64,000 nt of DNA from Candidatus Accumulibacter regalis (lineage in GTDB: Bacteria > Pseudomonadota > Gammaproteobacteria > Burkholderiales > Rhodocyclaceae): the NCBI GenBank assembly GCA_000585075.1, contig JEMY01000017.1, positions 62,001-126,000 of the forward strand. The letters run 5' to 3'. Within the stretch, counting starts at the first letter, position 1; each line of letters begins with the position of its first letter. Below are positions 1-64,000 of this stretch, piece after piece. A model generated the notes under the pieces. That model searched no databases. It had not been told where the DNA came from and saw nothing but the letters and a program-made list of their open reading frames with translations. The translations under genes were made by a program, and so were the position numbers.

Positions 1-691
1 TACTCGTGCGCGGCGACGGCATGCGCGGGAAATCGTACGAGACATTGGTCGCCGTCGCCGGCGGTGGCGGGCTGGGTTCGATCTGCGTTGCCTGGCACGT
101 GCCGTCAGCGGGAGCGGCGTCGACGGCATCGGCGGCGGTCCGGCACCAGCGAAGTCGCGCCGGAAACGGATAGGCGTCGCTCGCCGCGCTGGCGGCGACG
201 CACACCCTGAGGCTTCGATTGGTGCAGTATTCACCGACCACGGTGGTGAAGTAGTAGGCGTTACCGATAAGGTTGACCATGGCGGCGCTTTGCACGCCGT
301 AGCCATCGTCCTTGACGGCTGTCCAGGCGCCGCTTTGCGCAGAGGTCTGGCTGGGGTAGGTCGTGGTGTCGGCTGCTCCGTCGACGGCGAAATACTTCGG
401 CGGTATGTAACGGACGGCGGGATTGTAGGCGATGCCGTTGAAACCTGGGTTGCGGGTCCAGGAGAGAGGGAGGGGGCGTGCCGCCGTCGGCTCGGCCCAG
501 TCCGGAAGATATTCCTTGGTCATGCTCAGCGAGTCATCGAGGACGAACAGGATGTTGGTCGAGATCTCGATTGACGAGGCGCTGGACATCGGCGCGTTGG
601 CGAGTTGAGTGGGCTGGGCCTGCGCACCGCGGGCAAGGATCAGCAGCGCTGCAGCGGCTATCGCACGCCATTTCAGTGAGTCGGATCGCAT
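1..691 (-). CDS. pilY1: PilY1-like type IV pilus tip/biogenesis protein, N-terminal part
   Basis: The reading frame opens at ATG 691-689 after a GAGGAG ribosome site and stays open to the window edge, so the 3' end is missing. The first ~26 residues are a signal peptide ending AQA, for export to the cell surface. At about residues 50-58 the segment FVLDDSLSM carries a DxSxS MIDAS motif of a von Willebrand A domain, and NPGFNGIAYNPAVRY follows, typical of PilY1 N-termini. PilY1 proteins prime pilus assembly and bind surfaces. It is the last visible gene of the minor pilin operon, 30 nt after pilX, which supports the call. The beta-propeller expected at the C-terminus is outside the window. Confidence 0.85.
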   Translation of the reverse strand, partial: MRSDSLKWRAIAAAALLILARGAQAQPTQLANAPMSSASSIEISTNILFVLDDSLSMTKEYLPDWAEPTAARPLPLSWTRNPGFNGIAYNPAVRYIPPKYFAVDGAADTTTYPSQTSAQSGAWTAVKDDGYGVQSAAMVNLIGNAYYFTTVVGEYCTNRSLRVCVAASAASDAYPFPARLRWCRTAADAVDAAPADGTCQATQIEPSPPPPATATNVSYDFPRMPSPRTS

Positions 692-721
692 GGCAAACTC
701 CTCGTGGGATCTCTGGTAGAC

Positions 722-1390
722 CTACAGCGCAACGATCGTCTGGATGTAGGCGACGGTGTTGCGCGGCCCGCGAACGCGGGTGGTGATTCGGTAATAGACC
801 TGGTTGTTGGTGATTGCGGTGACACTGCCGGCGCCGAAGCTTCCGCCGCTGTTGATCGCCGACGGTTGCGTCGCGCAGTTGGCCAGGTGCGGGGCGGCCG
901 GAAGGGTAGGCGGGTCGCAAAGCCGATGAATCACATAACAGACGGTGTTGCCGGCAGCATCGGCGTTGACGTCGGTTGGCTGTGGGTCGGCTGGGCAGGC
1001 GACTCCCGGGGTGACTACTGCTTGCGCTTCCAGGGTGTCAATCCAGAAAGCGTCCCATGAGACGCCGGGTACGGGATCTTCGCGCCTGGCGCGGTAACCG
1101 TTGGCCGCGCTGTGGTCGTGCAGATCCGTGTCCCCCAAGCCGTTGTTTCCTTGCAGCCAGTTGTTGAGCGCAATTTCTGTGCTTCGCTCGCCGGCATGCA
1201 CGGCCGCTTGATGAAACGACTGGTTGCCGGCAATCAGGTTGGCCGTATCGACCGAGCGGATGAGTGCCACTCCGGCCAGGGTCAGGGCGACCAGGATGAT
1301 CAGCGCGACGAGCAGAACGACACCGCGCTGGCGGCTGCGGGGGGCGCCGGCGCAGGCTTGGCGGAGGTGGGGGCTTGGCCTTAGGTACAT
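722..1390 (-). CDS. pilX: Type IV pilus minor pilin-like protein PilX
   Basis: 222 residues. Residues about 21-47 form a Gly-Val-Val-Leu-Leu hydrophobic helix after a basic stretch (RQRGVVLLVALIILVAL), the hallmark of the PilX N-terminal domain, which lacks the usual glutamate at +5. The rest is a globular periplasmic domain with several cysteines. Its ATG lies inside the 3' end of pilW (10-nt overlap), implying translational coupling. PilX-type minor pilins work with PilV, PilW, FimT and PilY1 to initiate pilus assembly at the inner membrane. Identity rests on the N-terminal motif plus gene order; the C-terminal part is poorly conserved in the family. Confidence 0.82.
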   Translation of the reverse strand: MYLRPSPHLRQACAGAPRSRQRGVVLLVALIILVALTLAGVALIRSVDTANLIAGNQSFHQAAVHAGERSTEIALNNWLQGNNGLGDTDLHDHSAANGYRARREDPVPGVSWDAFWIDTLEAQAVVTPGVACPADPQPTDVNADAAGNTVCYVIHRLCDPPTLPAAPHLANCATQPSAINSGGSFGAGSVTAITNNQVYYRITTRVRGPRNTVAYIQTIVAL

Positions 1391-2436
1391 GTTCCCATCC
1401 AGGGCAGGTTGCGAATCGGAATGATGGTTTCAAAGACCTTGTAGCGGTAGTTCTGCCAGTTCCCGGCTGCGCTCAGATCGATCGCCGCACCCGCGCTACC
1501 TACCCAAGTCGGCGCCGCGGCGGTGATCTGGTCGCGATCGACCTGGCTGTTGCGGGCGACGATGGCGATACGCAGCGCTGAAGTTCTCGCCCAGAGACAG
1601 GCCAGAGTCGCCTGGTTGGCGTTCGCCGGGGTCGTCTGATCCCACGAATCGACACCGCTCACCGCCGTCGAGGCGTGCCCGTACTGCGCGCGCAGGCTGA
1701 CGATGTTGTTGGCGATGGCCACGTAGTTGGTCGCCACGCTGCAATTGGCGGCGAGGTAATCACAGACGGTAAGGTTGCCGCCGCGTACGGCGTAGGCGAG
1801 GAATCTCGGGTTGGCGCCGAGATTGAACAGCGTGCCGCCATCGACGGCACCGCTCGCGTCGGTGACCGTGACGTTGGGCGCTGTCGGTGCACCATTCACC
1901 GCCGCCAGGGTGAAGGTGCAGCCCGCTGTGGGCGCTGACGGCGCAGCCAGCACGCGCTGCCCGTTGGCGTAATTCGTCGCCGTCTGTACCGCCAGTTGCA
2001 GGCCGTTGACCGCGGTGATCACGTCGCCCTCCGGCGGGCCCTCGTTGCTTCCGTAGGCGATCAGCAAGGTATCCGTGTTGGCGTCGCCCGCCGGGACGTC
2101 GGCGGTCGGCGGATTGACGATGACCGGCGCCAGTTGCCCAAGCGTACGGCTGGCCGGAGCCGGAAGGACGAGAGGGCAGCCGAAGGCGTTGACCGCGTTG
2201 AAGCCGTAGCCGCCCTGGCGTATGTCGCGCTGTAGCGCATAGAGCGCCATGGCGCCATTGCTTTGCGCGTCGCCGCTACCGGTCGTGGCGCGCCGCTGGC
2301 CCTCGGCGGCGGCGAAGACCTGCATCATGATGATCAGGCCGAGCATGCCGATGACCATGGCGACCATCACTTCAACCAGCGTGAAGCCTTGCTCGCGCGG
2401 CATTGTCGTGGGCGGGAGAGGTGATTGCGCTTTCAT
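1381..2436 (-). CDS. pilW: Type IV pilus minor pilin PilW
   Basis: 351 residues, usual for PilW. A prepilin leader ends at Gly17, followed by FTLVEVMVAMVIGMLGL: prepilin peptidase would cut before Phe18 and Glu22 is the +5 glutamate. The long C-terminal globular domain fits PilW rather than a major pilin. It starts 6 nt after pilV and overlaps pilX, inside a six-gene operon. Role: part of the priming complex for pilus assembly with PilV, PilX and PilY1. Confidence 0.87.
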   Translation of the reverse strand: MKAQSPLPPTTMPREQGFTLVEVMVAMVIGMLGLIIMMQVFAAAEGQRRATTGSGDAQSNGAMALYALQRDIRQGGYGFNAVNAFGCPLVLPAPASRTLGQLAPVIVNPPTADVPAGDANTDTLLIAYGSNEGPPEGDVITAVNGLQLAVQTATNYANGQRVLAAPSAPTAGCTFTLAAVNGAPTAPNVTVTDASGAVDGGTLFNLGANPRFLAYAVRGGNLTVCDYLAANCSVATNYVAIANNIVSLRAQYGHASTAVSGVDSWDQTTPANANQATLACLWARTSALRIAIVARNSQVDRDQITAAAPTWVGSAGAAIDLSAAGNWQNYRYKVFETIIPIRNLPWMGTCT

Positions 2437-2442
2437 GATCGA

Positions 2443-2892
2443 CTAGGGGTTCCTGACGACTTGCGAAACGACGACGTGACGGTGCCCGGGTACGTCGGTG
2501 GCCATCTCCGGGGTGCGCCAGAAGAGAGTGATCTCGACCACTCCGGCACCGTCGACGGTCACCGTCGGCAGGGTCGAGACGACGCCCGACGAGGCGCCGA
2601 CCACGCCGGGCAGGCCTTCGTCGTCGGAGACCTCGGCAAGCCAGGCGTTGTAGGCTGCGCCATCGGTCGCGAAAACGCTCAAGTCGCCATTGCTCACCCA
2701 CATGCGCCCGATCAGGCGGTTGGCCAGCAGGGCTGCGTCGGTACGGTACTTTGCGTCGCCAGTGAGCTTGATCGACGTGGCCTGCAGGGCGACCAGCGAC
2801 AGGATGCCCAGCGAGAAGACCAGGATCGCAATCAAGGCTTCAAGCAGCATCACGCCTGCCTGTTCCCGGGGAAGTTTCGAGTGTTTGTTCAT
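2443..2892 (-). CDS. pilV: Type IV pilus minor pilin PilV
   Basis: I chose the ATG at 2892 because it overlaps the fimT stop as TGATG, typical of coupled genes; an ATG two codons upstream (2898) is the alternative. From 2892 the protein has 149 residues with a prepilin site Gly13/Val14 and Glu18 at +5 (AGVMLLEALIAILVFSLG). GVMLLEALIA is the usual PilV variant of the FTLIE motif. It is an inner-membrane minor pilin that primes pilus assembly. Confidence 0.83.
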   Translation of the reverse strand: MNKHSKLPREQAGVMLLEALIAILVFSLGILSLVALQATSIKLTGDAKYRTDAALLANRLIGRMWVSNGDLSVFATDGAAYNAWLAEVSDDEGLPGVVGASSGVVSTLPTVTVDGAGVVEITLFWRTPEMATDVPGHRHVVVSQVVRNP

Positions 2893-3476
2893 CAGCATGC
2901 CTGAGCGTCGCCAGCGGGCAAGGCCGGATCGCACATGCGTATCTGGCCGCCGATCGAGACCTCGACGCGCAGGCAGCGCACGGGACCTCCGGCAGCGGCG
3001 CAGGCTTCGCCGGCAGCGCTGGTGAAATTGATGGCAATGTTGCCGCCGGGCAGGGGAGTGGGACGACCGAGGCCATTGAAAACCACCGAAGACTGCCCTG
3101 CGGCCACCGTCGTCGCTGCGCCGCCGCTTTCAGCGCCCCGACGCAACTGGATGATGCGTGGTGCGGTGTCGTCGGACGGATCGACGTTGCACTGGCCGAC
3201 CGGTGAGTCGACACTGACGATCCAGTTGGGGCCGGCGGTGCTCAGCGCGCAGGCGCCGGTGGTGGTATCCACCAGATAGAAACCGACCGTCGTATTGCGG
3301 CGCACGGCCTCGGCCCGGGCCAGCTGAAGGCCGTTCAGTGCCGATTCGGCCGTCGTGCGTACCCTGGCGTTGCGCATCCAGTCGCTGAACGCCGGAATGC
3401 CGAGGCCCATCAGTATGCCGAGAATGGCCATGCCGACGATCAGTTCGATCAGGCTGAAACCGCGCATGGCGTTCAA
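2892..3476 (-). CDS. fimT: Type IV pilus pseudopilin FimT/GspH family
   Basis: The start is TTG at 3476, overlapping the TGA stop of the upstream pilin gene. A GAGG ribosome site sits six bases ahead of it, whereas the in-frame ATG at 3467 is too far from that site. The leader is MNAMRG, then [19 protein letters not shown] with Glu at +5. The segment after the helix, with an [12 protein letters not shown]-type stretch, is characteristic of the FimT/GspH family. It is a minor pseudopilin; in some species FimT binds DNA during uptake, which is not testable here. Operon member between pilE and pilV. Confidence 0.83.
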
Positions 3477-3919
3477 CAGCCACCTCTACCGGTGACCCAG
3501 CAGGCCAACGGTGCCGTTCCCCAGCCACTCTGGACGGCGGTCGTCGCCTTGACGTTGGCGTGAGTGAGTGTGTAGGTGAAACCGGTCATCGAACTCTTGC
3601 CGGTAGCAGTCAAGGTATAGGTGGCGGCGGTGAGCGTAGGGCAGGAGAAGTCGAAGTAGCGGCTGGAGGTGGTGTCGTTGCTGCAAGCGGGCGAACTGAC
3701 CTCCGGGTCGGCACCGGCCGCGGCGCGGAAATACGTATGATTGTCCTGAAAGAACTGCTCCATGCGTACCCGCTTTTCGGACAGCCCGGAGGTGGCCTGG
3801 GTGATCCGCGAGCGGGTCAGGTAATCGGCGTAGTTGGGAATGGCGATGGCAGCCAGGATGCCGATGATGATCACGACGATCATGATCTCGATCAGGGTGA
3901 AGCCAGCGTGTCTTTTCAC
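3473..3919 (-). CDS. pilE: Type IV pilin PilE-like (first gene of minor pilin operon)
   Basis: The likely start is GTG 3919 after a GAGGAAAG ribosome region; an upstream TTG (3973) would place the start at the predicted transcription start and is unlikely. From 3919 the protein has 148 residues: KRHAG, then [24 protein letters not shown], a near-consensus pilin helix with cleavage before Phe7 and Glu11 at +5. Paired cysteines occur mid-protein and near the C-terminus, as in pilin D-loops. The size and position at the head of fimT-pilV-pilW-pilX-pilY1 match PilE minor pilins rather than a stand-alone major PilA. Confidence 0.85.
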
Positions 3920-3981
3920 AGCGTTTTCTTTCCTCAAGGACGGCAAGATCGGGCGGGCGGAACGCAAAGGCAACTGCTGCC

Positions 3982-4010
3982 ATCATAGTCGAGGGTCACC
4001 GAGGTGCCAA
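3982..4010 (-). promoter_or_regulatory. Sigma70-type promoter of the pilE operon
   Basis: On the minus strand TTGGCA (4010-4005) and TATGAT (3987-3982) are separated by 17 bases, each matching consensus in 5 of 6 positions. The predicted transcript start near 3975 leaves about a 55-nt leader before the GTG start of pilE. I saw no sigma54 -24/-12 pattern, although that is common for major pilins. Confidence 0.6.
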
Positions 4011-4106
4011 TGCGGGGCGATATACGGCGTCTTGCGGCGGACGAGTGGCAGCGCTGGTCTCGCGTCGGGCGCCTAGAATCCTGCTGCTGCCAGCTTTGGC
4101 CTTCTC

Positions 4107-4955
4107 TTGCAGAGAGTGGATTTCTTGACATCGGTCTTCTCAGACAGCCTGGCAGGGTGGCCAGGGCGGCGGAAGCTGCCCCTGGCGCTGGGCGCGTCCC
4201 TGCTCCTTCATTTGGGCGCACTGGCGGTCCTGCAGTGCACGCTCGGTCCGGTAGCTGACGTGGCGCCGGCACCGGGCAGTGCGCCGACGGTGACGAGCGG
4301 CGTACTTCTCACCCTGCGCGGGTCGGCAACGCAGGGCACGCAGGAGAGCGCTGGAGCGCCCGAAGGCAGCGCCGGCACCGAAGCGACTGAAGCCGGCGCC
4401 ACCCGTGCAGCGAGCGAACCAGGAACGATGGCCAGTGAGGGCAGCGAGCAGCCGGCGGCGACGCCGTCGGTCGAGTCGCCGGTCGCCGCGTCCGCAGCAC
4501 CGCTCGTGGCGCGGGGCCAGCGCCGGCTGGCCGAGTCCTTGCCGCCGTACCCTGCGCAGCCGTTCTTGCCAGCCTTGCCAACCGGTCCTGGGTATTTTCG
4601 AACTTCCGAACTGACGGTTGCGGCGGCACTGCTTGACGAGCCCTTGATTGAGCTGCCCGATGACGGCGCTGGCGACGCGCTTCGTGGCGGCAAGGTGGTG
4701 CTGAGCGTCTTCCTTGCTGCCGATGGCGCGGTGGTGCGCGTGGAAGTGGCGAGCAGCAGCCTGCCGCCGGCCTATGGCGACGCGGCGGTCGCCGCTTTTT
4801 CCCGCCTGCGCTTTCGCCCGGGTGAAATTCAAGGGGTTGCGGTCAGCAGCGAGAGCCGCTACGAGGTCGAGTTCAAAGGTGGCGAAGCCGGCAGCAGTCA
4901 TGCCAGCGACCGCAAAGGTATCCCTTCGTCGGCTCTTGCGACGAAGCCTCAGTAG
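4107..4955 (+). CDS. TonB-family energy transducer-like protein
   Basis: 282 residues from TTG 4107; GTG 4116 or TTG 4125 are also possible starts, and a TAGAAT -10-like box lies at 4074-4079. One N-terminal membrane helix at about residues 23-42 (LPLALGASLLLHLGALAVLQ) is followed by a long Ala/Ser/Glu/Pro-rich linker of ~100 residues. A C-terminal TonB-like domain (about 190-275) contains GGKVVLSVFLAADGAVVRVEV and YGDAAVAAFSRLRFRPG, with YEVEF near the end. No exbB/exbD or outer-membrane receptor is adjacent, so its partner is unknown. It is transcribed divergently from the pilus operon. Confidence 0.72.
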   Translation: MQRVDFLTSVFSDSLAGWPGRRKLPLALGASLLLHLGALAVLQCTLGPVADVAPAPGSAPTVTSGVLLTLRGSATQGTQESAGAPEGSAGTEATEAGATRAASEPGTMASEGSEQPAATPSVESPVAASAAPLVARGQRRLAESLPPYPAQPFLPALPTGPGYFRTSELTVAAALLDEPLIELPDDGAGDALRGGKVVLSVFLAADGAVVRVEVASSSLPPAYGDAAVAAFSRLRFRPGEIQGVAVSSESRYEVEFKGGEAGSSHASDRKGIPSSALATKPQ

Positions 4956-4997
4956 CAGCTGGGGGCGCGTCCGGCCATCACGGCGCGCAGGCCAGGC

Positions 4998-5921
4998 TCA
5001 CCCCTGCAGCTCGCGCGGCAGCGCGAAAGTGACATTTTCCTCGGCGCCGTCAAGTTGTTCGAGCCTGCTGCTATCGCCCGCGGAGAGTCGATCGACGACG
5101 CTTTGCACCAATACTTCCGGTGCCGATGCGCCAGCGGTGACACCGACACGGTTGGCGCCACTGAGCCAGGCGTCGTCGATCTGTTCGGCGTGGTCGACCA
5201 GGTAGGCACGACTGCCGATCAGTTCCGCCACTTCGCGCAGGCGGTTCGAGTTGGAACTCGACTCGCTGCCGACGACGACGACCACGTCGCTCTCCCGGGC
5301 CAGTTGCTTGACGGCGTCCTGGCGGTTTTGCGTGGCGTAACAGATGTCGTCCTTCTTCGGGCCAATGATCGCCGGGAAGCGTTCCCTGAGCGCGGCGATG
5401 ACCTGTGCGGCGTCGTCGATCGAGAGGGTGGTCTGGGTGACATAGGCGAGCCGGGCAGGTGTTCTTACTTGCAGTTGCCGCGCGTCGGCGACGGTTTCCA
5501 CGAGGTACATGCCGTCACCACTTTGCCCCATCGTTCCTTCGACTTCGGGGTGTCCCTTGTGTCCGATCATGACGATTTCCCGGCCATCGTTGCGCATCCG
5601 CGCGACTTCCAGGTGCACCTTGGTGACCAGCGGACAGGTGGCGTCGAAAACCTTGAGGCCACGCCCTTCCGCCTCCTCGCGAACCGCCTTGGAGACGCCG
5701 TGAGCGCTGAAAATCACCGTGCTGCCGCTGGGTACGTCGGCCAGCTCGTCGACGAACACGGCGCCCTTGCTGCGCAGATCGTCGCAGACGAACTTGTTGT
5801 GTACCACTTCGTGGCGAACGTAAATCGGCGCACCAAATTTTTCGAGGGCGCGCTCGACAATCGCGATGGCGCGGTCCACTCCGGCGCAGAAGCCGCGGGG
5901 ATTGGCGAGAATGATTTGCAT
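4998..5921 (-). CDS. ispH: 4-hydroxy-3-methylbut-2-enyl diphosphate reductase
   Basis: IspH reduces HMBPP to IPP and DMAPP, the last step of the MEP isoprenoid pathway, using a [4Fe-4S] cluster. I start at ATG 5921, which gives the canonical N-terminus [19 protein letters not shown]; a GTG at 5933 overlapping the fkpB stop is the alternative. From 5921 the protein has 307 residues, with cluster cysteines at 12, 96 and 194 and the conserved histidines at about 41, 74 and 124. It is the last gene of the ribF-ileS-lspA-fkpB-ispH operon, a common betaproteobacterial order. Confidence 0.96.
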
Positions 5922-5929
5922 GCTGGGCC

Positions 5930-6391
5930 TCACATGATGGCGATAATCAGGACTTCGAAGCGCACCGGTTTGCCGGCCAGCGGATGGTTGAAGTCGAAGA
6001 TCGCGCTGCTGTCGGTGAGTTCGCGCAGGAAGCCGGCAAAGTCGCCGGCGCCGTCGGGCGAGCTGAACTCGATCAGCGAGTTTACCTTGAGTTCGACCTC
6101 GGGAGGCAGCGCGCTGCGCGCGATACGTTCGATAAGGCGTGGATTATGGGGGCCGAAAGCGCCTTCCGCAGGCAGCTCGAATACCCGGCGCTCGCCCGCT
6201 GCCAGGCCGATCAGACAGTTCTCGAGGGTCTCGGCAAGCTGGCCGCTGCCCATCTGCAGGGTCGCCGGCGAGAGATCGAAAGTGCTCACGTAATCGGTGT
6301 TTTCCAGGTCGGAGAGGCGGTAGTGCAGCGTCAGATAGCTGTCGTGGCCGACGCTGAGCGCACTTTCCGGCGCGATTGGCGAGTGTTTCAT
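5930..6391 (-). CDS. fkpB: FKBP-type peptidyl-prolyl isomerase, SlpA/FkpB type
   Basis: 153 residues. It has the FKBP fold signature of the SlpA/FkpB branch: [20 protein letters not shown] at the start, [20 protein letters not shown] in the middle, an insert-in-flap region [12 protein letters not shown], and a C-terminal [15 protein letters not shown]. The NHPLAGK motif is characteristic of this family. These isomerases act in the cytosol on ribosome-emerging or metal-enzyme clients. It lies between lspA and ispH, its classical position, and its stop overlaps the possible GTG start of ispH. Confidence 0.93.
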
Positions 6392-6437
6392 GGGCTTCCT
6401 GTCGTCGTTGCGGCAGCGCCGCGGTCACGGTCGTGCC

Positions 6438-6953
6438 TCAAGTGCGTTTGCCGTGTCCTGATCGCGCGGCACGGTCGTCACTGTCGTGCTTGCCGAACAG
6501 CTGGTCGATAATCATCAACACGGCGCCGATGCTGATCGCCGCGTCAGCGATGTTGAAGGCCGGCCAGTAGAAGCCGGCGGCGTGCCATTGAACGAAGTCG
6601 ACGACCGCGCCGAAGCGCAGCCGGTCGATGACGTTGCCGAGCGCGCCGCCAAGGATCAGGGTGAGGGCCAGCGAAATCCTGAACTCACCGCTGTGGCGTG
6701 GCAGGATGCTGACGATCCATGCCGAGATGGCCAGCGCCATGAGCGTGAAGAACCAGCGCTGCCAGCCGCCGGCATCGGAGAGGAAACTGAACGCCGCGCC
6801 GGCGTTGAAGGTCAGCACCCAGTTAAAGAACGGTGCGACGTAGATCGAATCGCCAGGCTGCATCCGGGCCAGGACCAGCCACTTGCTGAGCTGATCGAGG
6901 ACGATGATGACGCCGGCCAGCCATAGCCAGCGGTCGACGTTACGCGAAGGCAC
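6438..6953 (-). CDS. lspA: Lipoprotein signal peptidase
   Basis: Inner-membrane aspartyl protease that removes signal peptides from diacylated prolipoproteins. Four hydrophobic helices are visible, with the conserved [33 protein letters not shown] and FNIADAAI blocks; the Asp residues in the last two are catalytic. I chose GTG 6953 because GAGG lies nine bases upstream; TTG 6974 and GTG 6962 are in frame upstream. The start lies inside the end of ileS, so translation is probably coupled. 171 residues from this start. Confidence 0.95.
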
Positions 6954-9795
6954 GTACTTCACCCTCGCCGTCAAGGTTGCTGACGCAGCGGCCGCAGAGG
7001 CCGGGCCGCTCGGTGTGGCTCCCGACGTCGTCGCGGACGTGCCAGCAGCGTTCGCATTTGGCGGCCGCCAGTGGGGCGCAATGCAAGCCCTCGTCGGCGC
7101 TGTCGCTGACCTCGATCGCCGTGGCCTGCGAACAGATCAGGACAAAGCGCAGGTCGTCGCCGAGCGAGGCGAGGATCTCGTACTTCTCGCCGGCGCAGTG
7201 CAGGCGTACCTCGGCCTGCAGCGACGAGCCGATCTTTCCGGCGCTGCGCAGCTCCTCGAGGGCACGCATGACGTCAGCGCGATAGGCACGGATTTTCCGC
7301 CACTTGTCGAGTAGCTCGCTTTCGTCCGCCGGCTCCGGCAGCGCTTCCCAGGTCTGCAGCATCACCGACTGCGCGGCGTCGCCGGTCTGAATCTGCCAGA
7401 TCTCTTCGGCGGTGAAGGAGAGAACCGGGGCCATCAATTTGACGAAGCTTTGCAGGATATGCCAGAGAGCGCTTTGCGCTGAGCGCCGCGCCGGCGAACT
7501 GGCGGCGGTCGTGTACAGACGGTCCTTGAGGATGTCGAGGTAGAAGCCGCCAAGATCTTCGGAACAGAAGGTCTGCAGCGACTGGACGACGCGGTGGAAC
7601 TCGAAGCGAGCGTAATCGGCTTCGCATTGCGCCTGCATTTCGCGCGTCATGGCCAGCGCGTAGCGGTCGATTTCGAGCCACTGTTCGACCGGCAGCAGGT
7701 CGCGCGGGGCGTCGAAGTCGGCGGTGTTGGCGAGCAGGAAGCGCAGCGTGTTGCGGATTCGCCGGTAGGACTCGACGACCCGTTTGAGAATCTCGTCGGA
7801 GATCGACAACTCGCCAGAGTAGTCTGTGGCGGCGACCCACAGGCGGAGGATTTCGGTGCCCAGGGTGTCGGCGATCTTCTGCGGGGCAATCACGTTGCCT
7901 TTCGACTTGGACATTTTCAGGCCCTTGCCGTCGACCACGAAGCCGTGCGTGAGCAGGGCGTCGTAGGGTGCACGGCCGTCCATCGCACAGCCGATGAGTA
8001 GCGAACTCTGGAACCAGCCGCGATGCTGATCGGACCCTTCGAGGTAGAGATCGGCGGGGTAGGCGAGTTGCGTACGATGCGATCCGCGCAGGACGCTGGA
8101 GTGCGTCGCGCCGGAGTCGAACCAGACGTCGAGGGTGTCGCTCATCTTGCGATAGTGATCGGCTTCGGCGCCAAGCAGTTCGTTCGCGTCGAGCGCGAAC
8201 CAGGCTTCGATGCCGGATTCCTCGACGCGCAGGGCGATGGCTTCGACCAGTTCGGCGGTGCGCGGATGCGGTGCGCCGGTTTCGCGATGCAGGAAAAAGG
8301 GGATCGGAACTCCCCAGTTGCGCTGCCGCGAAACGCACCAGTCGGGGCGTGTCTTGATCATCGCTTCGAGGCGCGCTCGGCCCCAGCTCGGGAAGAACTG
8401 TGTTTCGTCGACGGCGCGCTCGGCGCGCCAGCGCAAGCTCGCTTCCTCTTCGTTGGCTGCGCCATGTGCGCCATCCGCCGTCGGCGAAGCGTCGCCTGAG
8501 TTTGCCCGCTGCTCCATGCCGACGAACCACTGCGTCGTGGCCCGGAATATGATCGGCGTCTTGTGGCGCCAGCAGTGCGGGTAACTGTGCTGAATCGTTT
8601 CCGAGCACAGCAGGTGGCCGCTGGTGGCGAGTTCATTGAGGACCAGCGGGTTGGCTTCCCAGACGCTTCTGCCGACCAGTTCGCCGACCGACAGCGCCGG
8701 GGTTCCGGCCACGAAGCGGCCGTCGTCTCCGACCGGGTTGTTCACCGGCAGGCCATAGACCTTGCCGATCAGGTAATCGTCGGTGCCGTGCGCCGGCGCC
8801 GTGTGCACCAGTCCGGTTCCGGCTTCGACGGTGACGTGCCGACCGCAGATGATCGCCACGTCGCGCGTTTGGAAAGGGTGACGCAGGAGTACCTGTTCGA
8901 GCGCTGCGCCCTTGGCGGAACCCAGCACCGTACCGCTCAGCGCATAGCGTTGCAGGCAGGCGTCGGCGAGTTCGCGAACCAGAATCAGCGCCCCTTTCGG
9001 AGTGTCGATCAGCTGGTAGTCGAAGTCCGGGTGCGCGCTGACCGCCTCGTTGGCCGGCAGGGTCCAGGGAGTGGTCGTCCAGATGACGGCGAAAGCGGGG
9101 CCGCGCAGGTGCGTCAGGCCGAACGCCCTGGCCACCTTGTCGGCGTGATTGGGGTGTACCTCGAAGGCGACGTCGATCGCCGCCGAGCTCTTGTCCTCAT
9201 ACTCGACTTCGGCTTCGGCCAGTGCCGAGCCACAGTCGAGACACCAGTTGACCGGTTTCAGACCCTGGTAGAGGAAGCCTTTTTCCAGGATCGCCCCGAG
9301 CGCGCGGATTTCGTCGGCCTCGGTCTTGAAGTCCATGGTCAGGTATGGATTGTTCCACTCGCCGAGAATGCCGAGGCGGATGAAGTCCTTCTTTTGCCGT
9401 TCGACCTGCTCGCCGGCGAAGGCGCGGCAGAGGGCGCGCACCTGGTCGGCAGGAACGTGTTTGCCGTGCAGCTTTTCGATCTGATGCTCGATCGGCAGGC
9501 CGTGGCAGTCCCAGCCCGGCACGTAGGGGGCATCGAAGCCGGCCAGCGTCTTGGATCGAACGATGATGTCCTTGAGGATCTTGTTGACCGCGTGACCGAT
9601 GTGGATGTCGCCGTTGGCGTAGGGTGGGCCATCGTGCAGAACGAAGCGTGGCCGTCCCTGCGCCAGCTCTCGGATGCGCTCGTAGAGCCTGCTCTCCTGC
9701 CAGGCGGCGACCCACTGCGGTTCGCGGCTGGGGAGGTTGCCACGCATCGGAAACGGCGTGTCGGTCAGGTTGAGGGTTTGCTTGTAGTCAGCCAT
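6940..9795 (-). CDS. ileS: Isoleucyl-tRNA synthetase
   Basis: 951 residues, the usual bacterial length. It charges tRNA-Ile. The class I signatures are HIGH at residues 65-68 and KMSKS ([10 protein letters not shown]) about two thirds along, with the editing CP1 domain between them. A C-terminal zinc finger is built from CERCWHV and CGRCV. The start [10 protein letters not shown] fits bacterial IleS. It lies 8 nt downstream of ribF and overlaps lspA. Confidence 0.98.
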
Positions 9796-9803
9796 GGCGG
9801 TTC

Positions 9804-10727
9804 TCAGAACTGGAAGTAGGCTTTCGCGGTTTCGACGTCGTTGGCGATTTGCCCTTTCAGGGCGTTGAAGTCGGGAAATTTCATTTCGTCGCGCAGCTTG
9901 TGCAGGAAACGAACGTTCAGGTGCGCGCCGTAGATGTCCGCGCAGAAATCGAAGAGGTGCACTTCCAGCAGCGGTCGCGTTACCCGGTTGGCGCTCGGGC
10001 GGTAGCCAAGATTGGCCGCACCGCGGTGCGGGCCGCCAGGAAGTCCCTTCACCTCGACCGCGAAGACGCCTTGCAGCGGCGGTTTCTGGTGTTTGATGCG
10101 GATATTCGCGGTGGCGAAGCCCAGTTGCCGGCCGATCTTGTCGCCATGCACCACCCGCCCGTCGATCGAATAGGGGCGGCCGAGCAGGCGCGCGGCGTGC
10201 TCCAGCCGCCCGTCCTCCAGTGCATTGCGGACCGCCGAACTGGAGGCGCGTTCGCCTTCGAGGGTGACGCTGGGCATGGATTCGACCTGAAAGCCGAGGC
10301 GCGCGCCGGCCTCGCGTAGCAGCGCGAAGTCACCGCTGCGGCGAGCGCCAAAACGGAAGTCGTCGCCGACGATCAGATGGCGGACACGCAGCGCGTCAAC
10401 CAGTACCGTGGCAATGAAGTCGTCGGCGCTCAAAGCGGCGAAGCCGCCGTTGAAATGGCAGACGTAGGTCAGGTCGACGCCGTCGTCGGCGAGCAGTTCG
10501 AGCTTCTCGCGCAGCGTGGACAGTCGCGACGGCGCCGATTGCGGCGCGAAGAACTCGCGCGGGTGCGGCTCGAAGGTGAGCACTGCCGCCGGCAGGCCGG
10601 CGTCCGCCGCCACGGCCGTCAGGCGGGCGAGAAGCGCACGATGACCAAGGTGCACGCCATCGAAGTTGCCAATGGTCAGTACAGTGGCGCTGTGCGCTTT
10701 GCGAGAGTAACCGCGATAGACGAGCAT
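9804..10727 (-). CDS. ribF: Bifunctional riboflavin kinase / FAD synthetase
   Basis: Makes FMN and FAD from riboflavin. The adenylyltransferase domain begins [16 protein letters not shown] (HxGH class), followed by [13 protein letters not shown]; the C-terminal kinase domain has [15 protein letters not shown] and the VEVHLFDF-like block. I start at ATG 10727 (MLVYRGYS) because the predicted promoter places the transcript start just upstream; an ATG at 10778 would lie upstream of that transcript. 307 residues, first gene of the operon. Confidence 0.94.
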
Positions 10728-11032
10728 CGGCAGCAGGCGGGGACGAAAAAACGTGCAATTATAACCAGTTTCATGCACCGTCAGCGCCTATCGAGCGGCA
10801 TGCGACGGTGGGTAGTGCGGCTGTGCGGGCGTTCTGGCAGTGCCTCGCGGTGAATCGTTCGTCGCTTGCCCGCAGCCTTCGCGTGCCGGCCGTTGTCCGT
10901 GCTGCGGCGCGATTGGCGGTAAGATGCCGGCAGTTTCCGGGCTGCGCCCTGGATGCACAGGCTGCCTGCGAGGCAGCGATCCTTCGCTTCATGCGGGCGC
11001 CGGGCGGCGTCCTTTTCTTGTCCCTGGCGGTG
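10728..11032. other. Divergent intergenic region between ribF and ccoI
   Basis: About 305 bases with the ribF promoter near 10758-10784. An open frame continues upstream of ccoI as far as 10808, but its residues are arginine/alanine-rich and lack homology to the family's N-terminus, so I treat it as non-coding. I found no FNR-type box here, unlike upstream of ccoN and ccoG. Confidence 0.5.
10758..10784 (-). promoter_or_regulatory. Predicted ribF operon promoter
   Basis: On the minus strand a perfect TATAAT (10763-10758) is preceded by CTGACG (10784-10779) with a 15-base spacer. The -35 match is only partial (4 of 6) and the spacing short, so the -10 carries the call. A start near 10751 fits ribF translation from ATG 10727. 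Confidence 0.45.
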
Positions 11033-13510
11033 ATGAACAACAGCAATTGCTACCATTGCGGCCAGCCTGTGCCGGTCGGCGTTGATCTGGAGGTCGGCAT
11101 CGACGGTCAGCCGCGCGCGATGTGCTGTGGCGGCTGCCAGGCGGTGGCGCAGGCGATCGTCGGCAACGGGCTCGCCGAGTACTACCGCAACCGCGACCAG
11201 CTGCCCGATTCGCCGCGCGAGGCGCTGCCGAGCGTCGTCGATGGCCTGCAGATTTACGATCACCCTGATTTCCAGAAAGGCTTCGTGCGCGTTCTCGCCG
11301 CGGCGGGCGAAGCCGGTCGCGACGGTGTCGGAGGCAGCGAGCGGGAAGCGTCGCTGATCCTCGAAGGGATCACCTGTTCGGCGTGTATCTGGCTTAACGA
11401 GCAGCATCTTTCGCGCCTTGCCGGGGTCACCGCGGTGGACATCAACTACGCCACGCGACGTGCCCGAATCCGTTGGGATGATCAACGCATCAAGCTCTCC
11501 GACATTCTGGCGGCGATCGCCGCGATCGGTTATCACGCGCATCCGTACGATCCGGCGAAGAGCGAGGAGCTGGCGGGCAAGGAGCGGCGCAGTGCGTTGT
11601 GGCGGGTGTTCGTCGCCGGCTTCGGCATGATGCAGGTGATGATGTACGCGCTGCCACTGTACCTGGCCGGCGACGGCGAGATGACCGCGGACATAGAGCA
11701 ACTGCTGCGCTGGGCGAGCCTGCTGCTGACCACGCCGGTGGTCTTCTATTCGGCTGCCCCGTTCTTCCGCAACTCGTGGCGCGACCTGCGTTTGCGGCGG
11801 GTCGGCATGGACGTGCCGGTTGCCCTCGGCGTCGGCGCCGCCTTTGCGGCCAGCGTCTGGGCAACGCTGACGGCGAGCGGCGAGGTCTATTTCGACTCGG
11901 TGACGATGTTCGTCTTCTTTCTGCTCAGCGGGCGTTTCCTGGAGATGAGCGCGCGGCAACGCGCGGTGAGCGTCACCGAAGCACTGGCCAGGCTGATGCC
12001 GGCGGTGGCTGGCCGCATTGCCGGCTATCCGGAGAAGCGCGAGGTGGAGCAGGTGATGGCCGCCGACCTGCAGCCCGGTGACGTCATCCTGGTCCGGCCC
12101 GGCGAGACGATTCCCGCCGACGGGCGGGTGATCGAAGGCGCGAGCAGTACCGACGAGGCGCTGCTCACCGGCGAAAGTGCGCCGGTGCGAAAAGGGCCAG
12201 GACTGGTCGTGACCGGCGGTGCGGTCAATGTCGAGAGCCCTTTGCTGGTCGAGGTGCTGCAGGTTGGCGAGGGAACGCGGCTATCGGCGATCGTCCGCCT
12301 TATGGAGCGGGCAGCAGCCGAGAAGCCGCGCATCGTCGAGTTGGCCGACCGGATTGCCAGTCGCTTCATCGTCAGCCTGCTGCTCGTGGCGGCGGCGGTC
12401 GCCGCCGTCTGGTGGACCATCGACCCGGCGCAGGTGCTGTGGATTACGGTGTCGGTACTGGTCGTCACTTGCCCCTGCGCGCTGTCGCTGGCGACGCCGG
12501 TGGCTCTGACCGTGGCCAGCGGGGCGATGGCTCGGGCTGGCCTGCTGGTGACGCGCAGCCACGCGGTCGAGACCCTGGCTCGCGCCAGCCATTTCGTTTT
12601 CGACAAGACCGGGACGCTGACCAGCGGGCGCATGCGTTTGCTTGAAGTCATGCCGCTGAACGACCGTTCGTCGGCATTCTGCCTGGCTCTCGCCGCGGTG
12701 CTGGAGCAGGCGTCCGAGCACCCGATCGGCGCCGCCTTGCGCGCGGCAAGCAGCGGCCAGGCCGTGCCGGTTGTCGACGCACCGAGCAACGAGCCGGGGC
12801 GGGGAATCAGCGCCCGCTACGCTGGCTGCCGAGTGCGTCTGGGCCAACCGGACTACGTTCTCGCCTTGCACGGAGAGCCTCTGCCGCCGTCGGCCGACGC
12901 CTTGCTGGCCGGGGGAGATACGGTCGTCGCTCTCGGTGACGAGAGTGGCTGGATGGCGCTCTTCCGTCTCGGTGACGAGCTGCGGCCCGAAGCGGCGGCG
13001 ATGGTCGCCGCCTTGCAGGCGCAGGGCCGGCAGGTGATCCTGCTCAGCGGCGACGCGGCACCGGCGGTTCAGCGAGTGGCGCAGGCCCTGGCCATCGACG
13101 AGGTGGTGGCGGGGGCGTCACCGCAGGCAAAACACGACTTCGTTCGGCAATTGCAGGACAGTGGTGCGGTGGTGGCGATGATTGGTGACGGTGTCAACGA
13201 TGCGCCGGTGCTGGCCCAGGCGCAGGTTTCGGTGGCCATGGGCGGGGGCGCGCAGCTGGCGCGCACGCAGGCCGACCTGGTGCTGCTCTCCGAGAATCTG
13301 GATCACCTGCGTCGTGGCGTGCTTGTTGCGCGTCGTTCGCTGGCGGTGATCCGGCAGAATCTGCTATGGTCTTTCGCTTACAACGCGGTTGCCTTGCCGC
13401 TGGCGATGGGCGGTTACATCACTCCGTGGATGGCCGGTATCGGCATGTCGGGGAGTTCGCTGCTGGTGGTCTTGAATTCTATGCGGCTGCAGCAAGTCGC
13501 CGCGAGATGA
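11033..13510 (+). CDS. ccoI: Copper-type P1B ATPase CcoI (FixI) for cbb3 oxidase assembly
   Basis: 825 residues from ATG 11033 (MNNSNCYHCGQPV), the family-typical N-terminus. It exports copper across the inner membrane for the CuB site of cbb3 oxidase. The N-terminus has CYHCG and CCGGC cysteine pairs, then a heavy-metal-associated domain with GITCSACIW. Next come the TGES actuator loop, the CPC metal site in TCPCALSLATPVALT, DKTGT with the phosphorylated Asp, the SEHP motif and GDGVNDAPVL. About eight membrane helices are visible. ccoS follows 6 nt downstream, the usual arrangement. Confidence 0.95.
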   Translation: MNNSNCYHCGQPVPVGVDLEVGIDGQPRAMCCGGCQAVAQAIVGNGLAEYYRNRDQLPDSPREALPSVVDGLQIYDHPDFQKGFVRVLAAAGEAGRDGVGGSEREASLILEGITCSACIWLNEQHLSRLAGVTAVDINYATRRARIRWDDQRIKLSDILAAIAAIGYHAHPYDPAKSEELAGKERRSALWRVFVAGFGMMQVMMYALPLYLAGDGEMTADIEQLLRWASLLLTTPVVFYSAAPFFRNSWRDLRLRRVGMDVPVALGVGAAFAASVWATLTASGEVYFDSVTMFVFFLLSGRFLEMSARQRAVSVTEALARLMPAVAGRIAGYPEKREVEQVMAADLQPGDVILVRPGETIPADGRVIEGASSTDEALLTGESAPVRKGPGLVVTGGAVNVESPLLVEVLQVGEGTRLSAIVRLMERAAAEKPRIVELADRIASRFIVSLLLVAAAVAAVWWTIDPAQVLWITVSVLVVTCPCALSLATPVALTVASGAMARAGLLVTRSHAVETLARASHFVFDKTGTLTSGRMRLLEVMPLNDRSSAFCLALAAVLEQASEHPIGAALRAASSGQAVPVVDAPSNEPGRGISARYAGCRVRLGQPDYVLALHGEPLPPSADALLAGGDTVVALGDESGWMALFRLGDELRPEAAAMVAALQAQGRQVILLSGDAAPAVQRVAQALAIDEVVAGASPQAKHDFVRQLQDSGAVVAMIGDGVNDAPVLAQAQVSVAMGGGAQLARTQADLVLLSENLDHLRRGVLVARRSLAVIRQNLLWSFAYNAVALPLAMGGYITPWMAGIGMSGSSLLVVLNSMRLQQVAAR

Positions 13511-13516
13511 GCGCTG

Positions 13517-13759
13517 ATGGAAACGCTATACCTGCTGATTCCGATATCTGTCGTCCTGGTCTTCCTGATCGCCATCGCTTTTTGGTGGTCATTGCGCAAC
13601 GGTCAGTTTGATGACCTCGAAGGCCCGGCCTACCGTATCCTTATGGACGACGATAAGGCCACCGGACCCGTTGCGAGCGACCCCGATTCGTCGCCAGGCG
13701 ATGCTGGGCGCGCGCCCAGTCGAGAGAAATCGTCGGCGGCCAATCTCCACCACTCTTGA
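13517..13759 (+). CDS. ccoS: cbb3 oxidase maturation protein CcoS
   Basis: 80 residues. One N-terminal membrane helix (LYLLIPISVVLVFLIAIAFWW) is followed by the CcoS signature SLRNGQFDDLEGPAYRILMDDD. CcoS is needed for insertion of cofactors into CcoN. It directly follows ccoI. The C-terminal ~30 residues are Ser/Asp-rich and longer than in many homologues. Its stop codon is embedded in an FNR-type box. Confidence 0.93.
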   Translation: METLYLLIPISVVLVFLIAIAFWWSLRNGQFDDLEGPAYRILMDDDKATGPVASDPDSSPGDAGRAPSREKSSAANLHHS

Positions 13760-13796
13760 CACAAGTCAAGACGAACGCGTTTGCGGCCACGATAAT
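13756..13796 (+). promoter_or_regulatory. FNR/ANR-type box and class II promoter downstream of ccoS
   Basis: TTGACACAAGTCAA at 13756-13769 is a perfect inverted repeat matching the FNR pattern TTGA-N6-TCAA. Its centre (13762.5) is 28.5 bases before a GATAAT -10 box (13791-13796). That puts the transcript start near 13803-13804 and the box at about -41.5, the classic activating geometry. The promoter points away from ccoS and into the region before ccoN. Confidence 0.7.
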
Positions 13797-13803
13797 TGAT
13801 CTC

Positions 13804-13898
13804 ATGACGGGTGCCAATGCGCTGGCATTGTGCGCTGCAAGATGCGAAGGGCTTTTTCTCTGTTGGGGTTCGGGTGCGTTTCGGCGCACCCTTTTTTT
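13804..13898 (+). ncRNA. Candidate FNR-controlled small RNA (~95 nt)
   Basis: A transcript from the FNR-type promoter at ~13804 would reach an intrinsic terminator ending at 13898, well before the ccoN start at 14056. It holds no convincing reading frame. It has a 5' stem-loop (CAATGC-gctg-GCATTG, about 13815-13830), a pyrimidine-rich single-stranded stretch, and the terminator hairpin with seven U. This layout resembles FNR-dependent small RNAs known elsewhere (FnrS of enterics, AniS of Neisseria), but I see no sequence similarity I can assert. Alternatively the element is a leader attenuator of ccoN. Confidence 0.5.
13872..13898 (+). terminator. Intrinsic terminator between ccoS and ccoN
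   Basis: A perfect 7-bp stem GGGTGCG (13872-13878) / CGCACCC (13885-13891) with a 6-base loop is followed at once by seven T. It would stop transcription coming from ccoIS or from the FNR-type promoter at 13756. Confidence 0.8.
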
Positions 13899-13932
13899 GT
13901 ATATTAGGCTTTGATGATCGAGCGGCTGGAGT

Positions 13933-13974
13933 TTGAGCGGTGTCAAGTTGCGCCGCAAGAGGTTAGAATAGCAT
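13933..13974 (+). promoter_or_regulatory. Second FNR-type box and promoter for ccoNOQP
   Basis: TTGAGCGGTGTCAA at 13933-13946 has both FNR half-sites (TTGA, TCAA) at the correct spacing. Its centre is 29.5 bases before TAGCAT (13969-13974), giving a transcript start near 13981 with the box at -41.5. TAGAAT at 13964 is a better hexamer but off-register for class II. The start lies downstream of the terminator at 13898, so ccoN has its own oxygen-responsive promoter. Confidence 0.6.
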
Positions 13975-14055
13975 CCGGAAAGCTAGTGCCCATGCGGCTG
14001 GTGAGGGCATTACGGGCGGTGAGAACCGGTTTACAGTCATAAACGAGGTGAGTCC

Positions 14056-15483
14056 ATGTCGGAAACTCAGTCAACATACAACTACAAGGTGGTGCGGCAG
14101 TTTGCCGTGATGACCGTCGTCTGGGGCATTGTCGGGATGCTGGTCGGGGTGATCATCGCCGCTCAGCTGGTCTGGCCTGACCTTAACATGGGCTTTCTGC
14201 ATTTCGGTCGTCTGCGTCCGCTGCACACCAACGCGGTGATCTTCGCGTTCGGCGGCAGCGCACTTTTCGCCACCTCGTATTACGTCGTTCAACGTACCTG
14301 CCACACGCGAATCTTCTCGGATGGGCTGGCGGCCTTCACTTTCTGGGGCTGGCAAGCAGTGATCGTTCTGGCGGCTATCACCCTGCCGCTGGGGATGACC
14401 CAGGGGAAAGAGTATGCCGAACTCGAGTGGCCGATCGATATCCTGATCGCGCTGGTCTGGGTCGCCTACGCGGTCGTTTTTTTCGGCACCATCGCGAAGC
14501 GCAAGGTCAGCCACATTTACGTCGCCAACTGGTTCTATGGCGGCTTCATCCTTGCCGTGGCCTTGCTGCACATTGTCAACAGCGCTGCCATTCCGGTTTC
14601 GCTGACCAAGTCCTACTCGGCCTACGCGGGCGTGCAGGACGCGATGGTGCAGTGGTGGTACGGCCACAACGCGGTCGGCTTTTTCCTGACCGCCGGCTTC
14701 CTCGGGATGATGTACTACTTCGTCCCCAAGCAGGCCGGTCGCCCGGTGTATTCGTATCGCCTGTCGGTGGTGCACTTCTGGGCGCTGATCTTCACCTACA
14801 TGTGGGCCGGTCCGCACCATCTGCATTACACGGCGCTTCCCGACTGGACACAATCGGTAGGCATGCTCTTCTCGCTGATTCTCCTGGCACCGTCCTGGGG
14901 CGGCATGATCAACGGCGTGATGACCCTCTCGGGGGCCTGGCACAAGCTGCGCGACGATCCCATTCTCAAGTTCCTGATCACCTCCCTGTCGTTCTACGGG
15001 ATGTCCACTTTCGAAGGCCCGATGATGGCCATCAAGACGGTCAACGCGCTGTCGCACTACACGGACTGGACGGTCGGGCATGTGCACTCCGGCGCGCTTG
15101 GCTGGGTGGCGATGATCTCGATTGGTTCGATCTACTACCTGTTGCCGCGTTTGTACGGCAAGCCGGAAATGTTCAGCGTCAGATTGATCACCGTACATTT
15201 CTGGGTGGCAACGATCGGCGTCGTGTTGTACATCGCTTCCATGTGGATCGCCGGCGTAATGCAGGGCTTGATGTGGCGCGCGGTCAATGCGGACGGTACC
15301 CTGACCTACAGCTTTGTCGAATCGGTCAAAGCCTCGTATCCGTTCTGGGCGATCCGCTTTGTCGGTGGCGTTCTCTTCCTTTCCGGCATGCTGATCATGG
15401 CCTACAACATGGTCAAGACTATGGCTGGCGGGCGCACGGTGGACGATGCGCTGGTTCTGCAACCGGCTGCCCAGCACGCCTAA
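14056..15483 (+). CDS. ccoN: cbb3-type cytochrome c oxidase subunit I
   Basis: 475 residues with about 12 membrane helices. This is the catalytic subunit with heme b, heme b3 and CuB, reducing O2 to water at high affinity. Histidine-bearing helices are visible at [40 protein letters not shown] and [11 protein letters not shown]. The length is typical. It is the first gene of ccoNOQP, preceded by an FNR-type promoter, consistent with induction at low oxygen. Confidence 0.98.
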
Positions 15484-15495
15484 GAGAGGATCGAA

Positions 15496-16110
15496 ATGAA
15501 ACTTACGCATGACAGTATCGAACGTAATGTCTGGCTGATGGTGGTGCTGACCATCCTCGTGGTCAGTGTCGGTGGCCTGGTCGAAATCGTGCCGCTCTTT
15601 TTCCAGAAGTCGACCACCGAGCCCGTGGCCGGGCTGAAGCCTTACGATCCGCTGCGCCTGACCGGGCGCGATGTCTATATCCGCGAGGGCTGCTTCCTCT
15701 GTCACTCGCAGATGATTCGTCCGTTCCGGGCTGAAACTGAGCGCTATGGCCACTATTCGGTCGCCGGCGAGTTTGTCTACGACCATCCCTTCCAGTGGGG
15801 CTCGAAGCGTACCGGCCCGGATCTGCATCGGGTCGGCGGGCGCTATTCGGACGAGTGGCACCGTGCGCACCTGATCAATCCGCGCGACGTGGTCCCCGAG
15901 TCGAACATGCCTGCCTTCGCTTTCCTCGAAGGTGCGCCCGCCGATGCTGCACTGATCGAGACCAAGATGCGTGCCTTGCGCAAGGTGGGGGTTCCCTACA
16001 GCGATGAGGAAATTGCCGGCGCCAAGGCACAACTTGAGGGCAAGAGCGAGTTGGACGCCGTCATCGCCTATCTGCAGGGAATGGGCCTCGAACTGAAGAA
16101 CGCGAAGTAA
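15496..16110 (+). CDS. ccoO: cbb3 oxidase subunit II, monoheme cytochrome c
   Basis: 204 residues: an N-terminal membrane anchor ([21 protein letters not shown]), then a periplasmic domain with one CxxCH heme site in [18 protein letters not shown]. The segment [20 protein letters not shown] and a distal Met in NMPAFAF fit CcoO. It passes electrons from CcoP to CcoN. It lies 12 nt downstream of ccoN. Confidence 0.97.
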
Positions 16111-16114
16111 GCGC

Positions 16115-16309
16115 ATGGACATCAACGACTTACGAGCCATCGTCACCGTCGTCTCGCTGCTGACCTTCCTTGGAATAGTGTGGTGGGCGTACGGCGTGAA
16201 GGGCAACAAGAAGCGCTTCGAGGAAGCGGCCATGCTGCCGTTCATCGATGAGGAAGCGGATTGGGCCGAGCTCGGCCTGGATCGCCACGGAAAAAGGAAA
16301 GCATCATGA
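16115..16309 (+). CDS. ccoQ: cbb3 oxidase small subunit CcoQ
   Basis: 64 residues with a single membrane helix (AIVTVVSLLTFLGIVWWAY) followed by a charged tail containing the typical KGNKKRFEEAAMLPF block. CcoQ stabilises the oxidase and has been linked to oxygen signalling. It lies 4 nt after ccoO, and its stop overlaps the ccoP start as ATGA. Confidence 0.94.
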   Translation: MDINDLRAIVTVVSLLTFLGIVWWAYGVKGNKKRFEEAAMLPFIDEEADWAELGLDRHGKRKAS

Positions 16310-17214
16310 GTGATTTTGTCAATCAGTTCTGGAACTGGTACGTCATTCTCCTGACGGCCGTCAGTATCATTGCCTGTAGCGTCGTGCTCTGGTCGCAGAA
16401 CATCACGCCGGTTTCCGGCAAGGCGGATACTACCGGTCACGTCTGGGACGAGACGCTCGAGGAGTACAACAACCCGCTGCCGAAGTGGTGGATGTGGCTT
16501 TTCCACATTACCGTGGTTTTTTCGCTGGTTTACTGTGTTCTCTATCCGACGCTGGGCAGTTTTCAGGGTGTATTGGGGTGGTCGTCCGACGGGCAGTACG
16601 CCAAGGAAGTGGCCAAGGCCGACGCCGAGACCAAGCCACTCTACGACAAGTACCTGGCGATGGATCTGTCGGCCCTGGCAGCCGACAAGGAGGGCGTCGA
16701 AACCGGCAAGCGCTTGTACCTGACCTACTGCATGCAGTGTCACGGTGCCGACGCGCGCGGCGGGAAGGGCTTCCCGAACCTCGCCGACAACGATTGGCAG
16801 TGGGGCGGCGAACCGGCCGAGATCGTCGAGACGATCAGCAATGGTCGGATGGGAGTGATGCCCGCGCACGCTCAACTGGGTGCCGAAACGATCAAGGACC
16901 TCGCGAACTATGTGCGTTCGCTGTCCGGTCTGCCGGCCGATTCGCTGCGCGCTGCCAAAGGCCAGGAGGCTTTCAACAGCGTCGGTTGCTCGGGCTGTCA
17001 CGGGCCCGATGCGAAGGGAATGCATGCCCTGGGGGCGCCCAACCTGACCGACTCCATCTGGCTGTACGGCGGTTCGGAGCCGACGATCATCGAGACCATC
17101 ACCAAGGGCCGCAACAACCAGATGCCGGCCTGGCAGCAGTTTCTCGGCGATGCCAAGGTGCACGTTTTGTCCGCCTACGTGCTGAGCCTCAACAAGGGCA
17201 CCGAAAGCAAGTAG
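16306..17214 (+). CDS. ccoP: cbb3 oxidase subunit III, diheme cytochrome c
   Basis: 302 residues from ATG 16306, coupled to the ccoQ stop; an upstream in-frame start inside ccoQ is unlikely. Two N-terminal membrane helices flank a conserved loop (TTGHVWDETLEEYNNPLPKW). Two cytochrome c domains follow, with CMQCH and CSGCH heme sites and downstream Met ligands (MGVMPAH, NQMPAW). It receives electrons from soluble or membrane cytochromes and hands them to CcoO. Confidence 0.97.
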   Translation: MSDFVNQFWNWYVILLTAVSIIACSVVLWSQNITPVSGKADTTGHVWDETLEEYNNPLPKWWMWLFHITVVFSLVYCVLYPTLGSFQGVLGWSSDGQYAKEVAKADAETKPLYDKYLAMDLSALAADKEGVETGKRLYLTYCMQCHGADARGGKGFPNLADNDWQWGGEPAEIVETISNGRMGVMPAHAQLGAETIKDLANYVRSLSGLPADSLRAAKGQEAFNSVGCSGCHGPDAKGMHALGAPNLTDSIWLYGGSEPTIIETITKGRNNQMPAWQQFLGDAKVHVLSAYVLSLNKGTESK

Positions 17215-17237
17215 CTCGAGTGCTGCCTGGCCTCGCG

Positions 17238-17264
17238 AGAGCGGCCCCTTGGCCGCTCTTTTTT
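17238..17264 (+). terminator. Intrinsic terminator of ccoNOQP
   Basis: A perfect stem AGAGCGGCC / GGCCGCTCT with a 4-base loop runs into a run of six T ending at 17264, 24 nt after the ccoP stop. Confidence 0.85.
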
Positions 17265-17364
17265 GATGGCTGGCCGAGATTCGTCGCCAGTCGTCGCTCC
17301 GCTGTCGCAATGGATGCGCTGGCAACGCGAATGCGTCATACTCACGTCCTTTCAGGGGAACACG

Positions 17365-18186
17365 ATGAAGAAATCCACAGCCGTTGTACCTGTATTTCGT
17401 CAGCGCAGCATTGCGCTTGCCGGACTTGCCGCCGTCCTCCTTCTGGCTGGCTGCGCGAGCGATACCGCCATCATGGGAAGCGGCGCGACGGTCACCGCCA
17501 GCGACAAGACGCGCATGACACGAAGCGGTTTCCTGTCCGACTACGCGCGCCTGAAGCCAGCCCCCGGAGCTGAGGGGGTCGAGTGCTGGCGGGATACCAA
17601 GCTCGACGCCAGGAAGTACGACAAGGTGCTTATCTCGCGCATCGTCGTCTCGCTCGTCCCCCCCAAGGACCAGAGCGAGCCGCCGACCATCGATCCTAGT
17701 GACCTCAAGACGCTCACCGACTACTTCCACAATTCGCTGGTCACGGCCTTGAAGCCTCAAATGCAGGTGGTCGATAAAGCCGGCCCCGGGGTGCTCGTGA
17801 TGCGCATCGCACTCACCGATCTGGTGCCGACCAAGGTCAGCGACAGCGTCGCCGGGACTCTGATTCCTTACGGTTTTGTCGTCGAAGCGGGTTCCGGTGC
17901 GGCGACCGGAAGGCCGGCGGGTTCAACGCCCTACATGGGCGAGACGGGCATGGAAATGCAGTTCCGTGATGGGGGAACGGGCACCGTCGTCGGCGAGTGC
18001 AGAGACACCGAGATCGGACGCAAATACGCGGCGGACGTCGACGGGAGCACGGTCGGCGCAGCACAAACCTGGGCCAGCGGCTATCTGAACTCCTTCCAGG
18101 CCTGGTCGTACGCCAAGAACGCTTTCGACAAATGGTCGCTGCTGGTGGCCAAGCGTCTCGGCGAACTGCGCGGCGTCAGTCCGTAA
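17365..18186 (+). CDS. DUF3313-like lipoprotein
   Basis: 273 residues from ATG 17365. The N-terminus is a lipoprotein signal with lipobox LLAGC (Cys at about residue 28). The following MTRSGFLSDYARLKP is the start seen in DUF3313 proteins, with DKVLISRIVV and GVLVMRIALTDLVP further on. The family is predicted to sit at the outer membrane or in the periplasm, with no assigned biochemical role. It is isolated between the ccoNOQP terminator and the ccoG promoter, so I infer no link with the oxidase. Confidence 0.7.
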   Translation: MKKSTAVVPVFRQRSIALAGLAAVLLLAGCASDTAIMGSGATVTASDKTRMTRSGFLSDYARLKPAPGAEGVECWRDTKLDARKYDKVLISRIVVSLVPPKDQSEPPTIDPSDLKTLTDYFHNSLVTALKPQMQVVDKAGPGVLVMRIALTDLVPTKVSDSVAGTLIPYGFVVEAGSGAATGRPAGSTPYMGETGMEMQFRDGGTGTVVGECRDTEIGRKYAADVDGSTVGAAQTWASGYLNSFQAWSYAKNAFDKWSLLVAKRLGELRGVSP

Positions 18187-18197
18187 GCGAGCCAAGG

Positions 18198-18229
18198 CGC
18201 TGTCGCGCAGCCGGCGAGCGGCGACAGCG
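18198..18229. repeat. Perfect 9-bp inverted repeat downstream of the lipoprotein gene
   Basis: CGCTGTCGC (18198-18206) and GCGACAGCG (18221-18229) are separated by 14 bases and begin 12 bases after the lipoprotein gene stop. There is no T run, so it is not a standard intrinsic terminator. It may protect the 3' end of the mRNA. Confidence 0.45.
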
Positions 18230-18313
18230 AGCGCCGCGATTCGTTGGCGTGCATTGGCGGCAGTCGCTTTCGGAAGGTTTCGTTCAGCCAGCTTCCGGTC
18301 CTGCCTAACGGGC

Positions 18314-18349
18314 CTGCGGCGCCAGCCGCAGGGCGGCTGCGCCGCTTTT
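18314..18349 (+). terminator. Possible tandem-hairpin terminator before ccoG
   Basis: CTGCGGC-gcca-GCCGCAG (18314-18330) is followed by GCGGC-tgc-GCCGC (18333-18345) and four T. The T run is short, so the call is moderate. It would separate the lipoprotein gene from ccoG. The whole gap 18187-18524 shows no credible gene; besides this element it holds the hairpin at 18198 and an FNR-type promoter. Confidence 0.4.
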
Positions 18350-18441
18350 CCGGTACGCGGACGCTGGCCTCCGGGTCCAGAGAAGAGTCACGAGCGCTGC
18401 CTCGGCGCCCCCTGTGCCGAGCGCCCGAATCGCTGGCGGCG

Positions 18442-18483
18442 CTGATGCATATCAAACCCACTTCGGCCGCCGATCGGTAATAT
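18442..18483 (+). promoter_or_regulatory. FNR-type box and promoter of ccoGH
   Basis: CTGATGCATATCAA (18442-18455) matches TTGAT-N4-ATCAA in 9 of 10 positions. A TAATAT -10 box at 18478-18483 begins 29.5 bases from the box centre, which puts the box at about -41.5 from a start near 18490. This is the same geometry as at ccoN. Confidence 0.65.
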
Positions 18484-18524
18484 TAGCGTTTGGTGTAATT
18501 CTGAAATTGATCGGAGCTCAGATG

Positions 18525-19940
18525 ATGAATGAGGCGGCCAGCGGAAAGGCCAAGGCCATTCCCATCAACGTCGAAGGTTTGTACGAGAAGCACAGGACGG
18601 TTCACGCCCGCACGGTGACCGGGACGTTCAACAACTGGCGCTGGGCGATGGTTTTCTTTACCCAGGCCTTGTTCTACGGGCTGTGCTGGTTCGAATGGAA
18701 TGGCCGGCAGGCGGTACTTTTCCACATCGTCGAACGCAAGTTTTACATTTTCGGCATGGTTTTCTGGCCGCAGGACGTGATCTACTTGGCGATTCTGCTG
18801 GTGATTTCGGCCTATGGGCTGTTCCTCGTCACTGCCGTCGGGGGGCGCCTGTTCTGCGGCTACGCGTGTCCACAAACCGTATACACGGAAATCCTGACGT
18901 GGATTGAACGCAAGATCGAAGGCGAACGTCCGGCGCGAATCAAGCTCGATGCACAGCCGATGAATCCGCGCAAGTTCCGGCTCAAGTTCATCAAGCATTC
19001 ACTGTGGCTGTTGGTTGCGCTATGGACGGGGATTACCTTTGTCGGCTATTTCACGCCGATCAAGGAGCTGCTCGCCGAAATGGCGTCGTTCCGGATCGGG
19101 CCATGGGAAGGTTTCTGGGTGTTCTTCTACGCCTTTTTCCTGTACATGATGGCCGGTTTCCTGCGCGAACAGGTGTGCAAGTACATGTGCCCGTACGCAC
19201 GCTTCCAGGGCGTGATGTTCGACCCGGACACCTTGATCATCAGTTACGATCCCGAGCGCGGCGAGCCGCGCGGGCTGCGCAAGAAGAAGGGGGGGGCGGA
19301 TACGCCGCCATTGGGTGACTGTGTCGACTGCAGCATCTGTGTGCAGGTGTGCCCGACCGGTATCGATATTCGCAATGGTCTGCAGCTCGAGTGTATCGCC
19401 TGTGCGGCCTGTATCGATGCCTGCGATCAGGTGATGGACAAGGTTGGCTCGCCACGCGGGCTGATTCGCTACTCGACAGAGAATGCTCTGGCCCAACACT
19501 ATACGGCGCGCGAGATCGTCGCCCACCTGTGGCGCTTCAGGACGCTGCTGTATACCGGCATCCTGCTGGCCATTGTCGTGGCCGCGGCGTGGAGTCTCAG
19601 CCAGCGCGTGCCGCTGAAGCTGGACGTGCTGCGCGATCGCTCGAGCTTGTCACGCGAGGCCACCGACGGACGTATCGAGAACGTGTTTACCCTGCGCATT
19701 TCGAATACCGACGAGGCGGCGCACCGCTATGTGATCAGCGTCAGTGGCATCGACGGTATCGATATCGTCGGCGAGCGCTTCGTTGACCTTCCGGCCGCGT
19801 CATCGGATACCGTTTCTCTCTCGGCGCGGGTCGAGCCGGGGCGCGCGAAGAAGGGCTCCAACCAGATCTTCTTCGAGGTTCGCTCCGAGACTGACGATCA
19901 AGTCTCGGTTCGTGAAAAAGCAAGTTTCTTCATGCCATGA
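18525..19940 (+). CDS. ccoG: cbb3 oxidase accessory iron-sulfur protein CcoG (RdxA/FixG)
   Basis: About 471 residues. GGAG at 18513-18516 favours ATG 18525 (ATG 18522 is adjacent). Several N-terminal helices carry a CGYACPQTVYTEI motif and a second cysteine pair region (VCKYMCPYARFQGVM). Two ferredoxin-type 4Fe-4S motifs follow (CVDCSICVQVCPTGID and CIACAACIDACDQVM), then a C-terminal Ig-like periplasmic domain. CcoG acts as a membrane copper/iron-sulfur redox protein in oxidase assembly. Its stop overlaps the ccoH start (ATGA). Confidence 0.95.
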   Translation: MNEAASGKAKAIPINVEGLYEKHRTVHARTVTGTFNNWRWAMVFFTQALFYGLCWFEWNGRQAVLFHIVERKFYIFGMVFWPQDVIYLAILLVISAYGLFLVTAVGGRLFCGYACPQTVYTEILTWIERKIEGERPARIKLDAQPMNPRKFRLKFIKHSLWLLVALWTGITFVGYFTPIKELLAEMASFRIGPWEGFWVFFYAFFLYMMAGFLREQVCKYMCPYARFQGVMFDPDTLIISYDPERGEPRGLRKKKGGADTPPLGDCVDCSICVQVCPTGIDIRNGLQLECIACAACIDACDQVMDKVGSPRGLIRYSTENALAQHYTAREIVAHLWRFRTLLYTGILLAIVVAAAWSLSQRVPLKLDVLRDRSSLSREATDGRIENVFTLRISNTDEAAHRYVISVSGIDGIDIVGERFVDLPAASSDTVSLSARVEPGRAKKGSNQIFFEVRSETDDQVSVREKASFFMP

Positions 19941-20494
19941 AGAGTACGCGCGCGACCGATAGCGGCCCATGGTACCGCGAGCCCTGGCCCTGGCTGATCA
20001 TGCTCGGACCGGCGGTGGTCATTGTCGCTGGTGTCGCGACGGCCTATCTGGCGGTGATCAGCAATGACGGCCTGGTGGCCGACGACTACTACAAGCAGGG
20101 ACTGGCGATCAATCAACGTGGCGAGCGTGACCAGCGCGCGGCTGAATTGGGGTTGCAGGCCGAGCTGATTCTAGGCGGCAATGGCGATCGCCTGCGGGTC
20201 CTGCTGCGCGCCAACGACGGTACGGCATTGCCGGCGACGCTCGCCTTGCGCATCACGCACCCGACACGGCCGGGGTTCGATCAGAGCGTTTCATTGCGCT
20301 CCGAAGGGGGCGGCGTCTATGGAGCTGAGCTGGCGCCGATACATGGTCGCTGGCGCCTCGTTCTTGAGGACGAGCGGCAGGAATGGTTGCTGGCGGGCGA
20401 CTGGGAGAGCGATAAGCAGCCCACGCTGAGGCTGACGCCGTCGGCGCGAGCGGCGGCGCCGGAAGAAAAGAATTCAGCACACAACGAAAGGTAA
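19937..20494 (+). CDS. ccoH: cbb3 oxidase assembly protein CcoH (FixH)
   Basis: 185 residues with one N-terminal membrane helix (PWPWLIMLGPAVVIVAGVATAYLAV), then the FixH signature DGLVADDYYKQGLAINQ and a periplasmic beta domain. FixH/CcoH is required for oxidase assembly and interacts with the oxidase subunits. It is translationally coupled to ccoG. The C-terminal ~30 residues are an extra low-complexity tail. Confidence 0.93.
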   Translation: MKSTRATDSGPWYREPWPWLIMLGPAVVIVAGVATAYLAVISNDGLVADDYYKQGLAINQRGERDQRAAELGLQAELILGGNGDRLRVLLRANDGTALPATLALRITHPTRPGFDQSVSLRSEGGGVYGAELAPIHGRWRLVLEDERQEWLLAGDWESDKQPTLRLTPSARAAAPEEKNSAHNER

Positions 20495-20501
20495 GTAAGC
20501 A

Positions 20502-20642
20502 ATGGCTTGGGATCTGCTGTTTTCGAGCGACTTCGGTCTGTTCAGTGTTTTTGTGATTGTCTTCCTCCTCGGTATGTCGGTCTGGTTCCCCTATTTCTTC
20601 CGCAAGAAGATGCGCGAGGACGAAAAAAGGAAGGTGCAATAG
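20502..20642 (+). CDS. Small DUF3149-like membrane protein
   Basis: 46 residues: MAWDLLFSSDFGLFSVF, a single helix FVIVFLLGMSVWFPYFF, and a basic tail KKMREDEKRK. The LFSSDFGL start and Lys/Arg/Glu-rich end resemble the DUF3149 family of tiny betaproteobacterial membrane proteins. GGTAAG precedes the ATG and the gene lies 7 nt after ccoH, so it is probably the last gene of the FNR-controlled ccoGH operon. Its function is unknown; a role in oxidase assembly is only an inference from position. Confidence 0.7.
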   Translation: MAWDLLFSSDFGLFSVFVIVFLLGMSVWFPYFFRKKMREDEKRKVQ

Positions 20643-20678
20643 ATCGCGTAACGTAGTCACTCTTGCCGGCCGTACGAG

Positions 20679-21248
20679 CTAGGCCTTTGTCTGCTCAGGG
20701 TCAGGCGCTTGCCTCGCCGCTGGCCGCAGATCGTCGTCATGGAGAACGAAGCGACCAGCCTTGCGGTCCGCAAAATAGGCCCGCAAGCATAGCGTGACGC
20801 TCTGGAAAGCGAGTTCCTGCCACGGTACGGTGTGCTCGGCGAAGAGTGCCGTGTCGAGGGTTTCGAGGCCGGCTGCGAAGCCGGTATCGAGCAGTCGGGC
20901 ACGGTAGAAGAGGTGCACCTGGTTGATGTGCGGAATGTTGACCAGTGAGAATAGCCCGCCGAGCTCGACGCGGGCACAGGCTTCTTCAAGCGTCTCGCGT
21001 GTGGCCGCCTGGCGGGTCGTTTCGCCGTTCTCCATGAAGCCCGCGGGCAGCGTCCACAAGCCATAGCGCGGGGCGATAGAACGCCGGCAAAGGAGGATTT
21101 GATCCTGCCATTCGGCGATGCAGCCGACAACCAGCTTCGGGTTTTGGTAATGGATCGCGCCACAGCACTGGCATACGTGCCGTGGCAGGTTGTCTCCTTC
21201 CGGAATCACCAGACTGACCGTCTTGCCGCATTGACTGCAGAAATTCAT
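20679..21248 (-). CDS. NUDIX hydrolase with N-terminal zinc ribbon
   Basis: 189 residues from ATG 21248. CSQCG and CQCCG form an N-terminal zinc ribbon (residues 4-33), followed by YQNPKLVVGCIAEW and a NUDIX box beginning GFMENGETTRQAA and ending RETLEEACA. The box has the REUxEE core, with Ala where the last Gly usually stands. Zinc-ribbon NUDIX proteins include NADH pyrophosphatases, but substrate cannot be read from the sequence. It converges on the ccoH operon. Confidence 0.85.
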   Translation of the reverse strand: MNFCSQCGKTVSLVIPEGDNLPRHVCQCCGAIHYQNPKLVVGCIAEWQDQILLCRRSIAPRYGLWTLPAGFMENGETTRQAATRETLEEACARVELGGLFSLVNIPHINQVHLFYRARLLDTGFAAGLETLDTALFAEHTVPWQELAFQSVTLCLRAYFADRKAGRFVLHDDDLRPAARQAPDPEQTKA

Positions 21249-21542
21249 TTCTCGGAGTCCCCGCGCTGCTTTCGCTGACGCCGCAAGTTTATACGATTCC
21301 GGTAGGCGGGACCTTGCCTGCGGCGAAGGCAGCGATCTTGCCCGTACGGGGAGGGGAGGCGCGCCTTGCGCGCGGCGCGAGCGGGCATTGGTCGCGATGC
21401 CCGAAACGCGGCAATCTTTCGCCGAATAGGGGCGGCCTTGCCGCGCGAGACGTGTCTGCAACGTGCAATCTGGCTACAATGCGCGACAATGCTGTGTTAA
21501 GTCAGCGACGCGCTTTGAAGCGCGATGACAAAGGGGGGCTGG

Positions 21543-22400
21543 ATGTTTCTGATTGTTGGCTACGTAATCATTCTGGTGTCAGCGCTAGGGACCTACGCGG
21601 TTCACGGCAGCCTGGCGGCACTGTGGGTGCCCCTTGAGTATATTGCGATCGTTGGCTTGACGATCGGTGGCTTTGTCGCCAGCAACGATCTGAAGATCAT
21701 CAAATCGACGATTGGCGCCTTGCCGGGAATCTTCAAGGGTTCGAAGTTCACCAAGGTTCTCTACGTCGACCTGCTGGCAATGCTCTTCGAGGTCTTGGCA
21801 AAGGTGCGCAAGGAAGGGCTGATGTCGATCGAAAACGACGTCGAGAACCCGCACGACAGCCCGATCTTCAGCAAGTATCCAACGCTCGCCAAGGATCATC
21901 ATGTGATGGAGTTTATCACCGACTATTTGCGCATGATGGTCGGTGGCAACCTCAACGCCATCGAGATCGAGAATCTGATGGATATCGAGATCGAAACCCA
22001 CCACCACGAGGTGGAGACGCCGGGACACGTCGTCTCCAAGGTGGCCGACGCGGTTCCGGCGTTTGGTATCATCGTCGCCGTGATGGGCGTGGTGAACGTC
22101 ATGGGCTCGGTTGGCGAGCCGCCGGCAGTGCTCGGAAAAATGATCGGTGGCGCGCTGGTCGGCACCTTTCTCGGTATTCTCATCGCGTACGGTTTCGTTT
22201 CGCCAGTGGCCAGTCTGCTGGAGCAGAAGGCACAGGATGGTTCGAAGATCTATCAGGTGATCAAGGTCGTCCTGCTGGCGTCGATGTCCGGCTACGCGCC
22301 GCAGGTGGCCGTCGAGTTCGGTCGCAAGACCCTGGCCTCCGGGGTACGTCCGACGTTTGGCGAGCTTGAGGAAGAACTCAAGAACCGCAAAGGCAAATAG
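21543..22400 (+). CDS. motA: Flagellar stator protein MotA
   Basis: 285 residues from ATG 21543 (MFLIVGYVIILVSALGTY), the family-like start preceded by AGGGGGG; ATG 21525 is in frame upstream. Four membrane helices are visible. The large cytoplasmic loop ends in ADAVPAFGIIVAVMGVVNVMG, with the conserved proline of the proton channel, and PVASLLEQKAQDGSKIYQVIK follows. It forms the proton-driven stator with MotB. A TACAAT -10-like box lies at 21475-21480. Confidence 0.95.
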   Translation: MFLIVGYVIILVSALGTYAVHGSLAALWVPLEYIAIVGLTIGGFVASNDLKIIKSTIGALPGIFKGSKFTKVLYVDLLAMLFEVLAKVRKEGLMSIENDVENPHDSPIFSKYPTLAKDHHVMEFITDYLRMMVGGNLNAIEIENLMDIEIETHHHEVETPGHVVSKVADAVPAFGIIVAVMGVVNVMGSVGEPPAVLGKMIGGALVGTFLGILIAYGFVSPVASLLEQKAQDGSKIYQVIKVVLLASMSGYAPQVAVEFGRKTLASGVRPTFGELEEELKNRKGK

Positions 22401-22432
22401 GGCATGCCGATGCGGCTGACGGGAGGCGATGA

Positions 22433-23395
22433 ATGACTGACGATGTACGCCCGATAGTCATCAAGCGGATCAAGAAGGTGGCTGGCGGTCACCATGGCGG
22501 CGCCTGGAAGATCGCCTACGCCGACTTCGTTACGGCGATGATGGCGTTTTTCCTGCTCATGTGGCTCCTTGGCTCGACGGCCAGCGGCGATCTGCAGGGA
22601 ATCGCCGACTATTTCCAGAACCCACTGAAGATCGCTTCGCAGGGAGGCTCGGGGACAGGCGACAGTTCGAGCGTTCTCAAGGGTGGCGGGCAGGACTTGA
22701 CACGCAGCGCCGGCCAGGTCAAGAAGGGCGACATCGACGCCAAGAGCAAGACCATCAACCTCAAGGAAACCAACGCCGAACACGCGCGCAAGGTCTTCGA
22801 AGAGCGCGAGGCGCAGATGCTGGGGAAGCTCAAGGAGAACATCGAAAAGCTGATTGAAAGCAATCCCGCGCTCAGGCAGTTCAAGAGCCAGCTGTTGATC
22901 GACATTACCAGCGAGGGTTTGCGCATCCAAATCGTCGATGAGCAGAATCGCCCGATGTTCGATACCAGCAGCGCCGAGCTGAAGAGTTATACGCGCACAA
23001 TTCTGCATGAAATCGGCAAGGCGCTGAATGCCGTACCGAACAAGTTGAGCCTCTCCGGGCACACCGACGCCGCGCAGTTCAGTGGCGGCGACAGGGGTTT
23101 CTCGAACTGGGAGTTATCGGCCAATCGTGCCAACGCGTCCCGGCGCGAGCTGATCGCCGGTGGCATGGATGAACACAAGGTGTTGCGCGTTGTCGGTCTT
23201 GCGTCCACAGTGCTCTTTGACAAGAACGATCCGCTCAGCTCGATCAATCGCCGGATCAGTATCATCGTCCTCAACAGGCGGGCGGAAGAATCCCTGTTGC
23301 AGGAAGACGGCAAGGCGGATGCGGTCGAGGTCGGTGGCGAGGGAATCGATGCCGGTGCCATCGCGGCGCCGCCGGGGAGTGGGCGCGGGGGGTAG
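22433..23395 (+). CDS. motB: Flagellar stator protein MotB
   Basis: 320 residues. GGHHGGAWKIAYADFVTAMMAFFLLMWLLG contains the single helix with the essential proton-binding Asp (YADFVTAMMAFF). The C-terminal OmpA-like peptidoglycan-binding domain includes LSLSGHTDAAQFSGG and NWELSANRANASRREL. It anchors the MotA stator to the cell wall. GGAGG lies just before the ATG, 32 nt after motA. Confidence 0.95.
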   Translation: MTDDVRPIVIKRIKKVAGGHHGGAWKIAYADFVTAMMAFFLLMWLLGSTASGDLQGIADYFQNPLKIASQGGSGTGDSSSVLKGGGQDLTRSAGQVKKGDIDAKSKTINLKETNAEHARKVFEEREAQMLGKLKENIEKLIESNPALRQFKSQLLIDITSEGLRIQIVDEQNRPMFDTSSAELKSYTRTILHEIGKALNAVPNKLSLSGHTDAAQFSGGDRGFSNWELSANRANASRRELIAGGMDEHKVLRVVGLASTVLFDKNDPLSSINRRISIIVLNRRAEESLLQEDGKADAVEVGGEGIDAGAIAAPPGSGRGG

Positions 23396-23466
23396 CGTCC
23401 TAGAGCGGCCGATGGCTTGAGCGGTCGCTCACGAAAAGCACGGTCACTCTCGTGAGGAGGACTCGA

Positions 23467-25761
23467 ATGAGAAGGCGTGAACTCCGCAACGGTGTGCTGA
23501 CCGTTGCACTGCTGGCAGCGAGTGCGGCTTTTTCCTGGGCGGGTGAGGAATTGGCGGCGGTAGCTGCGGAGAATTCGCCGAAGGTGTCAAGTGCGCCGAG
23601 CGCGGCGAGCGGCCAGGAAGCTCGCTACGGTGCGCATGTGGGCGCTGACGGATGGGTGGATTTCGTCGTCCATGCGCCTGCGGCGACGGCGGTAGACCTC
23701 CTGCTGTACGACGATCCAAGGGCACGCACGCCGCAGCGGCGGGTGGCCATGACCCCTGCCGGTGACGACTGGAAGGCCCGGGTTCGCGGCAGCAGGCACG
23801 GGCCTGCCCTGTTCTATATGTATCAGGCCAGTGGTCCGCGTGAGGTCTCGCCAGAACGGCCCTTCGGCGCCTTGTTCAACCCCGCGTACGTGCTCAACGA
23901 CCCGTACGCGTATCGTACCGAAAACGTCAACTACGACGCCTTCTTCGCCACTGTCCCGTTCACGGACATGACCACCCCGGTCTATGCCGGCGGTGGCAAG
24001 AGCGTGGTCTACGACCATTCCGGCGACGGTTTTCCGGGGCACGTGCGCATTGCACCCGAGGATCTGATCGTCTACGAGCTGCACGTGCAGGACTACACCG
24101 CCACCCTCGAAGGACTTCCGGCGGCGCGGCGCGGGACCTATCTCGGGCTGGCTCGCGGCGGACTCAAGACCCCGGGCGGCCTTGCCGCCGGGATCGATCA
24201 TCTGGTCGAACTGGGCGTGAACGCGGTCGAACTGATGCCGGTCATGGAGTACGACGAGCAGAGCGGCAACCAGAGCGGCCGCCTCAATCACTGGGGCTAC
24301 ATGACCAGCAATTTCTTTGCTCCGGAGGCGCGTTATGCGGCTTCTCCGGGTCGCCAGGTCGTCGAGCTCAAGCAGCTGGTGAGGGCTTTGCATCAACGCG
24401 GCATCGCGGTGTTCTTGGACGTGGTCTATAACCATACGGCCGAGCAATCCCCCTGGGTCAGCGACGGCCGCCTGGCGGCCAAGTGCTTCAACCTGATGTG
24501 CCTGGCGGCGGATCGCGTTTACCGTCCGACGTCGGACGGGCGTTATTACCTGAACAACACCGGTACCGGCAACGACGTCGATTTCTCCGGCGGCAAGCGC
24601 TACAGCAAGCAGCTGGTTCGCGATTCTCTCGCCATGTGGCACCAGATCTACGGGATCGACGGTTTCCGCTTCGATCTGGCGAGGATTCTCGCCGAGGGTT
24701 CGCACGACGCTGCGGATTGGGTGGACAACGATCCTCGCTATGCGACCGCGCATCTGCATGCCGAACCATGGGATATGGGTGGGCAGTGGTGGGACTTCAT
24801 GGACAGCGACGGCTGGAGTGCCGACAACAACCGCTGGGCGAAATGGCTCGGTCACTACCGCGACAAGGTCCGGCGCTTCTCGCAATCCAGCCTGAATGAC
24901 CCGGACGCTTTCAAGCAGCTCATCGAAGGGCGTGGCTCGGTGAGCCGTGGCGCTGGACCGGCAGCGTCGAGCAGGCCATGGCGGTCCATTAACCTGCTCG
25001 CCGTTCATGACGGCTATACGTTGCGCGATTGCACCTGGTTCAACGATTCCGATGGCTCGCAGAATTGCTGGGACAGCAACCAGGACGAGGATCTGCGCCG
25101 CCAGCGCGAGAAGCTGTTGCTCGGCATTCTGCTCACTTCGCAGGGAGTGCCGGTAATTCTCCAGGGTGACGAATTCGGGCGTAGCAAGGCGGGAGCCGCT
25201 GCGCAGGAGGGCGCGCGCAATAGCTATAACTACGAGTCCAGTACCGGCGACCTGGCGGTGAACCGGGTGAACTGGATCGACTGGCGGCTGAAGGACGGCG
25301 ACAACAGCGCTTCGCCCACTGGACCAGCGTACGGCAAGGAGCTGTTCGAGTGGACTCGCGGCCTGATCACTCTGCGCAAGAAGTGGAGTCATTTCCGCCG
25401 CCACGACTTTGCGCGCTACGTGCATGCGGCCACTGACGACCGCGCCGGGCCGATCAACGATGGTGGGTTCAGCTACGTCTGGGAGGGTCCCCGCAGCGGC
25501 GAGCCGACGCAACTGGCTGTCGTCTGGTGGGGCAAGGCCGGCGAACCTGACCTGATGGTCATCTACAACGAGGGTTGGGAACCGTTCAAGGTCGACAACC
25601 TGTCGCACTGGTCGCGGGGAAACTGGAAAATCCTCGCGCGTTCATGGCACGGTCCCGGCCAGGACATGTGTCGTGGCAAGTGGAAGCAATGCCCCGCCGC
25701 GGGCAGCGCGGTGACTGTCGCCGGGCGCTCTATGGCGATCCTCGTCAGCGACAATGACTGA
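23467..25761 (+). CDS. Exported GH13 isoamylase/pullulanase-type debranching enzyme
   Basis: 764 residues from ATG 23467, with AGGAGG seven bases upstream. The N-terminus is a signal peptide (RRRELRNGVLTVALLAASAAFSWAG). An N-terminal CBM48-like beta domain (about 55-140) precedes a GH13 barrel with DVVYNHTAE, GFRFDLARIL (nucleophile Asp), HAEPWDMGG (acid/base Glu) and AVHDGYTLRD. The overall order matches GlgX/isoamylase glycogen-debranching enzymes that cleave alpha-1,6 branches. The export signal is unusual for a glycogen enzyme and points to periplasmic or external glucan as substrate. No other glycogen gene is nearby. Confidence 0.85.
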   Translation: MRRRELRNGVLTVALLAASAAFSWAGEELAAVAAENSPKVSSAPSAASGQEARYGAHVGADGWVDFVVHAPAATAVDLLLYDDPRARTPQRRVAMTPAGDDWKARVRGSRHGPALFYMYQASGPREVSPERPFGALFNPAYVLNDPYAYRTENVNYDAFFATVPFTDMTTPVYAGGGKSVVYDHSGDGFPGHVRIAPEDLIVYELHVQDYTATLEGLPAARRGTYLGLARGGLKTPGGLAAGIDHLVELGVNAVELMPVMEYDEQSGNQSGRLNHWGYMTSNFFAPEARYAASPGRQVVELKQLVRALHQRGIAVFLDVVYNHTAEQSPWVSDGRLAAKCFNLMCLAADRVYRPTSDGRYYLNNTGTGNDVDFSGGKRYSKQLVRDSLAMWHQIYGIDGFRFDLARILAEGSHDAADWVDNDPRYATAHLHAEPWDMGGQWWDFMDSDGWSADNNRWAKWLGHYRDKVRRFSQSSLNDPDAFKQLIEGRGSVSRGAGPAASSRPWRSINLLAVHDGYTLRDCTWFNDSDGSQNCWDSNQDEDLRRQREKLLLGILLTSQGVPVILQGDEFGRSKAGAAAQEGARNSYNYESSTGDLAVNRVNWIDWRLKDGDNSASPTGPAYGKELFEWTRGLITLRKKWSHFRRHDFARYVHAATDDRAGPINDGGFSYVWEGPRSGEPTQLAVVWWGKAGEPDLMVIYNEGWEPFKVDNLSHWSRGNWKILARSWHGPGQDMCRGKWKQCPAAGSAVTVAGRSMAILVSDND

Positions 25762-25826
25762 TGCCATGAGCGGCGACCGATTGCCAGCGTTCTGCCGCCG
25801 GCCGAAAGGCGCGTGCAGACAGCAAG

Positions 25827-25848
25827 GAGGCCGCTCTGCGGCGGCCTC
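25827..25848. repeat. Hairpin between convergent debranching-enzyme and GST genes
   Basis: An 8-bp perfect stem GAGGCCGC / GCGGCCTC with a 6-base loop sits between two convergent stop codons. Neither strand has a T run, so terminator function is uncertain. Confidence 0.35.
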
Positions 25849-25872
25849 TCCGGCGTTCAACAGGCGGCGCCT

Positions 25873-27974
<2,102 letters not shown>

Positions 27975-27975
<1 letters not shown>

Positions 27976-28301
27976 TGCGCCCCGATGCCAACGCCGCACC
28001 TGCGCCGACGACCCCCGGCGAAGCGCTCGAGCCGATCGTTTGCGGGAGCTGCCAGCGGACGCTGCCAGGCGACTCACGCTACTGCCCCCACTGCTGCGGC
28101 CTGGACGGTCGGCGTGGAGCAACCGAAGCGGGAATCTTTCTCGGCGCCGTGCTGGGTGTGCTCGCCGGCGGTCTGATCACTGCCGTCTGGTCTTCTGTCG
28201 TCGGCACTGAACAAACACGCTGGAGCCACGTGCTGGCGACACTCGCGACGTGCATCATCGTCGGCGTGGTGATCGGTGTCGTGCGCACGCGCAAGCGCTG
28301 A
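27975..28301 (+). CDS. Small zinc-ribbon membrane protein, unknown function
   Basis: 108 residues. CGSC (about 23-26) and CPHC (about 37-40) form a zinc ribbon, followed by two membrane helices (GIFLGAVLGVLAGGLITAVW and VLATLATCIIVGVVIGVV) and a basic tail. I do not recognise a named family. It is translationally coupled to purB (TGATG) and followed 2 nt later by another small gene. Confidence 0.6.
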
Positions 28302-28303
28302 AG

Positions 28304-28624
28304 ATGGCGCAATTTGCCGAGAATCTGAAAAAGCTGCCGGGAGTGTCGCATGTCGCGGCGATCAAGCTCCTCGACGCTGCCGGCGAAGTGCTGGCAGTGA
28401 TCGAGAACAAGCCCGGCAGTCAGGGCTCACTGGCGGTCTACAACCACCTCGCCCAGACCTATGGGGCGATCACCCCGGAGGCGGCGAGGAAGGGCCTGGA
28501 GATGTTTGCCGAGCACACCGAGGACGCGCGTGCGAACCCGGGAAAGCATGCCAATATCGATCGTCTGTTGGCGCTCGTCGAGGAGCGCAAGACTTTGCGC
28601 ACCAAGCACATTTTCGCCGTCTGA
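28304..28624 (+). CDS. DUF2322-like conserved small protein
   Basis: 106 residues from ATG 28304 (MAQFAENLKKLPG). The central ENKPGSQGSLAVYNHLA and the C-terminal FAEHTEDARANPGKHANIDR are blocks I associate with DUF2322. It is soluble and has no signal peptide. Function unknown. It lies 2 nt after the zinc-ribbon gene, probably in the purB operon, and converges on secF. Confidence 0.68.
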   Translation: MAQFAENLKKLPGVSHVAAIKLLDAAGEVLAVIENKPGSQGSLAVYNHLAQTYGAITPEAARKGLEMFAEHTEDARANPGKHANIDRLLALVEERKTLRTKHIFAV

Positions 28625-28660
28625 TTGAGACCGGGCAGTGTGCGCGCAGCCGCGCGCAAG

Positions 28661-28685
28661 CAAAACTTTCCGAGTTCGGAAAGTT
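28661..28685 (-). terminator. Predicted terminator of the tgt-yajC-secD-secF operon
   Basis: On the minus strand AACTTTCC and GGAAAGTT form a perfect 8-bp stem with a 6-base loop that starts at the secF stop codon and runs into TTTT. The stem is AT-rich and the T run short, so confidence is moderate. Confidence 0.5.
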
Positions 28686-29629
28686 CACACCACGGCGCCG
28701 TCCTCGTTGGCGCCTTCGATCTTCTTCTTCGGCCTGACGAACTGCTCGCGTGAGACACCGAGCCACATCACCAGCGGGCTGGCGACCAGTACCGACGAGT
28801 AGATGCCGAAACAGATGCCGATGGTCAGAGCCAGGGCGAAGTAATAGAGCGTCTCGCCGCCGAAGATGAGCATCGAGAGAACCATTATCTGGGTCGATCC
28901 GTGGGTGATCATGGTGCGCGAGATGGTGCTGGTGATCGCGTGGTCGAGAACCTGTGGCGTGGTCAGGCCGCGAGTTTTCTTGAAGGTCTCGCGGACACGG
29001 TCGAAGACCACGACTGACTCGTTGACCGAGTAGCCAAGGACGGCGAGCACCGCCGCCAGGACTGACAGCGAGAACTCCCACTGGAAGAAGGCGAAGAAAC
29101 CCAGGATGATGACCACGTCGTGCAGGTTGGCAATGATCGCCGATATCGAGAATCGCCATTCAAAACGAAACGACAGGTAGAGGACGATACCGATGATCAC
29201 CACCAGCAGCGCCAGGGCACCGTTCTCTGCCAGTTCTCTACCGACCTGCGGGCCAACGAATTCGACGCGGCGCAGGGTGGCGCCGGGCGCCTCGACGGCG
29301 AGGGCCTCGATCACCGCTTCACCGATCCTGGCCGTGTTCTGATCGGCCCTCAGTGGCAGGCGAACCAGAACGTCCTGGCTGGAGCCGAAATGCTGTACTG
29401 AGAGGTCGGTATAGCCCGCTTTGCCGAGTCCGTCACGGACTTTTTCCAGGTCGGCTGTCTGCGTGTAGTGAAGCTCGACGAGCGTTCCGCCAGTGAACTC
29501 GACGGAGAGATGCAGACCGCGGGTGAACAGGAAGGCCACCGCCAGCAGGAAGGTGAGCAACGAAATGACGTTGAACACCAGCGCATGGCGCATGAACGGG
29601 ATGTCTTTGCTGATCCGGAAGAATTCCAT
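28685..29629 (-). CDS. secF: Protein translocase subunit SecF
   Basis: 314 residues with six helices of the SecF type: MEFFRISKDIPFM at the start, SVEFTGGTLVELHYTQ after helix 1, and GYSVNESVVVFDRVRETFK in the core. SecDF uses the proton gradient to pull proteins through SecYEG from the periplasmic side. It lies 12 nt after secD. Confidence 0.97.
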   Translation of the reverse strand: MEFFRISKDIPFMRHALVFNVISLLTFLLAVAFLFTRGLHLSVEFTGGTLVELHYTQTADLEKVRDGLGKAGYTDLSVQHFGSSQDVLVRLPLRADQNTARIGEAVIEALAVEAPGATLRRVEFVGPQVGRELAENGALALLVVIIGIVLYLSFRFEWRFSISAIIANLHDVVIILGFFAFFQWEFSLSVLAAVLAVLGYSVNESVVVFDRVRETFKKTRGLTTPQVLDHAITSTISRTMITHGSTQIMVLSMLIFGGETLYYFALALTIGICFGIYSSVLVASPLVMWLGVSREQFVRPKKKIEGANEDGAVV

Positions 29630-29641
29630 CGTGGTGCGTCC

Positions 29642-31519
29642 CTAGTTGACGGCGGCCGAGCCGGCGTTGGCCGGTTTCCACACCTGGCCGATGGCCAGTG
29701 CTTCGAGCTTGCGGCGCCGGCCGTAGATCAGGTTGATCAGGGCGCGCGAGACGACCACCGCCGAGAACAGCGAAGTCATGATGCCCAGACAGTGCACCAC
29801 CGCGAAGCCGCGTACCGGGCCCGAGCCGAACATCAGCAAGGCCAGGCCGGCAATCAGCGTCGTGATGTTGGAGTCAAGAATGGTGCCGAAGGCTCGTTCG
29901 TAACCGGTGTGGATCGCCGCTTGCGGCGATGAGCCATTGCGCAGCTCTTCGCGGATACGTTCGTTGATCAGCACGTTGGCGTCGATGGCCATGCCCAGGG
30001 TCAGTGCGATGGCGGCGATACCCGGCAAGGTCAGCGTCGCCTGCAGCATCGAGAGCAGGGCAACCAGGAACAGCAGGTTGGACGCCAGGGCGATCACCGA
30101 CACGACGCCGAACAACAGGTAGTAGGCGATCATGAAGACGGCGATGGCGACAAAACCCCACATCGTCGACTGGAAGCCCTTCTTGATATTTTCGGCACCG
30201 AGGCTTGGGCCGATGGTGCGCTCTTCGATGATCTCCATGGGCGCGGCCAACGAACCAGCGCGGAGCAGCAGCGCGGTGTCGTTGGCTTCTGTGGTGGTCA
30301 TGCGCCCGGAGATCTGTACACGACCACCGCCAATCTCTGCCCGAATGACCGGCGCGGTGACCACCTCGCCCTTGTTTTTCTCGATCAGCAGGATGGCCAT
30401 TCTCTTGCCGACGTTATCGCGGGTGATGTCCTTGAAAATGCGTGCGCCCGGCGAATCGAGCGTCAGGTGCACGGCCGGTTCTCTGGTCTGGCTGTCGAAG
30501 CCCGGTTGTGCGTCGGTCAGTCGATCGCCAGTCAGTACCACCTGCTTCTTGACCAGCAGTGGTGCACCACCCCGTTCGACATACAACTCGCTGCCGAAGG
30601 GTACCTGGCCGGCGAGTGCCGCTTCGACTGCGCCGGGGTTTTCCTCGACCATGCGGATTTCCAGCGTCGCGGTGCGTCCTAGGATGTCCTTGGCTTTGGC
30701 GGTGTCCTGCACGCCCGGCAACTGCACGACGATGCGATCGGCACCCTGCTGGGCGATGACCGGCTCGGCAACACCGAGTTCGTTGATGCGGTTGTTCAGG
30801 GTGGTGATGTTCTGCTTGAGCGCGAAGTCCTGAATGCGCTTGATGGCCTCCGGCCGTAGCGTGGCGACCAGCTTGAGGTCGCTGCCTTCGCCCTGTTCGA
30901 CGAGGAGCAGGTCGGGCTGGTTCTCTTCGAGCGTCAGGCGTCCCTTGCTGAGCTTTTCCTGGTCACGAAAACGGATCACCACGCGCTCGCCTTCTCGGTC
31001 GATACCGGCGTGGCGGACGTTGTTGTCGCGCAACAGGGTACGCAGGTCAGCGCCGATCGAGTCCAGACGTTTGGTCAGTGCGCCCGGCATGTCCACCTGC
31101 AGCAGGAAATGCACGCCGCCACGCAGGTCGAGTCCGAGGTACATCGGTAGCGCGTGCAGCTTGGTCAGCCATTGCGGCGAACTCGACAGGAGATTCAGGG
31201 CAATTACGTACTGCGGGTCACTGCTGTCCGGGTTGAATTTCTTTTCCAGGATATCCTTGGCCTGCAGTTGGGTATCGTTGGTCAGCAGGCGAACCTTGAC
31301 GCCATTGCTGTCGAGAAAGATGCCGCTGTTGGCTATCCCGGCTGCCTGCAGCGTGCTGGCAACGCGTTCACGAGTGCTGGCGTCGATCTTCAGCGTCGCC
31401 TTGGCGCTCGAAACCTGCACGGCAGGTGATTCGCCAAAGAAGTTCGGCAAGGTGTAAACCAGGCCGAACAGCAATGCCAGGCCGACGAGGACGTACTTCC
31501 AGAGCGGATAGCGATTCAT
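29642..31519 (-). CDS. secD: Protein translocase subunit SecD
   Basis: 625 residues. Helix 1 is at the N-terminus (KYVLVGLALLFGLVYTLPN), then the large periplasmic P1 domain including GLDLRGGVHFLLQVDM. The C-terminal membrane domain carries AIALTLGMAIDANVLINERIREE, with the proton-relay Asp, and SNITTLIAGLALLMFGSGPVRGFA. It partners SecF. Confidence 0.97.
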   Translation of the reverse strand: MNRYPLWKYVLVGLALLFGLVYTLPNFFGESPAVQVSSAKATLKIDASTRERVASTLQAAGIANSGIFLDSNGVKVRLLTNDTQLQAKDILEKKFNPDSSDPQYVIALNLLSSSPQWLTKLHALPMYLGLDLRGGVHFLLQVDMPGALTKRLDSIGADLRTLLRDNNVRHAGIDREGERVVIRFRDQEKLSKGRLTLEENQPDLLLVEQGEGSDLKLVATLRPEAIKRIQDFALKQNITTLNNRINELGVAEPVIAQQGADRIVVQLPGVQDTAKAKDILGRTATLEIRMVEENPGAVEAALAGQVPFGSELYVERGGAPLLVKKQVVLTGDRLTDAQPGFDSQTREPAVHLTLDSPGARIFKDITRDNVGKRMAILLIEKNKGEVVTAPVIRAEIGGGRVQISGRMTTTEANDTALLLRAGSLAAPMEIIEERTIGPSLGAENIKKGFQSTMWGFVAIAVFMIAYYLLFGVVSVIALASNLLFLVALLSMLQATLTLPGIAAIALTLGMAIDANVLINERIREELRNGSSPQAAIHTGYERAFGTILDSNITTLIAGLALLMFGSGPVRGFAVVHCLGIMTSLFSAVVVSRALINLIYGRRRKLEALAIGQVWKPANAGSAAVN

Positions 31520-31582
31520 GAATGCTTTTCGTGCCGTCAGAGGACGCGGATGCCGCCCGTAGGGCAGGCACCCGGCAGGGGG

Positions 31583-31909
31583 TTAGAGTGTCTTCAGCGT
31601 GCCTTTTGGCAGAAGCAGCGTGACGGCCTGCTTCTGAACCTGGATTTCGACGGCCGTGGCAACCTCGATGGCGACAAAATTCTCGCTGACCTTGGTGATG
31701 CGGCCGGCAATGCCGCCGCCGGTAACCACTTCATCGCCTTTGGCAAGGGCTTCGATCAGCGCCTTGTGCTCCTTGGTCCGCTTCATTTGTGGCCGGATCA
31801 TCAGGAAGTAGAGGACGACGAACATCAGAATGATCGGCAGGAGCTGCATGAAGCCACCCGTCGGGTCGGCAGAAGCAGCGGTTTGGGCGTGGGCGGTACT
31901 GATCAACAC
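31583..31909 (-). CDS. yajC: Preprotein translocase subunit YajC
   Basis: 108 residues: a short periplasmic N-terminus, one membrane helix (GGFMQLLPIILMFVVLYFLMI), and the signature RPQMKRTKEHKALIEALAKGDEVVTGGGI. YajC associates with SecDF. It sits between tgt and secD in the classic tgt-yajC-secD-secF order. Confidence 0.96.
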   Translation of the reverse strand: MLISTAHAQTAASADPTGGFMQLLPIILMFVVLYFLMIRPQMKRTKEHKALIEALAKGDEVVTGGGIAGRITKVSENFVAIEVATAVEIQVQKQAVTLLLPKGTLKTL

Positions 31910-31960
31910 ATCAGTCTCCTAGAATAGAAGGTTTAAATTGAACCCGAAATTATAGCACTA

Positions 31961-33118
<1,158 letters not shown>

Positions 33119-33202
33119 CTAAGGCGCGCAACGCGACTGGTCGCCTGGCGTGAGCGGGAGAATGGGGAGAAATCGTGCTGTTTCTTGTCGATTCCCCGAA
33201 AG

Positions 33203-33228
33203 AAAACACCGCCGGGTTCCGGCGGTGT
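33203..33228 (-). terminator. Predicted terminator downstream of ppdK
   Basis: On the minus strand ACACCGCCG / CGGCGGTGT form a perfect 9-bp stem with a 5-base loop, followed by TTTTC. It lies about 125 nt after the ppdK stop, in the 278-nt gap before tgt, where I see no gene. Confidence 0.6.
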
Positions 33229-33351
33229 ATTTCCCTGGTCAGGCGGTCTGTTTCGGCCTGACCGAAAGCCGGCCCCGTCCCCGGCATTCCTGGCGCTGCG
33301 CAGGAGTCGTCCGGGAACGAAAGCCGTCTCGTGAGCTAGCTGCAAAGACGC

Positions 33352-36084
33352 TCAGCTTCCCGCGTCAAGGGCCGCCTGCGCCGCTGCCAGGCGCGCGATC
33401 GGCACGCGGAATGGCGAGCAGCTGACGTAGTCGAGGCCGGTGCGATGGAAGAAGCCGATCGAGGCGGGGTCGCCACCGTGCTCTCCACAGACACCCAGCT
33501 TGATTCCCGGGCGCGCCGCACGACCTTTCTCGACGGCCATCTGGACCAGGAGTCCAACGCCTTTCTGATCGATCGACTCGAACGGATCGCGCTCGTACAT
33601 ACCGTCTTTCAGATAGCTGGGCAGGAACTTGCCGGCGTCGTCGCGCGAGAAACCCATTGCCATCTGCGTCAGGTCGTTGGTTCCGAACGAGAAGAATTCG
33701 GCCTGCTGACCGATACTGTCGGCGATCAAGGCGGCACGCGGCGTCTCGATCATCGTCCCGACCATGTAGTCGATCTTCTCGCCGCGCTCAGCGAATACGG
33801 CATCCGCAGTCTTGCGAATGACCTTGGCCTGGGCATTGAACTCACGGACAGTACCCACCAGCGGCACCATGATCTCGGCCTTGACGTCGACCCCCTTGGC
33901 TTTCATGTTCAGCGCAGCCTCGATGATCGCACGCGTCTGCATCTCGGTGATTTCCGGATAGGTAATACCGAGGCGGCAGCCGCGGTGGCCCATCATCGGG
34001 TTGAACTCATGCAGGTCGTCGACCCGCATCTTGATCACCCCCAGCGGAACATTCATCTCGTGGGCCATGATCTTCTGGTTGGCTTCGTCGTGCGGGACGA
34101 ACTCGTGCAGTGGCGGGTCGAGGAGGCGGATGGTCACCGCCAGTCCGCTCATTTCGCGGAACAGGCCCTCGAAGTCGCCGCGCTGCATCGGCAGCAGTTT
34201 GGCCAGTGCCTTGCGGCGTCCGGTTTCGTCCTCGGAGAGGATCATCTCGCGGACGGCCTTGATGCGGTCGCCTTCGAAGAACATGTGCTCGGTACGGCAC
34301 AGGCCGATTCCCTTGGCACCGAACGTACGCGCAACCTTGGCGTCGTCCGGCGTGTCCGCATTGGCGCGGATGCCCAGCCGCTTGTACTTGTCGGTGAGCT
34401 CCATCAAGGCGCCGAAGTCGCCGGTCAGTTCGGCTTCCTTGGTTGGCACCTGGCCTTCAAAGACATCGCCGGTCGAGCCGTCGAGGGAGATCCAGTCGCC
34501 TTCCTTGTACGTCTCGCCACCGACCGACATGGTACGGGCATGGTAATCGACACGCACCGCGCCGGCACCCGAGATACAGCACTTGCCCATGCCCCGCGCG
34601 ACGACTGCCGCGTGCGAGGTCATGCCGCCACGCGCGGTCAGAATACCGGTGGCGACGCTCATTCCGCGCAGGTCCTCGGGCGAGGTTTCCTGACGCACCA
34701 GGATGACCGCCTTGCCCTTCCTGACCCATTCTTCGGCTTCGTCGGCGAAGAAGACGATCTGGCCGGTGGCGGCGCCCGGCGAAGCCGGAAGGCCGTGGGC
34801 GATCGAACGTGCCTTCTTGATCGCTGCCGGGTCGAAGACCGGGTGCAGGAGTTCGTTGAGGCGATCCGGACCGACTCGCCGCAGGGCTTCCTTCTCATCG
34901 ATCATGCCCTGGCGCAGCATTTCCATCGCGATGCGGACCATTGCCGCGCCGGTACGCTTGCCGCCACGCGTCTGGAGCATCCACAGGCGGCCTTCCTGGA
35001 TGGTGAACTCGACGTCCTGCATGTCCTTGTAGTGATTCTCGAGCTTGGTCTCGGCCTCCAGCAGCTGGCGGTAGATGTCGGGCATCAGCTCTTCGAGCGA
35101 CGGGAAGCGGCTGCGGCGATCTTCTTCGCTGACCATCGCCAGCTGTGCCCAACGCTGGGAACCTTCAAGGGTGATCTGTTGCGGCGTACGCGTGCCGGCG
35201 ACGACGTCTTCGCCCTGGGCATTGATCAGGAACTCGCCGTTGAACAGATCTTCTCCGGTACCTGCATCGCGCGTGAAGGCGACGCCAGTGCCGCTGTTGT
35301 CGCCAAGGTTGCCGAAGACCATGGCCTGAACGTTCACGGCCGTTCCCCAGGCGTCGGGGATGTCGTTCAGTTCGCGGTATACCTTGGCTCGGTCATTGTT
35401 CCAGCTCTGGAAAACGGCCATCACCGAACCCCACAGCTGCTCCCACGGATCGGTCGGGAACTCGCGGCCGATGCGGGCACGAATCAGTCCCTTGAAGCGC
35501 TGTACCAGTTCTTTCAGATCGTCGGTCGTGAGGTCGGTATCGAGCTCGACGCCTTTCTTTTCCTTGAGCATGTCGATGACCACTTCGAAGGGATCATGCT
35601 CCTCCTTCGACACCGGCTTGAGGCCCATCACCACGTCGCCGTACATCTGGATGAAGCGGCGGTACGAGTCCCAGGCGAATCGTTCGTTGTTGGCCTTGAT
35701 GGCCAGACCGGCAACCGCCTCGTCGTTGAGGCCGAGGTTCAGAATGGTGTCCATCATGCCCGGCATGGAAGCGCGCGACCCCGAGCGTACGGAGAGCAGC
35801 AGGGGATCGGACGAGTCGCCGAATTTCTTGCCCATTTCCTTTTCGATGAACGCGACGCTCTCCCGCACTTCCGCCTCGATCAGCTTGGCGACGGCGTCCT
35901 GGCCTTGCTCGGTGTAGACCGTGCAGACTTCGGTACTGATGGTCAAACCGGGTGGAACGACGATTCCCAGGCGGCACATTTCGGCCAGGTTGGCGCCCTT
36001 GCCACCGAGAAGGTTCTTCATCGTGGCATCACCGTCAGTGCGGCTGGCACCAAATACGTACACGTTCTTTGTTTTGTTTGACAT
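33352..36084 (-). CDS. ppdK: Pyruvate, phosphate dikinase
   Basis: 910 residues, typical length. It interconverts pyruvate + ATP + Pi with PEP + AMP + PPi. The ATP-grasp domain starts KNLLGGKGANLAEM; SVRSGSRASMPGMMDTILNLGLN follows. The phospho-histidine domain has GGMTSHAAVVARGMGKCCISG (His in TSHAAVV) with the regulatory Thr two residues before it. The C-terminal TIM barrel has GLCRTEHMF and CGEHGGDP. The gene is downstream of the pyruvate oxidoreductase genes on the same strand, consistent with a pyruvate-PEP step for gluconeogenesis or PPi-linked glycolysis. Confidence 0.97.
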   Translation of the reverse strand: MSNKTKNVYVFGASRTDGDATMKNLLGGKGANLAEMCRLGIVVPPGLTISTEVCTVYTEQGQDAVAKLIEAEVRESVAFIEKEMGKKFGDSSDPLLLSVRSGSRASMPGMMDTILNLGLNDEAVAGLAIKANNERFAWDSYRRFIQMYGDVVMGLKPVSKEEHDPFEVVIDMLKEKKGVELDTDLTTDDLKELVQRFKGLIRARIGREFPTDPWEQLWGSVMAVFQSWNNDRAKVYRELNDIPDAWGTAVNVQAMVFGNLGDNSGTGVAFTRDAGTGEDLFNGEFLINAQGEDVVAGTRTPQQITLEGSQRWAQLAMVSEEDRRSRFPSLEELMPDIYRQLLEAETKLENHYKDMQDVEFTIQEGRLWMLQTRGGKRTGAAMVRIAMEMLRQGMIDEKEALRRVGPDRLNELLHPVFDPAAIKKARSIAHGLPASPGAATGQIVFFADEAEEWVRKGKAVILVRQETSPEDLRGMSVATGILTARGGMTSHAAVVARGMGKCCISGAGAVRVDYHARTMSVGGETYKEGDWISLDGSTGDVFEGQVPTKEAELTGDFGALMELTDKYKRLGIRANADTPDDAKVARTFGAKGIGLCRTEHMFFEGDRIKAVREMILSEDETGRRKALAKLLPMQRGDFEGLFREMSGLAVTIRLLDPPLHEFVPHDEANQKIMAHEMNVPLGVIKMRVDDLHEFNPMMGHRGCRLGITYPEITEMQTRAIIEAALNMKAKGVDVKAEIMVPLVGTVREFNAQAKVIRKTADAVFAERGEKIDYMVGTMIETPRAALIADSIGQQAEFFSFGTNDLTQMAMGFSRDDAGKFLPSYLKDGMYERDPFESIDQKGVGLLVQMAVEKGRAARPGIKLGVCGEHGGDPASIGFFHRTGLDYVSCSPFRVPIARLAAAQAALDAGS

Positions 36085-36245
36085 AAATACCTCGCGTAAA
36101 GGGGAAGAAGGAAAGGCGCTTCGAGCCGCGTGCCCGAAGGGTACCCAGAGTGCATGACTGCGGCAGCTTGCGCGCGGTCACTGAATTGCAGTGCTCCCGG
36201 TCCTTGAGGGGAGCGGGAGCGGTAGAGCGGGTGCTGCGCAAGCGA

Positions 36246-37868
36246 TCAGATTTCTTCTGCCTCCATCTTGATCGCGCCGCATGGACATTCGGCGACACAC
36301 ATGCCACAGCCCTTGCAATAGTCATAGTTGAATTCAAAGCGCTTGCCCGGACCGAGCTTGATCACCGCATTGTCCGGGCAGACCCCGTAGCAGTTGTCGC
36401 ACTCGAAGCAGTTGCCGCAGGAAAGGCATCGACGCGCCTCGAAGAGGGCGGTGCTTTCGTCGAGGCCGCCCTGGACTTCGTCGAAGGTCGACTGGCGACG
36501 GATGATGTCCAGCATTGGCCGCACCGTTTTCGGCGCATCGGCGTAGTACCAGGGGTTGAGCTTCTCGAAGACCGCGACCTCGTGCTGCGGTGCCGGAACG
36601 TGTTCCTCGCCACGCAGCCAGGCGTCGATATGCCGCGCCGCCTGCTTGCCGTGGCCGATGCCGACAGTGACATTACGCTCGGCGGGAACCATGTCGCCGC
36701 CGGCGAAGATTCCCGGATGGCCGGTCATCATGTTCGGCGCAACCTTGACCACGCCGTCGCTGACCTCGAGGCCGGGAACCCCTTCGAGGAGTCCGAGATC
36801 GACATCCTGTCCCAGCGCGAGCACCAGCGAATCGGCCTCGATGGTCTCGAACTCGCCGGTCGGCTGCGGGAAACCCTTGTCGTCGAGAGCCATCTTTTCG
36901 ATGGTCAACGACGACTCCTCGGCCTGGGTGATGGTCGACAGCCACTTGACCATGATCCCTTCCTGAATCGCTTCCTCCATCTCGAAGTCATGCGCCGGCA
37001 TCTTGTCGCGGGTGCGGCGGTAGACGATCAGCGGTTCAGCACCCATGCGCTTGGCGGTGCGCGCCACGTCGATGGCCGTATTGCCGCCGCCATAGACGAC
37101 GACACGGCGGCCGAGCATCGGCTTCTCCTCGCCTTCCATGCTGCGCAGCACCGAGATGGCATCGACGATCTTCGCCGCGTCACCTGCGGGGATGCGCGCG
37201 CGCTTGCCGATGTGCGCTCCAACGGCCAGGAATGCGGCGTCGAACTTGCCCTCCTGCATAGTCGTCAGGATGTTGTCGACCTTGCTGTTCAGTTTCACGG
37301 TCACGCCGAGGTCGACTACGCGCTGCATTTCCGCTTCCAGGACGTCGCGCGGCAGGCGGTATTTCGGAATGCCAAAGCGCATCATGCCGCCGAGCAGCGG
37401 ACCCGCCTCATACACCGTGACGCTGTGGCCGAGGCGGCGCAGGTGGTACGCCGCCGACATGCCGGACGGACCAGCGCCGACGACGAGCACGTTCTTGCCC
37501 GATTCGCTGGCCGGTGCGGTGAGCTTCCAGCCGAGCTTGAGCGCCTCGTCACCAAGGAAATGCTCGACCGAATTGATCCCCACCGCCTCGTCGATCTGGC
37601 CGCGGTTGCACGCCCCTTCGCAGGTGTGGTAGCAGACGCGGCCCATGATCGCCGGAAACGGGTTATCGCGGGTCAGGTGCCGCCAGGCGCTTTCGTAGTC
37701 GCCAGACTCGGCATGAAACAGCCAGCCCTGGATGTCTTCGCCGGCGGGGCATTGCTTGTTGCACGGCGGCAGGCGGTCAATATAGACCGGCCGCGAAGTA
37801 CGCCACGAGCCGGTGTGGTTGGCCAGCGAGGAGCCGGGGTCTAGGGTAATGGCAAAGGGTTTGTCCAT
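36246..37868 (-). CDS. GltD-like NAD(P)H flavoprotein fused to a 2[4Fe-4S] ferredoxin domain
   Basis: 540 residues. The N-terminal region has CNKQCPAGEDIQGWL and CYHTCEGACNRGQID, cysteine clusters as in glutamate synthase small subunits. Then comes VLVVGAGPSGMSAAYHLRRLG (FAD Rossmann) and a second nucleotide fold VVVYGGGNTAIDVARTAKRMG. The C-terminal ~80 residues hold CLSCGNCFECDNCYGVCP and CKGCGMCVAECPCGAI, an eight-Cys ferredoxin. The start overlaps the porB stop (TGATG). I infer that it links the oxidoreductase to NAD(P)H, as PadH does in phenylglyoxylate oxidoreductase; direct evidence is lacking. Confidence 0.85.
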   Translation of the reverse strand: MDKPFAITLDPGSSLANHTGSWRTSRPVYIDRLPPCNKQCPAGEDIQGWLFHAESGDYESAWRHLTRDNPFPAIMGRVCYHTCEGACNRGQIDEAVGINSVEHFLGDEALKLGWKLTAPASESGKNVLVVGAGPSGMSAAYHLRRLGHSVTVYEAGPLLGGMMRFGIPKYRLPRDVLEAEMQRVVDLGVTVKLNSKVDNILTTMQEGKFDAAFLAVGAHIGKRARIPAGDAAKIVDAISVLRSMEGEEKPMLGRRVVVYGGGNTAIDVARTAKRMGAEPLIVYRRTRDKMPAHDFEMEEAIQEGIMVKWLSTITQAEESSLTIEKMALDDKGFPQPTGEFETIEADSLVLALGQDVDLGLLEGVPGLEVSDGVVKVAPNMMTGHPGIFAGGDMVPAERNVTVGIGHGKQAARHIDAWLRGEEHVPAPQHEVAVFEKLNPWYYADAPKTVRPMLDIIRRQSTFDEVQGGLDESTALFEARRCLSCGNCFECDNCYGVCPDNAVIKLGPGKRFEFNYDYCKGCGMCVAECPCGAIKMEAEEI

Positions 37869-38881
37869 CAGTTCGCCTCCTGGTCGAGCAGTCCGTATTT
37901 GCGAATATTTTTGTCTGCCGCCGCTTGCAGGCGGGCGATCGTTTCCACTGCCGGCTTCTTGCCGAAGAGGTGCGCGTAGCGCTTCTGCCGTTTGAGGTAG
38001 GCCTCGACGGGCTGTTTCCGGCGAATCTTCAGCACGTCGGTGACTTCACCGTTCTCCGCCTCGAAAACCGGGAAAATGCCGGTTTCCTTGGCCAGGCGCG
38101 CAAGCAGGATGGTGTCTTCCGAAGCCGCACCCCAGCCCAGCGGACAGGGGACGAGAATGTGGATGTAGCGGGCGCCGCGCATGCCCATGGCCTTGGTCAC
38201 CTTGTACTCCAGGTCGCGGAGGTCGGCGACCGTGGCCGTCGCGACGTAAGGAATCTCGTGTGCCATGGCGATTGCCGGGACGAACTTGCCCTGGCCGAAC
38301 TGGTTGCCCGGTTCCGGGCCAACCGGCATGGTTGTCGCCGTGCGGGCTGCCGGTGGCGTTGCCGAACTGCGCTGCACGCCGGTGTTCATGTAGCCGCCGT
38401 TGTCATAACAAATATACAGAACGTCGTCATTGCGCTCGAACATCCCGGAGAGGCAGCCGAAACCGATGTCGGTGGTGCCACCGTCGCCCCCCTGGGCGAC
38501 GACGCGGACGTCACCCATCTGGCCTTTTTGTCGTTTTACCTTGATCGCTGCGGCAATGCCGGTGGCGACCGCTGCGGTATTACCGAACAGTGAGTGTATC
38601 CAGGGGATTTGCCACGAGGTCTCAGGGTAGGGGGTTGAGAAAACCTCGAGGCAACCGGTCGCGTTGGCCGCAATCAAACGGCCGCGAGCAGCGTTCATGG
38701 CGGCGTCGATGGCGTAGCGTGCGCCGAGCGCTTCACCGCAACCCTGGCAGGCGCGGTGCCCGGAGTTCAGCGAGTTGGTACGTTGAATGTTGGCCTGGAC
38801 ACTGCGTTCCGATGGTTCCAGGAGGCGATTGCCGACGGTGAAGGTGCCGGTCTGGTAAAAATGGACGGGTTGAAAGCTCAT
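37868..38881 (-). CDS. porB: Pyruvate:ferredoxin oxidoreductase-type beta subunit (TPP-binding)
   Basis: 337 residues, with GAGGAG before the ATG. NSGHRACQGCGEALGARYAI is the beta-subunit cysteine motif. The TPP/Mg site lies at VAQGGDGGTTDIGFGCLSG, and YICYDNGGYMNTGVQRSSATP is the typical pyruvate-family beta block. With PorA and PorG it forms the complex that interconverts pyruvate with acetyl-CoA + CO2 + reduced ferredoxin. The ppdK neighbour supports pyruvate, but related complexes use phenylglyoxylate or other 2-oxoacids. Confidence 0.87.
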   Translation of the reverse strand: MSFQPVHFYQTGTFTVGNRLLEPSERSVQANIQRTNSLNSGHRACQGCGEALGARYAIDAAMNAARGRLIAANATGCLEVFSTPYPETSWQIPWIHSLFGNTAAVATGIAAAIKVKRQKGQMGDVRVVAQGGDGGTTDIGFGCLSGMFERNDDVLYICYDNGGYMNTGVQRSSATPPAARTATTMPVGPEPGNQFGQGKFVPAIAMAHEIPYVATATVADLRDLEYKVTKAMGMRGARYIHILVPCPLGWGAASEDTILLARLAKETGIFPVFEAENGEVTDVLKIRRKQPVEAYLKRQKRYAHLFGKKPAVETIARLQAAADKNIRKYGLLDQEAN

Positions 38882-38892
38882 CTTGGTTCTCC

Positions 38893-40146
38893 TCAGCCAA
38901 TGCGCGCGGCAACGACGCCGACGTCGCGCAGCATGCTTTCCGCTGCCGGACCCGAACGTCGCGTCGTGCGCTCGCGTTCGAGTTGCTTGTTGATCACGTC
39001 CCAGTCGAGGTCGAGGAAGGTGAGGCGCTCAAGCTCGCCGCGGACGGCCTTGGCAAACAACGCGTGCAGTGACTTCATGGTGATCGCCCGCCCGCCGAGT
39101 CCGGCGACGACCGTGTGTCCTTCGAGCTGCAGCCCGGACATCGCCATGCGCACATCGGTGGACACGACGCCGCCAATGCCAACCGCCAGGCTCTTTTCGA
39201 GCACCACGACGCGCTTGGCGTTCTGCAGTGCGGCGCGAACGTTCTCGAGCGGGAAAGGACGGTAGGAAGTAATTCCCAGGACGCCGATCTTCTCGCCAGC
39301 CTGGCGCATCTCGTCGACGACGTCCTTGATCGTGCCCAGGATCGAACCCATCGCCACGACGATGGTTTCCGCATCGTCGGTGAGATAGGAATGCGTCAAA
39401 CCACCGGAATCGCGACCGAATATCGCCTTGAACTCCTTGGTCAAGCGCGGGATCAGCTCGAGAGCCTGCATCTGCTTGGCGTGTGCCAGGTAGCGCACTT
39501 CGGAAAACGCTTCCGGGCCGACCATCGCCCCGATCGATACTGGATCGGTCGGGTCAAGGACCTGACGCGGTTCGTACGGCGGCAGGAAGCTGTCGACCTG
39601 TTCCTGCGTCGGCACGTCTACCCGCTCGTACGCGTGCGTGAGAATGAAGCCGTCCATGCATACCATCACTGGCAGGCTGACTTCCTCAGCCAGCTTGAAC
39701 GCCAGAATGTGCAGGTCGAGTGCCTCCTGGTTGGTTTCGGCGAAAAGCTGGATCCAGCCGCTGTCTCTTTGCGAGAGCGCGTCCGTGTGGTCGTTCCAGA
39801 TGTTGATTGGCGCTCCGATGGCCCGGTTGGCGACGGTCATCACGATCGGCAGGCCGAGGCCGGAAGCGTTATAGACCGCTTCGCACATGAACAGGATGCC
39901 CTGCGAAGCGGTGGCCGTATAGGTGCGCGCACCGGTCGCCGACGAGCCAATGGCGACGCTCATTGCGGCAAACTCGGATTCGACGTTGATGTACTCGCAG
40001 TTGCTGATCTCGCCGCCTTTGACCATTTCGCCGAGACCTTCGACGATGTGTGTCTGGGGTGAAATCGGATAGGCGCAAATGACCTCGGGGCGGCAAAGAC
40101 CGACCGCTTCGGCAACGGCGTGTGAACCTTCAGTCTGCTTAAGCAT
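38893..40146 (-). CDS. porA: Pyruvate:ferredoxin oxidoreductase-type alpha subunit
   Basis: 417 residues from ATG 40146, preceded by a strong AGGAGG site. YPISPQTHIVEGLGEMV and the ESEFAAMSVAIGSSATGARTYTATASQG block define the TPP-contacting alpha domain. VCMDGFILTHAYERV and the C-terminal LTFLDLDWDVIN fit PorA. It overlaps the end of porG by 8 nt. Confidence 0.88.
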   Translation of the reverse strand: MLKQTEGSHAVAEAVGLCRPEVICAYPISPQTHIVEGLGEMVKGGEISNCEYINVESEFAAMSVAIGSSATGARTYTATASQGILFMCEAVYNASGLGLPIVMTVANRAIGAPINIWNDHTDALSQRDSGWIQLFAETNQEALDLHILAFKLAEEVSLPVMVCMDGFILTHAYERVDVPTQEQVDSFLPPYEPRQVLDPTDPVSIGAMVGPEAFSEVRYLAHAKQMQALELIPRLTKEFKAIFGRDSGGLTHSYLTDDAETIVVAMGSILGTIKDVVDEMRQAGEKIGVLGITSYRPFPLENVRAALQNAKRVVVLEKSLAVGIGGVVSTDVRMAMSGLQLEGHTVVAGLGGRAITMKSLHALFAKAVRGELERLTFLDLDWDVINKQLERERTTRRSGPAAESMLRDVGVVAARIG

Positions 40147-40735
40147 GTGCGGCCTCCTGGTGACTTGCGCCGGCAATCTCGTCAGCGACGAAGCGATAGG
40201 CTTCGCTCGCGGCAGCGATGTTGTTGCTGGCTATCTTCTCCGAAAACTTGGCATTGATGGCCTTGATCACCGACTCCAGGCGGATGATTCCCGAGGCTGC
40301 AGCGAATCCGGCAAGCAAGGGGACATTGGGCATTGGGCGGCCGACATGCTTTCGACTGAGATCGGTGGCGGGGACCGTGAGCAGCCGTTCTGCCGGCCAG
40401 TCGCGGACAAAATCGCCAAGGCCGAGTTCGTCGAAGCTGCGACTGGTGTTGATCAGGATGTAGCCGTCCTTCTTCAGGCCCGAAAAGACATCGACCTGGA
40501 AGAGCAGCGTCGGATCCTGAATGATCAGGGCGTCGGGCTCCATGATCGGCTCACGCAGCCGGATCTCCTGGTCGGCGATGCGGCAGAAGGCGACGACGGG
40601 GGCGCCGGTGCGCTCCGATCCGAAACTGGGGAAGGCCTGCGCGTGGCGTCCTTCCTCAAAGGCAGCAATCGACAACATTTCCGCAGCGGTAACCACGCCC
40701 TGGCCACCGCGACCATGTATTCGGACTTGGAACAT
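40139..40735 (-). CDS. porG: Pyruvate:ferredoxin oxidoreductase-type gamma subunit
   Basis: 198 residues from ATG 40735, with GGAG eight bases upstream. FQVRIHGRGGQGVVTAAEML is the gamma-subunit CoA-binding signature, followed by QAFPSFGSERTGAPVVAF and NVPLLAGFAAASG. First gene of the porG-porA-porB-flavoprotein operon. The 287-nt gap upstream (40736-41022) holds no gene or clear promoter that I can support. Confidence 0.88.
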   Translation of the reverse strand: MFQVRIHGRGGQGVVTAAEMLSIAAFEEGRHAQAFPSFGSERTGAPVVAFCRIADQEIRLREPIMEPDALIIQDPTLLFQVDVFSGLKKDGYILINTSRSFDELGLGDFVRDWPAERLLTVPATDLSRKHVGRPMPNVPLLAGFAAASGIIRLESVIKAINAKFSEKIASNNIAAASEAYRFVADEIAGASHQEAAHA

Positions 40736-41022
40736 GTTTTCTCCAGTGTTGAACTTTCGGTTGTACATCGGTGTCGTTTTTCAGCTTGCGCAGCATAGCT
40801 CAGTTCGAGTTCATTGAAAACAACGCCCCGGTCTCGATCACTGGCCTTCCGTGATCGTCCCGGAGGAGCGTGGAATCCACTGCTGACAGCCGGGATCACA
40901 TTCTCTTTCGTCTGCCGCAGCGCGCTCTGGCGCCGGTGATCCAGCCATGCTGCATGCGTTTTTGGTGTTGCCGATGCTGGCGGCGATGCCACCGGCTTTC
41001 TGGAGCGAGTTCACCCCGCAGA

Positions 41023-42102
41023 TTACTCCGGTGGTGGGCTCTTTCCCGGTCTTTTCGGCATCAGGACCGTATAGTCGAAGTCAAGGAGTACGCTCGGATC
41101 GTAGCTGCCGTCGGCCCCACGGTACGGGAAGTCAGCACAGTTGCGGTCCTTGGTGGCCACCGTCCGCAAACGGAGTGCGCCAAGGTCGTGGCGGCCAGGC
41201 AAGGACATCTGTTCGATGATTTCCGACCACGCGTACACCGTATCGCCTGCGAATGCCGGCGATACGTGCCTGCCGGCGTTGATCGCCACGACGCTGAAGG
41301 CATTGGCCAGACCGTTGAAGGACAGTGCGCGCGCCAAGCCGATAATGTAGCCGCCGTAGACGATTCGGCGTCCGAAGCGCCCACTCTTTTCCGCATGCTG
41401 GTTGAAGTGTACCCGCGCAGTATTCTGGTATAAGCGGGTGGCCATCATGTGCTCGCTTTCTTCGATGGTCATCCCGTCCACGTGATCGATTCTCTCGCCG
41501 ACCCGGTAGTCGTCCCATAGATCGGTGCTGCCCGAGAGGGTGGTGTCATAGCCTTCCACTCTGATCCCAGCGGGAATGACCAGGTCGCTCGCGGCAACGG
41601 CCTCGTGCAGCGCGGGAACTACGGTTTCGGGCGCCGGCGACGCCGGATCGCGCTTGCGAACCATTACCCAGCGGCAGTAATCGAGCGCTATCTGCCCGCG
41701 CTGGTTGACACCGCACGAGCGCACGTAGACGATGCCCGTTTTTCCGTCGCTGTTTTCCTTGAGCCCGATCACCGTCGAATCCGCGGTGAGCGTGTCGCCC
41801 GGATAGACGCGGTGGCCAAAGCGCCCGGCGGCGTAGCCGAGGTTGGCGATGGCATTGAGCGAAATGTCAGGCACCGTCTTGCCGAAGACGATGTTGAAGG
41901 CCAGCAGGTTATCCACTGGTGCGCGCGGGAACGAGAGGCTGTGGGCGAAGGTATCCGCCGAGGTCAGCGCAAAGCGCGAGCCGGTCAGCGCGGTGTACAG
42001 CGCCACATCGCCCTCGGTGATCGTTCGCGGCGTCGCATGGGCGATCGTCTGGCCGACGCGAAAGTCCTCGAAAAAGTTACCCCATTTGGTTTTCTCGCTC
42101 AT
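41023..42102 (-). CDS. mch: Mesaconyl-C1-CoA hydratase (beta-methylmalyl-CoA dehydratase)
   Basis: 359 residues forming a double hotdog of the MaoC superfamily. It interconverts mesaconyl-C1-CoA and (2R,3S)-beta-methylmalyl-CoA. FFEDFRVGQTIAHATPRTITEGD, FGKTVPDISLNAIANLGYA, HVDGMTIEESEHMMATRLYQNTA and YGGYIIGLARALSFNGLANA closely follow the known proteobacterial Mch pattern. It serves both the ethylmalonyl-CoA pathway and, in reverse, glyoxylate assimilation. It is downstream of mcl and mct on the minus strand. Confidence 0.93.
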   Translation of the reverse strand: MSEKTKWGNFFEDFRVGQTIAHATPRTITEGDVALYTALTGSRFALTSADTFAHSLSFPRAPVDNLLAFNIVFGKTVPDISLNAIANLGYAAGRFGHRVYPGDTLTADSTVIGLKENSDGKTGIVYVRSCGVNQRGQIALDYCRWVMVRKRDPASPAPETVVPALHEAVAASDLVIPAGIRVEGYDTTLSGSTDLWDDYRVGERIDHVDGMTIEESEHMMATRLYQNTARVHFNQHAEKSGRFGRRIVYGGYIIGLARALSFNGLANAFSVVAINAGRHVSPAFAGDTVYAWSEIIEQMSLPGRHDLGALRLRTVATKDRNCADFPYRGADGSYDPSVLLDFDYTVLMPKRPGKSPPPE

Positions 42103-42135
42103 TGCCGCTTCTCCCCGCGGTTCTGGATCGCTGCG

Positions 42136-43179
42136 CTATAGTCCATAGGCTGCCGCCAGGTCCGGATCACGTCGGGCCACCAGTCTGGCCAAATCGACAA
42201 TCACCCGCGCCTGTTTCCAGGTCGCGTCGTCCTGCATCTTGCCGTCTATGGTCGCCACGCCACTGCCGTCGGGCATCGCTTCGAGGATGCGTTTGGCGAA
42301 CAGGACTTCCTTGACATCGGGGCTGAAGACGCGTTTGGCAATGGCGATCTGGTTCGGTGCCAGCGACCAGGCCCCGGAGCAGCCCATCAGGAAAGCATTG
42401 CGGAACTGCGCCTCGCAGGCGGCTTCGTCCTTGAGGTCGCCGAAGGGACCATAGAAGGAGTGCAGGCCGTGCGCCACAGCCGCGTCAACCATGCGCGCAA
42501 CCGTGTAATGCCACAGATCCTGCTGGAAGAAGGCACGCTGCGTCTGGCCTTCTTCGGGATCCGCGAGAACCCCGTAACCGGGGTGCCCGCCGCCGACGCG
42601 GGTGGTCTTCATGCCCCGCGAAGCCGCCAGATCGGCCGGGCCGAGGCTCAGGCCGTGCATGCGCGGACTGGCGCCGCAGATCGCCTCGACGTTGGTCACC
42701 CCCTGCGCGGTTTCGAGCAGCGCGTGCAGCAGAATCGGCTTGCCGATCGCGTACTTAGCCTCGAGCAGGGCAACGTACTGATCGACGAAGTGGATATCCC
42801 ACGGTCCCTCCACTTTCGGAATCATGATCACGTCGAGCTTGTTGCCGACGTGCTTGATGATCTCGCTGAGGTCGTCAAGAACCCACGGACTGTTCAGGGC
42901 GTTGATGCGCACCCACATCCCGGTGTCACCAAAGTCGTTGTCTTGCAGCAGCTCGATGAAGCCGGCGCGGGCGGCGTCCTTTGACTCGATCGGAATGGCG
43001 TCCTCGAGGTTGCCGCACATCACGTCACACTTGCGCGCCGTCTCCGGTGCCTTGGCACGGATTTTTTCAATATGCGGGGGAAAGAAATGGATCATTCGCT
43101 CCGGCCGTACCGGCAATTCACGCAGAGGTTGTGGCGCACCAATGGCGAGCGGCTTGTAGAAATGGACGGGGAGCTTCAT
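42136..43179 (-). CDS. mcl: L-malyl-CoA / beta-methylmalyl-CoA lyase
   Basis: 347 residues from ATG 43179. CitE/HpcH-family lyase that reversibly splits beta-methylmalyl-CoA into glyoxylate + propionyl-CoA, and malyl-CoA into glyoxylate + acetyl-CoA. The acidic metal site is at NLEDAIP (57-63), and LLETAQGV and [13 protein letters not shown] are the Glu and Asp blocks. The length is nearer to what I recall for the Chloroflexus enzyme than for the shorter Rhodobacter one. It lies between mct and mch. Confidence 0.93.
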
Positions 43180-43244
43180 GGCATTTTTCCTGGTAATCAT
43201 TTGTTTGGCATACAAGAGCCGTCAGCGTCTTGCTGGCGAAAGCT

Positions 43245-44465
43245 TCAGGCCGGTCCGGCGACCACGCCGGCGTCATGGAGGCGGCCAACTTCCGCTTCGC
43301 TCATGCCGAGAACTTCGAGCAGAATCTGGTCCGTATGCTGGCCCAGAACCGGCGCCGGCGCCGCCGGCAGGCGGGGCGAGGCAGTAAAGTCGAGCGGCGT
43401 TGTGGGCATCAGGTAGGTGCCGACGCCGGGCTGCTCGGTCATCGTAAACATAGGATTGTCGATCGAGCAATCGGGATCGTTGGCCAAGGCCTCGCGCACG
43501 CTGCGATAGGGGCCCCAGGTCACGCGGTGTGCATCGAGGATCGCCGCCGTTTCGGCCAGCGTGCGTGCCTGGCACCATGCTTCGATCAATGCAGCGATCT
43601 GCTGGCGGGCGCGAAAGCGATTGCCTTCGTCGGCGAGGTCGAGGCCGAGGCGGATGCCGAGCGCGTCGAGCGGTTCCTTCAGGCCGGTCGCTTTGACCAG
43701 GCAGCGCCACTGCCTGCCGGTCAGCCCGACGATCATCAGGCGCTTGCCGTCCAGGGTCTCGAAGTCGCGACCAAAAGCGCCGTACAGATAGTTGCCCTGT
43801 TTGGGTCGATCGGTGTCGTTGACCATCACCTCGGCGATCATTCCGATGTTGCCGACCATCGCCAGCGCGACGTCCTTCAGCGCCAGGCGTACCAACTGTC
43901 CCTCGCCGGTCAGGCGCCGGTGCCGTTCAGCGGCGAGCATGCCGATTGCAATCATCTGGCCGCTGATGAAATCCCACGCCGGAAAGACATGGTTGACCAC
44001 CTCCGGGGAAGTGGTCGGCCCGGTCATGAACGGCAGGCCGACCTGCGGGTTTACCGTGTAATCGACTTCGGAACTGCCGTCGCGCCGACCGGTCAGGTTG
44101 ACCATGATCAGGTCCTGACGATGCGCTTTCAGCGCCGCGTAGCTCAGCCAGCCCTCGGCCGGGAAGTTGGTGCTGAACAGGCCGGCGTTGTCGCCGGGCG
44201 CGCAGATCAGCTGGGTCAGCAAGGCCTGTCCCCGGGGGTTGCGCAGATTTACCGCGATCGAACGCTTGCCCTTGTTCATGCCGGCCCAGAAAAGGCTCTG
44301 CTGCCCGTCACGGCTGAGTGGCCAGCGACCGTAATCGAGGCCCCCTCCGATGGGGTCGAAGCGAATGACGTCGGCGCCGAGTTGGGCCAGCGTCATGCCG
44401 CCTAGCGGCGCCGCGACGAAAGCGGATCCTTCGATGACCCGCAAGCCCTTGAGAATTCCGTCCAT
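43245..44465 (-). CDS. mct: Mesaconyl-CoA C1-C4 CoA transferase
   Basis: 406 residues of the CaiB/BaiF class III CoA-transferase family: LRVIEGSAFVAAPLGGMTLAQLGADVIRFD at the start and the catalytic Asp at 165 in PAWDFISGQ. Among class III transferases, the neighbours mcl, mch and the divergent meh identify it as Mct, which moves CoA within mesaconate from C1 to C4. That step belongs to the 3-hydroxypropionate bicycle and has no role in the standard ethylmalonyl-CoA pathway. First gene of mct-mcl-mch. Confidence 0.86.
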   Translation of the reverse strand: MDGILKGLRVIEGSAFVAAPLGGMTLAQLGADVIRFDPIGGGLDYGRWPLSRDGQQSLFWAGMNKGKRSIAVNLRNPRGQALLTQLICAPGDNAGLFSTNFPAEGWLSYAALKAHRQDLIMVNLTGRRDGSSEVDYTVNPQVGLPFMTGPTTSPEVVNHVFPAWDFISGQMIAIGMLAAERHRRLTGEGQLVRLALKDVALAMVGNIGMIAEVMVNDTDRPKQGNYLYGAFGRDFETLDGKRLMIVGLTGRQWRCLVKATGLKEPLDALGIRLGLDLADEGNRFRARQQIAALIEAWCQARTLAETAAILDAHRVTWGPYRSVREALANDPDCSIDNPMFTMTEQPGVGTYLMPTTPLDFTASPRLPAAPAPVLGQHTDQILLEVLGMSEAEVGRLHDAGVVAGPA

Positions 44466-44806
44466 TCTGGTCAGCTATCCTGTTTGCGTCGCGTGCGACC
44501 GCAAACGAATGCGCCCGCTGCCCCACCGCTCGCCGACCGCAGTGCTTCCTTGATCGTCGACACGTCTCTCCCTACCATGCCCACTCCTCCCGACAGCAGA
44601 GCCAGAAAGCGACTCGATCCCTGCATCGCGGGTCATCCCCTTGTCAACGCAGAGCGCACAGTATATGGGAAAAGGGGCGTCCGGGCGCACAGATGCGACA
44701 TTGTTGGCGGTGCCGTGCGAGCATCGTGCACCGGCTTGAGTTTGGCGGGGCGCTATGCTGTACTTGGCGGACGCCCGCGCGCGAAGCGCTCAACAGGATG
44801 AAATCA
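44466..44806. other. Divergent control region between mct and meh
   Basis: 341 bases with no credible gene. It holds a conspicuous inverted repeat at 44482-44506. On the plus strand TTGTCA (44641-44646) and TATATG are separated by 15 bases and might form a weak promoter for meh. I saw no convincing sigma70 promoter for mct. Confidence 0.45.
44482..44506. repeat. Operator-like inverted repeat upstream of mct
   Basis: GTTTGCG (44482-44488) and CGCAAAC (44500-44506) are perfect inverted arms. Inside them TCGC-gt-GCGA continues the symmetry with one bulged base. It lies 17-41 bases ahead of the mct ATG, a position suited to a repressor. Its TTTGC/GCAAA ends recall sites of short-chain-acyl-CoA regulators (RamB/PccR class), but no such regulator is in the window. 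Confidence 0.5.
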
Positions 44807-45661
44807 ATGACGGATGCGGCAGCAGACTACTCGGCCTGGATCGGTCGCCGGGAAATAAGCGACGATGAACTGGCTCTGGCGCCGGCTTTGGCAGCGGCGG
44901 CGACGCTGGACGACACGCTGACGCATTTTGAGAAAGGCAGCCCGTTGCCGCCGCTGTGGCACTGGTTCTACTTCCTCCCGCGGGCGCCGCAGGCGCAGCT
45001 CGACGTCGATGGGCATCCGCAGCGTGGCGGCTTCATGCCGCCGATCCCCTATCCGCGCCGCATGTTCGCCGGTGCCCGGCTGCGTTTCCACCGGCCGCTG
45101 CTGATCGGTCAGCCGGCGCGGCGCGAGGCGCTGATTCGCGATATTCGACAGAAATCGGGACGTTCCGGATCGCTGGCCTTCGTTTCGCTGCTCTGCAGCT
45201 TCTATCAGGATGGCGTGTTGTGCATCGAGGAGGAGCAGGACATCGTTTATCGCGAGCCGGGCCCGGCGGTCGCTCGCCCGCGAGTGATCGACTGGCCGCC
45301 CGTGGACAACGCGACATGGTCGCGCATTGTGACGCCCGACCCGACGCTGCTGTTCCGCTTCTCGGCGCTGACTTTCAACGCCCATCGCATTCACTACGAC
45401 CGGCCGTACGCGGTCGACGAGGAGGGCTATCCGGGGCTGGTGGTGCATGGCCCCCTGACTGCCGTCTTGCTGATGGAGCTGCTGCGCAAGAATGCACCAC
45501 GACCGGTAGCCAGCTTCAGCTTCCGCGGCCTGGCGCCGCTGTTTGATCTGGCCCCCTTTCGCCTGCTGTGCTCCGGCAACGACGGCCGGATGTCTCTTGA
45601 GGCGCTGGCGCCCGACGGGGTGGCGGCAATGAGCGCCAGCGCGGATCTCATGCCGGCGTAG
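44807..45661 (+). CDS. meh: Mesaconyl-C4-CoA hydratase
   Basis: 284 residues from ATG 44807, with AGGA eight bases upstream (ATG 44798 is an alternative). It is a FAS1/HTD2-like double-hotdog hydratase: LPPLWHWFYFLP near residue 60, GGFMPPIPYPRRMFAGARLRF, and the active-site block FRFSALTFNAHRIHYDRPYA followed by VVHGPLTAVLLMELL. In the 3-hydroxypropionate bicycle Meh hydrates mesaconyl-C4-CoA to citramalyl-CoA. Position beside mct supports this over a generic itaconyl-CoA hydratase, which is a close relative. Confidence 0.83.
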   Translation: MTDAAADYSAWIGRREISDDELALAPALAAAATLDDTLTHFEKGSPLPPLWHWFYFLPRAPQAQLDVDGHPQRGGFMPPIPYPRRMFAGARLRFHRPLLIGQPARREALIRDIRQKSGRSGSLAFVSLLCSFYQDGVLCIEEEQDIVYREPGPAVARPRVIDWPPVDNATWSRIVTPDPTLLFRFSALTFNAHRIHYDRPYAVDEEGYPGLVVHGPLTAVLLMELLRKNAPRPVASFSFRGLAPLFDLAPFRLLCSGNDGRMSLEALAPDGVAAMSASADLMPA

Positions 45662-45997
45662 TTTCACCGTCATCTGCTCTGCACCCCAGGGAGCGGCAGC
45701 GGCCCATGAAGTTGCCGCCGTTCCGTTGCGTGGGCGGGTTACGGGCGCTTTCCGCTGATAATCAGAAGTCATCAAATTTGTTCGTATTATCGCGAACGGC
45801 CATGCCCGACAAAAAGCGATTAATAAGCAAATAACGACAGCGTGTCGCGTGCACAGCCGATGCCACGTCTGAAAGAAGTCATCGCGTCGTCGCAGGCCCG
45901 TGTTCGTAGGGGGCGGCGATCGGGAATCCACGGTTGCGACCTCGAGCAGTCGCGGTTTGTAGCGATTACTTCCGGGCGTCGTGGCTTGGAATAGGCG

Positions 45998-46033
45998 CTT
46001 GCACGTATTTATCGTAAGTACATTTTGTGCAAG
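45998..46033. repeat. Widely spaced inverted repeat CTTGCAC/GTGCAAG
   Basis: CTTGCAC (45998-46004) and GTGCAAG (46027-46033) are perfect 7-bp arms 22 bases apart with an AT-rich centre. It could be a paired regulator site or an RNA stem. It is about 230 bases upstream of the operon promoter. Confidence 0.35.
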
Positions 46034-46228
46034 GTGAGTAGTCGAGTGCGCTGCAGGGGCGGAATCACATGTGAATATCGTTGCAGCCGCAGAGAGCCGC
46101 CCACGCTCGGCCGGCACCGGGGTTGGCGCAGCGACAAGGCGTTGTGGTCGCCAATTGGCGCCGTTTCGGCTCTTTTGTCTTTAAACTTCTATAAGACTAA
46201 AGATATTGCTCTGCCGTCGTTCAGCGTG

Positions 46229-46257
46229 TTGCCTTGTGCCACAATCGCCGATAGAAT
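46229..46257 (+). promoter_or_regulatory. Sigma70 promoter of the ethylmalonyl-CoA operon
   Basis: TTGCCT (46229-46234, 4 of 6) and TAGAAT (46252-46257, 5 of 6) are spaced by 17 bases. The predicted start near 46264 leaves a ~78-nt leader before the GGAGG site and ATG at 46342. Confidence 0.6.
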
Positions 46258-46341
46258 CATTATCAGCAACGGGGAGTAATTGATCACTACAACCGCATAA
46301 TGCTGTTGGATGTGTATTGTGCGCAATTAGGGAGGATAAGC

Positions 46342-47784
46342 ATGAAACTCAGCCTCACCCATGACGAAATGGCTGCCTATTGTGGCGAGTTGCGCGCTTC
46401 AAATCAGGCGTTCGAGTCCCATTATCCGGCAGATTCCTTCGACCGGCAGCCGGTGCACACGGTTTATGGCGGGGCCAATTTGCTCAAGGCCGGGTTTGCC
46501 GCGAAGTTGGGTGAGGTGGCGCTCAAGACTCTGGAAACCTATGCGCCCAGCTACAGTGTTTTCGCTCGCGCGCTCGGTCTGCCGCGCGCCGATACCCTGC
46601 CAACGAACGCCATGGAACTGGCCAGTCTGACGCGGGCGCTGGAAGCGAATCCCGACCAGGTGCGCGAGACCAAGCAAGCGGCCTGGCTGGCTTTTACGGT
46701 TTACAAGCGGGTGGTGAAGAAGTTGCAGACTGAGCCGGTTGAGGACAACCGCATTGATTTCGAGGATGGCTACGGCAATCGCCCGGACGATGAAGAGGAT
46801 GGCCATGCCGCCTCGGCGGCAGACGAGGTGGCGAAAGGGATGCGCGAGGGCCTGCTGCCACCGTTCATTGGTATTCGCGTGAAGACCTTTTCGGAAGAGT
46901 GCAAGCAACGCTCGATTCGCACCCTGGACATTTTCCTGACTCGCCTCGCCGAGCAGACGGGGGGCAAACTGCCGCCGAACTTCATCGTCACGCTGCCCAA
47001 GGTCACGACGCCCGGCCAGGTGTCGACCTGCGCGAGGATTCTCGAGAATCTCGAAGCCCGGCTGGGTTTTCCCAAAGAGTCGCTGAAGATGGAGATCATG
47101 ATCGAAACGACGCAGGCGATCATCAATCACCAGGGCGAAAACACGGTGCCGCTACTGGTGGCCGCCGCAGGTAGCCGCTGCCGCTCGGCGATTTTCGGGA
47201 CTTACGATTACACGGCGTCGTGCAACATCACCGCCGCACACCAGAACCACACCCATCCGGCCTGCGATTTTGCCCGCCATGTGATGCAGGTCAGCCTGGC
47301 CGGAACCGGCATCACGATCAGCGACGGCGCGACCACCAGTATGCCGATCGGGCCCCACAAGGCAGCCAAGGACGCGCTGCTGAGCGCCCAGAAGATGGAC
47401 GAGAACCGCGTCGTCGTGCATGGCGCGTGGAAGCTTCATTACGACAACATCATGCATTCGCTGCGGCACGGCTACTATCAGGGATGGGACTTGAATCCCG
47501 GCCAGTTGCCGGTGCGCTACGCGGCGATGGACACCTTCTTCCTCAGCAGCCTGCAGGATGCCTCGGCGCGCCTGAACGCTTTTCTGAACAAGGCTGCACA
47601 GGCGACACTGGTGGGCAACACCTTTGACGATGCGGCGACGGGTCAGGGCCTGCTGAACTTTTTCCTGCGCGGAATGGCGTGCGGAGCGATCACCGAACAG
47701 GAAGTCCTGGCAACGGGAATTACGCTCGACGAGTTGCGCTCCCGGTCGTTTGTGCAGATTGTTAATAACCGGACCAGCAAGTAA
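46342..47784 (+). CDS. DUF6986-like member of the CitE/HpcH aldolase-lyase superfamily
   Basis: 480 residues from ATG 46342 (GGAGG site). It shares the layout of CitE/malyl-CoA lyases: an acidic metal motif RIDFEDGYGNRPD followed by AADEVAKGM, a Glu block MEIMIETTQAI, and SAIFGTYDYTASCNI in place of the GPADLAAS block. It is longer than the lyases, with extra N- and C-terminal segments. Annotated relatives are often called 'phosphoenolpyruvate kinase' without support. As first gene of the ethylmalonyl-CoA operon it may be a CoA-ester lyase or thioesterase, for example citramalyl-CoA lyase or malyl-CoA thioesterase; this is inference. Confidence 0.7.
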   Translation: MKLSLTHDEMAAYCGELRASNQAFESHYPADSFDRQPVHTVYGGANLLKAGFAAKLGEVALKTLETYAPSYSVFARALGLPRADTLPTNAMELASLTRALEANPDQVRETKQAAWLAFTVYKRVVKKLQTEPVEDNRIDFEDGYGNRPDDEEDGHAASAADEVAKGMREGLLPPFIGIRVKTFSEECKQRSIRTLDIFLTRLAEQTGGKLPPNFIVTLPKVTTPGQVSTCARILENLEARLGFPKESLKMEIMIETTQAIINHQGENTVPLLVAAAGSRCRSAIFGTYDYTASCNITAAHQNHTHPACDFARHVMQVSLAGTGITISDGATTSMPIGPHKAAKDALLSAQKMDENRVVVHGAWKLHYDNIMHSLRHGYYQGWDLNPGQLPVRYAAMDTFFLSSLQDASARLNAFLNKAAQATLVGNTFDDAATGQGLLNFFLRGMACGAITEQEVLATGITLDELRSRSFVQIVNNRTSK

Positions 47785-47825
47785 GGGTTGCAAGATCCGA
47801 TCGCGTACGAAGAAAGGGATGAGCC

Positions 47826-49499
47826 ATGACTGAGGTCAACAGCGGGACGCAGGAAGCCGTTCAGCATCTGCAGGCAGCTGATGCACTGATCGAGAAATCG
47901 CTGCGCTGGATGAAGCAGCAATGCGCCGGTGGAAAGGGGGTCTCGAACGAGAAACTCGATGCCCATCAGATGGCCAGCTTCGACCTTGCGTGGTGCGCCG
48001 CAGAATCGACCGCCGCGCGCTTTGCCGCGGAATATGCCGACAAGGTTGCCGCGGCGGCGACGGGCGACGGCCCCTGCGTGGAACAGCGCATGGCCCTGGC
48101 CTTTTGTGCCGAGGCCTTGCAGAACATCCACAATCGTTTCTGGGCACGACCGCAGAGTTTCGGGGTGAACGCGGCCGACCTGGCCGCTTTCGCGTCAACC
48201 GCACTCGCCGGGTTTTGCCAGACGCAGCTGGATGCCGACAATCTCGCTGCTTTGGGCAGGGAGGTCGTGGCCCTGGATGGCGATAGCGGCGCCTATATGC
48301 TCGGCGACGACGCCCTGATGATGCAGGACGCCTTTCGCAAGCTGGCCAGCAACGTGGTCATGCCCCTAGCCGAGGACATTCATCGCCACGACCGCATCAT
48401 CCCGCAGGAAATCCTCGATCCGCTGACCGAAATGGGCTGCTTCGGGCTGTCGATCCCCGAGCGCTACGGTGGCATCCAGAGCGACGATCATGAAGACAAC
48501 ATGGGCATGATCGTGGTCACCGAGGAGCTTTCACGCGGCTCGCTCGGCGCAGCGGGCAGCCTGATCACCCGTCCGGAAATCCTCAGTCGCGCGCTGCAGA
48601 AGGGGGGGACGGAAGAGCAGCGGCAGAAATGGTTGCCCCGGGTGGCGATGGGCGACCCCTTGTGCGCCATCGCCGTCACCGAACCGGATACCGGTTCGGA
48701 CGTCGCGGCGATGCGCCTCAAGGCAAGCAAGTGTGAGGGTGGCTGGCTGCTCGATGGCGTCAAGACCTGGTGCACCATGGCCGGGAAGGCGGGCGTCCTC
48801 CTGGTTCTGGCCCGCTCCAACCCCGATCGCTCGCTTGGTCACAAAGGCCTGAGCATGTTCCTGGTCGAAAAGGACTCGTATGACGGCCATGATTTCGAGT
48901 ATCGCCAGGCACAGGGTGGCGTACTGACCGGCCGGGCCATTTCGACCATCGGCTATCGCGGCATGCATTCCTACGAGGTCTTCTTCGACAGTGTCTTCGT
49001 CCCGGACGAAAACCTGGTCGGCGGGCCGGCCGGTGAAGGGAAAGGCTTCTACTTCACGATGGCCGGATTTGCCGGCGGGCGCATTCAGACGGCCGCACGG
49101 GCCATCGGTGTGATGCAGGCCGCTTTCGAACGCGCTGTTTCCTATGCTGGCGAGCGCAAGGCATTCGGCAAACCTATCGGCGAGTATCAACTGACGCTGG
49201 TCAAGCTGGCGCGCATGGCGACTCTGCTGACCGTTTCCCGCCAATTCACCTACGCCGTCGGGCGTTTGATGGACCAGGGTTCGGGACAGATGGAAGCGAG
49301 CATGGTGAAGCTCTTTACCTGCCGGACTGCGGAATGGCTGACCCGCGAAGCGGTGCAGATTCACGGTGGCATGGGTTATGCCGAGGAGTCGCCGGTCAGC
49401 CGTTACTTCCTGGATGCCCGTGTGCTGTCGATTTTCGAGGGCGCCGAAGAAACGCTGGCGCTCAAGGTCATCGCCCGCTCGCTGGTCGAAGCGGTGTAG
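47826..49499 (+). CDS. mcd: (2S)-methylsuccinyl-CoA dehydrogenase
   Basis: 557 residues, about 150 longer at the N-terminus than ordinary acyl-CoA dehydrogenases, as in Mcd. It oxidises methylsuccinyl-CoA to mesaconyl-C1-CoA, passing electrons to ETF. FAD-dehydrogenase signatures are CAIAVTEPDTGSDVAAMRLKA, the catalytic Glu region around FEGAEETLALKVIARSL, and QIHGGMGYAEESPVSRYFLDAR. Its place between the lyase-like gene and the hydratase/ecm genes supports Mcd. Confidence 0.9.
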   Translation: MTEVNSGTQEAVQHLQAADALIEKSLRWMKQQCAGGKGVSNEKLDAHQMASFDLAWCAAESTAARFAAEYADKVAAAATGDGPCVEQRMALAFCAEALQNIHNRFWARPQSFGVNAADLAAFASTALAGFCQTQLDADNLAALGREVVALDGDSGAYMLGDDALMMQDAFRKLASNVVMPLAEDIHRHDRIIPQEILDPLTEMGCFGLSIPERYGGIQSDDHEDNMGMIVVTEELSRGSLGAAGSLITRPEILSRALQKGGTEEQRQKWLPRVAMGDPLCAIAVTEPDTGSDVAAMRLKASKCEGGWLLDGVKTWCTMAGKAGVLLVLARSNPDRSLGHKGLSMFLVEKDSYDGHDFEYRQAQGGVLTGRAISTIGYRGMHSYEVFFDSVFVPDENLVGGPAGEGKGFYFTMAGFAGGRIQTAARAIGVMQAAFERAVSYAGERKAFGKPIGEYQLTLVKLARMATLLTVSRQFTYAVGRLMDQGSGQMEASMVKLFTCRTAEWLTREAVQIHGGMGYAEESPVSRYFLDARVLSIFEGAEETLALKVIARSLVEAV

Positions 49500-49547
49500 T
49501 TCCGTCCACTTTCAGACTGCACGTAGTCACGCCAAAAGGAAGATCCC

Positions 49548-50729
49548 ATGATGCAAGCGATTCGCTTTCGTGCGCAGGCAGAACTGGCTGGAAAAGTGAA
49601 AGTGAACCTGCAGCAAGTGCGCTATCCCCACTACGGCCGCTATCTGGAGGAGTTCGTACCGGGGCAGGTGTTTGTTCACCCGCGTGCCTTCACCTTCTTT
49701 CCTGCCCAGATGGAGGCCTTTGCCCGCACCTACATGCAGTGCAATCCCCTGTATCTCAACGACCAGTACGCCCGCTCCAGCGGCTTCGCCGGCCTGCTGG
49801 CTTCGCCGCAGATGGTGTTCAACGTCGTGCTCTCGCTGGGCGTGCAGAACGATTCGGAAAAGGCGATGGCCAATCTCGGCTATTACGATGCCCAGTACCT
49901 GCGGCCGGTCTATCCGATGGATACGATTCGCTCGCTGACCAAGGTCATCGAGCGCAAGGAGCGTGGCGCCGGCAAGCCGGGCATCGTTACCATCCGAACG
50001 CTGGGCATCAATCAGGACGACCAGGTCGTTCTGCAGTACGAGCGCAAGATCATGGTCGCCGGCCAGGGCGATCGTCCGCCGACGACGCCATTGCCGAAGG
50101 CGACGGCGATGGCGGCCTTCCCGTGGGTCGACGAGGCCGAGGTCGCCCTGCCGGATTTCCCGGAGTCGTTCGCTTCCGGCCTGACCGGCCCCAACTCCTA
50201 CTTCGAGGACTTCGCCGTCGGCGAGATCATTGTCCATGCCAATGGCCGAACCATCACCGATGAACATCTATCGCTGACCTACGCGGTGGGCAATACGCAT
50301 CCGCTGCACTTCGATCGCGTCTTCAGTTCCGGCCTCTCCGGAAAAATGAGCGGTGATCCGATCGTCTATGGCGGTCTGGTCTTCGCCTGGCTGGAAGGCC
50401 TGGCCAGTCGCGATGTCAGCGAGAACAGCGTTTGGGAGCTGGGTTTTACCGAGGGTTACCACACTCAGCCGTGCATCGGCGGTGATACCGTCGCCGCCCT
50501 GTCGCGCGTATTGGCTGCCGAAGATGCGCCGGGCGGGCTGGGCAGCAAGCTCGGTATCGTCACCTTTCAGTTGATCGGCGTCAAGAACCTCAGCGCCGCC
50601 AACGCCTTGGCCGAATACGGCGAGGACCTGTTCGGCAAGGAAAACGACAAGAAGGCGATGGACAAGGAGAAGATCGATGCGAAGATTTTTGAGATCGAGA
50701 GACGTCTCCTGATCAGGAAAAGGGGTTAG
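49548..50729 (+). CDS. MaoC-type double-hotdog acyl-CoA hydratase
   Basis: 393 residues (ATG 49551 also possible). Two hotdog halves: the first has RYPHYGRYLEEFVPGQVF and NPLYLNDQYARSSGFAGLLASP, the second YFEDFAVGEIIVHANGRTITDEH and the intact hydratase site NTHPLHFDRVF with PIVYGGLVFAW. It resembles Mch in architecture but is clearly divergent from the Mch at 41023. In the operon between mcd and ecm it may act on mesaconyl-CoA or a related C5 ester; specificity cannot be told from sequence. Confidence 0.78.
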   Translation: MMQAIRFRAQAELAGKVKVNLQQVRYPHYGRYLEEFVPGQVFVHPRAFTFFPAQMEAFARTYMQCNPLYLNDQYARSSGFAGLLASPQMVFNVVLSLGVQNDSEKAMANLGYYDAQYLRPVYPMDTIRSLTKVIERKERGAGKPGIVTIRTLGINQDDQVVLQYERKIMVAGQGDRPPTTPLPKATAMAAFPWVDEAEVALPDFPESFASGLTGPNSYFEDFAVGEIIVHANGRTITDEHLSLTYAVGNTHPLHFDRVFSSGLSGKMSGDPIVYGGLVFAWLEGLASRDVSENSVWELGFTEGYHTQPCIGGDTVAALSRVLAAEDAPGGLGSKLGIVTFQLIGVKNLSAANALAEYGEDLFGKENDKKAMDKEKIDAKIFEIERRLLIRKRG

Positions 50730-50731
50730 TC

Positions 50732-52750
50732 ATGGATTCTCGCCAAACGAAACGCGATCGCCCCTGGTTGATGCGCACCTATAGTGGACACAGCTCGGCC
50801 AGGGCGTCGAACGCGCTCTATCGAACCAATCTGGCGAAAGGCCAGACCGGACTGTCGGTGGCCTTCGATCTGCCGACACAGACCGGCTACGACGCCGACA
50901 ATCCGCTGGCGCGAGGCGAAGTCGGCAAGGTCGGGGTGCCGATCTCGCATATCGAGGACATGGATCAGCTGTTCGACCAGATCCCGCTCGATCAGATGAA
51001 CACGGCGATGACCATCAATGCCACGGCGCCATGGCTATTGTCGTTGTATATCGGCCTGGCGCAACGACGGGGGATCGATCCCGGGCAGCTGAGCGGCACG
51101 ACCCAGAACGACATCATCAAGGAATATCTGTCGCGCGGCACCTACATCTATCCGCCGGGTCCGTCGATGCGGTTGATCGCCGACACCATCACCTACACCA
51201 TCAAGCACGTGCCCAAGTGGAATCCGACCAATATCTGCAGTTACCACTTGCAGGAGGCGGGGGCAACACCGGTCCAGGAGCTGGCCTATGCGTTGTGCGC
51301 GGCGATGGCGGTTCTGGACCGGGTCCAGGCGTCGGGAGAAATCAAGACGGACGAGTTTTCGCAGGTCGTCGAGCGCATCTCGTTCTTTGTCAACGCCGGT
51401 ATCCGCTTCGTCGAGGAGTGCTGCAAGCTGCGCGCATTCGGCGAGATGTGGGACGAATTGACGCTGGGTCGCTACAGGGTCGACGATCCGAAGCTGCGCC
51501 GATTCCGCTACGGCGTGCAGGTGAACTCGCTGGGGCTTACCGAGCCGCAGCCGGAAAACAATGTGCAGAGAATCGTTCTGGAAATGCTGGCGGTGGTTCT
51601 TTCCAAAGGCGCGCGGGCGCGCGCAATCCAGCTTCCCGCCTGGAACGAGGCGATGGGGCTGCCGCGCCCCTGGGATCAGCAATGGGCGCTGCGCATGCAA
51701 CAGGTGATGGCTTTCGAAACCGACCTTCTCGAGTACGAGGATATTCTCGACGGCTCGCCGGTGATTGCCGCCAAGGTCAAGCAACTGGTTGAGGGCGCCA
51801 GAAAGGAGATCGCCAATGTCGAAGCGCAGGGCGGGATCATTGCCGCGATCGAATCGGGCTACGTCAAGCGCGAACTGGTCGCCAGCCATATGCAGCGCTT
51901 GCGCGCCATCGAGTCGGGCGAACTGAAAATCATCGGCGTCAACTGCTTCCAGGAAAGCGCCGAATCGCCGCTGACTCTGGGCAGCGACGGTGGCATCATG
52001 AAGACCGATCCGTCCGCCGAGCGCGAGCAGATCGAACGGCTGCAGGCGCATCGGAAAAATCGCAACGACGCCGACGTACAGGCCGCCTTGCAGGGGCTCA
52101 GCGACGCCGCCAAGAGCGGTGAAAATATCATGCCCAGTTCGATTCGCTGCGCCATGGCGGGGGTCAGTACCGGCGAATGGGGCGATTCGCTGCGTGCCGT
52201 GTTCGGCGAGTTCAGGCCGCCGACGGGTATCGATATTGCCATCGACAACCGCGCCGTACTCGGCAAGAAGGATGAGGTCACCGAGTTGCGCGCCAGAGTC
52301 GCCAGTACCGGTGCGGCCGTGGGCCGTCCCTTGAAGCTATTGGTCGGCAAACCCGGGCTCGACGGACACTCCAACGGCGCCGAACAGGTTGCCGTCAAGG
52401 CCAGGGACGTCGGCTTCGAGGTGGTCTACGACGGCATACGGCTGACGCCGCAGGAGATCGCTCAGGCGGCCGAGGAGGAGGGCGTACATATGGTCGGCCT
52501 GTCGATTCTTTCGGGAAGTCATATGGAACTGGTGACTTCGGTTCTCGAGGAGCTGCGCGCGCGCGACCTGGCGACCGTTCCGGTGATCGCCGGTGGGATC
52601 ATCCCGCAGGAGGACGCCAAGAAACTCGCCGCGCAGGGCGTCAGCGCCGTCTATACGCCCAAGGATTTCAATCTCAATACGATCATGGCCGACATGGTCG
52701 ACGTGATCCGCGAAGCCAATGGTCTGGCGCGGCTGGGTCCGCTGCCCTGA
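50732..52750 (+). CDS. ecm: Ethylmalonyl-CoA mutase (B12-dependent)
   Basis: 672 residues. It converts (2R)-ethylmalonyl-CoA to (2S)-methylsuccinyl-CoA. The N-terminal TIM barrel opens with RPWLMRTYSGHSSARASNALYR and SVAFDLPTQTGYDADNPLARGEVGKVGVPI, the pattern of Ecm rather than methylmalonyl-CoA mutase. The B12 domain has DGHSNG with the cobalt-binding His at 546, then GLSILSGSH and VIAGGIIP. It starts 2 nt after the maoC stop. No B12 riboswitch was seen upstream. Confidence 0.93.
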   Translation: MDSRQTKRDRPWLMRTYSGHSSARASNALYRTNLAKGQTGLSVAFDLPTQTGYDADNPLARGEVGKVGVPISHIEDMDQLFDQIPLDQMNTAMTINATAPWLLSLYIGLAQRRGIDPGQLSGTTQNDIIKEYLSRGTYIYPPGPSMRLIADTITYTIKHVPKWNPTNICSYHLQEAGATPVQELAYALCAAMAVLDRVQASGEIKTDEFSQVVERISFFVNAGIRFVEECCKLRAFGEMWDELTLGRYRVDDPKLRRFRYGVQVNSLGLTEPQPENNVQRIVLEMLAVVLSKGARARAIQLPAWNEAMGLPRPWDQQWALRMQQVMAFETDLLEYEDILDGSPVIAAKVKQLVEGARKEIANVEAQGGIIAAIESGYVKRELVASHMQRLRAIESGELKIIGVNCFQESAESPLTLGSDGGIMKTDPSAEREQIERLQAHRKNRNDADVQAALQGLSDAAKSGENIMPSSIRCAMAGVSTGEWGDSLRAVFGEFRPPTGIDIAIDNRAVLGKKDEVTELRARVASTGAAVGRPLKLLVGKPGLDGHSNGAEQVAVKARDVGFEVVYDGIRLTPQEIAQAAEEEGVHMVGLSILSGSHMELVTSVLEELRARDLATVPVIAGGIIPQEDAKKLAAQGVSAVYTPKDFNLNTIMADMVDVIREANGLARLGPLP

Positions 52751-52757
52751 CCACCAG

Positions 52758-53756
52758 ATGACCCCGGCAGCGCTTCCCGATCCCGAACAGTTGGCTTTAC
52801 GCATCCTGCGCCGGGAGCGTGCGGCGGTGGCCCGAGGCTTGAATCTGCTCGACAACAAGTTGGCGGAAGCGCGCCAGTGCTCGGTACGCTTGCTGGCAGC
52901 GCTTTCCGGCGAGCATTCGCTGAATGGGGGCCATCTTATCGGTATCACCGGCCCGCCGGGCGCCGGCAAGTCGTCACTTGTCTCGGCGATGATTCGCGAA
53001 TGGCGTCGCGCGGGCAGGACGGTCGGAGTGCTTGCCGTCGACCCGTCGAGTCGGCCCGAGTTGGGTGGCGGCGCCTTGCTTGGCGATCGAATTCGGATCA
53101 AGAACGCGGCGCACGACGAGGGCCTGTTCATTCGCTCGCTGGCCAATCGCAACCAGTTGGGTGGCGTGGCGACCGAGGTCTGGCCGATGAGCTGGTTGAT
53201 GCTGGCCGCGTTCGATATCGTCGTCGTCGAGACGGTTGGCGTTGGGCAAACGGAAATCGATATTGCCGAGATCGGCGATACCGTCTGTTATGTGGCGCAG
53301 CCGGCCTCGGGGGATACGATCCAGTATCTGAAGTCGGGAATCATCGAGATTCCGGATATTTTCGCCGTCAATAAGTCCGACCTTGGCGCTGCGGCGTACA
53401 AGACGGCCGGCGAAATTGGCCGCAGCGCTTCCCGGCAGGATCGCCGGGACGATTGGGATTATCCCGTGTGCCTGGTGAGCGCGACGATGAATACGGGGAT
53501 CACCGAGCTGCATGGGAATTTTGATAGACACCGAAGCTTTCTCGCGCATGCGGGCCTGCTGCAAAAGTTGCGCACCCGCCACCAGAGCGCCTGGGTAGTG
53601 CGTGTGTTGAAAGAGGAATTCGGGACTTTTGGCGTCGAGCTTATCGGTGGCTATGCTGAAATCGGCAAGCGCCTGGAGGCGCAGTATGGCAATCAATTCG
53701 AAGAATGCGAGCGAATGCGGCAGCAGATTATTTCCAGATTCAAGTCGTCAGATTGA
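52758..53756 (+). CDS. meaB: MeaB/ArgK-type G-protein chaperone of acyl-CoA mutase
   Basis: 332 residues from ATG 52758, 7 nt after ecm. It protects and reloads the B12 mutase using GTP. GITGPPGAGKSSLVSAM is the P-loop, GVLAVDPSSRPELGGGALLGDRIRI follows, and VVVETVGVGQTEIDIAEIGD and NKSDLGA are the switch and base-recognition motifs. The segment FIRSLANRNQLGG departs slightly from the usual MRSLATRGHLGG, as expected for an Ecm-dedicated copy. Confidence 0.92.
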   Translation: MTPAALPDPEQLALRILRRERAAVARGLNLLDNKLAEARQCSVRLLAALSGEHSLNGGHLIGITGPPGAGKSSLVSAMIREWRRAGRTVGVLAVDPSSRPELGGGALLGDRIRIKNAAHDEGLFIRSLANRNQLGGVATEVWPMSWLMLAAFDIVVVETVGVGQTEIDIAEIGDTVCYVAQPASGDTIQYLKSGIIEIPDIFAVNKSDLGAAAYKTAGEIGRSASRQDRRDDWDYPVCLVSATMNTGITELHGNFDRHRSFLAHAGLLQKLRTRHQSAWVVRVLKEEFGTFGVELIGGYAEIGKRLEAQYGNQFEECERMRQQIISRFKSSD

Positions 53757-53788
53757 TCGAGTAGTTCAACCAACGAAGGAGCATCCTG

Positions 53789-55543
53789 ATGAGCAAGAAA
53801 CTCTATGAAATAGGTGATATGCCTCCCCTGGGCGAAGTTCCGGAACAAATGCACGCCTGGCTGATTCGCGCCGAGCGCTTTGGCCAGCCAACGGCGGCGT
53901 TTCAGAAGGAAGTGGTGACGACGCCGTCGATTGCCGACGATGAGGTTCTCGTTTACGTGATGGCGGCAGGAATCAACTACAACAACGTCTGGGCGGGAAT
54001 GGGAGTTCCCGTCAATGTGATCGGCGCTCGCAACAAGGCTGGCGAAACGGAGGACTTCCACATCGGCGGCAGTGATGCATCCGGAATCGTCTACGCGGTG
54101 GGAAAGGACGTGACCAACGTCAAGGTGGGCGACGAGGTGGTCATGCATTGCGGCATCTATGACCGCAGCTGCCCGTGGGTCAAGAAAGGCGGCGATCCGA
54201 TGTACTCGCCTTCCTTCAAGATCTGGGGTTACGAGACCAATTGGGGCAGCTTTGCCCAATTCACGAAAGTGCAGGCGCAGCAGTGCATGCCCAAGCCAAA
54301 GCACATGAACTGGGAAGAGGCCGCTGCCTATACCCTGGTCGCGGCAACTGCCTGGCGGATGCTGCACGGCTGGGAAAGCAGTTCAGTCAAGAAGGGCGAC
54401 GTGGCCTTGATCTGGGGTGGCGCGGGAGGCCTGGGCTCGATGGCCATTCAGATCGCCAAGGCGGTCGGCGCGACTTCGGTGGCCATCGTCTCGGGCGAGG
54501 ACAAGTTCGACTACTGCACGAAGTTGGGCGCCAAAGGCTGCATCAACCGCAATGACTTCGATCACTGGGGCATGCTGCCGCACTGGAAGGACAGCGCCGG
54601 CTACGCCAAGTGGCTGAAGGGAGTGCGCGGCTTCGGCGCGAAGATCTGGGAAGTGCTGGGTGAGAAGAGGGCGCCGAACATCGTCTTCGAGCATCCCGGC
54701 GAAACGACCATTCCGACGTCGATTTTCGTTTGCGAAACCGGTGGCATGGTGGTGGTCTGCGCCGGTACCACTGGTTACAATGCGACGGTCGATTTGCGCT
54801 ATCTGTGGATGCGGCAGAAGCGTTTGCAGGGTTCGCACTTCGCCAATACCGTGCAGTGCAACGAGATGAACGAGTTGGCACTGAGCGGGCAACTTGATCC
54901 CTGTATGTCGCGGGCGTTCACCTATGAAGAACTGCCGATTGCCCATCAGCTGATGGCCGACAACAAACACCCGCACGGCAACATGTCGGTGCTCGTCGGT
55001 GCCGCCGAGTTCGGTCTCGGGGCCAGCGGCAAGCCGGCAGTGGCGATGGTCCATCCGACGCTGCCCAAGGGCGACGTGCACACCTCGCCGGCGCCTTACC
55101 CGATGTCCACCCCGCTGCCTGGCATTGCCGAGGGCGAGCCGATCACCATTGCCGACGACGGCAGCAAGGTTCGCGACTTGATGCATCGTGGCATTATTTC
55201 CTGCGCGCCGGACGAGACTGTCGGAGCGGTGGCCAAGATCATGGTCGGCAACGAGATTCATGCGGTGGTGGTCATGGATGCGCAGGGCGCTGCCGTCGGC
55301 GTCGTGTCGCAGACGGATATGGTGCTCGCGCGGCAGGGCCGGACTCCGGACCAGGCACGCTCGCTGCGGGCCAGCGAAGTCATGACTCCGGGTTGCGCGA
55401 CCTGCGATGCCGATATGCTCCTGAGCGACGCTGTCAGCCTGATGACCGGCCGGCGCATGCATCGTCTGGTGGTCACCGAGAAGGGTCAGCCGGTCGGGGT
55501 CATTTCGATGACCGACGTGGTGCGCAAGATCATCGGCGACTAG
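53789..55543 (+). CDS. ccr: Crotonyl-CoA carboxylase/reductase with C-terminal CBS domain pair
   Basis: 584 residues; known Ccr proteins are about 430. It reductively carboxylates crotonyl-CoA to ethylmalonyl-CoA with NADPH. Residues 1-~425 are a complete Ccr: [27 protein letters not shown] and GSHFANTVQ cover the CO2-site Asn, Glu and His regions, and [19 protein letters not shown] is the NADPH Rossmann loop. After a linker (~425-458), residues 459-584 form two CBS motifs ([19 protein letters not shown]...GVVSQTDMV and [15 protein letters not shown]...GVISMTDVV). CBS pairs bind adenine nucleotides in other proteins, so allosteric control is likely but unproven. Last gene of the operon, with GGAG before the ATG. 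Confidence 0.95.
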
Positions 55544-55649
55544 TGGATGGTCGGTCGTCAGTAGTCAGCAGCCACGGCTGGGCGCCAGCTCGATCCACCC
55601 CGGCGCCTGGCCTCGTCTCTCCCTGCCCAGGCAGGGAAATCGGCAAAGA

Positions 55650-55683
55650 CCCTTCTCGTCCTTGGCGACGGGGAGGGGCTTTT
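55650..55683 (+). terminator. Predicted terminator of the ethylmalonyl-CoA operon
   Basis: CCCTTCTCGTC (55650-55660) pairs over 11 positions (two G-U) with GACGGGGAGGG (55667-55677), then GC and four T. It lies 107 nt after ccr and just before the next gene's ribosome site. A second perfect hairpin, CCCTGC-ccag-GCAGGG at 55621-55636, has no T run. Confidence 0.5.
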
Positions 55684-55709
55684 CCCTGCAACGACGGAGG
55701 GGTTCCAAC

Positions 55710-56687
55710 GTGCGAGCCATCGTCTGCCATGAACTGACCGGTCCTGCCTCCTTGCGCCTTGAGGAGCTTGCCGAACCTCGCCCCGGTCCTGGTCAGGTGC
55801 GCATCGGCGTGCGCGCCTGCGGCGTGAATTTTGCCGATAGCCTGATTACCCGCGGCCAGTATCAGAAGCAGCCACAGCTTCCCTTCAGTCCGGGCTTTGA
55901 AGTATCCGGCGAGGTGCTGGAATTGGCTGCCGGTGTGGAAGGTGTCGCCCGTGGCGATCGGGTCCTGGCCATGACGCCGTGTGGCGGTTACGCCGAGCAG
56001 GTCGTCGCCGATGCGAACCGCTGCCTGCAGATCCCCGCGGAAATGTCCTGGGAGCATGCGGCGGCGTTCCCGGTGGTGTTTGGCACGTCGCATATCGCCC
56101 TGTGGCGTCGGGCACGCCTGCAGTCCGGCGAGACTCTGGTGGTGCATGGCGCCTCGGGCGGCGTTGGCTTGACCGCCGTCGCCATTGGCAAGCAATTGGG
56201 CGCGACGGTCATTGCCACCGCGAGCAGCCCGGAAAAACTCGCGCTGGCTGCTGCGCACGGCGCCGATCACCTGCTTGATTCCAGCTGTGAGGATGTTCGC
56301 GAGCGGATCAGGGAACTGACGGCCGGTCGCGGTGCAGACGTGGTCTACGATCCGGTCGGTGGTGAGCTATTTACCGCCTCGCTGCGCAGCATGGCTCTTG
56401 AAGGACGCATCCTGGTCATCGGTTTTGCCGGTGGAGGCGTGCCGCAGATTCCCGCAAATCACCTGCTCGTCAAGAATGTGGACGTCATCGGCGTCAACTG
56501 GCCGGCTTATGCCGAGCTCAATCCACGGGTGATGACCGAGAGTCTTCAGACGCTTGTTCGCTGGTATGTCGAAGGCGCCATCAAGCCGCATGTCTCGGCA
56601 AGCTATCCGCTGGAAGAGGCGCTTGCGGCGCTCGATCAGGTGGTGACCAGAAAATCGACGGGCAAGGTCGTTATCACGACCGCGTGA
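55710..56687 (+). CDS. QOR-type zinc-free medium-chain reductase
   Basis: 325 residues from GTG 55710, with GGAGG nine bases upstream. Medium-chain dehydrogenase/reductase without zinc ligands: GVNFADSLITRGQYQKQPQLPF, GASGGVGLTAVAIGKQLGA (NADPH loop) and DVVYDPVGGELFTASLR. The family includes NADPH:quinone reductases and enoyl-thioester reductases such as acryloyl-CoA reductase. Its location beside ccr and phaJ hints at an enoyl-CoA substrate, but this is inference. Confidence 0.82.
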   Translation: MRAIVCHELTGPASLRLEELAEPRPGPGQVRIGVRACGVNFADSLITRGQYQKQPQLPFSPGFEVSGEVLELAAGVEGVARGDRVLAMTPCGGYAEQVVADANRCLQIPAEMSWEHAAAFPVVFGTSHIALWRRARLQSGETLVVHGASGGVGLTAVAIGKQLGATVIATASSPEKLALAAAHGADHLLDSSCEDVRERIRELTAGRGADVVYDPVGGELFTASLRSMALEGRILVIGFAGGGVPQIPANHLLVKNVDVIGVNWPAYAELNPRVMTESLQTLVRWYVEGAIKPHVSASYPLEEALAALDQVVTRKSTGKVVITTA

Positions 56688-56747
56688 GCTGCGCCGCCCT
56701 TCGCGGAAGTCACAATCCTCGAGAGATATGACGATGGAGGCTGCGGT

Positions 56748-56776
56748 TTGACCAAGGTTCGCGTATCAAGGATACT
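56748..56776 (+). promoter_or_regulatory. Sigma70 promoter of phaJ
   Basis: TTGACC (56748-56753, 5 of 6) and GATACT (56771-56776, 4 of 6) lie 17 bases apart. The start near 56783 gives a long ~145-nt leader before phaJ, containing the inverted repeat at 56812-56837. Confidence 0.55.
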
Positions 56777-56811
56777 CGTTTTCGTGTCATCAATATTCCC
56801 CTTCCTCGCCA

Positions 56812-56837
56812 CATTCCCGTCCGAGCTGTCGGGAATG
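56812..56837. repeat. Inverted repeat in the phaJ leader
   Basis: CATTCCCG (56812-56819) and CGGGAATG (56830-56837) are perfect 8-bp arms with a 10-base loop. They could form an RNA hairpin in the leader or an operator just downstream of the predicted start. No T run follows. Confidence 0.4.
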
Positions 56838-56928
56838 CGCGAAGAAACTCACTGGCGCGGGCGATAGCAAGCGCCATTTTCCCTGGGCACGGCGTCACCG
56901 TGCTGATAATCACCCTGAAAGGCCTGTC

Positions 56929-57378
56929 ATGAATCCCCAGAACGGTTACGATATTGAAGACCTGTCCGTCGGCATGAGCGCAGAAATCGCCAAAACGATT
57001 ACTGATGCCGACCTGGTCCTGTTTGCCGGCGTGTCCACCGACGTCAATGCCGTGCATATGGACGAAGATTTTGCGCGCACGACGATGTTTGGCGGCCGTA
57101 TCGCGCACGGCATGTTGTCGGCCAGCCTGATCTCCGCGGTGCTTGGCAATCGCCTGCCCGGCCCCGGCTGTATTTACATGAGCCAGTCCCTGCGTTTCCG
57201 CGCGCCGGTGCGTCCCGGTGATACGGTGCACGCCAAGGTGACCGTCAAGGAAGTTTTCGCCGACAAGGGCCGGGTGGCGCTCGAGACTGTGTGCACGGTG
57301 GGCGACAAGGTGGTCATCGACGGCGATGCGATGTTGATGCCCACCTCACGCAGCAAGCGCGAAGCGGCCGGCAAGTAA
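56929..57378 (+). CDS. phaJ: (R)-specific enoyl-CoA hydratase, PhaJ type
   Basis: 149 residues, a single MaoC hotdog. ADLVLFAGVSTDVNAVHMDEDFA includes the catalytic Asp and His, and FGGRIAHGMLSASLISAVLGNRLPGPG follows, as in PhaJ. It interconverts crotonyl-CoA and (R)-3-hydroxybutyryl-CoA, so it can feed PHB-derived units to ccr or the reverse. It has its own promoter. Confidence 0.86.
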   Translation: MNPQNGYDIEDLSVGMSAEIAKTITDADLVLFAGVSTDVNAVHMDEDFARTTMFGGRIAHGMLSASLISAVLGNRLPGPGCIYMSQSLRFRAPVRPGDTVHAKVTVKEVFADKGRVALETVCTVGDKVVIDGDAMLMPTSRSKREAAGK

Positions 57379-57435
57379 GTCGTCTGGCGGCGCCGGATGC
57401 CTGGTATGGCGCGCTGGCGAACTGCCTGCGGGTCC

Positions 57436-58248
57436 TTACCAGTACTTCTCGAAAGCCATCTGCCCGGTCACTCCGCGACGACCGGTGGCAAAGCCGCGCT
57501 TGCTCAGCAATTGCCGCAGTGTAAGCGCCATAGCCGGGTTGCCGCAGATCATCAGGCGCGACGTTTCGACACGGAGCGGCGTGCCCGCGGCTTCCTCGAG
57601 GTGCCCGTCTGCGAAAAGCTCCGGGATGCGCGTGGAAAGAGTCGTCGCGCCCGCTTCACGCGTGACCACGGGAAGATAGGTCATTCTCGCCCTGCCGCGG
57701 GCGGAAGTGTCGTCGGCGGCCAGCGCGTCAAGTTCCTCGCGATACGCAAGTTCAGCCGATCGGCGCACGCTATGGACGACGATCAGCCGCTCGAAGGCGC
57801 GCCAGACGGCGGCATCGCGGACGATGGAAACGAATGGCCCAATTCCGGTTCCGGTGGCCAGCATCCAGAGCTGGCGACCGGCGGCCAGCTGCGCGGTGGT
57901 CAGAAAACCGAAGCTGGAGCGCTCGACATCGATCGCATCGCCCACGCGCAGCCGTTCGAGGGGGCCTGAAAAGGCGCCTCCAGGGACCAGTACGGCGAGG
58001 AACTCGAGGCTGTCGTCGGCAATTGCCGAGACCATCGAAAAGGGTCGCCAAACGATACCGCCGTCGGTGCTGAGGCCGAGCCGCGCGTATTGTCCCGGCG
58101 TGAACCGGAAGCCTTCGTCGCGAGAGGTGCGAAACGAGAGCAAGGTCGGCGTCCAGTAGCGCACTTCCAGTACCCGTTCTGTGGTCCATTTCTGCGTGTC
58201 GGCGGCCGCGGGACGGATCGGTGTTTGCGGGTCTAGGGACAGGTTCAT
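57436..58248 (-). CDS. fpr: Ferredoxin-NADP+ reductase
   Basis: 270 residues from an ATG with CGGAGG upstream. RPFSMVS binds FAD, ATGTGIGPFVSIVRD is the NADP(H) phosphate loop, MICGNPAM follows, and the chain ends FEKYW with the C-terminal aromatic of bacterial Fpr. It exchanges electrons between ferredoxin or flavodoxin and NADPH. In this neighbourhood it could supply NADPH for ccr from ferredoxin reduced by the pyruvate oxidoreductase (inference). Confidence 0.92.
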   Translation of the reverse strand: MNLSLDPQTPIRPAAADTQKWTTERVLEVRYWTPTLLSFRTSRDEGFRFTPGQYARLGLSTDGGIVWRPFSMVSAIADDSLEFLAVLVPGGAFSGPLERLRVGDAIDVERSSFGFLTTAQLAAGRQLWMLATGTGIGPFVSIVRDAAVWRAFERLIVVHSVRRSAELAYREELDALAADDTSARGRARMTYLPVVTREAGATTLSTRIPELFADGHLEEAAGTPLRVETSRLMICGNPAMALTLRQLLSKRGFATGRRGVTGQMAFEKYW

Positions 58249-58536
58249 GGCGTACCTCCGGGAGCTTCCACCTCAGGCGACAACGACTCTTGCGGCGACC
58301 GACGCCGCCGGTCGCCGCTTCGTCATCGCTCGGATCTCGATTCGGCGTGCCGCGTGACGCGGGCCTGACTGCGCGCTCACAGGCTATGGCATCGCTGAAG
58401 ATACAGAGTTCATGCGACTTCGGTGGCGAACTTTCAAGCTCATCTTCCGGCCATATCGCTTACAGGTCGCCGCAGTCACTGCCGATCCTCGGGTCGAAGT
58501 CCCTTTCCAGCTGCGGTAATGGTCGAGGGTTGAGAA

Positions 58537-60138
58537 ATGGCTAATCAGAGCGGTGCCATGCTTTTCGCAATGCTTCTCGGTGTGCTGCTTGCCGCAGCGG
58601 TGGCCTGGGGGGTGGCCGGTGCCTATCGGCGGCACATGCTTGCACTGATGCGCAAGGCCGCGCCCCCGGACGCAGCACATGCGATGTTCACCGAGCGGGG
58701 GACGTTGCCGGCGCGGCACCCGCCAGCACGGCTCGATCTCGCTGCCAATCGGCGTGCCGCACTGCGCTTCCTGCTGCTGCTTTCCACGCTCAGTCTGCTG
58801 ATCGGCGTCAGCCAGTCGTGGCTGGCCCTGCTTTTCGTCTACGATCGCGGCGGCGCCTTCTCGCTGAATCGCTTGCTGGTGCTGGGCGCCGTCTATGCGT
58901 GGCCAATGGTCATGGGCTGGGGGCTGGTGCTGCGCTGGTCGTGGGCGAGGGTGGTCGCCGGCATTGCCGCGTACATGCTGGCTATGAGCGTGCTGGTGAT
59001 GTTGACGTCGAACGCGGCGCAGACGATTGCCGGCGTCGGTGCCTGGCTTGCCGGGGTGGTCGCCATCCCCATGCTGGTGACCCTGGCCATTGCTGCCAGT
59101 GGACGGATTCGGGCCGTTGCTCCCTACCTGCTGCCGTTCTTTCTCCTGCTTTCCGGCGCGTCGGTTGCCGCCGTGCAGGCGCTGGCGATCGGCGTCGAAT
59201 CCGCGCCCGCCTGGCTGACCGGCATGGTCGAAATTGTCGGGGCCTGGGGAACGCTGCTCACTTTCGTCCTCGCGCCGTGGCTACTGCTCGCCTGGCCGGT
59301 GTATGCCCTGGGCCGCTGGCTGGCGCGTGCCTACCGGGGAAAGCGCTTTTCAGATCTCGGCTACCTCTTCGCCGCCTATTGGTTCGTCATCCTGGCCGCC
59401 AGTGCTCTACCCGCCCTGCAGACTGTCGGCCTGGTCGGGCTGACGCAGCTGTTGCCCTGGCTATGGCTGCCGATCGCCTGGCGCGTGCTGCCGCGCTGGC
59501 TGGCGCAAGCGGCGCCACCCTCGCCACCGACGCTGCTGGTGCTGCGCGTCTTTCAGCGCGACGCGCAGGTCGAGCGCCTCTTCGACCGCATCGTCGAACG
59601 CTGGCGGCTGAGCGGCAACACGCTTCTCATCGCCGGCACCGACCTGATCAGCCGCACGCTGGATCCGGATGACCTCTTCGCCTTCCTCAATGGCCAGTTG
59701 GCCGGCCGCTTCATCGCCAGCGAAGCGGAGATTCCCGTGCGCCTGGCGGGCCTGGACCTGCAACCCGATCCCGATGGCCGTTACCGGGTCAACGAATGCT
59801 ATTGCTTCGACAGTACCTGGCAGCCCGCGCTGCGCGCGCTGGTGCAGGCCAGCGACGTGGTGTTGATGGACCTGCGCGGCTTCACGCCGGAAAACCAGGG
59901 CTGCCGCTTCGAACTGCGCGTGCTCGCCGCGGCTTCCCACCTGCGCCGAGTGCTGCTCCTGCACGATGGCCAGACCGCCGGCGCGGCGGCGGCGGCCGAA
60001 TTCGCCGCTGCGCCGGCCGATCGTTTCGTCTGGCTGGAGGCCGGCCGTTTGAACAGCCGCAAGACCGGCGAGGTGCTGGCGGCCCTATTCGGCGCCGCTC
60101 CGCCGCCACTCAGCCACCACTCAGCGCCTGCACGATGA
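58537..60138 (+). CDS. Polytopic membrane protein with an unassigned soluble C-terminal domain
   Basis: 533 residues, ATG after a GAGG site. Residues 1-~330 hold about eight hydrophobic helices, the first one an N-terminal anchor followed by a 50-residue loop. Residues ~330-533 are soluble and alternate strands and helices: TLLVLRVFQRDAQVERLFDR, LLIAGTDLISRTLDPDDLFAFL, and ASDVVLMDLRGFTPENQGC followed by RFELRVL and RRVLLLHD. This looks like a Rossmann/TIR-like fold with a membrane-recruited effector or sensor layout, but I cannot place it in a family. No signal of horizontal transfer beyond its orphan status. Confidence 0.7.
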   Translation: MANQSGAMLFAMLLGVLLAAAVAWGVAGAYRRHMLALMRKAAPPDAAHAMFTERGTLPARHPPARLDLAANRRAALRFLLLLSTLSLLIGVSQSWLALLFVYDRGGAFSLNRLLVLGAVYAWPMVMGWGLVLRWSWARVVAGIAAYMLAMSVLVMLTSNAAQTIAGVGAWLAGVVAIPMLVTLAIAASGRIRAVAPYLLPFFLLLSGASVAAVQALAIGVESAPAWLTGMVEIVGAWGTLLTFVLAPWLLLAWPVYALGRWLARAYRGKRFSDLGYLFAAYWFVILAASALPALQTVGLVGLTQLLPWLWLPIAWRVLPRWLAQAAPPSPPTLLVLRVFQRDAQVERLFDRIVERWRLSGNTLLIAGTDLISRTLDPDDLFAFLNGQLAGRFIASEAEIPVRLAGLDLQPDPDGRYRVNECYCFDSTWQPALRALVQASDVVLMDLRGFTPENQGCRFELRVLAAASHLRRVLLLHDGQTAGAAAAAEFAAAPADRFVWLEAGRLNSRKTGEVLAALFGAAPPPLSHHSAPAR

Positions 60139-60367
60139 TCAATTCGCCGCTCGCGGGCAGCGGCTGCGCGAGGTCGCGTAGCTGCTCGCCGTTGAGGAAG
60201 AAGCGGATGTGCCGTCGTATTTCCTGCTGCTCGTCGATCATGCGGAAGCGAATCCCCGGGTAGCGGCGCTCGAGGTCGGCGAGCACGGCGGCCAGCGTCG
60301 CACCGCCGGCCTCGACCTCGCCGTGTCCGGTGTACGAGCGCAATGCGCTGGGGATCAAGACTTTCAC
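60110..60367 (-). CDS. MoaD/ThiS-family beta-grasp protein
   Basis: 85 residues, ending SGG, the C-terminal di-glycine that these ubiquitin-like proteins use for adenylation and thiocarboxylation. MKVLIPSALRSYTGHGEVEAGGATLAAVLADLERRYPGI and HIRFFLNGEQLRDL fit the fold. There is no moaE, thiG or E1-like gene nearby. It follows the propeller gene by 12 nt and overlaps the 3' end of the convergent membrane-protein gene by 29 nt. Confidence 0.82.
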   Translation of the reverse strand: MKVLIPSALRSYTGHGEVEAGGATLAAVLADLERRYPGIRFRMIDEQQEIRRHIRFFLNGEQLRDLAQPLPASGELIIVQALSGG

Positions 60368-60379
60368 GGGTGCTCGGCC

Positions 60380-61579
60380 CTACGCCAGGAGTGCGCTTTC
60401 GACGGCGTAGATTTCCGGCAGGTGGCGGGCGATGCATTGCCAGTGCAGTCCTTCGTCGCGGCTCATCCACAGCTCGCCGCTGGTGGTCCCGAAGTAGAGG
60501 CCCACCGGGTCGAGGCCGTCGGCGCTCATCGCCTGGCGCTTGACGGTCCACCACGCCTGGCTGCTCGGCAGGCCGGCATCGAGACGTCGCCAGCTCTGGC
60601 CACCGTCGCGTGTCGCATAGACCGCCGGCTTGCCGTCCGGACTGGTGCGCGGCCAGACCGAGGTGCCGTCCATCGGGAAGACCCAGGCGGTGTCGGCATC
60701 GCGCGGGTGTACGACGAGCGGAAAGCCGACGTCGCCGACCTCTGCCGGCAGGTTCCTGCCAATGTCCAGCCATTGCTCGGACGGTCGGTCGAGGCGGAAG
60801 ACGCCGCAGTGGTTCTGCTGATAGAGGCGGTCCGGCTGGCTCGGGCAAAGGCGGACGCAATGCGGGTCGTGGAAGGTCGGGTCGGCGCGATCGAAGCCTT
60901 CGACGACCTTGAGCTGGTCGAGCAGCGGCTTGAAACTGAGGCCTCCGTCGACGCTCTCGTGCACGCCGCCACCCGACATCGCCAGGTAGAGGTGCGCGGC
61001 GTCGCGCGGGTCGACGATGATCGAGTGCAGCTTTGGCCCGTCGGGAGTGCCGTCCTGTACGCTACCCATCCACCGCCGGTATTGCGGGTCGTCGTTGATG
61101 CACGAGAACGGCGCCCAGCTGACGCCGCCGTCCCGTGAACGGAACAGTCCCTGCGGCGAGGTGCCGGCGTACCAGACCTCGGGCTGGTCAGGATTTCCCG
61201 GCGTCAGCCAGAAAGTGTGATCGACCGTGCGCCCGGGAAGCCCTTCACCATCCTTCGCTGCGGAAGCGAAAGCTGGCGGGTGCCTCGCTTCGCTCCAGCT
61301 GCGCCCGAGGTCGGTCGAGCGGAAGATCGTCGGACCGAGGTGGCCGGTCTTGGCCGCCGCGAGCAGCGTCCTCCCGTCGCGCGGGTCGAGCACCAGGTGG
61401 CTGATGATGTGGCCGAGGAAATGCGGGCCGTCGACTCGCCAGCGTTCGCGGGCGGCGTCGGAGTGATAGAGCCAGGCGCCCTTGCGCGTGGCGACGAGCA
61501 GGACCACCGCGCGCTCGCCGGGCGCAGAGGCGGCCGGCTCGTCGGCGGGAGTTGAGAGGGCGGTGTTGTCATGGGTCAT
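60380..61579 (-). CDS. BNR/sialidase-like beta-propeller protein
   Basis: 399 residues without a signal peptide. Repeated Asp-box motifs (SxDxGxxW type) are seen: STDLGRSWSEA, SRDGGVSWAPF, SVDGGLSFKPL, TRDGGQSWRRL and SRDEGLHWQC, about five blades. Such proteins are annotated as exo-alpha-sialidase or WD40/YVTN-like without proven activity. The conserved pairing with a MoaD-like gene, which I recall from other genomes, suggests joint function; what that is remains unknown. Confidence 0.8.
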   Translation of the reverse strand: MTHDNTALSTPADEPAASAPGERAVVLLVATRKGAWLYHSDAARERWRVDGPHFLGHIISHLVLDPRDGRTLLAAAKTGHLGPTIFRSTDLGRSWSEARHPPAFASAAKDGEGLPGRTVDHTFWLTPGNPDQPEVWYAGTSPQGLFRSRDGGVSWAPFSCINDDPQYRRWMGSVQDGTPDGPKLHSIIVDPRDAAHLYLAMSGGGVHESVDGGLSFKPLLDQLKVVEGFDRADPTFHDPHCVRLCPSQPDRLYQQNHCGVFRLDRPSEQWLDIGRNLPAEVGDVGFPLVVHPRDADTAWVFPMDGTSVWPRTSPDGKPAVYATRDGGQSWRRLDAGLPSSQAWWTVKRQAMSADGLDPVGLYFGTTSGELWMSRDEGLHWQCIARHLPEIYAVESALLA

Positions 61580-61626
61580 TGGCGATCACTCCTGGTTGGC
61601 TGTTGCGGCCGGCGGCCGCCATTCGT

Positions 61627-64000
61627 TCAGCGCGAGAACGTCGTCTGCGAGGCGGACTCACGGCTCGAAAACCCCGCTGGCAGCGGCTCTGCCGAGAGCA
61701 GCGCGGCGACGATTGCCTGGCGACTGCGCGCGTTCTGGAAGTACGAAAAATGGTCAACTTCCTGGCCACGGTCGACAAACTCCGCGCCGCTCGCCGCGCG
61801 CCGCACGCCGCCGCGCGCCGACTCGAGGCTGACAATGCGGTCGTTGTCGGCATGGCCGAAAGCCACCGCCGTCGTCGCCGCGCCGACCAGGCGAGAGAGC
61901 AGTCCGCCGGCCTCGGTGACGCCGCCGATGACCGTCAGCGGCGCCGCGCTGACCACGTCCGGGCGGTTGAGCATCTGGACCAGTGGAGAACCCGGGTCCT
62001 GGACCGCGAAACCGGGGGTCACTTCCGGATCCTGCAGGGCCTGGAACACCGACGACAGGGCGCTGCCGGCCAGGCCGGCCAGCGGACTGAGCAGGCTCAT
62101 CGCCCCGCGCATGGCCGCCAAGGCCTGCGCCGGCGTTTCGCTGAAAATGCGCGTGCCGCGAGCCGGACAGGCGACGCGCACGAAACGCTCGACGCGGAAG
62201 CGTTTGTCGGCGAATACGCTCGACAACTGCTCGAGCATGGCGCGCTCGGCGGCGCCGACGGTCCCTCCCTGGAACAGCGCGAGGTCGCGCTCGTCGAACG
62301 CCGGCTGGCCGTCGACGCGCAGCCCGCGCGCAAACAACTCGCCAATCAGGCCGCCGGCGCTGTGGGTCAGGAAATGCAGGGTGGCGCCTGCAGGGAGCGC
62401 CAGCGCGAGTTGCAGCGCGTTGTGGATCGGGCTGTGGCTGACGGCGTGGTGCTCGAAGGCATACACGCGTTCGCCGTAGGACCGCAACAGCGCCCGGCGT
62501 TGCACGTCCGCGGGCGGTTGCCACAAGGCGCCGAAGGTCGCCTCGCTATTCGTCGCCAGGCTGTGCACCAGGATCAGCAAGGGTGCCGACCCGCGTGGCG
62601 TGAGGAAAGCGCGCAGCGCGAAATCGCCGTGCAGCGATACCTCGAACAGCCCGGGTCGGGGTACGTTCTTTTCCAGCTGCCGGCACAAGCGCGTACGGAA
62701 ACCGGTGGCCAGCGAATCGAGCACCCCGGCGTCGCCGGCGCGCGCCGCCGCAGACCCTGGCGTTTCGCCGGCATCGACCGCTCCCGGCAGGCGAAAGGCG
62801 GCGATGTGCTCGACGATGCGGCGCAGGCTGTGGTCGTCGAGCGCCTCCGGGCCGGGCAGGGTGACCACCTCATCAGGCTGCATGCCCGCCACGTCATCCC
62901 GAACGCCTGTGTCGGCGGGCACGACGAGCAGCAGCGCCCTGCCGAGGCGGCGCGCGAGCGCGAGTTGGGCGTTCAGCGCTTCCAACTTGCTGCGGCGCCA
63001 GACTCCGACCACGATCAACAGTTCACAGCGGCCGATGGCCTCGCGCAGCCCATCCATTGCATCCACCGCATACTCCGCGAGCACGGCAGACGATGCCCGT
63101 GGCCGACCCTCGGTCGTGTCCTCGACCTGCGGCAGGACCCGCCACGGTCCGAGCTGCTTCACCAGATGCGCGTGGAGCTCTGCAGCGACCGCGGGCAGGC
63201 GCGCGTCGGCGACGATCACGCAGGCTCGCCAACGCCCGGCGGCGAGTGATGCGGCGGCGGCGAGCGCAGCAGCGACGGGTACCGCCAGAAACTCGCCGTC
63301 CAGGCGCGGCAATGCTTTCTTGCTCATCGCAGGTGCGCGGCTCGCCGGGAAGAGCAGTGCCCAGTGGTCGACCGCGCCCGCCGGCATCACCAGTCCGCCC
63401 TGGCTGCGCAAGCGCGATTCGACGGAATCCCGAGAACGCTGGTCGACCTCCTCCGAGTAGAATTTTCCGTGCACCGCGCGCAGCGCGCTGTACTCGAAGC
63501 GGCCCGGATGCGGCCAGCTGATGGCGGGCTGCAAGTCCGGGGCCTTGCCCGGCAGCGATGGATCGAGCAGGCGCGCGCTGGCGTCGAGGGCGACCCAGGG
63601 CAGCTTGTCGACGCCCAGGCTGTAGCGGTCCAGGCGCAAAACCGTAGCGCCGACACGCACGTCTTTCTCGCTGAAGTCGATGCGCCCGACGCGCAGCGCG
63701 CGAGTGCTGCGGCCTTGGCCATCAAGCAGGTCAAGCGCTTCGCCGTCAGGCCCGTCGTCGGGCCAGGCGATCGCCAGGTCGTGCGCGACGAGAGCCACGT
63801 TGGGCGCCGGGCGCGCCTCGCCGCTGGACTTTTCTGCGCGCGCGGAGAGCGCCAGCACGCTGCGGGAAAGTGCCTGCTCGACGGAACCGGTGACGCGCAA
63901 GGCGTACTCGTCACCGGCCAGCGTGCGCAGCACAACGCCGTTGCTGCTCTGCAGCGCGGCGGCGTCGAGGGGTACGGACGGGGCACCAGCGGCGGCAGCG
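61627..64000 (-). CDS. Large protein with alpha/beta-hydrolase domain, 5' end outside window
   Basis: At least 790 residues. The frame is open past a GTG at 63933 to the window edge and reads like coding sequence there, so the true start is beyond 64000. The middle part alternates hydrophobic strands (CVIVADARLPAVAAEL, CELLIVVGVWRRS, RALLLVVPAD). The C-terminal half is an alpha/beta hydrolase: LLILVHSLATNSEATFGALW, then LHFLTHSAGGLIGELFAR with a nucleophile elbow HSAGG, and FGHADNDRIVSLES with Asp/His candidates. It resembles hydrolase domains found next to CHAT-protease proteins, but no CHAT domain is visible here. It heads the hydrolase-propeller-MoaD operon. Confidence 0.72.
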   Translation of the reverse strand, partial: AAAAGAPSVPLDAAALQSSNGVVLRTLAGDEYALRVTGSVEQALSRSVLALSARAEKSSGEARPAPNVALVAHDLAIAWPDDGPDGEALDLLDGQGRSTRALRVGRIDFSEKDVRVGATVLRLDRYSLGVDKLPWVALDASARLLDPSLPGKAPDLQPAISWPHPGRFEYSALRAVHGKFYSEEVDQRSRDSVESRLRSQGGLVMPAGAVDHWALLFPASRAPAMSKKALPRLDGEFLAVPVAAALAAAASLAAGRWRACVIVADARLPAVAAELHAHLVKQLGPWRVLPQVEDTTEGRPRASSAVLAEYAVDAMDGLREAIGRCELLIVVGVWRRSKLEALNAQLALARRLGRALLLVVPADTGVRDDVAGMQPDEVVTLPGPEALDDHSLRRIVEHIAAFRLPGAVDAGETPGSAAARAGDAGVLDSLATGFRTRLCRQLEKNVPRPGLFEVSLHGDFALRAFLTPRGSAPLLILVHSLATNSEATFGALWQPPADVQRRALLRSYGERVYAFEHHAVSHSPIHNALQLALALPAGATLHFLTHSAGGLIGELFARGLRVDGQPAFDERDLALFQGGTVGAAERAMLEQLSSVFADKRFRVERFVRVACPARGTRIFSETPAQALAAMRGAMSLLSPLAGLAGSALSSVFQALQDPEVTPGFAVQDPGSPLVQMLNRPDVVSAAPLTVIGGVTEAGGLLSRLVGAATTAVAFGHADNDRIVSLESARGGVRRAASGAEFVDRGQEVDHFSYFQNARSRQAIVAALLSAEPLPAGFSSRESASQTTFSR

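Follow-up and report, generated by a model that had tools for sequence, protein, structure and literature searches.

The step that commits crotonyl-CoA, together with CO2 and NADPH, to the ethylmalonyl-CoA (EMC) pathway is catalysed by crotonyl-CoA carboxylase/reductase (Ccr), and the enoyl-CoA carboxylases/reductases (ECRs), the enzyme group to which Ccr belongs, are favourite parts for synthetic pathways. ECRs have been called the fastest CO2 fixers (PMC12632816). The closest described relatives of the gene presented here are the Ccr enzymes of the EMC pathway (TIGR01751; 4gi2, 9kva; AntE 4y0k; K. setae 6na3/6owe), with which it shares the core, the catalytic residues and the EMC operon. The solved Ccr/ECR structures (10 chains listed) end at about residue 415 of our protein and so leave no room for a CBS pair, unlike the fused protein, in which a pair of CBS domains follows the enzyme.

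A Ccr core, a linker and a CBS pair in one reading frame

The window, a stretch of 64,000 nucleotides from a contig of Candidatus Accumulibacter regalis, carries the ccr-CBS fusion gene at 53789-55543 of the plus strand. It is a single open reading frame of 584 amino acids plus stop, with an ATG start, a purine-rich aaggag shortly 5' of the ATG, no internal stops and full-length homologues elsewhere. The catalytic core, delimited by TIGR01751 and by alignments with Ccr structures in the PDB, occupies residues 1-412 (53789-55024, plus strand). It is followed by a linker of residues ~413-454 (55025-55150, plus strand), defined by pLDDT, conservation and dN/dS, which is predicted to be flexible and holds a conserved proline-rich stretch around HPYPxSxPLP. 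The CBS pair spans residues ~458-582, with CBS domain 1 at 55169-55330 (PF00571, 45.5 bits) and CBS domain 2 at 55370-55534 (51.4 bits), both on the plus strand and above the Pfam cut-off of 24 bits. The initial annotation had described a Ccr extended at its C-terminus by a linker and two CBS motifs, and this layout was confirmed: the solved chains, 410-467 residues long, align only as far as residue 405-415 here, so that ~170 residues are extra.

The NCBIfam model TIGR01751 (crotonyl-CoA carboxylase/reductase) scores 554.8 bits over residues 17-412, well above its cut-off of 378.55. The CO2-site residues of the K. setae ECR, which we take to be N81, F170, E171 and H365, align with N65, Y148, E149 and H350 of the fusion (the chain numbering in this alignment runs two ahead). 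Among 24 diverse fusions N65 and H350 are invariant, while Y148 and E149 are kept in at least 90%; tyrosine at position 148 is also present in the solved 4gi2. The core is predicted to be a Ccr enzyme with its catalytic residues kept, and would be expected to be active.

Distribution of the fusion

Of 28 genomes of the genus, 23 have full-length ccr-CBS: the one that the window comes from and, at 85-95% identity, 22 more. The gene is absent from 33 further genomes, nine of the family and 24 of the order. A scan of named genomes with seven seeds from the Accumulibacter genus and one other confirmed 568 stretches, the best 80 of which yielded the 79 loci kept. Frame reading sorted them into 68 fused loci, nine unfused ones, one cut by a contig end (L148) and one broken (L116); the 68 fused loci hold 71 fused genes, three of them having two (best 80 of 568). 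Names of polyphosphate- or glycogen-accumulating organisms (PAOs and GAOs), several of which live in wastewater plants, account for 32 of the 68 (15 Accumulibacter, two Propionivibrio, 13 Competibacteraceae and two Defluviicoccus; best 80 of 568), and the remaining fused loci come from Rhodospirillales, other Alpha- and Gammaproteobacteria, Myxococcota/'Deltaproteobacteria', SAR324, Caldilineales and Anaerolineae. As the scan was seeded mostly with Accumulibacter and took the best 80 of 568 stretches, neither 68/79 nor 32/68 is a frequency. L140, whose match to query positions 1-545 had made it a candidate fusion, was rejected: its frame ends at 431 amino acids, with no CBS domain in the following 900 bases and no tail match in the locus.

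The initial annotation had named a sequencing join as a possible origin of the fusion. An assembly or sequencing join is ruled out by the full-length homologues in 22 of the 27 other genus genomes and by the many fused loci elsewhere (68 of 79; best 80 of 568). Together, the sequences support one protein in which a linker, predicted to be flexible, joins the Ccr core to the CBS pair, and a fusion that is real, old and conserved.

In evenly drawn samples the fusion is rare. In the window's class it was found in three of 369 genomes, namely this genus and two genomes with proteins 100% identical to those of L090 (Gammaproteobacteria) and L092 (Competibacteraceae), a fourth match being unfused. 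The class of G349 gave two fusions in 289 genomes, eight of which matched at E <= 1e-200, and the phylum of G452 gave one in 301, G452 being the sample centre itself, with 14 genomes matched. A phylum sample of 398 genomes had Ccr in 61, and the fusion was found in the window's genome and in G349 (L069); here 32 ordinary frames and two others above 560 amino acids were read, frame length being the sole criterion for the remainder. Those two longer frames (G296 and G378) contained no CBS motif, and the Ccr of G378 is interrupted. Plasmid records matched in 63 cases, none of them covering 80% of the fusion. The link to a polyphosphate- and PHB-cycling life, which the initial annotation had found attractive, fared partly well: it is suggestive because the same clade occurs in PAOs and GAOs of several lineages, but it is not exclusive, as MAGs of SAR324, Myxococcota and Chloroflexota carry the fusion too.

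Gene neighbourhood

The gene order in the window, Mcd-Mch-Ecm-MeaB-Ccr-CBS, is that of an EMC operon, and all of its genes lie on the plus strand. The acyl-CoA dehydrogenase at 47826-49499 has acyl-CoA dehydrogenase Pfam domains and recurs as a neighbour in relatives; it is likely a methylsuccinyl-CoA dehydrogenase (Mcd), a name taken from its place in the operon. A mesaconyl-CoA hydratase-like protein (Mch) follows at 49548-50729 (PF19315, 69.5 bits, cut-off 26.5), and then a candidate B12-dependent ethylmalonyl-CoA mutase (Ecm) at 50732-52750 (PF01642 and PF02310). The Ecm candidate shares only 37-38% identity with the second mutase of seven genus genomes and stays under the cut-off of the methylmalonyl-CoA mutase equivalog NF006944 of NCBIfam (530.1 vs 876). 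A MeaB-type GTPase at 52719-53756 (PF03308, 219.6 bits; NCBIfam TIGR00750 slightly under its cut-off, 228.3 vs 240.75) precedes ccr-CBS. The next gene downstream of the fusion, at 55662-56687 on the same strand, encodes a quinone-oxidoreductase-like MDR protein by profile matches, with a counterpart of at least 65% identity in 29 of the 68 fused loci (best 80 of 568 stretches). Beyond it, at 56929-57378 (plus strand), lies a MaoC-type enoyl-CoA hydratase (PF01575, 87.3 bits) that, if its presumed PhaJ-like role is right, might either form or consume crotonyl-CoA.

At least one EMC-type gene lies near Ccr in 54 of 68 fused and six of nine unfused loci, and MeaB ends at most 350 bp upstream of Ccr in 42 of 68 and four of nine, respectively (both among the best 80 of 568; identity thresholds were 50% for Ecm, 45% for MeaB, a loose 38% for Mcd and 50% for Mch, and some loci stop early). 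The five genus genomes without ccr-CBS (G005, G006, G008, G018 and G024, with estimated completeness of 99, 100, 93, 83 and 93%) lack Ecm and carry just the distant mutase (37-38% identity), and two Ccr-positive control genomes have the distant mutase together with Ecm at 87-89%; Ccr-CBS thus goes with the EMC pathway. The whole EMC operon is probably absent from these five genomes, and it seems to vary within the genus.

Further copies were observed in some loci. L093, L120 and L135 each hold two fused ccr genes, adjacent or a few kb apart. In a Contendobacter MAG (L098:5054-10474) and a Competibacter MAG (L103:5199-10447) a second Ccr-CBS copy immediately follows a carbonic anhydrase gene (PF00484) and is itself followed by a MarR-type regulator on the opposite strand and a GTP-type PEP carboxykinase, a neighbourhood that is possibly a CO2-handling cluster.

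Evolutionary history

The initial annotation had suggested mapping the fusion on a tree of long Ccr homologues. Fused loci turned out to be many and their tails group together, whereas their cores do not form one clade. On the tree of Ccr cores, which kept 77 of 115 rows (19 close relatives were dropped, as were 19 of the 32 ordinary Ccr rows, and L070 with its very long branch was included), the fused label needs at least four changes, the contig-truncated L148 being uncounted, and a single clade of fused cores was rejected by the AU test (p 0.00245). Compared with 23 other CBS pairs, picked from 29 fetched loci with six left out, the CBS tails fall on one side, but with support of only 78/87 and in 80% of bootstrap trees; L189, which belongs to the other group and has a long branch, comes off the same open fork as the tails. 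Grouped tails on ungrouped cores would fit one old fusion with several losses, or a transfer of the tail.

Nine close relatives (66-80% identity over the best segment; best 80 of 568) have no CBS pair, so the Ccr enzyme seemingly does not need it. A detached CBS gene as the source of the fusion was sought in these nine loci of ~13 kb each, and none was found (tblastn with five tails, E 1e-3). A tail-profile search of seven genomes with unfused copies only turned up nothing closer than a distant CBS pair (E 8.7e-21 or worse), with no CBS pair at 1e-10 in one of them; fused tails in three other genomes scored between E 5.2e-52 and 1.3e-61. In L128 (6001-7356) the start of the linker is kept, the frame stops at 452 amino acids without a CBS domain, and a fused copy (L105) is present in the same genome, which would make it the clearest case of CBS loss. 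The MAG that holds L128 is labelled Kineosporiaceae, a label that may be doubtful because its Ccr adjoins the Competibacteraceae/Accumulibacter clade on the core tree.

The CBS pair and its possible ligands

The window protein has both [ST]xxD motifs intact, as do 66 of 68 tails, a count that omits five Chloroflexota proteins above 700 amino acids. The CBS1 motif, S507-Q-T-D510 (55307-55318, plus strand), has S/T507 and D510 in all 68 tails, and the CBS2 motif, S573-M-T-D576 (55505-55516, plus strand), has S573 and D576 in 67 of 68 each, the CBS2 of L139 and L142 being without its S or D. H558 is kept in 66, R559 in 67 and H491 in 62 of the 68 tails. The [ST]xxD motif is presumably the ribose/phosphate motif of nucleotide-binding CBS domains, and we take the pair equivalent to H558-R559 to contact phosphate in AMPK gamma. 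Three cysteines also recur, C472 in 62, C536 in 57 and C539 in 60 of the 68 tails (window positions 55202-55204, 55394-55396 and 55403-55405); they could be redox-sensitive, metal-binding or merely structural. Four Chloroflexota proteins of 747-781 amino acids (L126, L133, L134 and L136) have four CBS motifs, that is, two consecutive pairs after the Ccr core; in L131, also from Chloroflexota, three motifs are seen before the contig ends, and L138 from Anaerolineae has a single pair.

Predicted alone, the CBS module reaches a pLDDT of 92.4; the full-length model has a mean of 70.8, with the linker (412-454) below 50. As for the interface between the CBS pair and the core, whose prediction the initial annotation had put forward, the CBS fold is confident, but the full-length model gives no view of how the pair would contact the core. 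The nearest solved matches include AcuB with AMP/ADP (Z 18.7 over 125 residues, rmsd 1.8), Atu1752 (3fhm, 18.4), MJ0100 with MTA/SAM (18.2) and CBSX2 with AMP (18.0); Z values within 1 are ties, so the fold comparison does not choose the ligand. By comparison of predicted structure the pair resembles pairs solved with AMP, ADP or ATP, and the tail profile matches AMPK gamma-1 at E ~6e-17. With a confidently predicted fold and both nucleotide-type motifs kept, the nucleotide-sensing CBS pair of the initial annotation is partly supported.

Selection on the tail was estimated from 17 ungapped sequences (the window, 15 Accumulibacter loci and L137). Median dN/dS over 136 pairs (Nei-Gojobori) is 0.059 for the core, 0.107 for the CBS pair and 0.176 for the linker, and a value of ~0.11 places the CBS pair under purifying selection. 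The CBS tail is therefore highly improbable as a neutral or decaying passenger: although some relatives have no CBS pair and L128 keeps a linker remnant only, its dN/dS over these 17 sequences is not near 1, and the conservation of the tail across phyla in 68 fused loci (best 80 of 568) speaks against a passenger and an assembly artefact alike.

Some CBS pairs bind no ligand, and CBS pairs commonly dimerise. The tail might be structural, an oligomerisation or docking module for Ccr or for partner enzymes that senses nothing. Prolines of the linker recur in most of the 68 tails despite the predicted disorder (P434 in 61, P438 in 59 and P442 in 63), and such a conserved proline-rich motif could dock. 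The nucleotide-motif residues are, however, more strictly kept than the linker, and six of the nine unfused relatives have an EMC-type gene nearby without any CBS pair (best 80 of 568), which makes a purely structural role unlikely, even if the oligomeric state of ECRs may affect their activity (PMC12632816).

It is somewhat more conceivable, though still rather doubtful, that the pair regulates Ccr through another ligand, such as SAM/MTA, a dinucleotide (c-di-AMP), (p)ppGpp/GTP or a pyridine nucleotide reporting redox state. The ligands of solved pairs with this fold vary widely (SAM, MTA, c-di-AMP, nucleotides), which counts against certainty about an adenine nucleotide; the nearest include SAM/MTA- and c-di-AMP-bound ones and IMPDH with ATP plus ppGpp. 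Sequence alone fixes no CBS ligand, but [ST]xxD at both sites and the histidine-arginine pair in CBS2 suit adenosine nucleotides at least equally, if AMPK gamma is taken as the guide. A redox ligand would be sensible because the EMC pathway in PAOs and GAOs is tied to anaerobic redox balance and treated as a redox outlet (PMC12604563, section 4.2.3), and the conserved C472, C536 and C539 could add redox sensitivity. An adenine nucleotide is nonetheless the most likely ligand, with about an even chance of being the right one.

A possible role in storage metabolism

Our main reading, to which we give a probability of roughly 0.5, is that Ccr is under allosteric control by an adenine nucleotide through its permanent C-terminal Bateman (CBS-pair) module. 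The two [ST]xxD sites of the CBS pair would take up AMP, ADP or ATP, and the pair would probably dimerise with that of a neighbouring subunit, altering the activity of the catalytic oligomer. Such control would set the share of crotonyl-CoA that is committed with CO2 and NADPH to ethylmalonyl-CoA. Crotonyl-CoA can exchange with the PHB monomer pool as well, and in PAOs and GAOs this carbon may end up in PHB, so that the CBS pair could tune the split between PHB and the EMC pathway, and a sensor on the committing enzyme would add fast control on top of transcription. We infer the allosteric effect, its sign and its use in feast/famine cycling.

Published work offers some context for this reading. 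In some species crotonyl-CoA is connected to the precursor of PHB by PhaJ (PMC2289847), and metatranscriptomics links the EMC pathway to redox balance under phosphate limitation (PMC12604563). According to the same source, EMC transcription rises under low phosphate in type I Accumulibacter, while Propionivibrio and type II Accumulibacter respond by raising the methylmalonyl-CoA route (PMC12604563). This speaks against our reading; Propionivibrio genomes nevertheless carry the fusion (L076 and L081). In Contendobacter the propionyl-CoA supply for PHV has been assigned to the EMC pathway (PMC8956781), and in Defluviicoccus the pathway is described as complete in five genomes and incomplete in the rest (PMC9041414).

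A broader and distinctly speculative extension, which we consider improbable, is that the fusions form a distinct class of CO2-fixing enoyl-CoA carboxylases/reductases set directly by adenylate energy charge, a PHB/EMC switch that spread among unrelated PAOs and GAOs because feast/famine conditions reward it, with the second copy in the two Competibacteraceae MAGs belonging to a separate CO2-handling cluster.

Comparison with known systems

No paper in the full-text literature searched, which covers few subscription papers, mentions a 'CBS domain' together with either crotonyl-CoA carboxylase or crotonyl-CoA reductase, and none there mentions one together with Accumulibacter; the literature matches listed in broader full-text searching held no report of a Ccr-CBS protein. 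Nor was a built-in control of ECRs found described in the literature searched. A natural, transferable sensor domain on an ECR would help to account for the way in which bacteria with storage cycles divide their acetyl units between PHB and the EMC pathway, and a CBS-regulated Ccr, if true, would be a ready-made switch for engineers.

The nearest parallels in architecture are IMP dehydrogenase and cystathionine beta-synthase, in which two CBS domains of the same fold are likewise attached to a metabolic enzyme and form a candidate allosteric module; the enzyme part of ccr-CBS, unlike theirs, is a reductive carboxylase. AcuB and CBSX2 are like the tail in fold and AMPK gamma-1 is similar to it by profile, but AcuB, CBSX2 and AMPK gamma are either separate proteins or parts of other complexes. 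Ccr and the CBS pair are thus each of a known kind; what is new is their combination, its spread and the version with doubled CBS pairs.
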